From Yersinia ruckeri ATCC 29473 (GTDB lineage Bacteria; Pseudomonadota; Gammaproteobacteria; Enterobacterales; Enterobacteriaceae), in the NCBI RefSeq assembly GCF_000754815.1, contig NZ_KN150747.1, positions 443,309 to 507,308 of the forward strand: a stretch of 64,000 bases of DNA. Direction: 5' to 3'. This document shows, one piece after another, positions 1-64,000 of this stretch. Position 1 is the stretch's first letter. The number at the start of each line of letters is the position of its first letter. The position numbers were made by a program, and so were the translations under genes. The notes under the pieces are model-generated. The model was not told the origin of the DNA. It made no database searches and was given only the letters and a program-made list of their open reading frames with translations.

Positions 1-135
1 TTGCCTGCACAGCAAAAAATCAGGATTCCGATGCAACCGAATAGTCGAAGCATGAACCTGTCAAATGCAGTTTCTGTCGTGGTATACGAGGCGTGGCGTC
101 AACTGGGTTATAACGGTGCATTAGTGAAAGAGTAA
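1..135 (+). CDS. trmL: trmL (yibK) C-terminal end, tRNA 2'-O-methyltransferase, cut by window edge
   Basis: The frame is open from base 1 to a TAA at 133-135 and encodes 44 residues. It contains the SPOUT-knot signature [10 protein letters not shown] followed by a VVYEAW helix, as in the end of TrmL (YibK). TrmL methylates the 2'-O of the wobble nucleotide in the tRNA-Leu isoacceptors. Its position next to cysE, transcribed towards it, matches E. coli. The start and most of the protein lie outside the window. Confidence 0.88.
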
Positions 136-148
136 GAAATGAGTCAGA

Positions 149-169
149 AAGGGGCACCCGTGGCCCCGT
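149..169 (-). terminator. possible terminator of the cysE operon
   Basis: A short GC hairpin (GGGGC paired with GCCCC around a 7-nt loop) lies just past the cysE stop. On the minus strand it is followed by TTTCT. The stem is short and the U-tract is broken, so the call is modest. Confidence 0.4.
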
Positions 170-186
170 TCGGCCTATTTCAGGAA

Positions 187-1008
187 TTAAATACCATCGC
201 CATATTCAAAACCCTGGTTTACACCGTTGAAGTGCTGATCCATGTCCAGAGAAGGCTTGTCACTTTCCGGCCTGCCAACGATACGAGCAGGGACACCGGC
301 TGCCGTAGTATGTGGTGGCACCGCTTGTAGCACCACTGAACCCGCCCCAATCTTGGCACCGCGCCCCACTTCAATATTGCCAAGGATCTTCGCACCCGCT
401 CCGATCATCACACCTTCACGAATTTTCGGATGACGGTCGCCACTGGTTTTACCGGTGCCGCCCAAAGTGACAGATTGCAGGATGGATACGTCATTCTCAA
501 CCACCGCTGTTTCACCGATGACTATGCCAGTAGCGTGGTCCAGCATGATACCGCAGCCAATGGTTGCCGCAGGGTGAATATCAACACCAAATGCTACAGA
601 CACCTGATTTTGCAGATAAATCGCCAAAGCCTTACGTCCTTGCATCCATAGCCAATGGCCGATTCGGTAAGCTTGTAATGCGTGAAAGCCTTTAAGATAC
701 AGGAGTGGCGTGGAATGTTTGTCGACTGCGGGGTCTCGTAAACGAACAGCCAGAATATCGCGCGCGGCGGAAACGATCATATGGGGATCGCTACGATAGG
801 CGTCTTCTACCACTTCACGAATAGCAATAGCCGGCATTATAGGATTAGCTAACTTATTCGCCAGAATGTAACTGAGGGCGCTGCCTAAATTTTCATGCTT
901 TAATAATGTTGCATGAAAAAAGCTGGCCAGCATGGGTTCGCAATCAGCCAGCGCTCGTGCTTCCGATTTGATGCTGCTCCAGACCTGTTCTAATTCTTCT
1001 GACGACAT
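187..1008 (-). CDS. cysE: serine O-acetyltransferase CysE
   Basis: Acetylates serine with acetyl-CoA to O-acetylserine, the committed step of cysteine synthesis; cysteine normally feeds back on the enzyme. The 273-residue product has an N-terminal helical part (about 1-140) and then left-handed beta-helix hexapeptide repeats with the DHATGIVIGE and GGDRHPKIREG signatures. The tail ends in GDGI, which in this family includes the C-terminal Ile that docks into CysK. I start at the ATG at 1008 because the protein then begins MSSEELE and has the family length; an 11-residue upstream extension is open but unlike relatives. It is the last gene of a yibN-grxC-secB-gpsA-cysE run. Confidence 0.96.
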   Translation of the reverse strand: MSSEELEQVWSSIKSEARALADCEPMLASFFHATLLKHENLGSALSYILANKLANPIMPAIAIREVVEDAYRSDPHMIVSAARDILAVRLRDPAVDKHSTPLLYLKGFHALQAYRIGHWLWMQGRKALAIYLQNQVSVAFGVDIHPAATIGCGIMLDHATGIVIGETAVVENDVSILQSVTLGGTGKTSGDRHPKIREGVMIGAGAKILGNIEVGRGAKIGAGSVVLQAVPPHTTAAGVPARIVGRPESDKPSLDMDQHFNGVNQGFEYGDGI

Positions 1009-1086
1009 GCCTTGCTTCTCCCTATGACATAAACAAGCCACCCCAAGGGAACCTCAAGGTGACTTAGTACGCATTAATCCTATGGG

Positions 1087-2106
1087 TTAAATGCCGCTTT
1101 TTTCGTCTTTTTTGGTGCGACCGAGTAAGGTCAACGCCGCTTCGCGAGCATTTTTATGGCAGTACAACACCTGATAAATTTGCTCGGTAATCGGCATTTC
1201 AACACCATACCGCTGCGCCAGCGCCAATACCTCTTTAGTATTTCGATAGCCTTCGACAACCTGCCCAATCTTATCCTGCGCTTCCTGGACACCTAATCCC
1301 TGACCCAGCATAATGCCAAATCTGCGATTGCGGGATTGGTTATCGGTGCAGGTTAGTACCAAATCACCTAGCCCCGCCATGCCCATAAAAGTAGAAGGAT
1401 CGGCTCCCAAAGCGGAACCCAACCGGCTCATTTCGGCTAAACCACGGGTAATCAGCGCCGTGCGCGCGTTAGCACCAAAACCAATACCATCAGACATACC
1501 AGCACCGATGGCAATGACATTTTTCACCGCACCGCCGAGCTGCACACCGATAAAATCAGGGTTACTGTAGACTCGGAAGCTTTTGCCACAATGAAGCAAT
1601 TCCTGCAAATCTTCGCTGAACTGCGTATCCGTTGAAGCCAAAGCGATAGCTGTTGGCATCCCCGCAGCCAGTTCTTTAGCGAAAGTTGGACCGGAAACTA
1701 CCGCCAGAGGAATAGTATCTCCGAGGATTTCACGCGCGACATCCTGCAACAAACGCCCGGTTTCGGCTTCCAGACCTTTGGTGGCCCACACAATGCGCGC
1801 ATCACTACGCAAATGTGGTTTCAGTTGGCGCAAAACGTTACCGAAAACGTGGCTAGGTACCACGACCAAAATGTTACGACTGGCCGCCAGCGCAAGCGCC
1901 AGATCAGTTTCCAGCAATAATGAGTCGGGGAATGGTACATCTGGCAAGAAAGCCTGGTTACAGCGAGCATCCTGCAACGCCTGAATATGTTTGGGCTCAT
2001 GGCCCCATAACACAACAGAGTGACCATTACGCGCTAACGTGATAGCCAATGCGGTGCCGTAAGATCCGGCACCGATAACAGTCATTGAAGCATCGGTGGT
2101 ATTCAT
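1087..2106 (-). CDS. gpsA: NAD(P)-dependent glycerol-3-phosphate dehydrogenase GpsA
   Basis: Reduces dihydroxyacetone phosphate to sn-glycerol-3-phosphate for phospholipid synthesis. The 339 residues equal the E. coli length. The dinucleotide-binding loop GAGSYG is at residues 12-17, and the [12 protein letters not shown] stretch carries the conserved active-site Lys. Its ATG overlaps the secB stop by one base (TGATG), so translation is probably coupled. The same order, secB-gpsA-cysE, occurs in E. coli. Confidence 0.97.
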
Positions 2107-2576
2107 CAGGCATCCTGACGTTGTTCAGCACCTTCGCCTTCAGTTTGCTGTTGCAGATAGTTCATGAACAGGGCATCAAAGTTGACCGGTGCCAGGTTCA
2201 GTTGTGGGAAAGTACCACGAGAAACCAGGCTGGTGATGCATTCGCGAGCATACGGGAACAAAATGTTCGGGCAGTATGCACCCAGACAATGCGCCAGTTG
2301 GGTACCATCGATACCAGCAATGGAGAAGATACCGCCCTGCTGAACTTCACACAGGAATGCTGTTTCTTCGCCCAAAGAGGCCGTTACGGTCACTCGCAGT
2401 ACTACTTCGTACACATCGTCAGCCAGCTGGCTTGAAGCAGTATCAAGATCAAGTTTAACTTCTGGCTGCCAATCCTGCTGGAAAACCTGCGGGGCATTAG
2501 GCGCTTCAAAGGAGATATCCTTGGTATAAATACGTTGGATTTGGAAAGCCATCTCTGTGTTGTTTTGTTCTGACAT
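2106..2576 (-). CDS. secB: protein-export chaperone SecB
   Basis: Cytosolic tetrameric chaperone that holds preproteins unfolded and hands them to SecA. The product is 156 residues (155 in E. coli), acidic, with the conserved core [18 protein letters not shown] near the N-terminus and a low-complexity Gln/Glu-rich tail. It sits between grxC and gpsA as in other enterics. Confidence 0.97.
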
Positions 2577-2647
2577 GTGTATAGGTACCCTTAGTTAGAC
2601 ATCCTTATTAAATAGCACTACCGCCACAGGGAATTCCCTCCGACGAG

Positions 2648-2896
2648 TTAAAGCAGCGGGTCAAGCCCACCGCGCGCATCCAGCGCATGTAGATCATCGC
2701 AGCCGCCAATGTGCTGCCCATCAATAAATACCTGAGGCACAGTAGTACGTCCACTGCGTGCGATCATTTCTTCACGCTTGACCATATCACCATCAATAGC
2801 GATTTCCTGGAACGCGGCCTCTTTACTGTTTAGCAGCGCTTTTGCACGAATGCAAAATGGGCAAGTCGCTTTGGTATATATCTCGATTTTCGCCAT
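2648..2896 (-). CDS. grxC: glutaredoxin 3 (GrxC), CPFC active site
   Basis: Small glutathione-dependent thiol-disulfide oxidoreductase of 82 residues. The dithiol active site at residues 12-15 is CPFC, where the E. coli enzyme has CPYC. The TVPQVFIDG segment carries the cis-Pro loop, and GGCDDL is the glutathione-binding motif. It lies between yibN and secB as in E. coli. The Tyr-to-Phe change removes a hydroxyl next to the nucleophilic Cys; activity is still expected. Confidence 0.95.
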   Translation of the reverse strand: MAKIEIYTKATCPFCIRAKALLNSKEAAFQEIAIDGDMVKREEMIARSGRTTVPQVFIDGQHIGGCDDLHALDARGGLDPLL

Positions 2897-2962
2897 TGAT
2901 AAGCCCTCAGTTATATTTACTTTTCTATCGATAAAGCGAAGGTTTTGTTGCTTATCGCAAAC

Positions 2963-3397
2963 TTACTTACCGCGCGCCAAGGGCAGATTCTCACCACTCC
3001 AGCCCAAGATACCCTCTTTCAGAGTCAATACGCGCTCAAAACCCGCTTTATTCAGGTTTTCCGCTGACGCGCGAGACGCGGTACCATTGGCACAAACGAC
3101 GATAATAGGCTGTGCTTTATGTTTCTCCAATTCACCCAGGCTGCCGTTTTTGATTTCAGTCGGCGTCAGGTTAATGGAGCTGGCGATATGACCTTTACGG
3201 TAATCTTCGCGTGAACGGGTATCAACAACAACGGCATCTTCTTTGTTAATCAAACGCGTGGCTTCACCACGAGTAATTTCTTTAACTTTAGACAGGCTGC
3301 TTCTAAAAGTGATAACAATAACGGCTGCCAATAAGGCCACCCAAGCCAGACTCAGAACCGGATGCTGGCTAATGAATTGCATGATTTCTTGCAACAT
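2963..3397 (-). CDS. yibN: membrane-anchored rhodanese-like protein YibN
   Basis: The 144-residue protein has one N-terminal membrane helix (about residues 10-30) and a rhodanese domain (about 45-140). The active-site loop CANGTASR has its Cys at about residue 102, so persulfide chemistry is possible; the physiological role is not known to me. The ATG at 3397 gives the family start (LQEIMQF); an upstream extension of 23 codons does not resemble relatives. First gene of the leftward yibN-grxC-secB-gpsA-cysE run. Confidence 0.92.
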
Positions 3398-3698
3398 GGG
3401 GGGAAAACTCCCGTAAGTTAAGGGACAATATTCAAGGTCACAGAGTATACCTGCGCGTTGCAGCAAATACAGCCAGTATGCAAACGCTATTGTAGAAACT
3501 GAGAGCGATCGCGGAAAGTTTTCGTCATTTGACCACCAAAATTCACGCGCAGCCTACGCCAACCTTGATCTCTCTGGGCTATTTTTAACCAATTTTGTAG
3601 TAAAATTACGGAAATAACGAGTGTAAATAGCCATGAAAAATGCAGACAGCTACTTCTTGGCTATTAACACTTGGACTTATAAGAAAAGAGGTTAAGCA

Positions 3699-5246
3699 AT
3701 GTCGAGCAAGAAAAAACCACTGGTTCTCACCATCCTGGATGGTTACGGCCATCGTGAAGAGCAGCAAGATAACGCCATTCTGAATGCCAAAACACCGGTA
3801 ATGGACAACCTGTGGCAACAGAACCCCCACACGCTTATTGCCGCTTCTGGTTTGGACGTCGGCCTACCTGATGGACAGATGGGCAACTCCGAAGTCGGTC
3901 ATGTCAATCTGGGCGCGGGTCGCATTGTTTACCAAGATCTGACCCGTCTAGATAAAGAAATCAAAGAAGGTGACTTCTTCGTCAACCCTACGCTGACTGG
4001 TGCTGTTGATAAAGCGGTCAAAGCAGGCAAAGCGGTACATATTATGGGTCTGCTTTCCGCCGGTGGCGTCCACAGCCATGAAGACCATATTCTGGCAATG
4101 GTCGAACTTGCCGCACAACGCGGAGCCGAGAAAATTTACCTGCACGCCTTCCTTGATGGCCGTGATACACCACCACGTAGCGCTGAATCTTCCCTGAAGA
4201 AATTCAGTGATAAATTCGTCGAATTAGGCAAAGGTCGCATCGCATCCATTATTGGTCGCTACTACGCGATGGATCGTGATAATCGCTGGGATCGCGTTCA
4301 ATTGGCCTACGATTTACTCACTCAAGCCAAAGGCGAGTTTAGCGCTGCGGATGCCATGACTGGCCTGGCCGAAGCCTATGCCCGTAACGAGAATGACGAA
4401 TTCGTGAGACCAACGGTCATTCAAGCTGCTGGCGAGCCTGATGCAGCAATGAACGATGGCGACGCGCTGATCTTCATGAATTTCCGTGCAGACCGTGCCC
4501 GCCAGATCACTCGAACCTTCATCAATCCTGACTTTGACGGTTTTAAGCGTGAAAAAGTAGTTAACTTCGGCGATTTTATCATGTTGACCGAATATGCTGC
4601 CGATATTCAGGCCGCCTGTGCTTATCCACCAGCATCACTGACAAATACTCTCGGTGAATGGTTAATGAAGCACCATAAAACCCAACTACGTATCTCTGAA
4701 ACTGAAAAATATGCCCACGTGACCTTCTTCTATAACGGCGGCGTAGAAGACCCGTTCACCGGCGAAGACCGCATTTTGGTGAACTCACCTAAGGTTGCTA
4801 CGTATGACCTGCAACCGGAAATGAGTTCCGCCGAACTGACAGAAAAACTGGTCGAGGCGATTAATAGCGGTAAATACGACGTCATCATCTGCAACTATCC
4901 AAATGGCGATATGGTTGGCCATACCGGTGACTACGATGCCGCAGTCAAAGCCATCGAAACGCTGGATAGCTGCATGGCACAGGTTGTTGAAGCCGTTAAA
5001 TCCGCAGAGGGTCAATTGCTGATTACCGCAGACCACGGTAACGCTGAACAAATGCGCGACCCGGCTACGGGCCAAGCTCACACCGCCCATACCAGCCTAC
5101 CAGTTCCGTTGATCTACGTGGGGAATAAACCCGTGAAAGCCGCAACGGGCGGTAAGCTTTCTGACATCGCACCAACCATGTTGTCACTGATTGAAATGGA
5201 AATCCCACAAGAGATGACTGGTAAGCCGCTGTTCATCGTGGAATAA
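3699..5246 (+). CDS. gpmI: 2,3-bisphosphoglycerate-independent phosphoglycerate mutase
   Basis: Interconverts 3- and 2-phosphoglycerate in glycolysis using two metal ions and a phosphoserine. The 515 residues fit the alkaline-phosphatase-superfamily mutase. The catalytic Ser is in [10 protein letters not shown] (Ser64), the C-terminal metal site is in [10 protein letters not shown], and [11 protein letters not shown] follows. A GAGG ribosome site precedes the ATG. Also called gpmM/yibO. It heads gpmI-envC-yibQ, with envC starting 9 bases after its stop. Confidence 0.97.
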
Positions 5247-5255
5247 TCCTTTCAT

Positions 5256-6629
5256 ATGATGGATAAGGCGTTATTTGCACGATCAATAGTGACGGACAAC
5301 GCAACCAACGGCAGCAGTAAAACCTCAACGAACCTGCTGCCAATCCGGTTTACGCGTCGTCCTTTAGCTGCACTTTACGCCAGCGTTTTATGCGCTGGCG
5401 TATTGCTGTTTCCGTTATCCAGCCTAGCGGCAGAGGTACCCGTCACCGTCAAAACTGCCGATAGCAAGACCCAACTAAAAACCATTCAGCAAGATATTGC
5501 CGAGAAAGAGAAAAGCGTTCAGCAGCAAAAACAGCAGCGCAGTGCACTACTCGATCAGTTGAAGCAACAAGAAAATACTATCGCGCAAGCCAGTCGTAGT
5601 CTGCGTGACACCCAAAATACCCTGGCGGAATTGGGCAAAGATATTACGCATCTCACCACCTCGATTGAAAAGCTGCAAAGTCAGCAGTCAGTTCAACAAA
5701 AAATTCTCGCTAAACAGTTAGATGCCGCCTTTAAACAGGGCCAGCACAGCGGTTTGCAATTAATTTTAAGCGGTGAGGAAGCTCAGCGTAGCGAACGTAT
5801 TTTGGCCTATTTCAGCTACCTGAATGAAGCCCGTCTGAAGTCGATTAACGAGTTAAAACAGACTCGTAGCGATCTCGCGGTACAAAAGAAAAGTTTGGTT
5901 GAAAAGCAGCAACAGCAAAAATCCTTGTTGAATGAGCAACAAACCCAGCAACAAAAACTGGAACAGGCTCGTTCAGCGCGTAAGAAAACCCTGACTTCGC
6001 TGGAAACCTCGCTGGAAAAAGACCAGCAGGGGCTGGCAGAGTTAAAACTGAATGAAACACGCCTACGCGATCAAATCGCCAAAGCAGAGCGTGAAGCTAA
6101 AGCCCGTGCCGAGCGTGAAGCAAAAGAAGCTGCGCGCGTGCGTGAACAGATTAAACTGAAAGAGCAGCAGGCGAAGAAAACCGGCTCCAGCTACAAGCCG
6201 AGCGAAAGTGAGCGCTCCCTGATGGCTCGAACCGGTGGGCTGGGTCGTCCTGGCGGACAAGCCGTTTGGCCGGTGCGCGGCAATGTTACCCATCGCTTTG
6301 GTGAGGCGTTGCAGGGAGAACTCCGCTGGAAAGGTATGGTGATCTCTGCGCCGGAAGGCAGCGAAGTGAAAGCGATTGCCGATGGCCGTGTGTTACTGGC
6401 GGACTGGTTACAAGGTTATGGTTTGGTGGTGGTTATCGAGCACGGTAAAGGCGATATGAGCCTGTACGGCTATAACCAAAGCGCGCTAGTCAATGTTGGC
6501 GCACAGGTTCGGGCTGGTCAGCCGATAGCGCTGGTCGGCACCAGTGGCGGTCAGGGTGAACCTTCGTTGTATTTCGAGATCCGTCGTCAAGGACAGGCCG
6601 TCAACCCACAACCCTGGTTAGGAAGATAG
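5256..6629 (+). CDS. envC: murein hydrolase activator EnvC
   Basis: Periplasmic activator of the amidases AmiA and AmiB, recruited by FtsEX to the septum. The 457-residue product begins with an N-terminal signal or anchor region (hydrophobic stretch about residues 35-58 ending in SSLAAE). A long Gln/Glu/Lys-rich coiled coil follows (about 65-310), then a LytM-type M23 domain (about 335-455). In relatives this LytM domain is catalytically dead. The N-terminus is about 38 residues longer than in E. coli; later in-frame starts could shorten it. Confidence 0.94.
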   Translation: MMDKALFARSIVTDNATNGSSKTSTNLLPIRFTRRPLAALYASVLCAGVLLFPLSSLAAEVPVTVKTADSKTQLKTIQQDIAEKEKSVQQQKQQRSALLDQLKQQENTIAQASRSLRDTQNTLAELGKDITHLTTSIEKLQSQQSVQQKILAKQLDAAFKQGQHSGLQLILSGEEAQRSERILAYFSYLNEARLKSINELKQTRSDLAVQKKSLVEKQQQQKSLLNEQQTQQQKLEQARSARKKTLTSLETSLEKDQQGLAELKLNETRLRDQIAKAEREAKARAEREAKEAARVREQIKLKEQQAKKTGSSYKPSESERSLMARTGGLGRPGGQAVWPVRGNVTHRFGEALQGELRWKGMVISAPEGSEVKAIADGRVLLADWLQGYGLVVVIEHGKGDMSLYGYNQSALVNVGAQVRAGQPIALVGTSGGQGEPSLYFEIRRQGQAVNPQPWLGR

Positions 6630-6652
6630 GGAACAGCATTAGGGAAAAAGTA

Positions 6653-7639
6653 TTGCACTATTTTAAAGCACGCTCACTGATTATGCTCGGCACACTGCTG
6701 ATGGTTTTTACCGCCCAAGCTGGCAAGTTATCCATCGTTATTGATGACTTCGGTTATCGCCCGCAGAACGAAAACCAGATTCTACAGATGCCACTGCCAA
6801 TTTCGGTTGCCATCCTACCTTATGCTCCCCACGCCAAAGAAATGGCGATCAAAGCTCACAGCCAAGGGCGTGAGGTTCTTATCCATCTACCAATGGCACC
6901 GTTAAGCAGACAGCCATTAGAGCGCGATACCCTACAACCGTCGATGAGTAGCGAAGAAATTCAGCGTATTATTCGTCAGGCGGTGAGTAATGTCCCTTAT
7001 GCAGTTGGCATGAATAATCATATGGGCAGCGCGATGACGTCCAGTTTGCCCGGCATGCAAAAAGTCATGCAGGCGCTGGAGCATTACTCGCTCTATTTTC
7101 TCGACAGCGTCACCATCGGCAATACTCAAGCAAGTAAAGCGGCGGAAGGCACCGGCGTTAAGGTGATTAAACGCAAAGTTTTTCTGGATGATGTCCAAAA
7201 TGATGTGGCTATCCGCCAACAGTTTAACCGAGCGATTCAACTGGCTCGCAAAAATGGTTCAGCGATCGCTATTGGTCACCCTCACCCCTCCACCATTCGA
7301 GTATTGCAGCAAATGCTGCGGCAATTACCGCCAGATATTGTGCTGGTTCGGCCAAGTGCATTACTCAATGAGCCAGTGCCGTATCATTCTGGTGGAACCA
7401 TACCGGCCAAACCAATGAAACCGCGAGATCCGTTTAAAGACAGCCGGATAAAAACCATCAAACAATGCATGATGAAAGCCGGACATGTACCGGAGAAAAT
7501 CTATGCAGGGAAGATGTTAAGTATTTTGACCGACAGCCTGATGAGCAGCCCGACAGCGGCCTTTGTACGGCAGCGTTGGCAATTTTGGTTTAGCAAAGCA
7601 GCACCGGTAACCCCGACCCACCAAAAAAAAGCTGAGTAA
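6653..7639 (+). CDS. yibQ: YibQ, divergent polysaccharide deacetylase family protein
   Basis: Predicted exported protein of the divergent polysaccharide deacetylase family; function not established. After a signal-like N-terminus comes AGKLSIVIDDFGYR, then PMAPLSRQP, GMNNHMGSAMT and IGHPHPST, the conserved Asp and His motifs of the fold. I give the TTG at 6653 as start because an AGGGAAA site lies just before it; an ATG at 6683 would also leave a signal peptide. It follows envC by 23 bases, as in E. coli. Confidence 0.88.
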   Translation: MHYFKARSLIMLGTLLMVFTAQAGKLSIVIDDFGYRPQNENQILQMPLPISVAILPYAPHAKEMAIKAHSQGREVLIHLPMAPLSRQPLERDTLQPSMSSEEIQRIIRQAVSNVPYAVGMNNHMGSAMTSSLPGMQKVMQALEHYSLYFLDSVTIGNTQASKAAEGTGVKVIKRKVFLDDVQNDVAIRQQFNRAIQLARKNGSAIAIGHPHPSTIRVLQQMLRQLPPDIVLVRPSALLNEPVPYHSGGTIPAKPMKPRDPFKDSRIKTIKQCMMKAGHVPEKIYAGKMLSILTDSLMSSPTAAFVRQRWQFWFSKAAPVTPTHQKKAE

Positions 7640-7640
7640 A

Positions 7641-7671
7641 AAAATGCCGGGTGATTATTCCCCGGCATTGG
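7641..7671 (-). terminator. intrinsic terminator of kbl-tdh
   Basis: An 8-bp stem (ATGCCGGG with CCCGGCAT) lies in the short gap between yibQ and tdh. On the minus strand it is followed by a run of seven T residues, so it ends leftward transcription from tdh. It may also slow rightward transcription from yibQ. Confidence 0.8.
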
Positions 7672-7702
7672 CTCACTAACGGTGTTTACCTATCCGCTGA
7701 AA

Positions 7703-8728
7703 TTAATCCCAGCTCAACACCACTTTCCCGGAGAGCCCCGAACGCATAGCGTCAAAACCCTGTTGGAACTCATCAATGGGGAATCGATGAGTAATAATTG
7801 GCGTTAGATCCAAACCTGATTGAATCAAGGCCGCCATCTTGTACCAGGTTTCGAACATTTCGCGACCATAGATACCTTTGATAAACAGCCCCTTGAATAT
7901 CACCTGATTCCAATCAATAGACATATCCGATGGCGGTATACCCAGCATCGCAATACGACCACCGTGATTCATGGCGCTTAACAGCGTACGGAACGCTGGC
8001 GGTGCGCCTGACATTTCCAGACCCACATCAAAACCTTCGGTCATACCTAACTCAGTCATAACATCAGTAAGATTTTCTTTACTGACATTTACCGCGCGGG
8101 TGACGCCCATCTTACGTGCCAGGTCGAGACGATACTCATTCACATCAGTGATGACAACATGGCGTGCGCCAACGTGTTTGCATACCGCTGCAGCCATAAT
8201 ACCAATTGGGCCTGCGCCGGAAACCAGCACATCTTCGCCCACCAAATCAAAGGAAAGTGCAGTGTGAACCGCATTACCAAATGGGTCGAAAATAGCGGCT
8301 AACTCATCAGGAATATTGTCCGGGATTTTGAACGCATTGAAGGCTGGAATCACCAGATACTCAGCGAAAGAGCCAGGACGATTAACACCTACACCAATGG
8401 TGTTGCGGCACAGATGAGTGCGGCCACCACGGCAATTACGACAATGACCGCAGGTAATATGGCCTTCGCCAGACACCCGATCACCAATGGAGAAACCTTT
8501 AACTTCTTGGCCAATTGCCACGATTTTACCGACGTATTCGTGACCGACAACCATAGGTACCGGGATAGTCTTCTGTGACCATTCATCCCAGTTATAGATA
8601 TGTACATCAGTACCGCAAATGGCCGTCTTGCTGATTTTGATCATGATGTCATTGTGGCCCAGCTCTGGCTGAGGCACATCGGTCATCCAGATGCCTTCTT
8701 CTGCTTTCAACTTCGATAGTGCTTTCAT
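7703..8728 (-). CDS. tdh: L-threonine 3-dehydrogenase
   Basis: Oxidises threonine to 2-amino-3-ketobutyrate with NAD+; Kbl then cleaves the product to glycine and acetyl-CoA. The 341-residue medium-chain dehydrogenase has the catalytic zinc Cys in [10 protein letters not shown] and GHEYVG with the zinc His. The structural zinc cluster is [15 protein letters not shown] and the Rossmann loop is SGAGPIG. It lies 9 bases downstream of kbl as a two-gene operon. Confidence 0.97.
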
Positions 8729-8737
8729 TGAAATTCC

Positions 8738-9934
8738 TTACGCGATGACGCCCAATTTTTTACCAATGCGCACAAATGCTGCTATGGCACGTTCAACCTG
8801 CTCTGTCGTGTGGTCGGCGGACATTTGGGTACGAATTCGTGCCTGACCTTTTGGCACTACCGGATAGAAGAAACCGGTGACATAAATCCCTTCTTTTTGC
8901 AGCTCGGTGGCAAATTGCTGTGCCAGAGTCGCATCACCCAGCATCACCGGGATAATGGCGTGATCGGCACCTGCCAGAGTAAAACCGGCAGCTGACATTT
9001 TTTCACGGAATAATTTGGCGTTTGACCACAAGCGATCGCGTAATGCACCACCATTTTCCAGTAATGACAAGACTTCAATAGAGGCAGCAACAATTGCTGG
9101 TGCTAATGAGTTAGAGAACAGATAAGGGCGTGAACGCTGACGTAGCCACTCAACCACTTCCTTGCGCCCTGCGGTATAGCCACCCGATGCGCCACCCAAG
9201 GCTTTACCCAGCGTTCCGGTAATAATATCAACACGCCCCATGACGTCGCAGTATTCATGTGTTCCACGGCCATTTTCGCCGACAAAACCAACGGCATGAG
9301 AGTCATCAACCATCACCAGTGCCTGATATTGATCGGCTAAATCGCACACGCCTTTCAGGTTGGCAATCACACCGTCCATTGAGAACACACCATCAGTAGC
9401 GATCATGATATGGCGTGCGCCATCGGCTTTAGCCTGCTTCAACTGGCTTTCCAGCTCTGCCATATTATTGTTGGCATAACGATAACGCCGAGCTTTACAC
9501 AAACGCACGCCATCAATGATTGACGCATGGTTTAACGCATCGGAAATAATAGCGTCTTCTGGCCCCAACAGTGTTTCAAATAAACCGCCATTGGCATCGA
9601 AACAAGAAGAATAAAGAATGGAATCCTCCATTCCCAGGAAATCAGCCAGCTTCTTCTCCAGGTGCTTATGACTGTCTTGCGTGCCGCAGATAAAGCGTAC
9701 GGAAGCCATACCAAAACCATGTGTATCCATCCCTTTTTTCGCGGCGGTAATCAGCGCGGGATGGTTGGCTAGCCCCAAATAGTTATTAGCGCAGAAATTG
9801 ATTACGTGACTGCCATCAGCCACAGCAATATCGGCTTGCTGGGCGGAAGTGATAATTCGCTCTTCTTTATACAAACCTTCAGCGCGGGTAGTAGCCAGTT
9901 GTTGTTCTAGTTGTTGATAAAAAGACGCGGGCAT
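8738..9934 (-). CDS. kbl: 2-amino-3-ketobutyrate CoA ligase (glycine C-acetyltransferase)
   Basis: PLP enzyme of the alpha-oxoamine synthase family; converts 2-amino-3-ketobutyrate and CoA to glycine and acetyl-CoA. The PLP lysine is in [14 protein letters not shown], and the VDDSHAVGF motif holds the pyridine-N contact Asp. The ATG at 9934 has a GGAG site 6-10 bases upstream and gives 398 residues, the E. coli length. An upstream start giving 12 more residues is unlikely. Confidence 0.97.
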
Positions 9935-10178
9935 TCGGTTATCTCCAGATTTGGCAATTTCGCACCACATTTTACTGAGTTACTGGCTAACTGACGAGGA
10001 AGCTTGTTAGAGAATGTAAAAAATGCAGCATATATCACGGGGAACTGTCCTAAAGCCGCTGACAAAATGGGTGATTAACCCCCTTCTGGCTGTGCGCTTA
10101 CGTATGAAATGTTATGATGGCACCCAATAATGTGTAGGGCATGGTGCTCAACCAAGAAGATTAATAAGGGTGAACCTG

Positions 10179-11111
10179 ATGATTATCGTCACTGGCGGCG
10201 CCGGTTTTATTGGCAGCAATATCGTTAAGGCACTGAATGATATAGGATATAAAGATATCCTAGTGGTGGATAACCTGAAAGATGGTACCAAGTTCGTCAA
10301 TCTGGTCGATCTGGATATTGCCGATTACATGGATAAAGAGGATTTCGTCGCCAGTATTGTTGCCGGTGATGATATGGGCGATATCGATGCTATCTTCCAT
10401 GAAGGCGCTTGCTCCTCCACCACCGAGTGGGATGGCAAGTACATGATGGATAACAACTATCAGTACTCCAAAGACATCTTGCACTTCTGTCTGGATCGTC
10501 GTATTCCGTTCCTGTATGCCTCTTCGGCAGCCACCTACGGTGGTCGTACCGATAACTTTATTGAAGACCGCCAGTACGAACAGCCGCTAAATGTTTATGG
10601 TTACTCCAAATTCCTGTTCGATCAATATGTGCGTGAAATCCTGCCGCAGGCTGACTCGCAGATTTGTGGCTTCCGTTACTTCAACGTATACGGGCCGCGT
10701 GAAGGCCATAAAGGCAGCATGGCTAGCGTCGCTTTCCACCTGAACAATCAAATCAATGCCGGCGAAAATCCTAAACTGTTCTCCGGCAGTGAAAACTTTA
10801 AACGCGACTTCATCTATGTTGGCGACGTGGCGGCACTCAATCTTTGGTTCTGGCAAAATGGCGTTTCCGGTATATTCAACTGTGGAACCGGTCGTGCCGA
10901 ATCTTTCCAGGCTGTCGCTGATGCCGTGGTGGAATACCACAACAGCGGCCCTGTGGAATACATCCCATTCCCGGAAAAATTAAAAGGTCGTTACCAGGCA
11001 TTCACTCAAGCCGATCTCACCAACCTACGCGCAGCCGGTTATGACAAACCGTTTAAAACCGTCGCAGAAGGTGTGAAAGAGTATCTGGCCTGGTTAAATC
11101 GCCCGATTTAG
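10179..11111 (+). CDS. hldD: ADP-L-glycero-D-manno-heptose 6-epimerase
   Basis: Makes the ADP-L,D-heptose donor for the lipopolysaccharide inner core. The 310-residue extended short-chain dehydrogenase opens with the Rossmann loop GGAGFIGSN, has the catalytic YGYSK motif and the substrate segment SENFKRDF. The ATG at 10179 lies 8 bases after an AAGGG site and matches the E. coli start; a GTG at 10170 is in frame but overlaps that site. First of hldD-waaF-waaC, the order of the enteric waa operon. Confidence 0.97.
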
Positions 11112-11140
11112 GTTATTCGCTGCAAGGAATTGATAACGGT

Positions 11141-12208
11141 ATGAAAATACTGGTCATCGGCCCTTCTTGGGTTGGCGATATGATGATGTCGCAAAGTTTA
11201 TACCGCACCCTGAAGGCCGAATATCCGGCAGCAGAGATCGATGTGATGGCACCCGCGTGGTGCCGTCCACTTCTGGCAAGAATGCCCGAGGTGCGCCGCG
11301 CTATTCCTATGCCATTGGGCCATGGGGTATTTAATCTGGAAGGTCGCCGCCGTTTGGGCGTTGCATTGCGCGAAGAGGGTTATGATCGCGCTTATGTATT
11401 ACCTAACTCGTTTAAATCTGCGTTAATACCCTATTTTTCAGGCATTCCCCAACGCACTGGCTGGCGTGGTGAAATGCGCTATTTCCTGCTTAACGACATG
11501 CGTATTCTTGATAAACAAGCCTTTCCACTGATGGTGCAACGCTATGCCGCTCTGGCTTATGATAAATCACGCATCCAGTCAGCCAACGATTTACCACAAC
11601 CGATTCTTTGGCCACAATTGCAAGTACAGGAAGAAGAAATAGCCGAAACCACCGCCACCTTCAACCTAAGCGATAATCGACCAATCATCGGTTTTTGTCC
11701 TGGGGCAGAATTTGGCCCAGCCAAACGTTGGCCACATTACCATTATGCCGCTCTGGCACAGAAATTGATTGATGATGGCTATCAAATTAGCCTATTTGGC
11801 TCTGAAAAAGACCATAAGGCTGGAGAAGATATTCGTCAGGCACTCAATGAACACAGCCGTGATTTCTGCCTGAATCTGGCAGGGCAAACGACACTGGATC
11901 AAGCCGTGATACTGATTGCCGCCTGTAGCGCCGTAGTCAGTAACGATTCTGGCCTGATGCACGTAGCTGCGGCATTGAATAAACCGCTTGTGGCTCTATA
12001 CGGCCCAAGCAGCCCAGATTTCACGCCACCGCTGTCAGATAAAGCCACCGTTATTCGGTTGATTACTGGCTACCATAAAGTTCGTAAAGGTGGTGCCGAT
12101 CAAGGTTATCACCAAAGCCTGATCGACATTCAGCCGGGACAGGTTATGGAAGCACTGCAACGCCTGCTCGCCAACCTGGCAAACACTACGGTTAATGAGG
12201 CTCACTGA
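11141..12208 (+). CDS. waaF: ADP-heptose:LPS heptosyltransferase II
   Basis: Adds the second heptose of the lipopolysaccharide core at the inner membrane. The 355-residue GT9 enzyme has the N-terminal GPSWVGDMMMSQ motif, FCPGAEFGPAKRWP in mid-protein and the donor-site VSNDSGLMHVAAAL. Its TGA overlaps the waaC ATG by one base, so the two are translationally coupled. Confidence 0.96.
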   Translation: MKILVIGPSWVGDMMMSQSLYRTLKAEYPAAEIDVMAPAWCRPLLARMPEVRRAIPMPLGHGVFNLEGRRRLGVALREEGYDRAYVLPNSFKSALIPYFSGIPQRTGWRGEMRYFLLNDMRILDKQAFPLMVQRYAALAYDKSRIQSANDLPQPILWPQLQVQEEEIAETTATFNLSDNRPIIGFCPGAEFGPAKRWPHYHYAALAQKLIDDGYQISLFGSEKDHKAGEDIRQALNEHSRDFCLNLAGQTTLDQAVILIAACSAVVSNDSGLMHVAAALNKPLVALYGPSSPDFTPPLSDKATVIRLITGYHKVRKGGADQGYHQSLIDIQPGQVMEALQRLLANLANTTVNEAH

Positions 12209-13173
12209 TGCACGTTCTGATCATCAAAACCTCATCAATGGGCGATGTTTTGCATACTTTACCCGCCCTTACCGATGCCATGACCGCCATTCCCGGTATT
12301 CGCTTCGATTGGGTAGTAGAGGAAGGTTTTACCCAAATTCCTAGCTGGCATCCCGCGGTGGATCATATCATTCCAGTGGCTATTCGCCGCTGGCGAAAAA
12401 ACTGGTTTGGCAGCGATACCCGGCAGGAACGCTGTGATTTCAAACGGGTCGTGCAAGAACGCAACTATGATTTGGTGATCGATGCTCAAGGTCTGATAAA
12501 AAGTGCGGCTTTAATTACCCGCATTGCCAAGGGCACTCGACATGGCCCTGATTGTAAAAGCGCTCGTGAACCGTTCGCCAGTTGGTTTTATAATTGTCGC
12601 CATGAGATTGATAAACAACTGCATGCGGTAGAACGCACCCGTCTGCTTTTTGCCAAAAGTTTGGGCTATGCCAAACCGGAAACTGTTGGTGATTATGCCA
12701 TCGCCCAACGCTTTCTTAGCCATCGCCCAGTAGATACTGGGGAATATCTGGTATTCCTGCATGCGACAACCCGTGACAGCAAACACTGGCCAGAAAGTCA
12801 CTGGCATCAACTGATTGAGCAGGTTCAGCCTACTGGACTGAAAATAAAGCTGCCTTGGGGAGCCGAACATGAGTATCAGCGGGCGTTGCGGCTAGCCGAC
12901 AATTTCCCTCATGTAGAAGTGCTACCGAAACTCAGTTTACAGCAGGTTGCCGAGGTGCTCGCTGGCGCTAAAGGCGTGGTTTCTGTCGATACAGGGTTAA
13001 GCCATCTGACGGCTGCGCTGGCGCAGCCCAATATCACGTTATTTGGCCCGACCGATCCCGGATTGATTGGTGGTTACGGCCAGAATCAGGTGTCGATAAT
13101 CTCTGAGTCGAAATGCATGGATAGCATTACCGCTCAGGCCGTGATGACCGAGTTGGAAAAAACCGTATTCTGA
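12208..13173 (+). CDS. waaC: ADP-heptose:LPS heptosyltransferase I
   Basis: Adds the first heptose to Kdo2-lipid A. The 321-residue GT9 protein has the KTSSMGDVLHTLPAL start, HATTRDSKHWPE, and the donor-site VSVDTGLSHLTAAL. In E. coli K-12 waaC is followed by waaL, but here a 610-base gap without a gene follows, and no O-antigen ligase is present in the window. Confidence 0.96.
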   Translation: MHVLIIKTSSMGDVLHTLPALTDAMTAIPGIRFDWVVEEGFTQIPSWHPAVDHIIPVAIRRWRKNWFGSDTRQERCDFKRVVQERNYDLVIDAQGLIKSAALITRIAKGTRHGPDCKSAREPFASWFYNCRHEIDKQLHAVERTRLLFAKSLGYAKPETVGDYAIAQRFLSHRPVDTGEYLVFLHATTRDSKHWPESHWHQLIEQVQPTGLKIKLPWGAEHEYQRALRLADNFPHVEVLPKLSLQQVAEVLAGAKGVVSVDTGLSHLTAALAQPNITLFGPTDPGLIGGYGQNQVSIISESKCMDSITAQAVMTELEKTVF

Positions 13174-13783
13174 ACGATGCCTTTCCCCTCTGCGCAGCAG
13201 CCTTTGTTGCGCAGCTCAAATCTTTTATTCAGACTTAAACATTTTTTATTAATGTGATGAGTAATATTTCAGTCAAGAACAAGTCCATGAAAAATATTAG
13301 TAACTGCCGTTAGTTTTAATCGTGATAATTAATATCGATACTAATTTAAATCCTACTTTAAAAATGACGCTTCGGTTATTCCCCTCACCACAGCAATATC
13401 CTTTACCTGAATTAACGAGAACGCTTTAGTAAGAAATACCCACTGTTACAAGGTCAACGAGGCCGCCAAGCTATATACGATTATATCTTGTTGTTAAGTC
13501 AGTATTTCTAAATAAACCGATTAAAATCTCCCACATTGATTTCTTTTTTATCACTGCTGATTTTTTCTGGTTAAGCGTAATAAATCCTATTCTCACCAAA
13601 AGATGGCTATAGAATAAATAACTCAAAAAACAAGTCGGATTATTCGGCATTTCACTACTGAATTGATGGGCTAACCGAATAAATCGGCGATATTGGCCAC
13701 CAGATACCGTTAAACCGGAAGAGAGCCTTTCTTCAGCGGTTATGGTATTATTCCTAGTAACTCATATAAATGAATTTGATAGA
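13174..13783. other. gene-free AT-rich gap between waaC and waaA
   Basis: No open frame longer than a few dozen codons with a ribosome site or familiar protein sequence is visible on either strand. A weak GC hairpin (TGCGCA...TGCGCA) lies soon after the waaC stop. The stretch is clearly richer in A+T than its neighbours. It probably carries the waaA promoter, but I cannot place it, and I see no JUMPStart/ops element. Confidence 0.55.
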
Positions 13784-15061
13784 ATGTTGCTGCGTTTATA
13801 TCAGGTACTCCTCTACCTAATCCAACCTCTGATTTGGCTGCGATTGTTACTACGCAGCCGTAAAGCCCCCGCTTATCGCAAGCGTTGGGGAGAACGTTAT
13901 GGTTTTTGTGCTGGTAAAGTTGTGGCTGGCGGCATCATGCTGCATTCCGTTTCAGTCGGCGAGACTCTGGCCGCAATTCCTCTGGTCAGGGCGTTGCGCC
14001 ATCGCTACCCTTCACTACCTATCACCGTCACCACCATGACACCGACGGGTTCTGAGCGGGTACAGTCCGCTTTTGGCAAAGACGTTCATCACGTTTACCT
14101 GCCTTATGACTTGCCGGGTTCGGTAAATCGCTTCCTTAATCAAGTTAATCCCAAGCTGGTTATTATTATGGAAACCGAGCTATGGCCAAACCTGATTAAT
14201 GCGCTGCACCATCGCAAAATTCCATTGGTTATCGCCAATGCGCGTCTTTCTGCCCGATCGGCTACCGGCTACAAAAAAATTGGTGGCTTTATCCGTAATA
14301 TATTGCGTCGTATCACGCTAATTGCCGCGCAAAATCAGGAGGATGGCGAACGCTTTATCGAATTGGGCTTGAAGCGATCGCAACTCACGATTACCGGTAG
14401 CTTGAAATTTGATATCTCAGTCACGCCAGAACTGGCTGCTCGGGCCATTACGCTCCGCCGCCAATGGGCAGCTCACCGTCCAGTATGGATTGCAACCAGC
14501 ACCCATGATGGTGAAGAAGCTATTCTACTGGAAGCACATCGTCAGTTGTTATTGCAATACCCAACGCTGTTACTGATTCTGGTTCCACGTCATCCTGAAC
14601 GCTTCCCTAAAGCCATCGAGCTTACCCAGAAAGCAGGTTTCAGCTATACCTTGCGCAGTGCCAGTGAAATTCCATCCAGCACTACACAGGTAGTGATCGG
14701 TGACACCATGGGTGAACTGATGCTGCTCTATGGCATTGCCGATATGGCTTTTGTCGGTGGTAGCCTAGTTGAGCGTGGTGGACATAATCCATTGGAAGCG
14801 GCTGCCCATGCAATTCCCGTGATGATGGGGCCGCATACGTTTAATTTTAAAGATATTTGCGCCAAGCTTGAGCAGGCTGAAGGCCTGATTACCGTGACTG
14901 ACGTGGCATCATTGGTGAAAGAGATCTGCATATTATTAACTGACGAAGATTGCCGCCTGTATTATGGTCGTCATGCCGTCGAAGTTCTGCACGAGAACCA
15001 AGGGGCATTACAGCGATTATTACACTTGCTGGAGCCTTATTTACCGCCACGGAGCCACTAA
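13784..15061 (+). CDS. waaA: Kdo transferase (3-deoxy-D-manno-octulosonic acid transferase)
   Basis: Bifunctional inner-membrane-anchored enzyme that adds two Kdo residues to lipid IVA. The 425 residues match E. coli exactly when started at the ATG at 13784 (MLLRLYQ); an upstream ATG at 13742 would add 14 residues not seen in relatives. It has an N-terminal membrane anchor, HSVSVGETLAA, METELWPN, and the C-terminal donor site GGSLVERGGHNPLE. The waaE start codon abuts its stop. Confidence 0.95.
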   Translation: MLLRLYQVLLYLIQPLIWLRLLLRSRKAPAYRKRWGERYGFCAGKVVAGGIMLHSVSVGETLAAIPLVRALRHRYPSLPITVTTMTPTGSERVQSAFGKDVHHVYLPYDLPGSVNRFLNQVNPKLVIIMETELWPNLINALHHRKIPLVIANARLSARSATGYKKIGGFIRNILRRITLIAAQNQEDGERFIELGLKRSQLTITGSLKFDISVTPELAARAITLRRQWAAHRPVWIATSTHDGEEAILLEAHRQLLLQYPTLLLILVPRHPERFPKAIELTQKAGFSYTLRSASEIPSSTTQVVIGDTMGELMLLYGIADMAFVGGSLVERGGHNPLEAAAHAIPVMMGPHTFNFKDICAKLEQAEGLITVTDVASLVKEICILLTDEDCRLYYGRHAVEVLHENQGALQRLLHLLEPYLPPRSH

Positions 15062-16317
<1,256 letters not shown>

Positions 16318-16319
16318 AT

Positions 16320-17129
16320 TCAGTGCTGGCAGTTGCGGCAGAAAAATGTGCTGCGCTGCCCGTGTCTTGCACTTTCGATCAGATGACCACAACGTCTGCA
16401 AGGCTCACCTGCCCGGCCATAGACCTGTAACTCCTGCGCAAAATAGCCTGGTTTGCCGTCTGACTGTAAAAAGTCACGCAGTGTCGTTCCACCTTGTTCG
16501 ATAGAACGTTGCAATACCCTCTTTATGGTCGTCACCAGCAATTCAGCCTCAGGCTCGGTGAGCGATCCCGCAGGTCGTTCTGGTGATATTCCGGCAACAA
16601 ACAGCGATTCACTGGCGTAAATATTACCCACCCCAACCACAACTTTATTATCCATTAGCCAAGGCTTAATCAGGGTGCGCTTGTTACGGGATAGACTAAA
16701 CAGATAGGATGCGCTAAACGCTTCACTCAGCGGCTCAGGGCCAAGATGTGCCAAAACACTACTGGTTGTCAGGTCTGAAGCCCATAGCCAAGCTCCAAAT
16801 CGACGTGGATCGGTATAACGCAATATCTTTCCGTTACTGAGTACCAAGTCCACATGGTCATGTTTCTCTGCCTCGGTTTCCTCTGGAAGAATACGTAAAC
16901 TCCCGGACATTCCCAAGTGGATGATAATCCAACCTCTCGGCAATTCTAGTAGTAAATACTTGGCGCGACGCTGCACACTGAGTACCAGTTGGTCGCTCAG
17001 TGCCAGGATTTCATCGGAAACAGGCCAGCGCAGGCGAGCATTTCTGACGATGGCATATTGAATATTGTGGCCGACCAAATAGGGTTCAATCCCACGCCGA
17101 CTGGTTTCAACTTCTGGTAATTCAGGCAT
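16320..17129 (-). CDS. mutM: formamidopyrimidine-DNA glycosylase (Fpg)
   Basis: Removes 8-oxoguanine and opened purines and cuts the abasic site. The 269 residues match the family. The mature N-terminus PELPEVET carries the catalytic Pro and Glu, HLGMSGSLR is in the N-domain, and the C-terminal zinc finger has four Cys (CRRC...CRNC). It lies downstream of rpmB-rpmG in the same direction but beyond a strong terminator. Confidence 0.97.
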
Positions 17130-17169
17130 TTAACCTCCAAACCAACGCAGTTTATTGCCCTTTATATAA

Positions 17170-17198
17170 CAAAAAACCCGGCCGAGGCCGGGTTTTTA
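17170..17198 (-). terminator. terminator after rpmG
   Basis: A 7-bp GC-only stem (CCCGGCC with GGCCGGG, minimal loop) is flanked by A6 and T5, so it can act on either strand. It lies between the rpmG stop and the mutM start, so mutM is probably fed by readthrough or its own promoter. Confidence 0.88.
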
Positions 17199-17212
17199 AT
17201 AATCCACTAAAA

Positions 17213-17383
<171 letters not shown>

Positions 17384-17391
17384 TCAGTTCC

Positions 17392-17649
<258 letters not shown>

Positions 17650-17693
17650 TCAGCTCGAGCTTCGTATAGGGTATGGCCGCCTCGTCAGGCTTT

Positions 17694-17783
17694 AGAGCCC
17701 ATCTCAGCAAATTCACTGAGAAGACTCAATGTCATCAGGTCAGAAACCCCTGTCACCAGGCATAAACCTGCTGAGATAGGCTC
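17694..17783 (-). promoter_or_regulatory. long inverted repeat in the rpmB 5' leader
   Basis: Arms of 15 bases at 17694-17708 and 17769-17783 (GAGCCTATCTCAGCA on the minus strand against TGCTGAGATGGGCTC) pair at 14 Watson-Crick positions, with one A-G mismatch. They enclose about 60 bases. The element lies between the rpmB promoter and start codon, so it would be transcribed. A leader-level control of L28/L33 synthesis is an inference. Confidence 0.55.
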
Positions 17784-17817
17784 TTCACGCCAAACCCAAG
17801 ATTCTCAAAGGTGGCGT

Positions 17818-17846
17818 AGTATACGCTCTGAAGCGTAAGTGCTCAA
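17818..17846 (-). promoter_or_regulatory. sigma-70 promoter for rpmB-rpmG
   Basis: On the minus strand TTGAGC (-35) and TATACT (-10) are separated by exactly 17 bases. Transcription would begin near 17811, leaving a leader of about 180 nucleotides before the L28 start. Confidence 0.7.
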
Positions 17847-17889
17847 GTCCCGAACAGCTAAAGATCCCGAAAGGATCGAGAAAATATCT

Positions 17890-18558
17890 CTAAATCCAGC
17901 CTCGTTCAGCAAAAGAGACACATTCGCCACGGCCAACCACCAAATGATCGAGCACCCGAATATCTAATAATGAGCAGGCTTTTACCACCTGCGCAGTGAT
18001 CAAACGGTCGGCTTGGCTCGGTTCAGCCTTCCCCGACGGGTGATTATGCGCCAGAATCAACGCAACAGCATTAATCTTTAGCGCTTCACGCACAATTTCC
18101 CGCGGATGGACCTCTACGCTGGTGATGGTACCAGTAAACATCTCCTCATGGCGAATAACACGATGCTGGTTATCTAAAAACATCACTAAAAAAACTTCAC
18201 GTTCACGTTCAGACAGCACATTTTGTAAATATTTTTGTGTCATCCTCGGGTTCAACATCGCATTCTCTTTCACCATGTGGTTAGAAAAGCAACGACTAGC
18301 CAGTTCAGATATCGCCTGAATTTGACTGTATTTAGATTTTCCCATCCCTTTTTGGGCACAAAGGGTCTGATAATCCGCCGACATCAACCGATAAAGAGAA
18401 CCAAATTCAGCGATAAGATGCTCAGCCATTGCCATTACATGAAGGCCCGGCATCCCGGTTCGCAAAAATATCGCCAACAATTCCGTATCACTGAGTGCCT
18501 CAGCACCGTGTTTCAACAATTTCTCTCTGGGGGCAACCCCATTTAGCCATGGTTCCAT
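17890..18558 (-). CDS. radC: RadC family JAB/MPN-domain protein
   Basis: The 222-residue protein has an N-terminal helix-hairpin-helix-like part (about 1-100) and a C-terminal JAMM domain with the metal-binding HNHPSG motif plus downstream Asp (AEPSQAD). The biological role of RadC is unsettled; the old DNA-repair link in E. coli was traced to another gene. The ATG at 18558 follows GGAG by 7 bases; a TTG two codons earlier is less likely. It is divergent from coaBC. Confidence 0.93.
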
Positions 18559-18750
18559 CCTCAAGCTCCCTTCGTCCCTGTGCCGAAATAATCATGGCAT
18601 GACCGCGATTTCTGCACGACCATTCCAAATAAACCTTGCGCGACAGCACGCAAATTTTAGATTGATCTGCCTCCAGCATCGTCCCCTATAGCAAAACTGC
18701 TCACGGGTTATGCTAAAATATCGCCTCTTTCGGCTTTAATTCGGACAATC

Positions 18751-19968
18751 ATGATGACGGGACTTTCCGGCAAACATATTGTGCTCGGTATCAGTGGTGG
18801 CATAGCTGCCTATAAATGCCCCGAGCTGGTACGCCGCTTACGCGATAAAGGTGCAGATGTTCGGGTCGTAATGACAACAGCAGCCAAAGCTTTTATTACT
18901 CCGCTAACTTTGCAGGCCGTTTCAGGATTTCCCGTTGCTGACGATTTACTCGATCCGGCTGCTGAAGCTGCGATGGGTCATATCGAACTGGGTAAATGGG
19001 CAGATTTGGTCATTATGGCACCGGCAACAGCGGATTTATTGGCTCGAGTGACTGCCGGTATGGCTAATGACCTGCTGACGACGCTTTGCCTGGCAACAGC
19101 AGCCCCCATTGCCGCAGTACCGGCCATGAATCAGCAAATGTATCGCGCCAGCGCTACCCAGGCCAATCTGCAAACGCTGGCCAGCCGTGGTGTGCTGGTA
19201 TGGGGGCCGGACAGTGGTAGCCAAGCTTGTGGTGACGTAGGCCCTGGGCGTATGCTGGATCCGTTGGAAATCGCTGCCTTGGCGGAGCGTCATTTTTCTG
19301 TAAAACAAGACTTGCAACATCTCCATATCATGGTCACCGCAGGCCCAACGCGCGAAGCTCTGGATCCGGTGCGTTTTATCAGTAATCACAGTTCGGGCAA
19401 GATGGGCTTTGCCATCGCTCAAGCTGCCGCGCAGCGCGGTGCTCACATGACATTGGTGGCCGGTCCCGTCAATCTACCAACGCCGCCAGGCGTACATCGT
19501 ATTGACGTCATCAGCGCTCTTGAAATGCAGGATGCAGTCCAACAAGCTGCTCCCCACCAACATATTTTCATTTCCTGTGCTGCCGTTGCCGATTATCGAG
19601 CGGAACAGGTTGCCGATGAAAAAATAAAAAAACAGGGTGATGAAATCACACTGAAAATGGTGAAGAATCCAGATATTGTTGCCGGTGTCGCCGCCATGAC
19701 TAAAAAACGTCCATTCGTCGTCGGGTTTGCTGCCGAAACCCAGAATGTGGAAGAATACGCGCGACAAAAACTGGTGCGGAAAAATCTGGACCTGATTTGT
19801 GCCAACGATGTATCACTTGCAGAACATGGTTTTAATAGTGATACCAATGCATTACACCTTTTTTGGCCAAACGGTGAGAAGCGCTTGCCTCACAGCGATA
19901 AATCCCTGCTTGGTCAGCGTTTAATAGACGAGATTGTCAGCCGTTATGATGAAAAAAATCGACGTTAA
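18751..19968 (+). CDS. coaBC: bifunctional phosphopantothenoylcysteine decarboxylase/synthetase
   Basis: Two consecutive coenzyme A steps in one protein of 405 residues. The N-terminal flavoprotein half (about 1-190) shows [10 protein letters not shown] and PAMNQQMY. The C-terminal CoaB half (about 190-405) shows ITAGPTRE-like [19 protein letters not shown] and ICANDV. Its end overlaps the dut start by 23 bases, the classical dfp-dut arrangement. Confidence 0.97.
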
Positions 19969-20404
19969 AATTCTGGACCCACGTATTGGCAGCGAATTTC
20001 CATTGCCAACTTATGCCACCCCAGGCTCCGCAGGCCTGGATTTACGAGCCTGTTTGGATAGCGCGGTAGACCTCGCTCCAGGTCAAACCACATTGTTACC
20101 AACCGGTTTAGCTATCCATATCGGTGATCCCGGTCTGGCCGCCGTTATTTTACCTCGCTCTGGTTTAGGTCATAAACACGGTGTGGTACTCGGTAATCTG
20201 GTTGGTTTGATTGACTCTGATTATCAAGGACAACTGATGGTTTCCGTATGGAACCGTGGGCAGCAGTCTTTCACTATCGAACCAGGTGAACGTATTGCCC
20301 AGATGGTATTTGTACCGGTAGTACAAGCCGAGTTCAATCTGGTCGAAGATTTTGACCTCAGTGAACGTGGTGCCGGTGGTTTTGGTCATTCTGGTCGCCA
20401 ATAA
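19946..20404 (+). CDS. dut: deoxyuridine 5'-triphosphate nucleotidohydrolase (dUTPase)
   Basis: Hydrolyses dUTP to dUMP and pyrophosphate, keeping uracil out of DNA. The 152-residue trimeric enzyme shows the five family motifs: [35 protein letters not shown] and the flexible C-terminal [10 protein letters not shown]. Start is the ATG at 19946 inside the end of coaBC; an upstream start would add four residues. Confidence 0.97.
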
Positions 20405-20526
20405 TCGACCCTAAACCTCAATACCGTAAAAAAACTATCACATAAGCCGCTTGGGCCTTGTATCCAGAGCGGCCGGTGTTCAGGTTTTTGTTAATTAAGT
20501 CATTTTTAGCAAGGGTCTAATCGGAC

Positions 20527-21123
20527 ATGGCAGAGAAAGAAAATACGAAAAGGAATCGGCGCGAGGAAATATTGCAGGCTTTGGCGCAAATGCTGGAATC
20601 CAGCGATGGAAGTCAGCGGATTACTACCGCTAAACTGGCCGCCAACGTCGGTGTTTCTGAGGCTGCGTTATATCGACATTTCCCAAGCAAAACAAAAATG
20701 TTCGATAGCCTGATCGAGTTTATTGAAGATAGTCTGATGTCCCGCATTAATCTAATCCTGCAAGACGAGAAAGAAACCTTTAATCGTCTTCGGCTTATTC
20801 TATTGCTGGTTCTTGGATTCGCCGAGCGGAATCCAGGTCTGACCCGCATCATGACTGGACATGCATTAATGTTTGAGCAGGATCGCCTACAGGGCCGCAT
20901 TAATCAGCTATTTGAACGTATTGAAGCGCAACTACGCCAAGTATTGCGAGAAAGAAAACTGCGGGAAGGTCAAGGTTTTATGCATGATGAAACCCTCCTA
21001 GCGACGCAACTGCTCGCTTTCTGTGAAGGGATGCTGTCGCGCTTCGTCCGTTCCGAATTCCGCTATTTGCCAACGCAAGAGTTTGATGCGCGCTGGCCTC
21101 TGGTCATGGCGCAACTACAATAA
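20527..21123 (+). CDS. slmA: nucleoid occlusion factor SlmA
   Basis: TetR-family DNA-binding protein that binds SBS sites and blocks FtsZ assembly over unsegregated chromosome. The 198 residues match E. coli; the HTH is at about residues 27-60 ([20 protein letters not shown]). The dut-slmA order is conserved in enterics. Confidence 0.96.
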
Positions 21124-21141
21124 GTCACCGGCCAAAAATGC

Positions 21142-21165
21142 AAAAAGGGCCGTTAGGCCCTTTGA
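21142..21165 (+). terminator. bidirectional terminator after slmA
   Basis: An 8-bp perfect stem AAAGGGCC / GGCCCTTT with loop GTTA, 20 bases past the slmA stop, with A and T runs in the stem ends. Confidence 0.75.
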
Positions 21166-21205
21166 GGTTAATGACAAAGTGCTCGCTGCGGTGAAAACCG
21201 GCAGA

Positions 21206-21350
21206 TCGTCAAGACGCCGTGAATACGTCCTTGTCGGCTCGTTCCGCGCCATCCCTGGCGCGGACGTTTGACTCTTCTACCGGTCTTCCCCACCAGAGAT
21301 CGCAGGACCGCGGTTTGTCAGCAGTCTGAAAGTGCCGTTAGGCTCTTTCG
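21206..21350. repeat. candidate extragenic repeat element with hairpins between slmA and pyrE
   Basis: The convergent gap contains a perfect 8-bp stem CCGCGCCA / TGGCGCGG with loop TCCC (21244-21263). A second GTTA-loop hairpin at 21328-21349 is a near copy of the slmA terminator. The intervening GC-rich text resembles dispersed intergenic elements of Enterobacterales, but I see no second copy in this window, so the repeat status is a guess. Confidence 0.4.
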
Positions 21351-21371
21351 TATTTATCAGTATATGACGTT

Positions 21372-22013
21372 TTAGATGCCGTATTGCTCACGATAAGTGC
21401 GCACCGCAGCAAGATGATCGGCCATTGCCGGTTTTTCTTCCAGATAGGTAATTAAGTCATTCAGCGTAACAATTGAAATCACTTTGCAGTGATAATCCCG
21501 TTCCACCTCTTGAATTGCTGAAATCTCGCCACGTCCGCGTTCCTGACGGTCCAGCGAAATCATTACCCCCGCCAGAGAGGCTCCCTGCGCACCAATGATC
21601 TCCATTGACTCACGAATCGCCGTACCTGCCGTAATAACGTCGTCAACCAACATCACCCGACCTTGCAGTGGACTACCGACCAAACTGCCACCTTCGCCGT
21701 GATCTTTGGCTTCTTTACGATTAAAGCAGTAAGGTACGTCGCGCTGATGATGCTCAGCCAAAGCTACAGCAGTGGTCGTTGCAATAGGAATACCTTTATA
21801 TGCCGGGCCAAATAGCAGATCAAACTCCACACCACAATCCATCAAGGCTGCAGCATAAAAACGCCCCAGTAACGCCAGATCCAGCCCGGTGTTAAACAGT
21901 CCTGCATTAAAGAAGTAAGGACTTATTCTCCCAGATTTCAGGGTAAATTCGCCAAACTTCAAAACCTGTTTGTTAAGCGCAAACTCGATAAAATCGCGCT
22001 GATAGGCTTTCAT
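21372..22013 (-). CDS. pyrE: orotate phosphoribosyltransferase
   Basis: Converts orotate and PRPP to orotidine monophosphate in pyrimidine synthesis. The 213 residues match E. coli; the PRPP-binding motif [13 protein letters not shown] is clear. It lies downstream of rph with the attenuator hairpin between, so expression is expected to respond to pyrimidine level. Confidence 0.97.
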
Positions 22014-22097
22014 TGGTGTATCTCCTTTCCAGATAAGTGACTGCAGTGGTCAGCTACCCATCTATCCTCGATAGGATGCTCTCAGGTAACCGGGCAT

Positions 22098-22130
22098 AAA
22101 AAAGGCGACTATTTCGTCGCCCTAATAAAA
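22098..22130 (-). terminator. pyrE attenuator between rph and pyrE
   Basis: On the minus strand GGCGAC...GTCGCC (6-bp stem, 6-base loop) is followed at once by six T residues, and the stem begins only about ten bases after the rph stop codon. This matches the known enteric pyrE attenuator, where ribosomes translating the rph end prevent termination when UTP is low. Confidence 0.85.
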
Positions 22131-22847
22131 TTATTGTTCCAACACCGCTCTCTGTGCCTGGAAGATAGACTCTATTCCTCCCCGGGCCAAAGCCAACAGA
22201 GCCAGCAATTCTTCATGACTGAACGGCTCGCCTTCTGCGGTGCCCTGCACCTCAATCATGCGGCCATCTTCCATCATTACCACGTTCATATCGGTTTCTG
22301 CTGCGGAATCTTCCACATACTCCAGATCGCACATGGCTTTGCCTTTAACGATACCAACAGAAACAGCGGCAACCAGTCCTTTCATCGGGTTGGATTTCAA
22401 TTTACCGTTAGCGACCAGCTTGTTCAGCGCATCGGCCAATGCTACACAAGCACCTGAAATTGATGCAGTACGTGTGCCGCCATCTGCCTGAATCACATCG
22501 CAGTCCAAAGTAATGGTGAATTCGCCCAATTTTTTCAGATCGACGGCTGCGCGTAAGGAACGAGCAATCAGACGCTGGATTTCCAGAGTACGTCCTCCTT
22601 GCTTACCTTTTGCGGCCTCACGAGGATTACGGCTGTGGGTTGCTCGGGGCAACATACCGTACTCAGCGGTAATCCAGCCCTGCCCCTGGCCCTTCAGAAA
22701 ACGTGGCACGCCTTCTTCAACGGTGGCGGTGCACAACACTTTGGTATCGCCAAACTCTACCAACACGGAACCTTCAGCGTGCTTCGTGTAATTGCGGGTC
22801 AGGGTTAATGGGCGTACTTGTTCTAGTGCTCGGCCTGCTGGGCGCAT
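22131..22847 (-). CDS. rph: ribonuclease PH
   Basis: Phosphorolytic 3'-5' exoribonuclease that trims tRNA 3' ends. The 238-residue protein is full length with [12 protein letters not shown] at the start and the phosphate-site [16 protein letters not shown] motif. Unlike E. coli K-12, which has a frameshift near the end of rph that lowers pyrE expression, the frame is intact here, so rph-pyrE coupling should be normal. Confidence 0.97.
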
Positions 22848-22973
22848 GGGAATTCTCCGGCGTTAAATCGATATTGGTCGCGCATTATACGGCCTTAGCG
22901 ATGTAATGCCTATCCTGCCTGATGCTGCGAGGCTATAATCCCTACATCTTTTCTTTGAAACGGGTACGCAACG

Positions 22974-23837
22974 ATGATCCGCAGCATGACCGCCTACGCC
23001 CGGCGTGATATTAAGGGTGAATGGGGCAGCGCAGCCTGGGAGCTGCGTTCCGTGAACCAACGTTATTTAGAAACTTATATTCGTCTACCGGAACAGTTCC
23101 GCAGCTTGGAACCGGTTATCCGTGAGCGAATTCGATCCCGTCTGACTCGAGGCAAAATTGAATGTCATTTGCGCTTCGAGCCGGATCCTACAGCACAAAG
23201 TTCACTGATCTTGAACGAAAAGCTAGCTAAACAGCTAGTTGAAGCGGCGAACTGGGTCAAAATGCAAAGTGATGAGGGTGAAGTTAATCCTCTCGATGTT
23301 TTACGCTGGCCAGGCGTGATGTGTGCAGAAGAACAAGATTTGGATGCGATCAGCACTGAACTGATGCAGGCGTTGGATATCGCTCTTGATGACTTTATTG
23401 TTGCACGTGAAACTGAAGGCGCAGCATTGAAAACGTTAATCGAACAGCGTTTGGATGGTGTCAGTGCAGAAGTGGTAAAAGTACGCGCCCATATGCCAAA
23501 TATCCTGCAATGGCAGCGTGAACGGCTATTAAGCAAGTTAGAAGAAGCACAAGTTCAACTGGAGAATACCCGGTTAGAGCAAGAATTAGTGCTGATGGCG
23601 CAGCGAGTAGACGTGGCAGAAGAGTTAGATCGTCTCGAAGCTCACGTGAAAGAAACACATAATATTCTGAAGAAGAAAGAAGCTGTTGGTCGTCGCCTGG
23701 ATTTTATGATGCAAGAATTCAACCGTGAATCGAACACGTTAGCATCAAAATCCATTAACGCCGAAGTCACCAACTCCGCGATCGAACTGAAAGTGCTGAT
23801 CGAGCAAATGCGCGAACAGATTCAGAATATCGAGTAG
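22974..23837 (+). CDS. yicC: YicC family endoribonuclease
   Basis: The 287-residue protein equals E. coli YicC in length and opens MIRSMTAYAR. It has an N-terminal YicC domain (about 1-155) and a C-terminal DUF1732 domain (about 200-287) ending IEQMREQIQNIE, with a predicted helical middle. The family is reported to be an endoribonuclease. Divergent from rph, as in E. coli. Confidence 0.93.
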   Translation: MIRSMTAYARRDIKGEWGSAAWELRSVNQRYLETYIRLPEQFRSLEPVIRERIRSRLTRGKIECHLRFEPDPTAQSSLILNEKLAKQLVEAANWVKMQSDEGEVNPLDVLRWPGVMCAEEQDLDAISTELMQALDIALDDFIVARETEGAALKTLIEQRLDGVSAEVVKVRAHMPNILQWQRERLLSKLEEAQVQLENTRLEQELVLMAQRVDVAEELDRLEAHVKETHNILKKKEAVGRRLDFMMQEFNRESNTLASKSINAEVTNSAIELKVLIEQMREQIQNIE

Positions 23838-23860
23838 GGTTTCACTGCATTTCAATAAAT

Positions 23861-23895
23861 AAAAAACCCGCAGTAATAGAACGCGGGTTTTTTAT
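23861..23895. terminator. bidirectional terminator between yicC and the TDT transporter gene
   Basis: Stem CCCGC / GCGGG flanked by A6 on the left and T6 on the right, extending the pairing to eleven bases. It serves two converging genes. Confidence 0.85.
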
Positions 23896-23912
23896 TTTTG
23901 AGTGCTGGAGAG

Positions 23913-24884
23913 TTACTCGCTGGTTACGCGTAAGCTCCAATTAAATACACTGTAGTTAAATACATATCGTACAGCCACATAGAAGATAATCAGCGTGGCA
24001 ACAGCCGCTTCGAATGTTGCCAGACAATGGAGCTGATAACTGTAATCCCTCGCCAACTCGTATTGACCCACCAAATTGGCCAATTTATATAATGCCGTTG
24101 CCCCAATAGCCATCGGGAAGGTAAAAGCAGCATAACCGGGGCTAAAGGGTAGTTTTAATAACCGGAAAAAGGCCATATAAATTACCGCGGTCATTAATAT
24201 TGCAATACCAAATAGCAAAGCACAAACCAATAACGACGGGTTTGGTACAACAGTTAAATAACCTGCCAGACTCAAGCTTGCAGGCGCAGCCATAATTGCG
24301 ATTGTCGGTTTAGCCGCATCAGGAACTTCACGGCAGAACATAAAACGATAAATCATCATTGGTAACATACAGGCATAGCTCAACATGCCAATCATCAGCA
24401 GAATATAAGCTATACCCATGAATGCCTGATTAGGCACTGCAACGCTGGCTACAATAATTCCGACAGGTGGAACAAACCAACTCGGTACCATATGGTGCAT
24501 TTCAATTTCTTGTAGCCGATGGTAAATAAAGGCCGCCAAGAAAATCAGATGTATAATGACCGCTAACGACCACAATATCTCGCCAGAAAGTACGCTAAAG
24601 TTACCTAGCGCCTTAGATACAACCATACAACCCATTGTAAATGTAGGAACAACACTCCCTACCACCGGGTGCTTTAAATCAGATAATAATGTTCCGAAAT
24701 GAAGAACGAATTTGCTGGCAACAGCAAACAACAGTACCGCCGCGATCAGCGCACCGATATTCTGCCCCATTCCGTGTAAAGGTAGTGTATTTTCCAAACA
24801 CCAGCCGATACTTGAGATACCTAATGCTAAACCAGCGATTGGTGTCGGTAATCCTCTAATTTTTCTATGTATTATTCTCAGCAT
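23913..24884 (-). CDS. TDT (TehA/C4-dicarboxylate) family membrane transporter
   Basis: The 323-residue, strongly hydrophobic protein has about nine to ten membrane segments and family features such as PIAGLALGISSIGW near the start and PSWFVPPVGIIVAS in the middle. The family includes TehA, the yeast malate transporter and plant SLAC1 anion channels; the substrate here cannot be told from sequence. It is divergent from a LysR-type regulator 108 bases away, which probably controls it. No E. coli gene occupies this place. Confidence 0.8.
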   Translation of the reverse strand: MLRIIHRKIRGLPTPIAGLALGISSIGWCLENTLPLHGMGQNIGALIAAVLLFAVASKFVLHFGTLLSDLKHPVVGSVVPTFTMGCMVVSKALGNFSVLSGEILWSLAVIIHLIFLAAFIYHRLQEIEMHHMVPSWFVPPVGIIVASVAVPNQAFMGIAYILLMIGMLSYACMLPMMIYRFMFCREVPDAAKPTIAIMAAPASLSLAGYLTVVPNPSLLVCALLFGIAILMTAVIYMAFFRLLKLPFSPGYAAFTFPMAIGATALYKLANLVGQYELARDYSYQLHCLATFEAAVATLIIFYVAVRYVFNYSVFNWSLRVTSE

Positions 24885-24992
24885 TTTACCGCTCCGCCAT
24901 AATCAGCATAAATTAACAGAGCAAATATAGATATTTATCCTTGTTCAGGATATCCTTTTTTTATTGACTTACCGTTTAGAGAAACTAAACAA

Positions 24993-25907
24993 ATGGATAT
25001 CACATTGAAGCAGTTGAAGGTTTTTCTGGCGGTCGCCCAAAGTAATAATTTAACCGCAGCGGCAGCTCAACTTTTCATGACCAAAGGCGCGGTGTCACAA
25101 ACATTGTCCGAACTTGAAAAGCGTCTCGGTCAGCCACTTTTTGACCGTCATCATGCCCGTATTTTTATTAATCATGACGGGGAGAAGTTGATACCGGTTG
25201 CAGACGAATTGTTATCACGAATGAATGAAATCAGCGCTCTTTTTAGTCATTCGGCACAAGAGCCGACATTATTATTGGGGTGTAGTAAAACGATCGGCAG
25301 TTATATCTTACCCGGTTTATTAGGCGAGTTTAAAAACACCCATCAATGGTTACCCAAAATCACCATCGAAAATACCAATGATATCATCAAAAAACTCCTT
25401 AACTTTGATGTTGATTTGGCGATTATTGAAGGCGCAATTAATGATAATGATATTTCATTCACACCTTGGTTAACTGATGAAATGGTCATAATTGCAGCAA
25501 AAAATCACCCCCTCGCTTTGGAAAAAAAGGTTCCGTTTTCCGTATTAAGTCAGCAATCCTGGATCTTGCGAGAACAAGGCTCAGGTAGCAGAAGCTATTT
25601 CGAAAATAATCTGGCACCACTATTAACTAGCAAAAATGTTATTTTAGCGCTGGATACTTTCGACTCTATTTTATTCTCTGTTCAGCAAAATCTGGGCATC
25701 ACCTACGCTTCGAGACTCATCATCCAAAATCCTTTCTTCCAACCCTACTTCTCTATCATTAAAACCGAGAAACGTTTCTTCCGCTCAATCAGTCTCTGTC
25801 ACCACCGGCAAAAATATCTCTCTGCTGGAGCTAGGTTATGGATCGATTTTCTCAATCAGGCAGGGCAAACGTTGGAGTCAGCACGAAATAGTGAGATAGA
25901 GGTTTGA
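24993..25907 (+). CDS. LysR-family transcriptional regulator
   Basis: The 304-residue protein has the LysR helix-turn-helix at about residues 5-60 (LKQLKVFLAVAQ, TKGAVSQTLSELEKRLG) and a periplasmic-binding-like effector domain (about 85-295). It is divergent from the TDT-family transporter gene, the usual arrangement for a LysR regulator and its target. The effector is unknown. Confidence 0.88.
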   Translation: MDITLKQLKVFLAVAQSNNLTAAAAQLFMTKGAVSQTLSELEKRLGQPLFDRHHARIFINHDGEKLIPVADELLSRMNEISALFSHSAQEPTLLLGCSKTIGSYILPGLLGEFKNTHQWLPKITIENTNDIIKKLLNFDVDLAIIEGAINDNDISFTPWLTDEMVIIAAKNHPLALEKKVPFSVLSQQSWILREQGSGSRSYFENNLAPLLTSKNVILALDTFDSILFSVQQNLGITYASRLIIQNPFFQPYFSIIKTEKRFFRSISLCHHRQKYLSAGARLWIDFLNQAGQTLESARNSEIEV

Positions 25908-26185
25908 TGATGAACTTTATCTTTCATGCCTATCCCATCCATGCAATCTGTGTCAGGCTACAAATTTAAGACATAAGGGCAATTCGCACATTTACGGCTA
26001 TTATCTAATGTCAGGCAGAGTAAAAAATTAGAGCGACAATTTATTGCCTGGAGTCCAATCGCCCTGCACCACTATTAATTATTACGGCAGGGGATCACTA
26101 CGACAGGATATGTCTTGGCTGAATGTATCTTTTAGTACGGTTTGCTGTACCCAAGATACATATGAACTTTTTCGGGGTATCTCTC
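25908..26185. other. non-coding stretch upstream of rpfR
   Basis: About 280 bases with no convincing gene. Two in-frame start codons upstream of the rpfR start used here lie at 26123 and 26162. It presumably holds the rpfR promoter, which I cannot place. Confidence 0.45.
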
Positions 26186-28195
26186 ATGTTCGAAGATCAA
26201 GACACATCGATCCTGAACACATATTTTGGCACCCATAGTCCATTTTGGCGTTTAGCTTTTGATAGCCAAGCTCTGGAACTCTCTGCCGTCAAAGGCATTA
26301 CCAACATTGCCGTACCCCTTGAATCACTTCAAACAGCTAAAGTCCGCGCTCTCACTGCGATTACTTCCAGCCTAGAGTTACATATCACTATTTATGGCAA
26401 CCCGGTTCATTTACATCTAGTTGGACGCAAAATTAATGACAAAGAATGGGGAGGAACAGCCTCCGCGTATTCCGATACTGAGGCTGTAGCTCGCGATCTC
26501 GTTATGGGGCTTTCTTTTGCTGAACAGGTAGTATCAGAAGCCAATTCAGTTATTGTTATTCTTGATAAAAATGGATCAGTACAGCGATTTAACCGTTTGA
26601 GTGAGGAATATACTGGTAAAAAAGAGCAGGACGTTATCGGTAAAAATGTTTTTGAATTATTCATGACACAAAAAGAAGGTGCATCATCTCGAAAAAACAT
26701 TGAAGGATTTTTTAAAAGAGGTGCTTCTTACGAGGTTGAACGCTGGGTCAATACGATGAAAGGAAAACGACTATTTCTTTTCCGCAACAAATTTGTCCAT
26801 AGTGGTAGCGGCAAAAATGAGTTGTTTTTAATTTGTTCTGGTACAGATATTACTAAAGAACGACGCGCCCAAGAGCGACTACGAGTTTTAGCTAATACCG
26901 ATATGATTACTGGCTTACCAAACCGCCACGCCATCCATGAACGCATCAATAGCGCCATTCAAACCCGCGGAGAAAGCTCAGTCGGAATTATCTATCTCGA
27001 TCTGGATAACTTTAAAAAAGTTAACGACCATTATGGTCATATGTTTGGCGATCGCTTACTCAAAGATGTCTCACTCTCAATATTAAGCTGCCTGAAAGAG
27101 AACGAAATGTTAGCTCGCTTGGGCGGTGACGAGTTTATCGTTTTGATCGAAAACACCTCTATTATCGAATTAGAAGAAACAGCTCAACGCATTCTTGACC
27201 AAATGAGAGCACCATTCCGCATCGGTTTAATTGAAGTTTACACCGGTTGTTCCATCGGTATTGCGCTATGTCCACAACACGGTGAAACATTAGAGAATAT
27301 CATTCGCAGCGCGGATACTGCGATGTATACAGCCAAAGAGCTAGGCAAGCGAACCTATTCCATATTTTCTCAAGAAATGAATAAAAAAGTTTCGGAATAC
27401 ATGTGGCTTGATACGAATTTACGTAAGGGACTGGAACAACATCAGTTAATCGTGTTCTACCAACCCAAAATATCGACCCGAACCGGAGAAGTCGTGAGTG
27501 TTGAAGCATTGGTTCGCTGGAGTACTACAGAACGCGGATTAATACCGCCAATAGAGTTTATCTCATATGCGGAAGAGTCAGGATTAATTGCACCTTTAGG
27601 CCAATGGGTATTACAAACAGCGATGCAACAAGCTGTCGACTGGCAAAAGAAAGGCATCAAATTAAGGATTGCGGTAAATATCTCAGCTCGCCAGTTGGTT
27701 GATGAAGAGATTATCACTGCTTTTATAAAATCACTGGAATCCTGTGGCATACAGTCAAGCCCTATAGATGTTGAATTAACCGAAAGCTGTCTGATTGAAG
27801 ACGAAAATGCGGCAATTAATATTATCAAACAGCTGAAAGCGCTGGGTGCAGAAGTCCACCTTGATGACTTTGGCACTGGCTATTCCTCGCTTTCACAGTT
27901 AGCCCGAATTCCTATTGATGCCATTAAGTTGGATCAAAGCTTTGTCCGTGGAATAGACAAAAACAAGGTCGCGCAATCATTGGTACGAGCCATAACTGTT
28001 GTTGCTGAAACACTCCAGATGCGGGTAATTGCTGAAGGAGTGGAAACGGCAGCAGAAGAGGAATTTCTGAACTCACTTGGTGTCGATGAGAAACAAGGTT
28101 TTCTCTATGCCAAGCCAATGCCCGCAGAAGAACTGGAGCATTGGCTGAGCAAATACACTCCTCATCTTCCTAATGACTTAGAGGATAAAACCTGA
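26186..28195 (+). CDS. rpfR: RpfR/PdeR-type FI-PAS-GGDEF-EAL signal receptor and cyclic-di-GMP enzyme
   Basis: The 669-residue protein has an N-terminal RpfF-interaction (FI) domain (about 1-100, with SPFWRLAFDSQALELS). A PAS domain follows (about 110-225). The GGDEF domain (about 235-395) keeps an intact GGDEF at 313-317. The EAL domain (about 410-655) keeps EAL at 440-442, ELTESCLIE and DDFGTGYSSL. It closely resembles E. coli PdeR (Gmr/YciR) from memory. In Burkholderia and Cronobacter, RpfR binds the cis-2 fatty-acid signal through the PAS domain and then degrades cyclic-di-GMP. The ATG at 26186 lies shortly after a GGGG site and gives the family start. Its stop is one base from the rpfF stop on the other strand. 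Confidence 0.92.
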   Translation: MFEDQDTSILNTYFGTHSPFWRLAFDSQALELSAVKGITNIAVPLESLQTAKVRALTAITSSLELHITIYGNPVHLHLVGRKINDKEWGGTASAYSDTEAVARDLVMGLSFAEQVVSEANSVIVILDKNGSVQRFNRLSEEYTGKKEQDVIGKNVFELFMTQKEGASSRKNIEGFFKRGASYEVERWVNTMKGKRLFLFRNKFVHSGSGKNELFLICSGTDITKERRAQERLRVLANTDMITGLPNRHAIHERINSAIQTRGESSVGIIYLDLDNFKKVNDHYGHMFGDRLLKDVSLSILSCLKENEMLARLGGDEFIVLIENTSIIELEETAQRILDQMRAPFRIGLIEVYTGCSIGIALCPQHGETLENIIRSADTAMYTAKELGKRTYSIFSQEMNKKVSEYMWLDTNLRKGLEQHQLIVFYQPKISTRTGEVVSVEALVRWSTTERGLIPPIEFISYAEESGLIAPLGQWVLQTAMQQAVDWQKKGIKLRIAVNISARQLVDEEIITAFIKSLESCGIQSSPIDVELTESCLIEDENAAINIIKQLKALGAEVHLDDFGTGYSSLSQLARIPIDAIKLDQSFVRGIDKNKVAQSLVRAITVVAETLQMRVIAEGVETAAEEEFLNSLGVDEKQGFLYAKPMPAEELEHWLSKYTPHLPNDLEDKT

Positions 28196-28196
28196 C

Positions 28197-29072
28197 CTAT
28201 ATTGCTTTTGGCATCGTCGATGTATGCCGATTCTGTAGCATGACCAAACGCTCTATATATGCCAGATCCTTTGCTTCAATAGAGAATACTGAATCAACCC
28301 AATCCTCTGTAATATCCATAAGTTCCGAACGCGTTAGTTGCAAAACGCGCTGACGAACCCGAATCATGGCTCTCATCCCATTCAGTTTTGGCCGAATGGT
28401 GTCAATAAATGTACGGGTTGCGAGATAGGCATCCCCAGGCTGAAATAGCTTATCTACCAGACCGCGACTTTCATACCACTCAGCGATATGTGACTCCCCA
28501 CTCCATATAAGCTGCTCTGCAACTCGCATACCAGCTTTTCTTGCCACTAACGAGTACCCTCCCATACCGGGGAATAGATTAAAGGCAATTTCGGGAAATC
28601 CCATTCTGGCTGTTGTTTGCGCAAGCACGAAGTGATGTGCTAAAGCAGCCTCAAAACCGCCCCCTAAAGCACTACCTTCAATCATGGCGATTGATATTGC
28701 ACCCGTATCAAATCCTCGGGAAGCAGCGTGAACGCAATCGACACAGGCTCGAGCATAGGCCATCAGCGCTTCCCGTTTGCGATTTCTAATCATTTGAGCA
28801 AAGAAACTCAAATCCCCCCCAACATTAAACATATGAGGGACGACAGAACCAGTCACCCAAAAATCAATAGGTAATTTCGACTCTTTGGCAGCTTGCGCTA
28901 ACGTCATAATGTTTTCAATCAGTTCAAGGTTAAAACACGGACGTGGATTCGCACGCAGCAACATCCATAAGGTATTGCGATCCTCTTCATAATAAACAGA
29001 AACCTGGGACAGGTGGCCCGCTTCGGTGAAAGGACGACAACTTGGGAGGTTCATCATTTTCATATATTCCAT
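28197..29072 (-). CDS. rpfF: DSF synthase RpfF (crotonase-fold fatty-acid signal synthase)
   Basis: The 291-residue crotonase-family protein has Glu141 in LGGGFEAALAHH and Glu161 in GFPEIAFNLFPGMGG, the two glutamates used by Xanthomonas RpfF for thioesterase and dehydratase chemistry on acyl-ACP. Family members make cis-2-unsaturated fatty acids (DSF/BDSF) for cell-to-cell signalling. Enzymes annotated only as enoyl-CoA hydratase lack this pairing. It converges on rpfR, the partner gene, with one base between the stop codons. Several in-frame ATGs at the N-terminus (residues 1, 4, 6, 7) make the exact start uncertain. Confidence 0.9.
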   Translation of the reverse strand: MEYMKMMNLPSCRPFTEAGHLSQVSVYYEEDRNTLWMLLRANPRPCFNLELIENIMTLAQAAKESKLPIDFWVTGSVVPHMFNVGGDLSFFAQMIRNRKREALMAYARACVDCVHAASRGFDTGAISIAMIEGSALGGGFEAALAHHFVLAQTTARMGFPEIAFNLFPGMGGYSLVARKAGMRVAEQLIWSGESHIAEWYESRGLVDKLFQPGDAYLATRTFIDTIRPKLNGMRAMIRVRQRVLQLTRSELMDITEDWVDSVFSIEAKDLAYIERLVMLQNRHTSTMPKAI

Positions 29073-29468
29073 CCAATGAGTGAGTTAGACATGAGTGAAG
29101 CCATTGCTGGCTTATTCAGCTTGCTGCCGAAACGAAACGGCTCAAATAAAGCAAGCCAATAAATAGTGAGTCACTGGATGGAAAAAGGGAGGGATATAAA
29201 AGATATTTCGTTATATAAAAGACATTCTTTTGGATAGGCGAAGAGCGTTAAAAAGAAAAAAAGATAAAAACTCTATAACTAATAAAATACACATTTTTTA
29301 CGCATCACAAAAACCGTGAATCAGATGAAAGTAACTACTTGGTTTGTTTATACGTTAGTCAACTTAATGTGGTGAGTATGAGTATAAAGATTAATTTATC
29401 GTGAAAATGAATAGTCATTATGGATAGAATATGAGCATTACCTTTTCTTGACGTTAATCGGACTCTTT
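29073..29468. other. AT-rich divergent gap between rpfF and nupC
   Basis: About 400 bases without a supportable gene. A TGTGATGCG half-site on the minus strand near 29300 might be a CRP half-site for nupC, but the second half is poor. The region must carry promoters for both genes. Confidence 0.4.
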
Positions 29469-30653
29469 ATGCTACAAGTACTACATTTTATTTTGGCACT
29501 CGCAGTCATTGCTGTGTTGGCATTAGCTGTTAGCAACGATAGAAAAAAAATCCGCTTACGCTATATTGTTCAGTTATTAGCCATCGAAATTGGCTTAGCT
29601 TACTTCTTGCTACACTCTGATATTGGACTCCGCGTTATTAAATCCTTTTCTGGATTTTTTGACACACTGATGAAATTTGCAGCAATCGGAACCAGTTTTG
29701 TTTTTGGTAACATGAATGATCAAGGATTAGCTTTTATTTTCCTCAATGTTTTATGCCCTATCGTTTTTGTCTCGGCATTGATCGGTATTTTACAGCATTT
29801 TCGCGTTTTGCCCGGTGTGATCCGCGTCATCGGCACCCTGCTTTCAAAGATTAACGGCATGGGGAAACTCGAGTCTTTCAATGCTGTAAGCACCCTGATT
29901 CTTGGCCAATCAGAGAACTTCATTGTCTATAAAGGCGTCATTGCCGATATCTCCAAGCGTCAGATGTATACTCTGGCGGCAACCGCCATGTCGACAGTTT
30001 CAATGTCAATAGTCGGCGCATATATGACAATGCTGGAACCCAAATTTGTCGTGGCCGCATTGATACTTAATATGTTCAGCACATTTATTGTGCTCTCTCT
30101 GATAAATCCTTACCCGACAGCGGATGAACCTGAATTAACACTCGATAAGTTGCATGAAGATCAAAGCTTCTTTGAAATGTTAGGCGAATATATTCTGGCC
30201 GGTTTCAAAATTGCCATTATTATCGCCGCGATGTTAATTGGGTTTATTGCTTTAATTGCAGCTATTAATGCTTTATTTAGCAGTATATTCGGTGTTAGTT
30301 TCCAACAAATACTGGGTTATGCTTTTTATCCGTTAGCCTGGTTAATTGGCATCCCTTCTCAAGATGCATTGCATGCGGGTAGTATTATGGCAACTAAATT
30401 AGTTTCAAACGAGTTCGTTGCCATGATAGAACTGAAAAAGATAACAGCTGAACTTTCATCTCGCGGGTTGGGCATTCTATCCGTATTTTTAGTCTCATTT
30501 GCCAATTTTGCCTCTATCGGCATTATTGCTGGTGCAATTAAAGGGTTAAATGAACAACAAGGAAACATCGTTTCCCGTTTCGGATTAAAATTGGTTTATG
30601 GTTCTACACTAGTGAGCTTACTTTCGGCCGCCATTGCCGGTTTAATGCTTTAG
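29469..30653 (+). CDS. nupC: NupC-family nucleoside:H+ symporter
   Basis: Concentrative nucleoside transporter of the inner membrane. From the ATG at 29469 the protein is 394 residues, begins [13 protein letters not shown] and has [22 protein letters not shown] and the C-terminal [14 protein letters not shown]. Multiple hydrophobic segments are visible. The resemblance to E. coli NupC is close throughout; a TTG start seven codons upstream is possible. E. coli nupC lies elsewhere, so this copy could be the only one or a paralogue. Confidence 0.93.
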
Positions 30654-30658
30654 GTGGA

Positions 30659-30692
30659 AGTTAGGCTCTTGGATCACGCCAAGAGCCTAACT
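30659..30692. terminator. 14-bp perfect inverted repeat between nupC and the lipoprotein gene
   Basis: AGTTAGGCTCTTGG and its exact complement enclose a 6-base loop, six bases after the nupC stop and seven before the lipoprotein stop. There is no clean T-run, so it is either a weak bidirectional terminator or an mRNA-end stabiliser. Confidence 0.6.
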
Positions 30693-30699
30693 TCTTAAA

Positions 30700-31173
30700 C
30701 TAAAAACCAACGCAAACAGGGTGATCTATACGCATCACTGATTCTTGTGCAAACTGTGTCTTATACTTTCCCTGTAGCGTACCAATTGCCTGCTCACTTT
30801 CTTGAGTATTGGTATGGATCAACATCAGAGCCTCACTCTTTTCTTTCGCCACTAACCCGTTATGGCCTAACCATTGCCCTTGGGCATCAAAAACTGTTAG
30901 CCCATCCTTAAATCTTGGCGTGACCTCATTATCAACAAATGATTGCCACTCCTTCGCTGTAATTACCGGGCCATTCGGTCGATTGAGGCCAAAATAAAGG
31001 GTGGTTTGCGTCATTGGATCACCCTGCTGGCAAGCCCGTGAAACTATTTTCACAGTTGCTGAATTTGCTACTGACACAGGGCGTTCGACGCATCCACTTA
31101 AAAACAATCCTGATGCAATAATGACAAAGCCCAGTGTAATACGACGATATGAATTAATGCTGCGGATAAACAT
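30700..31173 (-). CDS. DUF3574-type lipoprotein
   Basis: The 157-residue protein has a signal peptide ending in a lipobox LSGC (Cys28) and a globular part with QTTLYFGLNRPNG, VTPRFKDGLTVFDAQGQW and a C-terminal VCVGF. This pattern fits DUF3574; no function is known to me. It converges on nupC. The 8-bp tandem repeat begins about 80 bases upstream of its start, so repeat-length change could in principle affect its promoter. Confidence 0.82.
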   Translation of the reverse strand: MFIRSINSYRRITLGFVIIASGLFLSGCVERPVSVANSATVKIVSRACQQGDPMTQTTLYFGLNRPNGPVITAKEWQSFVDNEVTPRFKDGLTVFDAQGQWLGHNGLVAKEKSEALMLIHTNTQESEQAIGTLQGKYKTQFAQESVMRIDHPVCVGF

Positions 31174-31250
31174 AAGAAACTCTCATTAATATAGAACAGG
31201 GTTAGTCTGAAACTAGCATCTGGCTATGTTTACTTACAATAACGGTAAAG

Positions 31251-31389
31251 CATTACGCCATTACGCCATTACGCCATTACGCCATTACGCCATTACGCCA
31301 TTACGCCATTACGCCATTACGCCATTACGCCATTACGCCATTACGCCATTACGCCATTACGCCATTACGCCATTACGCCATTACGCCAT
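31251..31389. repeat. 8-bp tandem repeat, 17 full copies
   Basis: The unit CATTACGC (equally ATTACGCC) repeats without a mismatch from 31251 to 31386, followed by three more bases of the next unit. Because 8 is not a multiple of 3, all forward frames cycle through an octapeptide without stops, but no ribosome site or gene context supports translation. It lies between a lipoprotein gene and yicG. Perfect copies imply recent slippage, so length should vary between isolates. Confidence 0.97.
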
Positions 31390-31579
31390 AAAAAATGGTA
31401 AATTATCTAATTAACTAGTCAAACAAAAAAAACACCAATAGCTACAGTGTATAGCGTCATACCATAAATCATGATTAGAAAAACTAATCCAAAATACGCT
31501 AAGTTAGAAAATCTCAGTCGCGCCAGAACAAGACGCCCAGTACTCTGCATCCTTTGTCTCTTATCTTTGCGTAAAAATT

Positions 31580-32197
31580 ATGTTGCTTAGCGTTCTCTAT
31601 ATTATTGGTATCACAGCAGAAGCCATGACCGGAGCTTTAGCTGCTGGCCGCCGCCAAATGGATATGTTTGGTGTCATTATCATTGCATCTGCCACAGCCA
31701 TTGGCGGTGGTTCAGTGCGAGATATGCTACTGGGCCACTATCCGCTAGGCTGGGTTAAACATCCTGAATATATTGTCATTGTTGCCATTGCTGCCATTGT
31801 GACAACCTGGGTAGCACCTCTAATGAAACATCTGCGCCATCTTTTTCTAGTGCTCGATGCTATTGGATTAATTGTTTTCTCAATTATCGGTGCACAAATC
31901 GCACTAGATATGGGACATAGCTCTATTATTGCGGCAATTGCGGCAGTCATCACTGGCGTGTTTGGTGGTGTTCTTCGCGATATGCTTTGTAACTGCATTC
32001 CTCTGGTATTTCAAAAAGAAATCTATGCCGGAGTATCTTTTGCAGCCGCCTGGATTTACATCGCCCTACAGTACACTCCTTTATCACATAATTGGATCGT
32101 GAGTATTACTCTGGTTATCGGGTTAAGCGCCCGACTTCTGGCTCTGCGCTACCGTTTAGGATTACCTGTATTCAAATATGAACATCAGGACCATTGA
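31580..32197 (+). CDS. yicG: YicG family TRIC-type membrane protein
   Basis: A 205-residue inner-membrane protein of the UPF0126/TRIC-channel family, the same length as E. coli YicG. Two repeated halves carry [11 protein letters not shown] (N-terminal) and GGVLRDMLC (C-terminal), the internal duplication typical of the family. Some relatives are implicated in glycine uptake, but the substrate is not shown. It converges on ligB with 31 bases between. Confidence 0.92.
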
Positions 32198-32228
32198 TGC
32201 TATACAAACAATAGCTGACAAGAAATGG

Positions 32229-33998
<1,770 letters not shown>

Positions 33999-34219
33999 TC
34001 ACCTAAAAGTGAAAATGCGGCGCAGCTCTATAAATACTTTTTACGTTGCTGCAACGAGCTGAAATTGCTGAATCCCTTACGCAAAATAAGTAATTTGGGC
34101 TGTTTAAACACAAAACCTTGTAGTGAAATGTGTTGTAACGCTGCATGACGTGGTTCGCCCGTGTATACTGTGCGAGGATTCACACTTCTGCTTTTTATAA
34201 ATCAACCCTAATCAACTGA

Positions 34220-34852
<633 letters not shown>

Positions 34853-34906
34853 ACAGAGTTTCAGTATCATGCCCAGTCATTTCGTCACCTGTGGAGTAGC
34901 AGAATT

Positions 34907-35182
34907 ATGGCACGCGTAACTGTTCAAGACGCTGTAGAGAAAATTGGTAACCGTTTTGACCTGGTGTTGGTCGCTGCTCGTCGGGCACGTCAAATCCAGT
35001 CAGGCGGTAAAGATGCACTGGTTCCCGAAGAAAACGATAAAGTCACCGTTATCGCACTGCGCGAAATCGAAGAAGGCTTAATCACTAATCAGATCCTTGA
35101 TGTCCGTGAGCGCCAAGAGCAGCAAGAGCAAGAAGCCGCAGAAATTCAAGCGGTTACTGCTATTGCCGAAGGTCGTCGTTAA
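34907..35182 (+). CDS. rpoZ: RNA polymerase omega subunit
   Basis: The 91-residue protein with [21 protein letters not shown] and the RRARQIQ segment is the omega subunit, which assists beta-prime folding and forms one ppGpp site of the polymerase. The Gln/Glu-rich tail is typical. It lies between gmk and spoT. Confidence 0.97.
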
Positions 35183-35208
35183 TTTAGTCACTAGACTGTG
35201 AGTCTGCC

Positions 35209-37311
35209 TTGTACCTGTTTGAAAGCCTGAATCTGCTGATTCAACGTTACCTGCCCGAGGAGCAGATTAAGCGCCTCAAACAGGCATATCTTGTTGCACG
35301 TGATGCTCACGAGGGTCAGACACGTTCCAGCGGTGAGCCTTATATTACTCACCCAGTGGCCGTTGCCTGTATTCTGGCAGAGATGCGGCTCGACTATGAA
35401 ACCCTGATGGCGGCGTTATTACATGACGTCATTGAAGATACACCTGCTACTTATCAGGATATGGAGCAGTTATTTGGGAAAAGCGTAGCCGAGTTGGTCG
35501 AGGGTGTATCCAAACTCGACAAATTAACCTTCCGCGACAAGAAAGAGGCTCAGGCGGAGAACTTCCGCAAAATGATCATGGCGATGGTGCAGGATATCCG
35601 CGTCATTTTGATCAAACTGGCTGACCGCACACATAATATGCGTACTCTAGGCTCTTTACGCCCGGATAAACGCCGCCGTATCGCTCGTGAAACCCTCGAA
35701 ATCTATAGCCCACTAGCCCATCGACTGGGTATTCATCATTTGAAAACCGAGCTTGAAGAGCTGGGTTTCGAGGCGCTTTATCCCAATCGTTATCGTGTAA
35801 TCAAAGAAGTGGTGAAAGCCGCACGCGGTAACCGCAAGGAAATGATTCAAAAAATTCTGGCAGAGATTGAGGGAAGATTAACTGAAGCGGGAATTCCTTG
35901 TCGAGTCAGTGGCCGTGAAAAACACCTCTACTCGATCTATTGCAAGATGAACCTCAAAGAGCAACGTTTTCACTCTATTATGGATATCTACGCCTTCCGC
36001 GTTATCGTGAAGGAAGTGGATACCTGTTACCGGGTTCTTGGTCAGGCACATAGCTTGTACAAACCTCGCCCTGGCCGAGTCAAAGACTATATTGCCATTC
36101 CTAAAGCTAACGGCTATCAGTCATTGCATACCTCACTGATCGGCCCTCATGGTGTTCCTGTCGAGGTACAAATTCGTACTGAAGATATGGATCAGATGGC
36201 TGAAATGGGCGTCGCCGCACACTGGGCCTATAAGGAACAGGGCGAATCGGGTACAACAGCTCAAATCCGTGCCCAGCGCTGGATGCAAAGCCTGTTGGAA
36301 TTGCAGCAAAGCGCAGGCAGCTCGTTTGAATTTATCGAAAGTGTTAAATCTGATCTGTTCCCCGATGAAATCTATGTTTTCACGCCGGAAGGGCGAATTG
36401 TCGAGTTACCTGCTGGAGCGACACCAGTTGATTTCGCCTATGCGGTGCATACCGATATCGGCCATGCCTGCGTTGGTGCTCGAGTTGATCGCCAGCCTTA
36501 TCCGCTATCACAATCGCTCAGTAGCGGTCAGACTGTAGAAATTATTACTGCTCCGGGCGCTCGTCCAAATGCTGCTTGGCTCAACTTTGTCGTCAGCTCA
36601 AAAGCCAGGGCGAAAATTCGCCAATTGCTGAAAAATCTGAAGCGTGACGAATCCGTCAGCCTAGGTCGCCGTTTGCTAAATCATGCATTGGGCAACGGGC
36701 GTAAGCTGAATGATATTCCTCAAGAAAATATCCAACATGAACTGGATCGCATGAAGCTGGCATCTGTAGACGATTTGCTGGCTGAAATTGGCTTGGGTAA
36801 CGCGATGAGCGTCGTTGTCGCCAAGAACTTACTCGGCGACCCAGCCAATATTGCCGCTTCAGGTACCCGAAAATTGCCGATTAAAGGCGCTGATGGCGTA
36901 CTGATTACTTTTGCCAAATGCTGCCGACCTATTCCTGGCGACCCCATTATCGCCCATATTAGCCCAGGAAAAGGGCTGGTGATTCACCACGAATCATGTC
37001 GGAACATCCGCGGCTATCAAAAAGAACCTGAGAAGTTTATGGCGGTTGAATGGGACAAAGAAACCGAGCAAGAGTTTATTGCCGAAATCAAAGTCGATAT
37101 GTTCAATCAGCAAGGTGCTTTAGCCAACCTCACGGCTGCAATTAATGCTGCTGAATCAAATATTCAAAGCATGAATACTGAGGAAAAGGATGGTCGGGTA
37201 TACAGCGCGTTTATCCGCCTGACAACTCGGGATCGTATCCATCTGGCTAATATTATGCGTAAAATTCGTATCATGCCGGATGTAGTCAAAGTCAGCCGTA
37301 ACCGCAATTAA
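35209..37311 (+). CDS. spoT: bifunctional (p)ppGpp synthetase/hydrolase SpoT
   Basis: Main (p)ppGpp hydrolase with weak synthetase activity. The 700-residue protein has the HD hydrolase domain (HDVIEDT, His72-Asp73), a synthetase domain (about 240-350, GREKHLYSIYCKM), a TGS domain (about 388-450, VFTPEGRIVELP) and a C-terminal ACT domain (about 625-700). It starts at a TTG at 35209, as E. coli spoT does, 26 bases after rpoZ. Confidence 0.97.
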   Translation: MYLFESLNLLIQRYLPEEQIKRLKQAYLVARDAHEGQTRSSGEPYITHPVAVACILAEMRLDYETLMAALLHDVIEDTPATYQDMEQLFGKSVAELVEGVSKLDKLTFRDKKEAQAENFRKMIMAMVQDIRVILIKLADRTHNMRTLGSLRPDKRRRIARETLEIYSPLAHRLGIHHLKTELEELGFEALYPNRYRVIKEVVKAARGNRKEMIQKILAEIEGRLTEAGIPCRVSGREKHLYSIYCKMNLKEQRFHSIMDIYAFRVIVKEVDTCYRVLGQAHSLYKPRPGRVKDYIAIPKANGYQSLHTSLIGPHGVPVEVQIRTEDMDQMAEMGVAAHWAYKEQGESGTTAQIRAQRWMQSLLELQQSAGSSFEFIESVKSDLFPDEIYVFTPEGRIVELPAGATPVDFAYAVHTDIGHACVGARVDRQPYPLSQSLSSGQTVEIITAPGARPNAAWLNFVVSSKARAKIRQLLKNLKRDESVSLGRRLLNHALGNGRKLNDIPQENIQHELDRMKLASVDDLLAEIGLGNAMSVVVAKNLLGDPANIAASGTRKLPIKGADGVLITFAKCCRPIPGDPIIAHISPGKGLVIHHESCRNIRGYQKEPEKFMAVEWDKETEQEFIAEIKVDMFNQQGALANLTAAINAAESNIQSMNTEEKDGRVYSAFIRLTTRDRIHLANIMRKIRIMPDVVKVSRNRN

Positions 37312-37316
37312 CGCCT

Positions 37317-38009
37317 ATGAATCTCCAACGCTATGTGCGTATTTGTGAAATGCTTGCCACCAGGCAGCCAGATTTAACCGTCTGTCTGGAGCAAGTACAC
37401 AAACCCCATAATGTTTCCGCTGTAATACGCACCGCCGATGCTGTCGGCATCCATCAGATCCACGCGATTTGGCCGACTACCGAAATGTATACACTGTTGT
37501 CAGCAGCGGCAGGTAGTAATAGCTGGGTTCAGGTCAAAACACATCCTGATATTGGCGATGCTGTTCAGCATTTCAAATCACAAGGAATGCAGATTCTGGC
37601 AACCCATCTCTCTGATAAAGCTGTTGATTTTAGAGAGATTGACTACACTCGCCCAACCTGTATTCTGATGGGGCAAGAGAAAACCGGCATTTCAAAACAA
37701 GCACTGGCGTTGGCCGACCAGGACATCATTATTCCGATGATCGGTATGGTGCAATCTCTGAATGTCTCCGTTGCCTCTGCGCTGATTTTGTATGAAGCTC
37801 AACGGCAACGACAAAATGCCGGGATGTATCATCGTGCTAGCAGCATGCTGACAAAAGATGAACAACAGCGACTGCTGTTTGAAGGAGGCTATCCGGTATT
37901 GGCTCAGGTTGCCAAACGCAAAGGGCTTCCCCCTCCCCATATTGATGAACAAGGCCAGGTTATTGCTGATCCGCAGTGGTGGTCTGCCATGCAAGCAACG
38001 GAGTCGTAA
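37317..38009 (+). CDS. trmH: tRNA (Gm18) 2'-O-methyltransferase TrmH (SpoU)
   Basis: Methylates the 2'-O of G18 in the tRNA D-loop. The 230-residue SPOUT enzyme shows HNVSAVIRTADAVG, LMGQEKTGIS and the knot motif MVQSLNVSVASAL. It starts five bases after spoT and is followed directly by recG. Confidence 0.96.
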   Translation: MNLQRYVRICEMLATRQPDLTVCLEQVHKPHNVSAVIRTADAVGIHQIHAIWPTTEMYTLLSAAAGSNSWVQVKTHPDIGDAVQHFKSQGMQILATHLSDKAVDFREIDYTRPTCILMGQEKTGISKQALALADQDIIIPMIGMVQSLNVSVASALILYEAQRQRQNAGMYHRASSMLTKDEQQRLLFEGGYPVLAQVAKRKGLPPPHIDEQGQVIADPQWWSAMQATES

Positions 38010-40091
38010 ATGAAAGGCCGCCTGCTCGATGCCGTTCCCCTGAGTACACTCTCTGGCGTTGGCGCAAGTCAGGCGGGGAAGCTGGCCAAAATGGGTTTGG
38101 AGACCATTCAGGACCTCCTGCTTCATCTTCCTCTCCGTTACGAAGACCGCACTCGTCTTTACCGAATTAATGACCTGCTTCCCGGTATTTTTGCCACAGT
38201 AAAAGGCGAGGTGTTGCGTTCGGATATCAGTTTTGGTCGCCGACGGATGCTGACATGCCAGATCAGCGATGGCAGCGGCATTCTGACCCTACGATTCTTC
38301 AATTTTAACGCTGCGATGAAAAATAGTCTGTCACCGGGCAAGCACGTTATCGCCTATGGAGAAACCAAATGTGGCAACCACGGACCCGAAATTATTCATC
38401 CAGAATATCGCGTACATGGTGAGAATATCGGCGTTGAGTTACAAGAGTCACTCACTCCAGTTTATCCAACCACTGAGGGCATTCGGCAGGCCACGCTGAG
38501 GAAGTTAATCGATCAGGCACTGGTTCTGCTCGACACCAGTGCCATTACTGAATTACTACCAACAGAACTTAGCCGCACGTTGATTAGTTTGCCAGATGCC
38601 ATCCGCACGTTGCATCGCCCACCAGCCGATATCCAGCTAGCCGATTTGGAACTGGGCAAACATCCTGCACAACGTCGGTTAATATTAGAAGAATTACTGG
38701 CTCATAACCTCAGTATGTTGGCAGTTCGCGCAGGCGCACAAAGTTATAAGGCATTGCCATTATTGGCAGAAGAACAACTCAAACCGCGTTTCCTCGCTAA
38801 TCTTCCGTTTGCACCAACCTCTGCGCAAAAACGCGTGGTAGCCGAGATTGAGCGAGATCTGACCAACAAATTCCCGATGATGCGCTTAATTCAGGGCGAT
38901 GTTGGATCTGGAAAAACCGTGGTTGCCGCTCTGGCCGCCTTACGGGCTATCGCACATGGTAAGCAGGTTGCCTTAATGGCGCCCACCGAGCTGTTAGCGG
39001 AGCAACATGCCAACACCTTCCGCCAGTGGTTTGAGCCTTTAGGGCTGGAAGTCGGCTGGTTGGCTGGCAAGCAGAAAGGAAAAGCCCGCATAGCGCAACA
39101 GGAAGCGATAGCCAGCGGCAAAGTCTCAATGGTAGTGGGCACCCACGCCATCTTCCAGGATCAGGTTCAATTCTCCGGTCTGGCGTTGGTCATTATTGAT
39201 GAACAACATCGCTTTGGCGTCCATCAACGCCTGGCGTTATGGGAGAAGGGAGAAGAACAAGGCTTCCATCCTCATCAATTGATTATGACCGCAACGCCGA
39301 TCCCGCGGACTTTAGCCATGACGGCTTATGCCGATTTAGACACATCCGTTATTGATGAGCTTCCTCCTGGCCGAACGCCAGTGACTACCGTCGCGATCCC
39401 TGATTCCAGACGCAATGAGATTATTATCCGAGTCAAAAACGCCTGCTTAGAAGAAGGCCGTCAGGCGTACTGGGTCTGTACCTTAATTGAAGAGTCTGAA
39501 CTATTGGAAGCTCAGGCGGCGGAAGCAACGTGTGAAGAGCTTAAAATAGCGCTACCAGAAGTCCGGGTTGGGTTGGTACATGGGCGAATGAAAGCCGCTG
39601 AAAAACAATCTGTTATGCAGTCTTTCAAACAAGGAGAGTTACAACTTCTGGTGGCTACCACGGTCATTGAAGTTGGAGTAGATGTGCCGAATGCCAGCTT
39701 GATGATTATTGATAATCCAGAACGTCTCGGTCTGGCTCAATTACATCAGTTACGTGGCCGAGTCGGTCGTGGTGCCGTCGCATCTCACTGTGTACTGTTG
39801 TATAAAACGCCACTTAGTAAAACCGCTCAAATGCGTTTGCAGGTGCTGCGAGACAGCAATGACGGATTTGTGATTGCACAAAAAGATTTAGAGATACGTG
39901 GCCCCGGGGAGTTATTGGGCACACGGCAAACGGGTAATGCCGAGTTTAAAGTCGCAGATTTACTCAGGGATCAGGCTATGTTGCCAGAGGTGCAACGCAT
40001 TGCCCGTCATCTACAACAGCAGTATCCCGACCACGCCAACGCATTGATTGAACGTTGGCTACCAGAACGATCTCGCTACACCAACGCTTAA
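38010..40091 (+). CDS. recG: ATP-dependent DNA helicase RecG
   Basis: Reverses stalled forks and branch-migrates Holliday and R/D-loop junctions. The 693 residues match E. coli: N-terminal wedge/OB domain (about 1-200), Walker A GDVGSGKT, DEQH box in IIDEQHRFG and helicase motifs through QLRGRVGRG. The start codon abuts the trmH stop. Confidence 0.97.
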   Translation: MKGRLLDAVPLSTLSGVGASQAGKLAKMGLETIQDLLLHLPLRYEDRTRLYRINDLLPGIFATVKGEVLRSDISFGRRRMLTCQISDGSGILTLRFFNFNAAMKNSLSPGKHVIAYGETKCGNHGPEIIHPEYRVHGENIGVELQESLTPVYPTTEGIRQATLRKLIDQALVLLDTSAITELLPTELSRTLISLPDAIRTLHRPPADIQLADLELGKHPAQRRLILEELLAHNLSMLAVRAGAQSYKALPLLAEEQLKPRFLANLPFAPTSAQKRVVAEIERDLTNKFPMMRLIQGDVGSGKTVVAALAALRAIAHGKQVALMAPTELLAEQHANTFRQWFEPLGLEVGWLAGKQKGKARIAQQEAIASGKVSMVVGTHAIFQDQVQFSGLALVIIDEQHRFGVHQRLALWEKGEEQGFHPHQLIMTATPIPRTLAMTAYADLDTSVIDELPPGRTPVTTVAIPDSRRNEIIIRVKNACLEEGRQAYWVCTLIEESELLEAQAAEATCEELKIALPEVRVGLVHGRMKAAEKQSVMQSFKQGELQLLVATTVIEVGVDVPNASLMIIDNPERLGLAQLHQLRGRVGRGAVASHCVLLYKTPLSKTAQMRLQVLRDSNDGFVIAQKDLEIRGPGELLGTRQTGNAEFKVADLLRDQAMLPEVQRIARHLQQQYPDHANALIERWLPERSRYTNA

Positions 40092-40097
40092 AAAACG

Positions 40098-40128
40098 ATA
40101 GGGAAAGCCTAGACTGGCTTTCCCTTAA
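40098..40128. terminator. terminator between recG and gltS
   Basis: A 10-bp stem AGGGAAAGCC / GGCTTTCCCT with a 6-base loop. The minus-strand side is followed by a T-rich tract, so it chiefly ends gltS transcription, and it can also fold on the recG message. Confidence 0.75.
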
Positions 40129-40138
40129 CCGATTGATG

Positions 40139-41353
40139 TTAACCTGCGACTGTCGGGAATATCGGCAACAACAGGTAAAGTTTAATAACAATGGCGTTCA
40201 CGATATCAATAAAGAATGCACCAACCATTGGCACCACCAGGAAAGCCAAGTGGGATGGGCCGAAACGATCGGTAATCGCCTGCATGTTGGCTATCGCCGT
40301 CGGAGTCGCTCCTAAACCAAAGCCACAATGACCCGCAGCCAATACTGCCGCATCATAGTTTTTACCCATCACCCGGTAAGTGACGAAAATCGCATACAGT
40401 GCCATCGCCAGCGCCTGAACCACCAGAATAACCAGCATCGGCAAGGCCAGAGAAGCCAGTTCCCACAGTTTGAGACTCATCAGCGCCATCGCCAAGAACA
40501 GCGACAGACTCACGTTACCCAATACCGAAACCGCCCGGTCGAATACCTTGTAAAAACCAACCATTGCCAGGCCATTGCTTAATATTACGCCAATAAATAG
40601 CACGCAGACAAAGGTTGGTAATTCAAACATCGTACCTTGCAGCAAAGCTGAAAGATGATGACCGGCCATCAGGCAGATAGCGATCATTGCAATGGTTTCA
40701 ACCATCACCAAAGGCGTAATCAAGCGGCCAGTAGAAGGTTTTTCAAACGCAGACGGTAATTCACTGTCTTCCGGTTTACCCTCTGGCGTTGAAGAATGCT
40801 TAACCAGATAACGTGCCACTGGCCCACCAATTAACCCCCCCAAAACTAAACCGAATGTAGCGCAGGCCATCGCAACTTCTGTTGCATTTTCAAAACCATA
40901 ACGCTCAATAAACAGTTTACTCCAGGCCGCACCCGTGCCATGACCACCTGAAAGGGTAATGGAACCCGCCAGCAGACCCATCAACGGATCCAGCCCCATC
41001 AGTTTCGCCAATGCGATACCGATGGCATTTTGCATTAACAGCAAACCCACAACGGCGAAGACAAAAATGCTTAACGCTTTTCCGCCCGCCCGCAGGCTGG
41101 ACAGGTTGGCGTTCAAACCAATAGTCGCAAAGAACGTCAGCATGAGTGGATCTTTCAGCGACATATCAAAGCTGATTTCCCAGCCGAGGGTTTTCTGCAT
41201 CAGCAACATCAGCAAAGCCACCAGCAAACCACCAGCGACCGGCTCGGGAATAGTATATTTAGTTAGAAAGGGTACCGATTGTACGAGTTTTCGCCCTAGT
41301 AACAGAACCAATGTGGCCGCGACGAGCGTGCCATAGGTATCAAGATGAAACAT
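40139..41353 (-). CDS. gltS: sodium/glutamate symporter GltS
   Basis: The 404-residue inner-membrane protein begins MFHLDTYGTLVAAT and has two repeat halves each with a re-entrant Gly-rich loop (LSGGHGTGAAW and AAGHCGFGLGATPTA). It takes up glutamate with sodium. E. coli GltS has 401 residues. Divergent from xanP. Confidence 0.95.
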   Translation of the reverse strand: MFHLDTYGTLVAATLVLLLGRKLVQSVPFLTKYTIPEPVAGGLLVALLMLLMQKTLGWEISFDMSLKDPLMLTFFATIGLNANLSSLRAGGKALSIFVFAVVGLLLMQNAIGIALAKLMGLDPLMGLLAGSITLSGGHGTGAAWSKLFIERYGFENATEVAMACATFGLVLGGLIGGPVARYLVKHSSTPEGKPEDSELPSAFEKPSTGRLITPLVMVETIAMIAICLMAGHHLSALLQGTMFELPTFVCVLFIGVILSNGLAMVGFYKVFDRAVSVLGNVSLSLFLAMALMSLKLWELASLALPMLVILVVQALAMALYAIFVTYRVMGKNYDAAVLAAGHCGFGLGATPTAIANMQAITDRFGPSHLAFLVVPMVGAFFIDIVNAIVIKLYLLLPIFPTVAG

Positions 41354-41556
41354 ACTGGTACTCCATGTAATAAATATTTAATAAAAATATGACGTTAGCG
41401 GAATCCTTAAAAAACGCCAAAGCAGGTTAGGGGGGATTAGAAAAAAAAATGCCGCGAATTACAAGTTTAACGACATAAAAATGAGAGAGAACAACAAATG
41501 TACGTTTTATAAAATTTGATGCGCAACCGATTGCTTTTATGAGGTGGATCATTAAA

Positions 41557-42996
41557 ATGCCCTCTTTGCCGATTCTGGAATGCCAACCCATGACCACGCA
41601 ATCCACCGAGCTCAGTACCCCACAACAAACGTCAATAGCTCAGGGTTCTACTACTGCCACACCTAGCGAGCTGATTTACCGATTGGAAGATCGCCCGCCA
41701 TTACCGCAAACTCTATTTGCCGCTTGCCAGCATTTATTAGCGATGTTCGTTGCGGTTATCACTCCCGCATTACTGATATGTCAGGCTTTGGGCTTACCTG
41801 CACAAGACACTCAGCGCATTATTAGTATGTCACTATTTGCATCGGGGCTGGCCTCTATTCTGCAAATTAAAACCTGGGGGCCGGTCGGTTCCGGTCTGCT
41901 CTCGATTCAGGGAACCAGTTTCAATTTTGTTTCCCCGCTGATTATGGGTGGGCTGGCCTTAAAAAATGGCGGTGCCGATATCCCGACCATGATGGCGGCA
42001 CTTTTCGGTACATTGATGGTGGCATCATGCACCGAGATTTTTCTGTCTCGCGTACTGCATATGGCCCGCCGCATCATTACACCGCTGGTATCAGGCATTG
42101 TGGTGATGATTATCGGGTTATCATTGATTCAGGTTGGGCTGACATCTATTGGCGGAGGTTATGGGGCGATGAGCGATCATACCTTTGGCGCGCCGAAGAA
42201 CTTACTGCTCGCCGGTGCGGTATTAGTGGTTATTATTTTACTTAATCGCCAACGTAACCCTTATTTACGCGTAGCTTCTTTGGTTATCGCTATGGCTGTA
42301 GGCTATTTGTTGGCATGGGCAATGGATATGTTGCCCGCCAGCCAACCCGTTTCCAACACAGCGCTAATCACCATCCCAACCCCGTTCTATTACGGTTTAT
42401 CCTTTGACTGGAATCTGCTGATCCCGCTAATGCTGATCTTTATGGTGACATCGCTGGAAACGATTGGCGATATTACCGCCACCTCCGATGTCTCTGAGCA
42501 GCCTGTCAGTGGGCCGCTGTATATGAAACGTTTGAAAGGCGGTGTGTTGGCTAATGGTTTGAACTCCATGGTATCGGCCATTTTCAATACATTCCCCAAC
42601 TCCTGCTTCGGTCAAAACAACGGAGTCATTCAGTTAACCGGTGTTGCCAGCCGTTATGTTGGCTTTGTGGTCGCTCTCATGCTGATACTGTTGGGCCTAT
42701 TCCCTGCGGTTGCCGGTTTTGTGCAACATATTCCTGAGCCGGTTCTGGGCGGAGCAACCATTGTCATGTTCGGGACGATTGCCGCATCTGGAGTGCGAAT
42801 TGTCTCCCGTGAGACCTTGAATCGCCGGGCGATCATGATTATGGCACTGTCATTGGCCGTCGGTATGGGTGTCGCACAACAACCGTTAATTCTGCAATTC
42901 GCCCCTGACTGGATCAAAACGTTACTGTCTTCAGGCATTGCTGCGGGCGGGATTACCGCCATCGTGTTGAACCTGGTTTTTCCGCAAGAAAAATAA
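41557..42996 (+). CDS. xanP: xanthine permease XanP (YicE)
   Basis: NCS2-family xanthine:H+ symporter of the inner membrane. Motifs include [30 protein letters not shown] and the NAT signature [20 protein letters not shown]. Start at the ATG at 41557, which follows GAGGTGG by nine bases (479 residues). An ATG at 41590 (468 residues) is closer to E. coli length but has no good ribosome site, and an ATG at 41539 overlaps the GAGGTGG. Confidence 0.94.
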
Positions 42997-43144
42997 CAAC
43001 ACGCTTCTGGTATCAACACTCAATGGCTGGCGCTTTCTTGGCTCCAGCCTTTTTTATCTTCGATTAAGGGATTATCTATTGAGGTAAGTGGGGAATTGCG
43101 GCATAAACAAAGTACCTTTATGCTGACAAACCGAGATTTACCAG

Positions 43145-44836
43145 ATGAAAATTATCGGAAAAGTGCTGCTCACATGGGTACTGCTAGTCGTGTTGTCTAT
43201 AGTGATTATCTATATAACACTACAGACCGCTTGGGGCGCTAAAAACCTGGGGAGTTGGGTCAGCGATAATAGCCAGTACCACCTTTCACTGGGTAAAATT
43301 GACCACGATTGGTCGCAACCAGGACAGATTACTTTTCGTGATGTGACCCTTTCACGCCCCAATAAGCCAGTATTCCTTAATGCTGGCCAAGTAGTTTTTG
43401 GCTTGAGTTGGCATCAACTCACTGAACCGCGGCATTTCCGCAGCCTGTTACTGCAAGACGGCAATCTTACTCTCGATCATTCTGCACCGATATTCCCTAT
43501 TCAGGCCGATGCCTTACGACTGGCCAACATGACATTAAATTCCACCACTGACGGCTGGGTGATTCAAGGTAAAGAAATCAATGGCGGTATTGTCCCTTGG
43601 CAACCGCAGGTCGGCGATAGTTTGGGCGAGAAGAATCAGTTCCAGCTCAGTGCCACCGAATTATCCGTTAACGAAATACCTTTCCAACATATATTCATCA
43701 AGGGAGAAAAAAACCGTAAAGCGCTCGCACTGATAGATTTTGGTGCCAATATCGCGCAAGGTGAACTGACTGGTAATGCCAGCCGTTCAGAGGAAGGTCG
43801 TTGGCAAGTCGAACATTTGCGACTGAGTAATCTCCGCCTGCAAACCAGTAAAACACTGGATGACATCTGGCAAAGCTATACTCGGCTACCACCCATTTCG
43901 GTAAAACGGGTTGATCTTATTGATGCCCGTATTGAAGGAAAGAATTGGGCGCTGAATGATTTGGATATGACGCTGAAGAGTGTTGCTTTTGAAAATGGGA
44001 ATTGGCAAAGCCATGATGGTGAACTGGAATTAAATGCCAGCGATATTATTAATGGCGATATCCACCTGATCGATCCGATTCTTACTCTGGCACTTTCTGA
44101 TGTCGGCGTCACAATCAATCAGTTTTCTACCCGCTGGCAGAACGGGCTATTAAGAAGCAGCGGTAGCTGGACTCGGTCTAATCACCGCTTACAACTCAAT
44201 GAGCTGGCCGCTGTTGCTCTCGAATATACCCTACCGGAAAATTGGCAGCAGCTTTGGCAGCAAAAGCTACCGGATTGGTTATCCGAGGTGCTGGTCACCA
44301 AGTTATCCGCCAGTCGAAATTTACTGATCGATATAAATCCAGATTTCCCTTTTCAAATCACGGCATTGGACGGTTTTGGCAATAATCTGCTACTGGTGAA
44401 AAATCATCAATGGGGAGTGTGGGCGGGTACATTGACGTTAAATGCCGCCAATGCCACATTCAACCGCAATGATGTGCGCCGTCCCTCTCTGGCTCTGTCC
44501 GCCAACGATCAAAATATTACTTTTAGCGATCTGAGCGCCTTTTCTTCCGATGGTTTGCTGGAAGCCAAGGCCGAAATAGGACAATCAGCAGAGCATACGT
44601 TCTCGCTGACGCTGACGGGCCGTTCCGTCGAGGTGAATCTGTTACATCATTGGGGATGGCCAACATTACCCTTTGAAGGGAAAGGAAACCTGAGTTTGCA
44701 GTTAAACGGTAATCTGGCGCAGAGCCACGCCTTTAAAAGCTCACTGAGTGGCATGTTAAAGGCGACAGGGAGCAATGGTCAGCGGATTAATCAGCTGATG
44801 CAAGGTGGAGAAGTCAGTGACGTCACGAGCCACTGA
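43145..44836 (+). CDS. yicH: AsmA-family protein YicH
   Basis: A 563-residue envelope protein: one N-terminal membrane helix (about residues 5-28), then a long periplasmic beta-rich part with the AsmA-like N-terminal AWGAKNLGSW and C-terminal GNGL-type repeats. The family is linked to phospholipid transport to the outer membrane; YicH itself is poorly studied. It converges on fabY across a 127-base gap. Confidence 0.92.
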   Translation: MKIIGKVLLTWVLLVVLSIVIIYITLQTAWGAKNLGSWVSDNSQYHLSLGKIDHDWSQPGQITFRDVTLSRPNKPVFLNAGQVVFGLSWHQLTEPRHFRSLLLQDGNLTLDHSAPIFPIQADALRLANMTLNSTTDGWVIQGKEINGGIVPWQPQVGDSLGEKNQFQLSATELSVNEIPFQHIFIKGEKNRKALALIDFGANIAQGELTGNASRSEEGRWQVEHLRLSNLRLQTSKTLDDIWQSYTRLPPISVKRVDLIDARIEGKNWALNDLDMTLKSVAFENGNWQSHDGELELNASDIINGDIHLIDPILTLALSDVGVTINQFSTRWQNGLLRSSGSWTRSNHRLQLNELAAVALEYTLPENWQQLWQQKLPDWLSEVLVTKLSASRNLLIDINPDFPFQITALDGFGNNLLLVKNHQWGVWAGTLTLNAANATFNRNDVRRPSLALSANDQNITFSDLSAFSSDGLLEAKAEIGQSAEHTFSLTLTGRSVEVNLLHHWGWPTLPFEGKGNLSLQLNGNLAQSHAFKSSLSGMLKATGSNGQRINQLMQGGEVSDVTSH

Positions 44837-44885
44837 GGCGCTCTCTGCAACATAGGATCTGTCTCAGAGAGAATGAGACTAGCCC

Positions 44886-44942
44886 ATTCGGTTGCGATAA
44901 GCGTTGTTGTCGCAGAGGCAGACCATGCTGTCGCAACCGAAT
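44886..44942. repeat. 12-bp perfect inverted repeat between yicH and fabY
   Basis: ATTCGGTTGCGA at 44886-44897 is exactly complementary to TCGCAACCGAAT at 44931-44942; 33 bases lie between. There is no T-run beside it. It sits where gene order switches between two regions that are far apart in E. coli. Confidence 0.7.
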
Positions 44943-44963
44943 TGGCAAGCAGATATCGGCTGA

Positions 44964-45887
44964 TTAGCCCGCTTCTGGATCGTCAGCCGTCACGGGTAAT
45001 ACCATATAAGTACCAGAGAAAACTGCGCCAACGCTCTCATCACCAAACAGATTCACTTCCAGCTGCACCCGCGCTCTTCGTCCTCGTGCGAGACGATCCA
45101 GATCGCCACTGACCGAGCCAAGATCGGCTATCGCTCGCGGTCGTCCTGTAACCGGCGCACTGTAGCGAATATGAGCATCCGCCAGGATAATGGTGCCACC
45201 AAGCTGCCGTTCACGTAGCAAAAGCCAAATCAATCCCCATCCAGTCAAGGTTGCCAGAGAAAACAAGCTGCCAGCAAATAACGTATGATGTGGATTCTGG
45301 TTGCCCGCTTCCGGCATGGTGGTGACAAAGCGCTGCCCAGTGTACTGGCTAATACGCACCCCCATTTTTTCACTCAGCGGAATATGATCGTACCAAGCCT
45401 GCTGTAACTGACCACACCAATCAGGGCGATGCAGAATATCATCCATAGTCGCCACCGGTTTTATCATCAGAAAGTGGCGCACCGGCGTAGTTTGCGGTGC
45501 CGTAATCTCCCCCTGGCTGAGATAGCCCAGCTTGGCAAAAAAATCCACAGCATCTTCACGAGCGCTACACACCACCCGTTTCACACCTTCCTGACGGGCA
45601 ACAGACTCCAGCGTCATTGCCACCAGCGTACCCAGACCTTTGTCTTGTACTGCAGGATCCACCGCCAGAAAACGTATGGCAGCCTCATTATCAGCATTGA
45701 TATATAAACGTCCGACGGCAACTGGCTTGCCGTTCTCATCCACCACCATTTGGTGATGAGCCATCGCATCGTAAGCATCTTTTTCAGACCCGACTGGTTG
45801 ATGCAATGGCTTGCGTAACATTTCCCAACGGAATTGATAGTAATCCTTTAGCTCTTGTTCTGTTATCGGTACGCGTAGGTGATACAT
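44964..45887 (-). CDS. fabY: FabY (YiiD), GNAT plus hot-dog protein of fatty-acid initiation
   Basis: A 307-residue two-domain protein: N-terminal GNAT fold (about 5-150, with [15 protein letters not shown]) and C-terminal thioesterase-like hot-dog fold (about 160-300, with [21 protein letters not shown]). E. coli YiiD is reported to supply an alternative route into fatty-acid synthesis from malonyl-ACP; I rely on memory for that. The ATG at 45887 has GAGAGA upstream and conserved MYHLRVP begins there. A GTG at 45965 just after the dtd stop is in frame, but its extra residues are not conserved with E. coli. Confidence 0.9.
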
Positions 45888-45966
45888 AGAAGCTATCTCT
45901 CTTAGAAATTCATCAATAAAATCTATTCCGCTACCCTCAGTGATAACAGAGCCTGATATTTTCACC

Positions 45967-46404
45967 CTAAACCTGCAACCAGAATGTCACTGGACCATCG
46001 TTCACCAGGCTGACTTTCATCTCCGCAGCAAATTGTCCCGTTTCAGTTTTTACACCACGCTCGCGACACTGAGCAACAAAATACTGATAGAGCCTATTGG
46101 CTTCTTCGGGAATGGCACCGCGAGAAAAGCCAGGCCTCATGCCCTTTTGAGTATCAGCAACCAGCGTAAATTGGGAAACAACCAGTAAACTACCGCCTAC
46201 CTGTTGGACATTCAGATTCATTTTGTCACTTTCGTCACTGAAAATCCGATACCCTAATACCCGGTCACATAAGCGCTGAGCCTTTTGTTCGTTGTCACCC
46301 TGCTCTACCCCCAGCAATACCAACAGTCCTGCATCAATCGCGCCAACTGTGACACCCTCAACATCCACACTGGCGCTTTGCGCCCGTTGAATTAAAGCAA
46401 TCAT
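45967..46404 (-). CDS. dtd: D-aminoacyl-tRNA deacylase
   Basis: Removes D-amino acids mischarged onto tRNA. The 145 residues match E. coli. The DTD signatures are [12 protein letters not shown] and the C-terminal Gly-cisPro in [12 protein letters not shown]. Followed closely by fabY in the same direction, as in E. coli. Confidence 0.96.
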
Positions 46405-46410
46405 AACAAC

Positions 46411-47295
46411 CTACATCTCCTGATTTTGCGTTTCCGCGTTTTTTTCCTGCCGTCGTAAAAACCGATGTTCGCCCAAGGTTACCGTAATTTCTGCACCCAA
46501 TAATACGATGCACCAACTCCAGTAAACCCATAAGAATAGAATGGGTATTACTGCCAGCACACCATAAATTAACTGGTAGGAAGGAAATAGCGTGATATAG
46601 AGTGCAAATCCTTTCTTTCCCAACTCAAACAGAATCGCCGCAACCAATGCGCCAACAAGTGCATCTTTCACCGGCACCTGGACCGTCGGCACCACACTGT
46701 AAAGCAGCCAGAAAGAAATCCACGACAGCAGTAGCGGGAAAATACGCAATACCTGCTCGATCAGGCGATTCATCCCTGTGGCGGCCAACCAGTTAAGCGA
46801 CAATAGATATGAACTGATCGCCATACTCGCACCGACTAAAATCGGCCCCAGCGTTAACACCATCCAATACACGGCGAAGGAAAACACCATAGAACGCTTA
46901 TTTTTACTACGCCAAATGGTGTTAAGCACACTATCTACAGAATAAATCAACAACAGGGCGGTAACGATCAGGCCGCAGGTGCCCACCGTCGTCATTCGGC
47001 TAGAGTTGGCAATAAATTGCTCGATATAATTTTGAATAACATGACCCGTGGACGGCATGAAATTAGCAAAAACAAAGCTCTTCAGCTGAATACTGATTTC
47101 CGTAAATATAGGGAATGCGGCAAAAAGTGCAAAAATAACGGTGACTAACGGCACTAGCGAAAGTAGTGATACATAGGCCAAATGCCCAGCCAACATAGTC
47201 AAACCATCTTGATCAATCCGCCGGCATAACATTCGCCCGAAGGATACACAGGGTTTTAACGGCGACGGTAAATGGAAACGCAGAAATCCTGCCAT
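46411..47295 (-). CDS. yihY: YihY/BrkB-family inner-membrane protein
   Basis: The 294-residue protein has about six membrane segments and family motifs [27 protein letters not shown] and [21 protein letters not shown]. Long misnamed ribonuclease BN; the function is unknown. Start at the ATG at 47295, five bases after GAGG; an ATG at 47337 would add 14 residues with no good ribosome site. It is six bases upstream of dtd. Confidence 0.93.
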
Positions 47296-47382
47296 ATTTG
47301 CCTCATGGTCAAAGTCATGGAATGACGGAGCAGTCAAATACCGAGGAAAGGGTTAACATTAAGGTGTTAACCCGTGATCTCA

Positions 47383-47970
47383 TTAGGAAAAATAGGCTGG
47401 AATAACGGTTTTGTCAGTTACATGTACCACATTAATACCTAACGCTGCTGCCGCTTCAATGTTGGCGGCTACATCATCAAAGAAAACCGCCCGCTCAGGT
47501 GGGAAATTTTCATGATTTAAAACATGATGATAAATCTCAGCATCTGGTTTACGCATCCCCAAATCCTGCGATAAATACATCTGATCGACCGCCGCGGCGA
47601 CTTCTGGGTAATGTTGAGGCCAGTAATTGCAATGCAGCCGATTAGTATTGGAGAGCACCACCACCCGATGACCTTCCTCCCGCAATTTATTCATGACAGC
47701 GATCACTTCAGGGCGTAAGCCGACAAAAATGGCTTGCCAGCCGAGAGCAAATTGCTCAAAACTCAAGGATAGCCCCATTTCATCACTGAACTGGCGTGCG
47801 AATTCCTCATCGCTGACTTCACCCCGCTCATGCTGCTGAAATATTTCTCCCATGGAAAAACGTTCAGTCAAAGTCGCCAGCGGAATACTGCTCAGATTGC
47901 TCCAGACACCCAATACGCGTTTGAAGTCGATATCAACAATCACATTCCCTAGATCAAAGATATACAGCAT
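47383..47970 (-). CDS. yihX: HAD-superfamily glucose-1-phosphate phosphatase YihX
   Basis: The 195-residue HAD phosphatase has motif I DLGNVIVDID (with Gly in place of the second Asp), motif II VLSNTN, and motif IV FFDDVAANI. E. coli YihX acts on alpha-D-glucose-1-phosphate. The unusual DxG motif I is also seen in E. coli YihX. It heads yihX-yihY-dtd-fabY. Confidence 0.94.
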   Translation of the reverse strand: MLYIFDLGNVIVDIDFKRVLGVWSNLSSIPLATLTERFSMGEIFQQHERGEVSDEEFARQFSDEMGLSLSFEQFALGWQAIFVGLRPEVIAVMNKLREEGHRVVVLSNTNRLHCNYWPQHYPEVAAAVDQMYLSQDLGMRKPDAEIYHHVLNHENFPPERAVFFDDVAANIEAAAALGINVVHVTDKTVIPAYFS

Positions 47971-48075
47971 AGCGCTCTCCCAAAATTGAAGGTGAGTTCA
48001 CTGTAACGATAAAAAGGAATGCTGAATAGACAGATGAGAAAAAAGGAAAGAATAGAAGAGGAAGAACCGAAAGAA

Positions 48076-48109
48076 GAAAAAAAGAACTCAGGGCGAGAAT
48101 ATCGCCCTA
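48076..48109 (-). terminator. terminator after typA
   Basis: A 7-bp stem (AGGGCGA / TCGCCCT on the plus strand, 5-base loop) lies 26 bases past the typA stop. On the minus strand a TTCTTTTTTT tract follows a few bases later. Confidence 0.65.
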
Positions 48110-48134
48110 AGTGTCTGTTATAGCTTAAAAAGGA

Positions 48135-49958
48135 TTAACCTTCTTTGCTACCACGGCCAGCACGCTTACGATCGTTTTCCGTCAGGTGACGCTTACGGAT
48201 ACGGATAGATTGCGGGGTTACTTCAACCAGTTCGTCGTCATCGATGAACTCCAACGCCTGCTCCAGGGTTTTCTTGAGGAAAGGAACCAGAGTGGTTGCT
48301 TCATCAGTACCAGATGCACGCATGTTGGTCAGTTGCTTACCTGTCAGGCAGTTTACAGTCAGATCGTTAGAACGTGAGTGAATACCGATAATCTGGCCTT
48401 CATACACTTCAGTACCGTGACCGATAAACAGCTTGCCGCGATCCTGTAGTTTGTACAGTGCGAACGCAACAGCTTTACCCTGACCGTTAGAAACCAGCAC
48501 GCCGTTCTGACGTTGGCCGATTTCACCCGGACGCACATCATCGTAATGACTGAATGTGGAGTACAGCAGGCCAGTACCAGAGGTCATGGTCATGAATTCG
48601 GTACGGAAACCGATCAGGCCACGGCTAGGGATGGAGTAATCCAAACGGATACGCCCCTTGCCATCTGGAACCATATCTTTAACGTCGCCTTTGCGCTCAC
48701 CCATGGCTTGCATTACTGCGCCCTGGTGTTGCTCTTCAATATCCAGCGTTACGTTTTCAAACGGCTCTTGCATGCGGCCATCAATCATACGGTTGATAAC
48801 TTTAGGACGAGATACCGCCAGTTCGAAACCTTCGCGACGCATATTCTCGATCAGAACCGACAGGTGAAGTTCACCACGGCCTGAAACGCGGAATGCATCA
48901 GCATCTTCAGTTTCTTCAACACGCAATGCCACGTTGTGGATCAACTCTTTGTTCAGACGGTCAAGAATCTGACGTGAAGTCACATACTTACCTTCTTTAC
49001 CACAGAATGGAGAGGTGTTGACGCAGAAGTACATAGTTACGGTTGGTTCATCAACAGACAGTGCTGGCAATGCTTCAACAGCATTCACATCACAAATGGT
49101 ATCAGAGATGTTCAACTCGCCCAGACCGGTGATCGCAACGATATCGCCAGCTTCAGCCACGGTTGCTTCAATACGCTCCAGACCCATGTGAGTCAGAACC
49201 TTACCTACTTTACCGTTACGGGTTTTGCCTTCACTATCGATGATAGTAACTTGTTGGTTCGGCTTAACTTTACCGCGTTTGATACGGCCAATACCGATAA
49301 CACCAACATAGTTGCTGTAGTCCAGCTGAGAGATTTGCATCTGGAATGGTGCTTCCAGCTCAACTTTTGGCGCAGCTACATGATCAATAATCGCTTGATA
49401 CAGCGGGGTCATGTCTTCAGCCATGTCATTGTGGTCTTCACCAGCAATACCCAACAATGCAGATGCATAGATGATTGGGAAGTCCAGTTGTTCGTCAGTC
49501 GCATCCAGATTTACGAACAGATCGAAGACCTGATCAACAACCCAGTCAGGACGCGCGCCCGGACGGTCAACCTTGTTGATAACCACGATTGGTTTCAGAC
49601 CGTTAGCAAAGGCTTTCTTGGTCACGAAACGAGTCTGCGGCATCGGGCCATCCATTGCGTCGACGACCAGCAGCACAGAGTCAACCATAGACATAACACG
49701 CTCAACCTCGCCGCCGAAATCGGCGTGTCCAGGGGTATCCACGATGTTGATGCGGTAGTCTTTCCAATTAATGGCAGTATTTTTTGCGAGGATGGTTATC
49801 CCACGCTCTTTCTCCAAATCGTTGGAGTCCATTACACGTTCAGTTGCTTCTGCACGCTCACCGAACGTACCAGATTGTTGTAGCAACTTATCAACCAGGG
49901 TAGTTTTCCCATGGTCAACGTGCGCAATAATGGCGATGTTACGCAGATTCTCGATCAC
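48135..49958 (-). CDS. typA: ribosome-binding GTPase TypA/BipA
   Basis: Translational GTPase of 607 residues with roles in 50S assembly at low temperature and stress. G1 [10 protein letters not shown]3 DTPGHADF and G4 [10 protein letters not shown] are present, followed by beta-barrel and EF-G-like domains, and a BipA-specific C-terminal domain ending GRGSKEG. Divergent from glnA, as in E. coli. A long open frame on the opposite strand (49188-49883) is a codon-bias shadow. Confidence 0.97.
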
Positions 49959-50066
49959 AGCTTTTTTGCCTCAGGCATTTTAGAAATAGCGCGCTATTGT
50001 ACACGTATTAAGCGAGGGACTAAACAAGATCACAACCATATCTTATAAACAACCTGACATAGGTCA

Positions 50067-50088
50067 GATTGTGATCTCTTTCACGGTG
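50067..50088 (+). promoter_or_regulatory. CRP site of glnAp1
   Basis: TGTGATCTCTTTCACGG, a TGTGA-N6-TCACG match very like the E. coli glnA CRP site. It lies about 290 bases upstream of the glnA start. Confidence 0.8.
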
Positions 50089-50113
50089 CGAAAATGGCCT
50101 CACAGCCTAGTTT

Positions 50114-50129
50114 TGCACCAATACAGTGC
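50114..50129 (+). promoter_or_regulatory. NtrC-binding site 1 upstream of glnA
   Basis: TGCACCAATACAGTGC matches the NtrC consensus TGCACC-N5-GGTGCA in both half-sites. It lies about 120 bases before the sigma-54 promoter, as in E. coli. Confidence 0.8.
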
Positions 50130-50145
50130 CCAGTAACGCAAAGGA

Positions 50146-50162
50146 AGCACCAAAATAGTGCA
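50146..50162 (+). promoter_or_regulatory. NtrC-binding site 2 upstream of glnA
   Basis: AGCACCAAAATAGTGCA, a second NtrC-type dyad 32 bases after the first (about three helical turns), so the two dimers face the same side. A TGGTGCA half-site follows near 50175. Confidence 0.75.
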
Positions 50163-50233
50163 AAATAACTATCCTGGTGCATACTGAATATCAACAAACC
50201 CCCATGATATGGCATAAATGGGTGCTTTGAAAA

Positions 50234-50252
50234 GTTGGCACAGTTTTCGCAA
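50234..50252 (+). promoter_or_regulatory. sigma-54 promoter glnAp2
   Basis: TTGGCACAGTTTTCGCAA has the GG and GC dinucleotides of the -24/-12 elements at exact 12-base offset, and nearly equals the E. coli glnAp2 sequence. Confidence 0.85.
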
Positions 50253-50371
50253 TACTCTTTTTAAGCTAAAAAAGTCTTGTTATAGACAAAAATGGCAGCT
50301 ACACCATAACCTCAGTACACCACGGTAATCGTTCCACGACGACGACTACGACAAATCCGGGAGAGATAAGT

Positions 50372-51781
50372 ATGTCCGCTGAACATGTTTTGACGATGCT
50401 GCATGAGCACCAAGTGAAATTTGTTGATTTACGTTTCACTGATACCAAAGGGAAAGAACAACACGTCACCATTCCCGCTCATCAAGTCAACGCTGACTTC
50501 TTTGAAGAAGGCAAAATGTTTGATGGCTCCTCGATTGGTGGCTGGAAAGGCATTAACGAATCCGACATGGTATTGATGCCAGATGCCAGCACTGCAGTGA
50601 TGGATCCATTCTTCGCAGATTCTACCCTGATTATCCGTTGTGACATTCTGGAACCCGGCACCATGCAGGGTTATGACCGTGACCCACGTTCTATCTCCAA
50701 ACGTGCAGAAGACTTCCTGAAATCTTCAGGTATCGCAGATACCGTGCTGTTCGGACCAGAACCTGAATTCTTCTTGTTTGACGATATTCGCTTTGGCAGC
50801 AGCATCCGTGGCTCCCACGTTGCTATCGATGATATCGAAGGCGCATGGAACTCCAGCACCAAATACGAAGGTGGTAACAAAGGCCATCGTCCCGCAGTAA
50901 AAGGCGGTTACTTCCCGGTTCCCCCAGTTGATTCCGCGCAAGATCTGCGTTCTGCCATGTGTTTAACCATGGAAGATATGGGTCTGGTTGTTGAAGCACA
51001 TCACCACGAAGTCGCCACTGCTGGTCAGAACGAAGTGGCTACCCGCTTCAATACCATGACCAAGAAAGCGGATGAAATCCAAATCTACAAATATGTCGTG
51101 CACAACGTAGCGCATGCCTATGGTAAGACAGCGACTTTCATGCCAAAACCTATGTTTGGTGATAACGGCTCAGGCATGCATTGCCATATGTCGTTGTCCA
51201 AAAACGGTACTAACCTGTTTGCGGGCGATAAATACGGTGGCCTGTCTGAAATAGCACTGTTCTACATCGGCGGTATCATCAAGCACGCTAAGGCAATTAA
51301 CGCCTTGGCAAACCCGACGACCAACTCCTACAAACGTTTGGTTCCAGGTTACGAAGCACCAGTAATGCTGGCTTATTCAGCCCGTAACCGTTCTGCTTCT
51401 ATCCGTATCCCAGTCGTTGCCAGCCCGAAAGCCCGCCGTATTGAAGCACGCTTCCCAGATCCTGCGGCTAACCCATACCTGTGCTTCGCAGCACTGCTGA
51501 TGGCGGGTCTGGATGGTGTCATTAACAAAATCCATCCTGGTGATGCAATGGACAAAAACCTGTACGACCTGCCACCGGAAGAAGAAGCTGAAATTCCAAA
51601 AGTTGCAGGCTCTCTGGACGAAGCGCTGGCAGCACTGAGCGAAGATCGTGAATTCCTGACTCGTGGTGGTGTATTCACTGACGACGCTATCGATGCTTAC
51701 ATCGAACTGCGTAAAGAAGAAATGGATCGCGTGCGCATGACTCCACATCCAGTTGAGTTCGAACTGTATTACAGCGTTTAG
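50372..51781 (+). CDS. glnA: glutamine synthetase type I
   Basis: Central enzyme of ammonia assimilation (469 residues, dodecamer). Motifs: [41 protein letters not shown] and the adenylylation loop [10 protein letters not shown] with its Tyr. A GGGAGAG site precedes the ATG. It is regulated by the promoters listed above and is followed by an ERIC-like element, a terminator and glnL-glnG. Confidence 0.98.
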
Positions 51782-51791
51782 TTTTAATATT

Positions 51792-51870
51792 TATACCCAA
51801 TAGATTTCAAGGCGTAGGAAGGCGGTGAACGAGAGTAGCCAACACATCTACAATTTGAAAGCTGACGGGT
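51792..51870. repeat. deleted ERIC (intergenic repeat) element downstream of glnA
   Basis: The left end TATACCCAATAGATTTCAA and right half GTAGCCAACAC...TTTGAAAGCTGACGGG match the outer arms of ERIC. The roughly 45-55 base central part (with GTGAATCCCCAGGAG) is missing, leaving 79 bases. It lies in the 3' untranslated region of glnA, before the terminator. Confidence 0.75.
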
Positions 51871-51890
51871 TGTTGCCGTGGAAACTTTTG

Positions 51891-51914
51891 GCCCATCTTA
51901 CGATGGGCTTTTTT
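51891..51914 (+). terminator. glnA terminator
   Basis: Stem GCCCATC / GATGGGC with a 4-base loop and six T residues, the usual place between glnA and glnL in enterics. Readthrough or a separate promoter serves glnLG. Confidence 0.9.
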
Positions 51915-52007
51915 CTCCACTGAGCCTTATTTTCACAGTAACCTGACAACAGCGATTACGTTGGATTTTCAGGATAAATGCACTTAATCAGTGCTGGAGT
52001 CTGCTTT

Positions 52008-53057
52008 ATGGCAACAGGCACGCTGCCCGATGCTGGGCAGATCCTCAACTCTCTCATTAACAGCATCCTGCTGTTGGATGATGATCTGGCCATTCACTAC
52101 GCCAATCCCGCCGCCCAACAACTGTTGGCGCAAAGCTCTCGTAAACTTTTTGGTACACCGTTGCCGGATTTATTAGGCTATTTTTCCCTCAATATTCCAT
52201 TAATGCGGGAAAGTTTAATCTCTGGTCAGGGTTTTACCGATAACGAAGTGACTTTGGTGGTTGATGGGCGAGCACATATTTTATCGCTGACGGCACAGGC
52301 GTTATCCGAAGGATTTATTCTGTTTGAATTAGCAGCAATGGATAACCAACGTCGGCTCAGCCAGGAGCAACTACAGCACGCTCAGCAGGTTGCTGCTCGT
52401 GATCTGGTTCGCGGGCTGGCTCATGAGATTAAAAATCCCCTTGGCGGATTACGCGGAGCCGCGCAGCTTCTGGCTAAAGCTCTGCCCGACCCTTCACTAC
52501 TCGAATACACCAAAGTGATTATTGAACAGGCCGATAGGTTACGTAATCTTGTGGATCGGTTGTTAGGGCCGCAACGCCCTGGCCAGCATATCAATCAGAG
52601 TATTCATCAGGTTGCTGAGCGAGTTTGCCAGTTGGTTTCGTTGGAAAAACCGGATAACGTCACACTGATTCGCGACTATGATCCTAGCTTGCCTGAGCTG
52701 GCGCATGATCCTGATCAAATTGAACAGGTGCTACTTAACATTACCCGTAATGCCTTGCAGGCATTGGGCGAAAGCGGTGGCACAATCACACTCCGCACCC
52801 GGACAGCCTTTCAACTCACGCTACACGGTGTTCGCTACCGTCTGGCTGCACGGATTGATATTGAAGATAACGGCCCCGGTATACCCGCCCAACTACAAGA
52901 TACATTGTTCTACCCAATGGTCAGTGGTCGCGAGGGCGGAACCGGCCTTGGCCTATCCATAGCGCGCAGTCTTATCGATCAACATTCGGGTAAAATTGAA
53001 TTTAACAGTTGGCCGGGACACACCGAATTTTCTGTCTACCTGCCTATTCGCCAGTGA
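52008..53057 (+). CDS. glnL: nitrogen sensor histidine kinase NtrB (GlnL)
   Basis: Cytoplasmic kinase/phosphatase, controlled by PII, that sets NtrC phosphorylation. 349 residues, the E. coli length, from the ATG at 52008 (GGAG 8 bases upstream; a start ten codons earlier lacks support). PAS domain about 10-100, phospho-acceptor His139 in [15 protein letters not shown]-binding motifs DNGPGIP and [10 protein letters not shown]. Confidence 0.97.
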
Positions 53058-53064
53058 GGTTTCT

Positions 53065-54477
53065 ATGCAACGAGGGATAGTCTGGGTCGTCGATGACGAT
53101 AGCTCCATCCGCTGGGTGCTCGAACGTGCGTTAACTGGGGCGGATCTGAACTGTGTCAGTTTTGACAACGGTAATGCCGTTCTGGACGCATTAACCACGC
53201 AAACACCAGACGTGTTGTTATCGGATATTCGCATGCCTGGCATGGATGGTTTGGCTCTGCTAAAACAGATAAAGCAACGCCACCCGATGCTCCCGGTCAT
53301 CATAATGACCGCTCATTCAGATTTGGACGCTGCCGTCAGTGCCTATCAACAAGGGGCGTTTGATTATCTGCCAAAACCCTTCGATATTGACGAAGCGGTA
53401 GCGCTGGTAGAACGAGCCATCAGCCATTATCAGGAACAGCAACAACCACCACGTAGCCAGCCTTCTAGCGGGTCGACTGCTGATATTATCGGTGAAGCAC
53501 CAGCAATGCAGGATGTTTTCCGTATTATCGGACGCCTTTCCCGCTCATCGATCAGCGTGCTGATTAACGGTGAATCCGGTACCGGTAAAGAATTGGTGGC
53601 CCACGCTCTTCATCGCCATAGCCCACGAGAAAAGGCTCCGTTTATCGCGCTGAATATGGCGGCAATCCCAAAGGATTTGATTGAATCCGAGCTTTTTGGT
53701 CATGAAAAAGGGGCTTTTACCGGAGCCAGTCAGGGGCGTCAGGGGCGATTTGAACAAGCCGATGGCGGAACCTTATTCCTCGATGAAATCGGCGATATGC
53801 CAATGGATGTGCAAACCCGATTGCTACGCGTGCTGGCCGATGGCCAGTTTTATCGGGTTGGAGGTTACGCGCCGGTCAAAGTCGATGTCCGGATCATCGC
53901 GGCAACTCACCAGAATCTGGAACTGCGCGTCCAGGAAGGCAAATTCCGCGATGACCTGTTTCATCGCTTAAACGTTATTCGGGTGCATTTGCCACCCTTA
54001 CGGGAACGCCGGGAGGATATTCCTCGCCTGGCCCGTTACTTTTTACAGGTTGCAGCTAAAGAGCTCGGCGTGGAGGCCAAAAACCTTCATCCTGAAACTG
54101 AGATTGCATTAACTCGCCTGCCGTGGCCTGGGAACGTCCGACAGTTGGAAAATACCTGTCGCTGGCTAACGGTCATGGCGGCCGGACAAGAAGTGCTAAT
54201 TCAAGATTTACCGAGCGAGCTGTTTGAAACTACCACTCCCGATGTGACCAGTCAGGCGTTGTCGGACAGTTGGGCAACACTGTTAGCTCAGTGGGCGGAG
54301 AAAGCCTTGCGTTCAGGACATCAGGATTTGTTATCAGAAGCACAGCCAGAAATGGAGCGCACATTACTCACCACCGCGTTGCGACATACTCAGGGGCATA
54401 AGCAGGAAGCCGCTCGCTTACTGGGTTGGGGGCGAAACACCCTGACCCGGAAGCTGAAAGAATTGGGCATGGAATAA
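53065..54477 (+). CDS. glnG: nitrogen response regulator NtrC (GlnG)
   Basis: Sigma-54 activator, 470 residues. Receiver domain with Asp54 ([10 protein letters not shown]), AAA+ domain with GESGTGKE, the sigma-54-contact GAFTGA and LFLDEIGDM, and a C-terminal Fis-type HTH ([19 protein letters not shown]). It starts eight bases after glnL. It would act on the NtrC sites upstream of glnA. Confidence 0.97.
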
Positions 54478-54494
54478 TCATCTGGCGTTGACAC

Positions 54495-54520
54495 CCTCCT
54501 CGCCATCAAGTGCGAGGAGG
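54495..54520. terminator. stem-loop between glnG and hemN
   Basis: CCTCCTCG and CGAGGAGG pair across a 10-base loop in the 50-base gap between converging genes. No T-run, so a weak terminator or mRNA-end structure. Confidence 0.5.
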
Positions 54521-54527
54521 ATAGTGA

Positions 54528-55901
54528 TCAGATAACTCGAGAAAACTGTTGTTTGCGCACTTGTTTCCGTAGATAGATATCAAAGCACATACAGATATTA
54601 CGAATCAGCAAGCGACCACGAGGCGTAACCCGAATTCCCTTCTCATCCCGCTCCACCAGTCCATCGTGTTCAAATGGCGCAAGCAATGCCAAATCCTCGG
54701 TAAAATAATCTGCAAAAAGAATGCCATATTGCTGCTCTATCGCCGCGTAATTTAGCTGAAAATGACAAATCAGCGTTTTAATCACGTCTCGACGGATACA
54801 ATCATCTTCGGTCATTACCAGCCCTCGCCACAGCGCATTCCCTTGTTTTTCGACACAGGCATAGTAAGTTTTCAGATCTTTTTCATTTTGCGCATAACTG
54901 TCACCCAACATACTGATAGCCGATACGCCAAGCCCCAACAGATCGCTTTCCCCTTGAGTGGTATATCCTTGGAAGTTACGATGCAGCGTACCTTCCCGCT
55001 GGGCTACCGCCAGTTCATCATCAGGGCGAGCAAAGTGATCCATACCAATAAATTGGTAACCGGAGTCGGTCAGGAAACTAATGCTATGTTGCAGAATATC
55101 CAAACGTTGCTCTGGGCTGGGTAAATCTTCATCTTTGATTTTTCGCTGTGCGGCGAATAAAGCGGGCAAATGGGCGTAGTTAAACACACTAAGCCGATCA
55201 GGATTCAGCTCCACGACTCGTTTCAACGTGAAGGCAAAGCTTTCTGGCGTCTGTTTGGGTAAACCATAGATTAAATCGATATTGGTCGAATTGAATCCCA
55301 AAGCTTTAGCGCGGGCGATAAGTGCAAAGATGAAATCTTCATCTTGCTCACGGTTCACCAAACGCTGCACTTCTTTATTGAAATCCTGCACTCCCATGCT
55401 CAGTCGGTTAAAACCTTCAGCACGCAAGTGGTCAATAACATCCAGTTCTATTTCGCGAGGGTCGACTTCGATAGATTGTTCCGCACCGGGCAGAAAATCA
55501 AAATTTTCCCGTAGCAGATTCATCAACTGGGTTATTTGCGTTTTATTCAAGTAGGTTGGCGTACCGCCACCCCAGTGCATCTGGCTAACCTGACGACCTT
55601 TGAATAAAGTGGCTTGCTGACGAATTTCCTTTTCCAGCACCGCCAGATATTCATCAGCCTTATGCTGCTGACGAGTAACCAGTTTATTGCAGCCGCAAAA
55701 GTAGCAAAGTTTATGGCAAAACGGGATGTGAACGTACAGCGAAAGCGGTCGTTCGGGATAACGTCCTGCCGCCAACTTAAAAGCCGCGTCATTGTAGGCT
55801 TCACTAAACTCAAGAGCCGTGGGATACGAAGTATAGCGAGGACCTGAATAGTTATATTTTTGAATTAGAGCCAGATCCCAAACAATAGCGTGCTCAGACA
55901 T
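54528..55901 (-). CDS. hemN: oxygen-independent coproporphyrinogen III oxidase HemN
   Basis: Anaerobic heme-synthesis radical-SAM enzyme that decarboxylates two propionates. 457 residues. The iron-sulfur motif CxxxCxxC is in FCHKLCYFCGC (Cys62, 66 and 69), with GGGTPT next. A GGAAGGA ribosome site lies inside the end of the small gene just upstream, so the two are probably coupled. Confidence 0.96.
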   Translation of the reverse strand: MSEHAIVWDLALIQKYNYSGPRYTSYPTALEFSEAYNDAAFKLAAGRYPERPLSLYVHIPFCHKLCYFCGCNKLVTRQQHKADEYLAVLEKEIRQQATLFKGRQVSQMHWGGGTPTYLNKTQITQLMNLLRENFDFLPGAEQSIEVDPREIELDVIDHLRAEGFNRLSMGVQDFNKEVQRLVNREQDEDFIFALIARAKALGFNSTNIDLIYGLPKQTPESFAFTLKRVVELNPDRLSVFNYAHLPALFAAQRKIKDEDLPSPEQRLDILQHSISFLTDSGYQFIGMDHFARPDDELAVAQREGTLHRNFQGYTTQGESDLLGLGVSAISMLGDSYAQNEKDLKTYYACVEKQGNALWRGLVMTEDDCIRRDVIKTLICHFQLNYAAIEQQYGILFADYFTEDLALLAPFEHDGLVERDEKGIRVTPRGRLLIRNICMCFDIYLRKQVRKQQFSRVI

Positions 55902-55903
55902 GT

Positions 55904-56080
55904 TTATTCCTTCCGATATTTTCGTCTACCGGGCCGGTTAAAGGGCGACTGTTTACGTTGTCTGGTCGCGGAAGCGCTGCGCAAGCGGGATTTCCGTTGC
56001 GACAGCCGCCATAGTTTACCCAATAACCACAACAGATAACATGTAAGGAGTAAGGTTATTGTCGGGATGACCCAATTCAT
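55904..56080 (-). CDS. small membrane protein of 58 residues between yihI and hemN
   Basis: Reading from the ATG at 56080: an N-terminal hydrophobic helix (residues about 3-22, MNWVIPTITLLLTCYLLW) is followed by a very basic tail ending RRKYRKE. It starts three bases after the yihI stop and ends two bases before the hemN start, which is hard to explain by chance. It could be the remnant of a DUF2489-type protein, which occupies this place in some gammaproteobacteria; that link is a guess. No strong ribosome site is seen, so coupling to yihI is likely. Confidence 0.7.
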   Translation of the reverse strand: MNWVIPTITLLLTCYLLWLLGKLWRLSQRKSRLRSASATRQRKQSPFNRPGRRKYRKE

Positions 56081-56083
56081 GAC

Positions 56084-56620
56084 TTAGAAATCGTCTTTAG
56101 AACTTCCACGCTTCAATAGCTGTAAAATATCTTCCTGCTTTTCTTCCGGTTTCTCGCCATCTTCGTCATCGCCAAGCTCAATACCCAATTGCTCCATCAA
56201 TGCATCGATACGATCCAGCGTCAGATCGACATAAGCTTGGTCTTCTTTACCCAAGACTTCATCATTATCCAGACGATCCAGTAATGCATCCAGGCGCTCA
56301 TCATTTTCCAGCTTAGCCAGCTCTTCTTCCGGCGTCAGGCGTGGTTTAACGACAGGTTTGGTCATTAGCTTGGCTTTTACTTTACTCTCAACCACCAGCG
56401 GCACAGGCACTTTGCTGCCAATGCGTGGATCTTTTTCCTGAGCCGATGTTTGACCTTTCTTATTGTTGGATTCCACATTGGTTCTCGCTCCTGAGCGATG
56501 ACCACTGTGTCTTTTCTGGCGTTTACGTTCGCGGGCTTCAATATCAAGCTCTACACGGGTCTTTTTATTACGCTTCGGTGTTGCTGTTTTGGCGCGCGGT
56601 GCTTTCGTTGGTTGCTTCAT
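56084..56620 (-). CDS. yihI: YihI, GTPase-activating protein for Der
   Basis: A 178-residue, highly charged protein: basic N-terminal half ([17 protein letters not shown]) and acidic C-terminal half ([12 protein letters not shown]). YihI stimulates the GTPase Der (EngA) and so regulates 50S assembly. The order yihI-hemN is as in E. coli. Confidence 0.93.
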
Positions 56621-56704
56621 AACCTTTACTCTTAAATGGGTAGATAAATCTGGGATTGGATTTAGTATAGGATTGCGGCGGAATCTAGCAGAAAGCAGGC
56701 AAAG

Positions 56705-56738
56705 AAAAAAGGCGGCAGGTTAACCTGTCGCCTTTTTT
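56705..56738 (-). terminator. terminator of csrC
   Basis: GGCGGCAGG paired with CCTGTCGCC (one G-U wobble), loop TTAA, with A6 on the left and T6 on the right. Confidence 0.88.
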
Positions 56739-57112
56739 CGCACCTTCTGCGGAAGGATATCCTTACAGCGCACTCCATGCACTCGTACAACATCCCTATT
56801 TATCCCTTACCTAAACTGCGTTCCATGCTGATTCGATCCCTGAAACCACTGCTCCAACTCACTTTCCTTTGCATCGCTCTGTTCAGGTATTAATGTATTC
56901 TTTTTTTTATCCGGCTCAAAAGCCACTATCCTGACTCGTCCGTGCGTCATCATCCATTTATCTTTACTGTTCCATCACGATTCCCTGATATAACAACCCA
57001 TCCCGCGTTGTTTATCCTATCCGTGTCAGTACACTCCGATACGAGTAATAAACTTTACTAGCCGATTTTTTTTACTCAATAGACCAGCACCAATACAGTT
57101 GACTCAATGCGG
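56705..57112 (-). ncRNA. csrC: CsrC regulatory RNA (antagonist of CsrA)
   Basis: Between yihI and engB, the exact place of csrC in E. coli. On the minus strand there are about 18 GGA motifs in 290 bases (56750-57045), several in hairpin-like contexts, far above chance. The RNA ends at a strong terminator (9-bp stem at 56711-56732, then T6). No open frame fits. A TATAAT at 57119-57124 suggests a start near 57112. A TGTAAG half-site near 57206 could be where UvrY binds. The 3' end is firm; the 5' end is only a proposal. Confidence 0.87.
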
Positions 57113-57329
57113 ATCAAAATTATAATACATTGTTTTTAAATCAAGTTTTCTTAACGGTTATTAAAAAATAAGACATCGCTGTAATAATTTATGGGCAATC
57201 ACTTACAAAACAGCAAGTTCAGCCAGCCAGATTGAGATACTGAGAGTAAAACGAGATAAACCCCCCGCTTTCCCGCCGATGTAGTTATAATCCCCTCATG
57301 TTAGCTATCTCTTACGGAGACGAAAAATT

Positions 57330-57980
57330 TTGACCATTAAAAACTATAACTATCATATGACCCATTTCGTCATCAGTGCTCCGGATATTCGCCACCTTCC
57401 GCGCGATGAAGGCATTGAAGTCGCGTTTGCTGGCCGTTCAAATGCGGGTAAATCCAGCGCGCTCAACACGCTGACTAATCAGAAAAGTTTGGCTCGTACC
57501 AGTAAAACGCCAGGACGTACGCAGTTGATCAACCTGTTTGAAGTCACCGATGGCATCCGTCTGGTTGATTTACCGGGTTATGGCTACGCCGAAGTGCCAG
57601 AAGAAATGAAGCTGAAATGGCAACGTGCGCTGGGTGAATACCTGCAAAAACGTAACTGTCTAAAAGGGTTAGTCGTGTTGATGGATATTCGCCATCCACT
57701 GAAAGATTTGGATCAGCAGATGATTACCTGGGCAGTTGCCGTAGGAACGCCAGTCATGCTGCTACTGACAAAGGCCGATAAACTGGCCTCCGGTGCGCGC
57801 AAAGCGCAGTTGAATATGGTTCGGGAAGCCATTATTCCGTTTATGGGCGATATTCAGGTCGAAACGTTCTCTTCGCTGAAAAAGATTGGTGTCGATAAGC
57901 TACGAGAAAAACTGGATACCTGGTTCAGTGAAATTCCACCGGAAGTGATGGATGATCTGAATGATGAGGAAGGCGAGTAA
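57330..57980 (+). CDS. engB: ribosome biogenesis GTP-binding protein EngB (YihA/YsxC)
   Basis: Essential small GTPase in 50S assembly. 216 residues: P-loop [10 protein letters not shown]3 DLPGYGYA, G4 LLTKADK. It starts at a TTG (57330) eight bases after GGAGACG, like the E. coli gene; an ATG at 57357 is nine codons in. It converges on spf. Confidence 0.94.
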
Positions 57981-58141
57981 AATTTCTCGCATTTATTAGC
58001 AGGCACTTTTCTATGGGCGATAACATCAGGTTATCGTCCAGTATCTTTACTTCTATCGTTTATCCCATACAAACGAATTCGCCAATCAAAAAATCCCATC
58101 ACATATTGGCAAAAATAGCCCTATAGCGGTATAGCGCCCAT

Positions 58142-58249
58142 AAAAAACGCCCCAGTCAATAAATGACTGGGGCGGCTAAATATTCAGCCAAATCCGATTA
58201 CGTGAAGTAAAAGGTCTGAAAGATAGAACATCTTACCTCTGTACCCTAC
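58142..58249 (-). ncRNA. spf: Spot 42 RNA
   Basis: On the minus strand the transcript opens GTAGGGTACAGAGGTAAGAT and continues with the conserved single-stranded regions used to pair with targets such as galK. It ends in the hairpin GCCCCAGTCA...TGACTGGGGC followed by T6. Length is about 108 nucleotides (109 in E. coli). It lies between engB and polA as in E. coli, where it is repressed by CRP-cAMP. Confidence 0.97.
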
Positions 58250-58395
58250 GTCTGTAACTCTACATCATTTTTTCACAGGGCAAAAGAAATTTTTGTTGTA
58301 TAGTTACACAAATTGGCTCGATTCAGCTTCAATACAAACCGAATAATCAGCACCAAATGTAGCTAAATTACATAAAATACTTTAATTATCGCCAC

Positions 58396-61200
58396 TTAGT
58401 GAGCCTGATCCCAATTTTTTCCCACACCGACTTCAACTTTCAGCGGCACATCCAACTGCATACTTTGTTCCATCAGATCGCAAATCGTCTGTGTCGCAGA
58501 TTCCACAACACTTTCATGTACTTCAAACACCAATTCATCGTGTACCTGCATGATCACCCGAACCAAAGGTTCAGCCTGTTGCTGTAACCAAGCGTCAACG
58601 GCAATCATTGCCCGTTTGATAATATCGGCAGCGGTACCCTGCATAGGTGCGTTAATCGCTTCACGCTCCGCAGCTTTGCGTCGGTTGGCGTTACGAGAGT
58701 GAATATCTGGCAAATAGAGTCGACGACCATCCAGAGTCGTAACATAGCCTTGATCTGCCGCTTGCTTGCGCGTCCGCTCCATATATTCCAAGACGCCCGG
58801 ATAACGCTCGAAATAAAGATCCATATAACGTTGGGCTTCGCCACGAGGAATATTCAACTGACGAGCCAGACCAAAAGCACTCATGCCATAAATCAGGCCG
58901 AAGTTAATCGCTTTGGCGCTGCGACGCTGCTCGGTCGTGACATTCTCTAACGGCAAACCAAAGACTTCCGCAGCCGTTGCACGGTGAATGTCTTTACCCT
59001 CGGCAAAAGCGGCTAGCAACCCTTTATCTTGCGATAAATGCGCCATAATACGCAGCTCAATTTGAGAGTAATCGGCAGCAAGAATGCAGTAACCCGCCGG
59101 AGCAATAAATGCCTGACGAATACGACGCCCTTCCTCATTTCTGACCGGAATGTTTTGTAGGTTAGGATCACGGGATGACAATCTACCCGTAGCCGTTACT
59201 GCCTGATGGTATGAAGTATGCACCCGCCCGGAAATCGGATTAATCATCAAAGGCAATTTATCGGTATAGGTGCTTTTTAGCTTGGCCAGTCCACGATACT
59301 CAAGAAGCACTTTCGGCAATGGATAATCCAACGCCAGTTCAGCCAAGACTTCTTCATTCGTTGACGCTGCGCCACCAGGCGTTTTTTTCAGGATTGGCAG
59401 TTTCTGTTTTTCATACAGAATCGCCTGTAGCTGTTTAGGAGAGGCCAGATTAAACGGTTCTTCCGCCAATTCATGGGCTTGTTTTTCCAACTCGGTCAAA
59501 CGTATCGTCAGCTCTTGCGAGTGGGTCGCCAGAATAGATTGGTCAATTAGAACGCCGGTGCGTTCAATTCGAGAAAGAATGGGCAGTAACGGCATTTCAA
59601 TCTGCTGGAATACCCGCAACAAGTCTTCGCTTTCCTGGAGTTTTGGCCACATCGCCAAATGTAACTGCAACGTAACATCGGCATCTTCCGCCGCATAAGG
59701 CGATGCCTGCTCCAAAGCAATTTGGTTAAAGGTTAACTGATTCTTACCTTTTCCTGCAATCTCTTCAAAAGTAATGGTTTTATGATTGAGGTAGCGCTCA
59801 GAGAGACTGTCCATATCATGACGGCCAGCAACACTGTTTAGTACGTAGGATTCCAGCATAGTATCAAAGGCAATGCCACGCAGTTCTATACCATAACGAG
59901 CTAATAGGCTCTTATCGAACTTCAGGTTCTGCCCGACTTTAAGAGCCTGTTCATCTTCTAGCAACGGTTTGAGCGTGGTCAATACCCAACTTCTATCAAG
60001 CTGTGCAGGTGCATCAAGATAATCATGCGCTACCGGCAAATAAGCGGCTTCCCCAGGCGCAACAGCAAATGATAAGCCGATAAGATTGGCACTTAATGTA
60101 TCCAAGCCATCGGTTTCAGTATCAAAAGCAAACACCTCGGCCTGTTTCAGACGTTCTATCCAGATTAAAAATGTCTCTTCATCCAGAATGGTTTGATAGT
60201 TCTCTTGCGAGAGTAAAGCGGTCACTTCTGCGGTAGGTGTCGCAACCACAATATCAGAAGCCTTATTATCACTCTTACCGGTGCCCGTTGGACGAGCTTT
60301 ATTGCCTTCGAGCCATTTACCACCTTCTAAATCAACTAGCCAGCGCTTAAATTCATAACGAGCAAACAGCGTATGCAGTTGATCGATATCAGGTGTAGAC
60401 ACGATCAATTCGCCACAACTCACCTCTAGCTCAACGTCAGTCTTGATCGTCGCCAACTGATAAGAGAGGTAGGCGACATCCTTATTCTGTTCCAGCTTGG
60501 CAGACAGGGTTTTCGCACCACGGAAGGTCAGCGAAGCGATCTTATCCAGATTGCTGTACAACGTATCCAAGCCGCCCAAGCCTTGCAGCAGTGCCTGCGC
60601 TGTTTTTTCTCCCACGCCGGGAACGCCGGGAATGTTATCGGATGAATCCCCCATCAAAGCCAGAAAATCGATAATCAACTCAGGTGGAACACCAAACTTC
60701 TCTCGCACTTCCTCTGGACCAAGAATAGTGTTATTCATCGTATTTATCAGAGTGATATTTGGCGTCACTAACTGCGCCATATCTTTATCACCAGTACTGA
60801 TCAATACGGAGTAACCCGCTTTTTCGGCCTCCTGCGCCAAAGTACCAATGACGTCATCAGCCTCGACGCCAGATACAGCTAGCAACGGTAAACCCATGGC
60901 TTTCACCATTTGATGCAGTGGTTCTATCTGTGCACGCAGATCATCAGGCATCGGTGGGCGATGGGATTTATATTCAGCAAAGAGTTCGTCGCGGAAGGTT
61001 TTTCCTTTGGCATCAAAGACAACTGCAACATGGCTTGGATGATACTGTAACAACAGGCTGCGAAGCATATTCAACACACCGTACATCGCTCCGGTCGGCT
61101 CTCCACTGGCGTTAGTCAGCGGCGGGAAAGCATGGTAAGCGCGGTAGAGGTAGGAGGAACCATCAACCAATATCAAGGGGTTTTCTGCGATTTGAGCCAT
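58396..61200 (-). CDS. polA: DNA polymerase I
   Basis: 934 residues (928 in E. coli). The 5'-3' exonuclease domain (about 1-325) starts [17 protein letters not shown]. The 3'-5' exonuclease domain (about 330-520) has the FAFDTETDG motif. The polymerase domain carries DYSQIELRI (motif A), the O-helix [14 protein letters not shown] and [10 protein letters not shown] (motif C). All catalytic motifs are intact. Upstream lies a candidate DnaA box. Confidence 0.98.
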
Positions 61201-61331
61201 AAGGTATCTTCATCTTTAATTTGCTGAGTCTGGTGCTAAGAATGCCATAGCTGGCTGCAAGAGACGAATCTTAGCAGCGACTCTGTTACAAAAGGCTGAC
61301 GAGATCACCCTGAGATCGTACCGATCCTATC

Positions 61332-61340
61332 TGTGGATAA
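61332..61340 (-). promoter_or_regulatory. perfect DnaA box upstream of polA
   Basis: TTATCCACA on the minus strand, the exact consensus 9-mer, about 130 bases before the polA start. DnaA control of polA has been proposed in E. coli; whether this box acts here is not shown. Confidence 0.5.
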
Positions 61341-61674
61341 CTTTGTGCGTAAAATAGTAATGAGTTGATCTGCTAATGGATTAAAACGTTAACAGAGCCA
61401 CTAAAAACCATAAAAATCATAACATTAAAAAATGAACAATCTACGCTTATTGTCATAATTTCTTTATCGTAATTGTGGATATTACTTAACTAAAGCGTTA
61501 ATTTCAGCGAAATAACATCCTGAAAAATTTTCGATATAAAATATTAATTAGGTTATTTTTTAAATCGAAAAATATTTTTATCATCATACCTATTCTAGTG
61601 ACTAACATGGAGATACAAGTAAGAGAAAGGTAATAACATGCTACTAATCAAAAAGTAAAAAATGCACAAAAATA

Positions 61675-61797
61675 ATGATGATATTTAATGTATTAGCCAT
61701 TATGTCCATAGCTTTTGCTTTATTCTTAATAACCACCCAACCGCTATTGCAGGTTAATATTTATTATACAAATATGTTCCTACTAACAGATGAGTAA
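61675..61797 (+). CDS. possible 40-residue hydrophobic micro-protein
   Basis: ATG at 61675 to TAA at 61797 encodes MMIFNVLAIMSIAFALFLIT and then a polar tail: a plausible single membrane helix. No ribosome site precedes it, although a 6-codon frame with AGAAAGG lies 40 bases upstream. AT-rich DNA gives such frames easily, so this is weak. Confidence 0.2.
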   Translation: MMIFNVLAIMSIAFALFLITTQPLLQVNIYYTNMFLLTDE

Positions 61798-61810
61798 GTA
61801 ATTTATCCGT

Positions 61811-61836
61811 AAAAAAACCGGCCGAAGCCGGTTTAT
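61811..61836 (-). terminator. terminator of the dsbA operon
   Basis: Stem AAACCGGC / GCCGGTTT with a TTCG tetraloop on the minus strand, then four more T residues; about 17 bases past the dsbA stop. Confidence 0.88.
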
Positions 61837-61852
61837 TATCACTGCGGTATTG

Positions 61853-62476
61853 TTATTTCTGCGATAGCAAAAAATTAACGACATCAGCATATTGTTTAGC
61901 ATAGCTTTCTTGTGAAGAGGTATCAATACCATCATTTTTTATCATGTATTTACCGTTCACAAACATGGCAGGAACACCACGCAACTCCAGATCCTGTGCC
62001 GCTTTTTGCTGCTGAGCAACCATTGCCTTCACTGCAAAGCTGTTTAATGCTGCATCATAATCTTCACCTTTAACGCCAGCTTTGATAAAGATATTGCGAA
62101 TATCAGCTGGTGTTTGGACAAGCTGGGTTTTCTGCACAGCTTCAAACATCGGTAAAGTAATCTTATCTTCTACACCCAAAGCCATAGCAACTGCCCAAGC
62201 CTGAGATAACTCTTTACCCAGTGGCCCTAAAAACTCTACGTGATAACGAGTCATTTTAGTGCCTGCTGGCAGTGATTTCTTAACTGTTTCAGGAACCTTA
62301 TAAATCTCTTCAAACTGGTAGCAATGTGGGCAGTAGAAAGAGAAAAACTCCAAAACCTGCGGCTCGCCTGTGACTGGTTTATTTAACGTCTGATATTGAG
62401 AACCATCAGAAAATTGCGCAGCTGAGGCACTGAATGCCATCACCATACCTACTAATGCAAACCATACTTTATTCAT
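61853..62476 (-). CDS. dsbA: thiol:disulfide interchange protein DsbA
   Basis: Periplasmic disulfide oxidase, 207 residues with a signal peptide cleaved after SASA (about residue 19). The active site CPHC is at 49-52 and the cis-Pro is in GVPAMFVNG. Start at the ATG at 62476; the 35 upstream codons overlap srkA and are not part of the protein. Downstream of srkA in one operon. Confidence 0.97.
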
Positions 62477-62499
62477 ACAATAAAAATCTCCATTATCTA

Positions 62500-63486
62500 T
62501 CAATACATTGGCATAAGCTGTAGTGGAGGAGCCTGCAACAGCTTGGTCTGTTCTGTAAATACTGAAGTCTGTTGTAACCAAAAATCAGACTCAGCCATCC
62601 ACGGAAAACTTTTAGGAAATGCCGGGTCTTGCCAACGTCTGGCAACCCAGGCTAAATAATAAACCATTCGCATGGCTCGTAAGGGTTCAATCAGACTTAG
62701 TTCCCGCGAATCAAAATCAGCGAATTCACTATAGGCTTCAAGCAGTATATCCAACTGAATAAGCTGCTCGCTGCGTTCCCCGTGTAATAACATCCATAGA
62801 TCCTGAACTGCCGGACCGTTTCTGGCATCATCCAAGTCCACAAATAAGGGGCCGTCACGCCAGAGTATATTGCCAGGGTGGCAATCGCCATGTAGACGAA
62901 TAGGCTGCCAATCATTTTTCCAGAACTGCTTAATCGTACTGATAAGCAGATCGGTGGCCATCAGGAACTTATCTTTTTGCTTTGCCGGAACCAGGCCACA
63001 ACCAGCTAATAATTGACGTGGTTCCATTAGATATTCTTCAAGACCCATCGTTGGACGAGCAACAAAAAGGCTCTCACTACCAACCCGATGGATACGACCC
63101 AGAAAACGGCCAACCCACTCCAATTGATCCAGGTTATCTATTTCGTACTGACGCCCGCCCACACTTGGGAATACGACAAAGAAAAAGCCGCTGTGGATAT
63201 GTAAAGTCCGGCCATTAAACGGCAATGGCGCAACAGCGGGTATTTCTGCTTCAGCCAAATCGAGAGAAAAGTGGTGTTCCTCCTCAATCTGGGCTGCGTT
63301 CCAGCGTTCAGGGCGATAAAACTTAACGACATAGCGTTTCCGGTCTTCATCCATAAATTGATAAACCCGGTTTTCATAGCTATTTAGCGCCGTTAACCCC
63401 GAATCCACCCGTAACCCAATACCTTCAAGAGCATCCATGATCAGATCGGGGGACAGAGACTGAAAATTAAAAGCAGAGTTGTTCAT
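62500..63486 (-). CDS. srkA: stress-response Ser/Thr kinase SrkA (RdoA, YihE)
   Basis: APH-like kinase of 328 residues, the E. coli length from the ATG at 63486 (an ATG six codons earlier is possible). Motifs: [11 protein letters not shown] (ATP Lys), [12 protein letters not shown] (catalytic loop) and [11 protein letters not shown] (metal Asp). In E. coli it counters MazEF-type stress death and is co-transcribed with dsbA. Order yihD-srkA-dsbA is conserved. Confidence 0.95.
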
Positions 63487-63576
63487 AACAACATTATTTG
63501 GCATCAGTTAGTGGCAGTAATCCGTTGAGAGTAGTAAATAATATCATTAGAAAAATAACGTCGACGCTAAGTTCCA

Positions 63577-63849
63577 TTACTGATCTTTAATGATGCCACG
63601 AGCCCGTAACAACGCAGTTTTGAAATCTTCTTCGTAATCTTTTTTCAAGCCAGGAATAGTTTCTGTCGCTTCTGAACCGCGCATTTTCAAATGATAAATA
63701 AGAATATCGTCAGTCAAATCAGAAAACTCACCTTTAAAACCAGCCTCAGTAGACAGCTTTTGTAAAAACTGAATCAGGTTTAGATCCGGTTCTTGCTGCC
63801 AAGCTGGGTGTAAAAGCTCAATCAGTTCATTAACGCGATGACATTTCAT
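63577..63849 (-). CDS. yihD: YihD family protein (DUF1040)
   Basis: A 90-residue soluble protein (89 in E. coli) with [15 protein letters not shown] and [14 protein letters not shown]. Function unknown. It heads yihD-srkA-dsbA. Confidence 0.93.
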
Positions 63850-64000
63850 AGCAAAAAGATCCCATTTAAAAATATGATGACAAAGTAACAGGGTTGACCT
63901 GGTAGTTAAAGAGAAGGGACTGTCAATAAAGGTAAATCCTTACCCCACAACAAGATTAGCGATACAATCCCTTAATAAACCTTAGTGTAATAAGGACATT
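63850..64000 (+). promoter_or_regulatory. divergent region upstream of a gene beyond the window (mobA in relatives)
   Basis: The last bases are an AAGGAC site placed just where a start codon would follow. In E. coli the divergent neighbour of yihD is mobA. The gene itself is outside the window. Confidence 0.45.

Follow-up and report, generated by a model that had tools for sequence, protein, structure and literature searches.

Yersinia ruckeri carries, side by side, the genes for a signal synthase (RpfF) and for its receptor (RpfR), which very probably constitute a complete and working module of the BDSF type, in which the receptor lowers cyclic-di-GMP and which has been inherited within the genus Yersinia. 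The pair was found in the window, that is, in the whole stretch of 64,000 nucleotides from the Y. ruckeri genome (3,772,809 bases in two contigs) that was analysed here, and comprises the following features:

26186..28195, plus strand: rpfR, encoding an FI-PAS-GGDEF-EAL cyclic-di-GMP enzyme and signal receptor of 669 amino acids, PdeR/Gmr family (PRK10060, Pfam, solved relatives 6dga and 6dgg)
26186..26470, plus strand: FI (RpfF-interaction) domain, residues 1-95, boundary set in the present analysis (phmmer to 6dga_A/6dgn, E 9.8e-24)
26525..26857, plus strand: PAS domain, residues 114-224, boundary set in the present analysis, with acid-site residues S168, N171, Y182, R186 and N201
26867..27361, plus strand: GGDEF domain, boundary set in the present analysis (Pfam E 2.8e-45 at residues 236-388)
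27398..28150, plus strand: EAL phosphodiesterase domain, boundary set in the present analysis (Pfam E 7.3e-70 at residues 411-644)
28196..28196, no strand: single intergenic base between the stop codons of rpfR and rpfF
28197..29072, minus strand: rpfF, encoding a DSF-synthase-type crotonase, 291 amino acids as an open frame, with Glu141 and Glu161 intact (6dgn_A match)

The locus and its two proteins

The two genes are convergent and lie tail to tail: rpfR ends at 28195 and the rpfF stop codon begins at 28197, so that base 28196 alone separates them, as an earlier note on this DNA had claimed. That note spoke of a Yersinia-like chromosome; the organism is Yersinia ruckeri itself, and for the first 12,000 bases of the second contig the four best records are Y. 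ruckeri plasmids, with 100.0% identity and 99% of the query covered. Across the ten named Yersinia with an uninterrupted rpfR, the corresponding gap measures 1 to 26 bases. Translation of rpfF probably starts not at the first codon of the open frame but at the ATG that encodes its fourth residue (minus strand, first base 29063): it is at this residue that 91 of the 109 aligned rows begin to match, and the protein would then have 288 amino acids. The G+C content of the block is approximately 0.39-0.46, against 0.46-0.52 just upstream. A search of the locus for RNA families and tandem repeats returned none, and the 3 promoter-like and 6 terminator-like sites counted there (7.8 and 2.7, respectively, in shuffled sequence) carry no weight as evidence.

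Membership of the receptor in the PdeR (Gmr) family, proposed in the same note, was confirmed by the NCBIfam equivalog PRK10060 (cyclic-di-GMP phosphodiesterase), which has a cut-off of 782 bits and which the protein matches at 1164.9. The accompanying description of an FI domain, a PAS domain and intact GGDEF and EAL domains agrees with Pfam, which places PAS at residues 123-224, GGDEF at 236-388 and EAL at 411-644, with the match to the solved RpfR FI domain (6dga/6dgn, E 9.8e-24) by which the first of these domains was located, and with the positions of the motifs. The GGDEF motif is intact at residues 313-317, as are the EAL motif at 440-442 and DDFGTGYSS at 560-568, and the four domains stand in the order FI, PAS, GGDEF, EAL. 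The PAS domain furthermore matches 6dgg_A without gaps (E 8.9e-55). In the Cronobacter receptor, residues S169, N172, Y183, R187 and N202 of that domain are reported to hold the carboxylate and C3 of BDSF (PMC6361424), and all five are kept in the Y. ruckeri protein, as S168, N171, Y182, R186 and N201. At columns that are conserved in paired enteric receptors, the window protein deviates at 0 of 22 in FI, 0 of 65 in PAS, 2 of 82 in GGDEF and 3 of 107 in EAL. When it was compared with 57 paired RpfR sequences from outside Yersinia, no deviation was found at 21 conserved FI columns and a single one in PAS, A167S, which adjoins the acid site and is common to all 11 Yersinia rows compared.

The claim of a DSF-synthase-type crotonase with both glutamates intact also stands. 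In a phmmer comparison, residues 4-287 of the window RpfF matched 6dgn_A, the structure of the Burkholderia cenocepacia enzyme, at 438 bits (E 8.7e-131), and Xanthomonas RpfF (3m6m) was matched at 158 bits; the best match to an ordinary hydratase reached 54 bits (E 1.1e-13). The NCBIfam crotonase family PRK08788 is reached (408 bits, cut-off 177) and the RpfF equivalog NF053515 is not (190.2 bits, cut-off 550), perhaps because the latter model is narrow and describes a narrower group; Pfam supplies the label of enoyl-CoA hydratase/isomerase only. Taken as sequence matches, the Pfam, NCBIfam and structure-match scores exclude chance for both proteins. Glu141 and Glu161, which we take to be the catalytic pair of RpfF under that numbering, occur at exactly these numbers in the frame of 291 residues and are invariant in 109 of 109 RpfF rows, as are Phe47 and Phe91. 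With an offset of three residues, the two phenylalanines are the homologues of Phe44 and Phe88 in the solved enzyme, and residues 44 and 88 are discussed in PMC6361424. In a tree that included three ordinary crotonase stretches from the same genome, RpfF was separated from them at 100% SH-aLRT; a grouping with ordinary enoyl-CoA hydratases, which the earlier note had named as the tree outcome that would speak against it, was not seen, and the identification as such a hydratase is rejected by the structure matches and by this separation. The outgroup branches are very long, and for that reason a root placed inside the RpfF tree would be unsafe. With all domains and key residues intact, the parts of the module appear functional, in keeping with the original description of it as complete.

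Proposed working of the module

The pair resembles the RpfF/RpfR (BDSF) systems of Cronobacter turicensis and Burkholderia cenocepacia in its two proteins, their domain order and the convergence of their genes, and the catalytic glutamates, the PAS acid-site residues and the FI domain are common to all; it differs from them in belonging to another genus and in an FI domain that is less alike than the PAS domain. RpfF has been described as dehydrating a 3-hydroxyacyl-ACP and hydrolysing the product to cis-2-dodecenoic acid, which stimulates the phosphodiesterase activity of RpfR on binding to its PAS domain, and the FI domain as inhibiting RpfF (PMC6361424, PMC4698668, PMC12838280). By homology with Burkholderia and Cronobacter, from which the chemistry, the chain length, the direction of the cyclic-di-GMP effect and the feedback are all carried over, Y. 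ruckeri RpfF would take a 3-hydroxyacyl-ACP, most likely 3-hydroxydodecanoyl-ACP, create the cis-2 double bond and cleave the thioester, so that a BDSF-type cis-2 fatty acid is released. Binding of that acid to the PAS domain of RpfR would raise the EAL activity, upon which cyclic-di-GMP would fall, and the FI domain would hold RpfF and restrain synthesis, thereby forming a feedback loop. In Cronobacter, cyclic-di-GMP was reported to be 3.9-fold higher in an rpfR mutant and 3.4-fold higher in an rpfF mutant, and a biosensor was tripped not by the wild type but only by a strain with plasmid-borne rpfF (PMC4698668); the failure of the wild type to do so suggests that signal production may be low. 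The RpfF/RpfC/RpfG system of Xanthomonas includes a related synthase (the 158-bit match to 3m6m), but has a membrane histidine kinase as receptor, together with an HD-GYP regulator (PMC4504480, PMC4698668), where Y. ruckeri has a PAS-GGDEF-EAL protein.

It is also possible, if distinctly less probable, that the module is a genuine RpfF/RpfR system whose signal is something other than BDSF (a cis-2 acid of another chain length, or a branched one), or whose signal acts inside the cell rather than diffusing. The chain length of the product is not fixed by sequence, the PAS domain of Cronobacter RpfR is reported to bind plain C12:0 as well (PMC6361424), and the silence of the biosensor towards what wild-type Cronobacter releases (PMC4698668) fits this possibility too; against it, the invariance of Phe47, Phe91 and the catalytic glutamates across the RpfF rows, together with an unchanged PAS acid site in 117 of 118 distinct paired receptors, speaks for a ligand of one common type. 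Counting against the main reading, that of a working BDSF-type synthase and a receptor lowering cyclic-di-GMP, are the silence of the biosensor towards wild-type Cronobacter, the miss of NF053515, the A167S change, the lack of any cis-2 fatty acid from Yersinia among the literature matches listed, the broken partners in three of 25 Yersinia genomes, and the non-significant independent-pairs test (the last three are described below).

Should the module work, a fatty acid would control cyclic-di-GMP in this fish pathogen. Its biofilm has already been studied; in one paper on that biofilm (PMC12112432) rpf, pdeR and gmr are absent from the text and a fatty-acid branch is not named. Among the literature matches listed for Yersinia rpfF/rpfR, for cis-2-dodecenoic acid, and for diffusible signal factor or cyclic-di-GMP in Y. 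ruckeri, no title or abstract opening described an experiment on the module in Yersinia, and production of a cis-2 fatty acid by a Yersinia was not reported.

Distribution and descent

Across 25 Yersinia genomes, rpfF is full-length in 22, lies in two frames in one (G005) and was not found in two (G007 and G022). An rpfR frame open as far as residue 662-669 is present in 21; in G018 a stop follows residue 172, in G014 the gene is broken after residue 407, and no rpfR was found in G007 or G022. Neither double absence was scored as a loss, because the flanking genes sit at the ends of two contigs in G022 and part of the fetched stretch reads N in G007. Both genes are intact in 20 of the 25 genomes; one partner is broken in three (rpfF in G005, rpfR in G014 and G018), and the system may for that reason be dispensable. 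All 12 named Yersinia loci have yicG and ligB next to the pair, and 10 of them (all except L055 and L056) have the nupX-type and lipoprotein genes there as well. By its spread across the genus the module is ordinary for Yersinia, and the treatment of its presence there as unusual could not be upheld: in addition to the 20 genomes with both genes intact, Yersinia has already been named as a carrier (PMC4698668, PMC4504480, PMC12838280), and the RpfR of Y. enterocolitica is mentioned in PMC6361424. The Y. ruckeri locus alone adds one species to the known list.

Beyond the genus, RpfR was found in 138 and RpfF in 99 of 392 genomes of the Enterobacteriaceae in the GTDB sense (at thresholds of 1e-200 and 1e-60, respectively, and with G005 counted despite its broken rpfF); each of the 99 genomes with RpfF also has RpfR, and 39 have RpfR alone. 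A separate draw of 149 genomes from the family gave RpfR in 43 and RpfF in 30, and 295 genomes drawn from the order gave 15 RpfR and 13 RpfF matches, all of them inside that same family. A scan of named genomes found 323 relatives; in all 80 of the loci kept from it rpfR and rpfF are convergent, and 38 of the 80 belong to the Burkholderiales. In the E. coli group the pair is flanked by rnb and yciZ, both of which are visible in 13 fetched stretches, and 11 of 13 receptors that lack a synthase have rnb and yciZ on either side, the remaining two being cut by a contig end. Neither the neighbours seen in the window nor those of K-12 stand beside the pair in any of 16 Serratia loci.

The earlier note had called for a search of Yersinia and for trees of both genes, and had left it undecided whether the module was kept or regained. 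The genus search gave the counts of full-length rpfF cited above, and Yersinia forms a single clade in the RpfF tree (support 100), in the RpfR tree (100) and in the joint tree (100/100). The joint tree also separates the Burkholderiales from the Enterobacterales at 100/100; the grouping of Yersinia with Serratia that it contains, at 81/65, is suggestive only. In the RpfR tree, K-12 PdeR is nested within the paired receptors, as are other receptors that lack RpfF. Because Yersinia is one clade, because the yicG/ligB context recurs in all 12 loci, and because the orphan receptors are nested among paired ones, loss in the E. coli line with retention in Yersinia appears more likely than regain, so that 'kept' is favoured over 'regained'. 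Both genes are under purifying selection: rpfF has a dN/dS of 0.013-0.113 and rpfR one of 0.021-0.052 in three close pairs with unsaturated dS. Comparisons that involve the window itself have a saturated or nearly saturated dS (1.9-2.1 where computable), and the fraction of amino-acid-changing sites that differ is only 0.029-0.112.

A transfer from the Burkholderiales, by which the module would have been regained instead of kept, is improbable. The same pair is common in that order (the 38 loci noted above), the Yersinia site is unlike that of Serratia and that of the E. coli group, and the G+C content of the block is below that just upstream, all of which would suit such an event; the RpfF, RpfR and joint trees nonetheless do not support it, given the full separation of the two orders and the position of Yersinia next to Serratia (81/65, not strongly supported).

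Receptors without a synthase

E. coli K-12 PdeR (Gmr) shares the receptor family and domain order of the Y. ruckeri protein, to which it is 70% identical in PAS, 65% in GGDEF and 64% in EAL; it differs in an FI domain that is 38% identical and in a leucine at the place of the acid-site arginine, and E. coli is described in PMC6361424 as having the receptor homologue gmr and lacking a DSF synthase. Receptors of this kind were assembled as an orphan set, consisting of K-12 PdeR and 38 of the 39 RpfR-only family genomes (the partial G500 was left out), for a total of 39 rows, 38 of them distinct. The paired set comprised 54 distinct enteric rows for the comparison of columns and 118 distinct rows (80 enteric) for the acid site, with the receptor of G005 (L171) excluded. 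The comparison was limited to columns in which at least 95% of paired enteric receptors agree, and in PAS to those outside the five acid-site residues. FI columns were changed at 20.2% in orphans versus 0.5% in left-out paired rows (40-fold), PAS columns at 4.0% versus 0.4% (10.7-fold), GGDEF columns at 2.5% versus 1.0% (2.4-fold) and EAL columns at 1.4% versus 0.7% (1.8-fold); in a smaller set of 13 orphans and 23 paired receptors the corresponding values were 15.6 versus 2.1, 5.5 versus 1.1, 3.3 versus 1.5 and 3.0 versus 1.5%. At the level of sequence, then, erosion in an RpfR that lacks RpfF is greater in the synthase-binding FI and signal-binding PAS domains than in GGDEF and EAL.

Substitutions in the acid site occur in 22 of 38 distinct orphans, K-12 PdeR included, versus 1 of 118 distinct paired receptors and 0 of the 80 enteric ones, the lone exception being a Paraburkholderia metagenome bin (L093); the Fisher p for the contrast between orphan and paired receptors, which ignores relatedness, is 1.4e-15. 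The changes in orphans consist of eight N171Y, seven S168A, three R186L (K-12 among them) and four singles. On the tree, the synthase would have been lost about 10 times in the family, E. coli included. By parsimony, orphan state and site state each changed 10 times; with only losses permitted, there were 11 losses and 11 site changes, with every site change on an orphan branch. The chance of all 11 falling on RpfF-less branches, which hold 0.344 of the tree length, is 7.9e-6 as a post hoc figure under the losses-only assumption, and 7.1e-6 for the row set with L171 as paired. An independent-pairs test, which corrects for the tree, had 7 usable pairs, of which a mean of 4.1 ran in the expected direction and none in the opposite one (median p 0.125), and is not significant and underpowered; with L171 as paired there were 5 usable pairs, on average 2.3 of them as expected and none the other way, and the result was again not significant.

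On balance, these comparisons lean towards a view of enteric RpfR as a use-it-or-lose-it sensor, which after loss of the synthase would keep its cyclic-di-GMP enzyme, shed the surfaces that bind the synthase and the acid, and be turned to other inputs; Y. ruckeri would then retain the ancestral self-signalling state, and E. coli PdeR would be a retired quorum-sensing receptor. The literature matches listed for PdeR, RpfR, PAS domain and fatty acid included none dealing with how the receptor site decays once the synthase is lost, and in PMC6361424 it is speculated that the E. coli gmr product may respond to C12:0. The Y. ruckeri pair helps to show the fate of the receptor in relatives without the signal maker, such as E. 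coli, and the comparison turns what PdeR senses into a testable statement, namely that, without the synthase, its fatty-acid site has decayed and so has the domain that contacts RpfF. The same decay of FI and PAS where RpfF is absent, the presence of RpfR in all 99 family genomes with RpfF, the identity of the closest solved proteins as RpfF, and the tree separation at 100 from three crotonases of the same genome make it highly improbable that RpfF is an ordinary enoyl-CoA hydratase lying beside a cyclic-di-GMP enzyme by chance, as the bare Pfam label and the missed NCBIfam RpfF cut-off might have suggested.

Five genera hold receptors of both kinds, and in these the site is altered in 2 of 5 orphans and in 0 of 17 paired congeners; three orphans are unaltered, as they would be after a recent loss or in the absence of any effect. 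G005, with its broken rpfF, has a receptor whose acid site is intact.

Receptors in genomes without rpfF

Among RpfR-family receptors from genomes that lack rpfF, a set comprising pdeR of Escherichia coli K-12 (locus L128:2758-4743) and 38 additional receptors drawn from loci L130-L142 and L182-L207, the FI (RpfF-interaction) domain was found to be eroded. Residues of the PAS fatty-acid site were altered in 22 of the 38 distinct sequences in this set, and K-12 PdeR carries a leucine at the position of the carboxylate-binding arginine.

Interrupted genes within Yersinia

In three of 25 Yersinia genomes, one gene of the rpfR/rpfF pair was interrupted by an early stop or frame break while its partner remained open; assembly error may account for these interruptions.

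Y. pekkanenii, L046/L057: interrupted rpfR
Y. massiliensis, L047/L059: interrupted rpfR
Genome G005, L171: interrupted rpfF

Surroundings, spacing and copy number of the pair

In the window, rpfR and rpfF reside within a block of lower G+C content (approximately 0.39-0.46) that lies between yicC and yicG:

23913-31173: lower-G+C block

The pair is accompanied there by presumed genes for two transporters, one TDT-type and one nupX-type, as well as for a LysR-type regulator and a lipoprotein. The TDT-type transporter and LysR-type regulator also adjoin the pair in Y. nurmii and genome G009; at loci L051 and L056 yicC comes after rpfR with neither of them present there.

Elsewhere, the genes are separated by about 1.5 kb or more in seven genomes (G043, G088, G305, G546, G610, G666 and Paraburkholderia kururiensis, L119), indicating that other DNA lies inside the pair; the spacing is 6.3 kb in G546 and 1.6 kb in P. 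kururiensis. One enteric genome, G559, harbors two rpfF copies, respectively 69 and 64% identical to that of the window:

C7:722529-723383: rpfF copy
C7:1005864-1006712: rpfF copy
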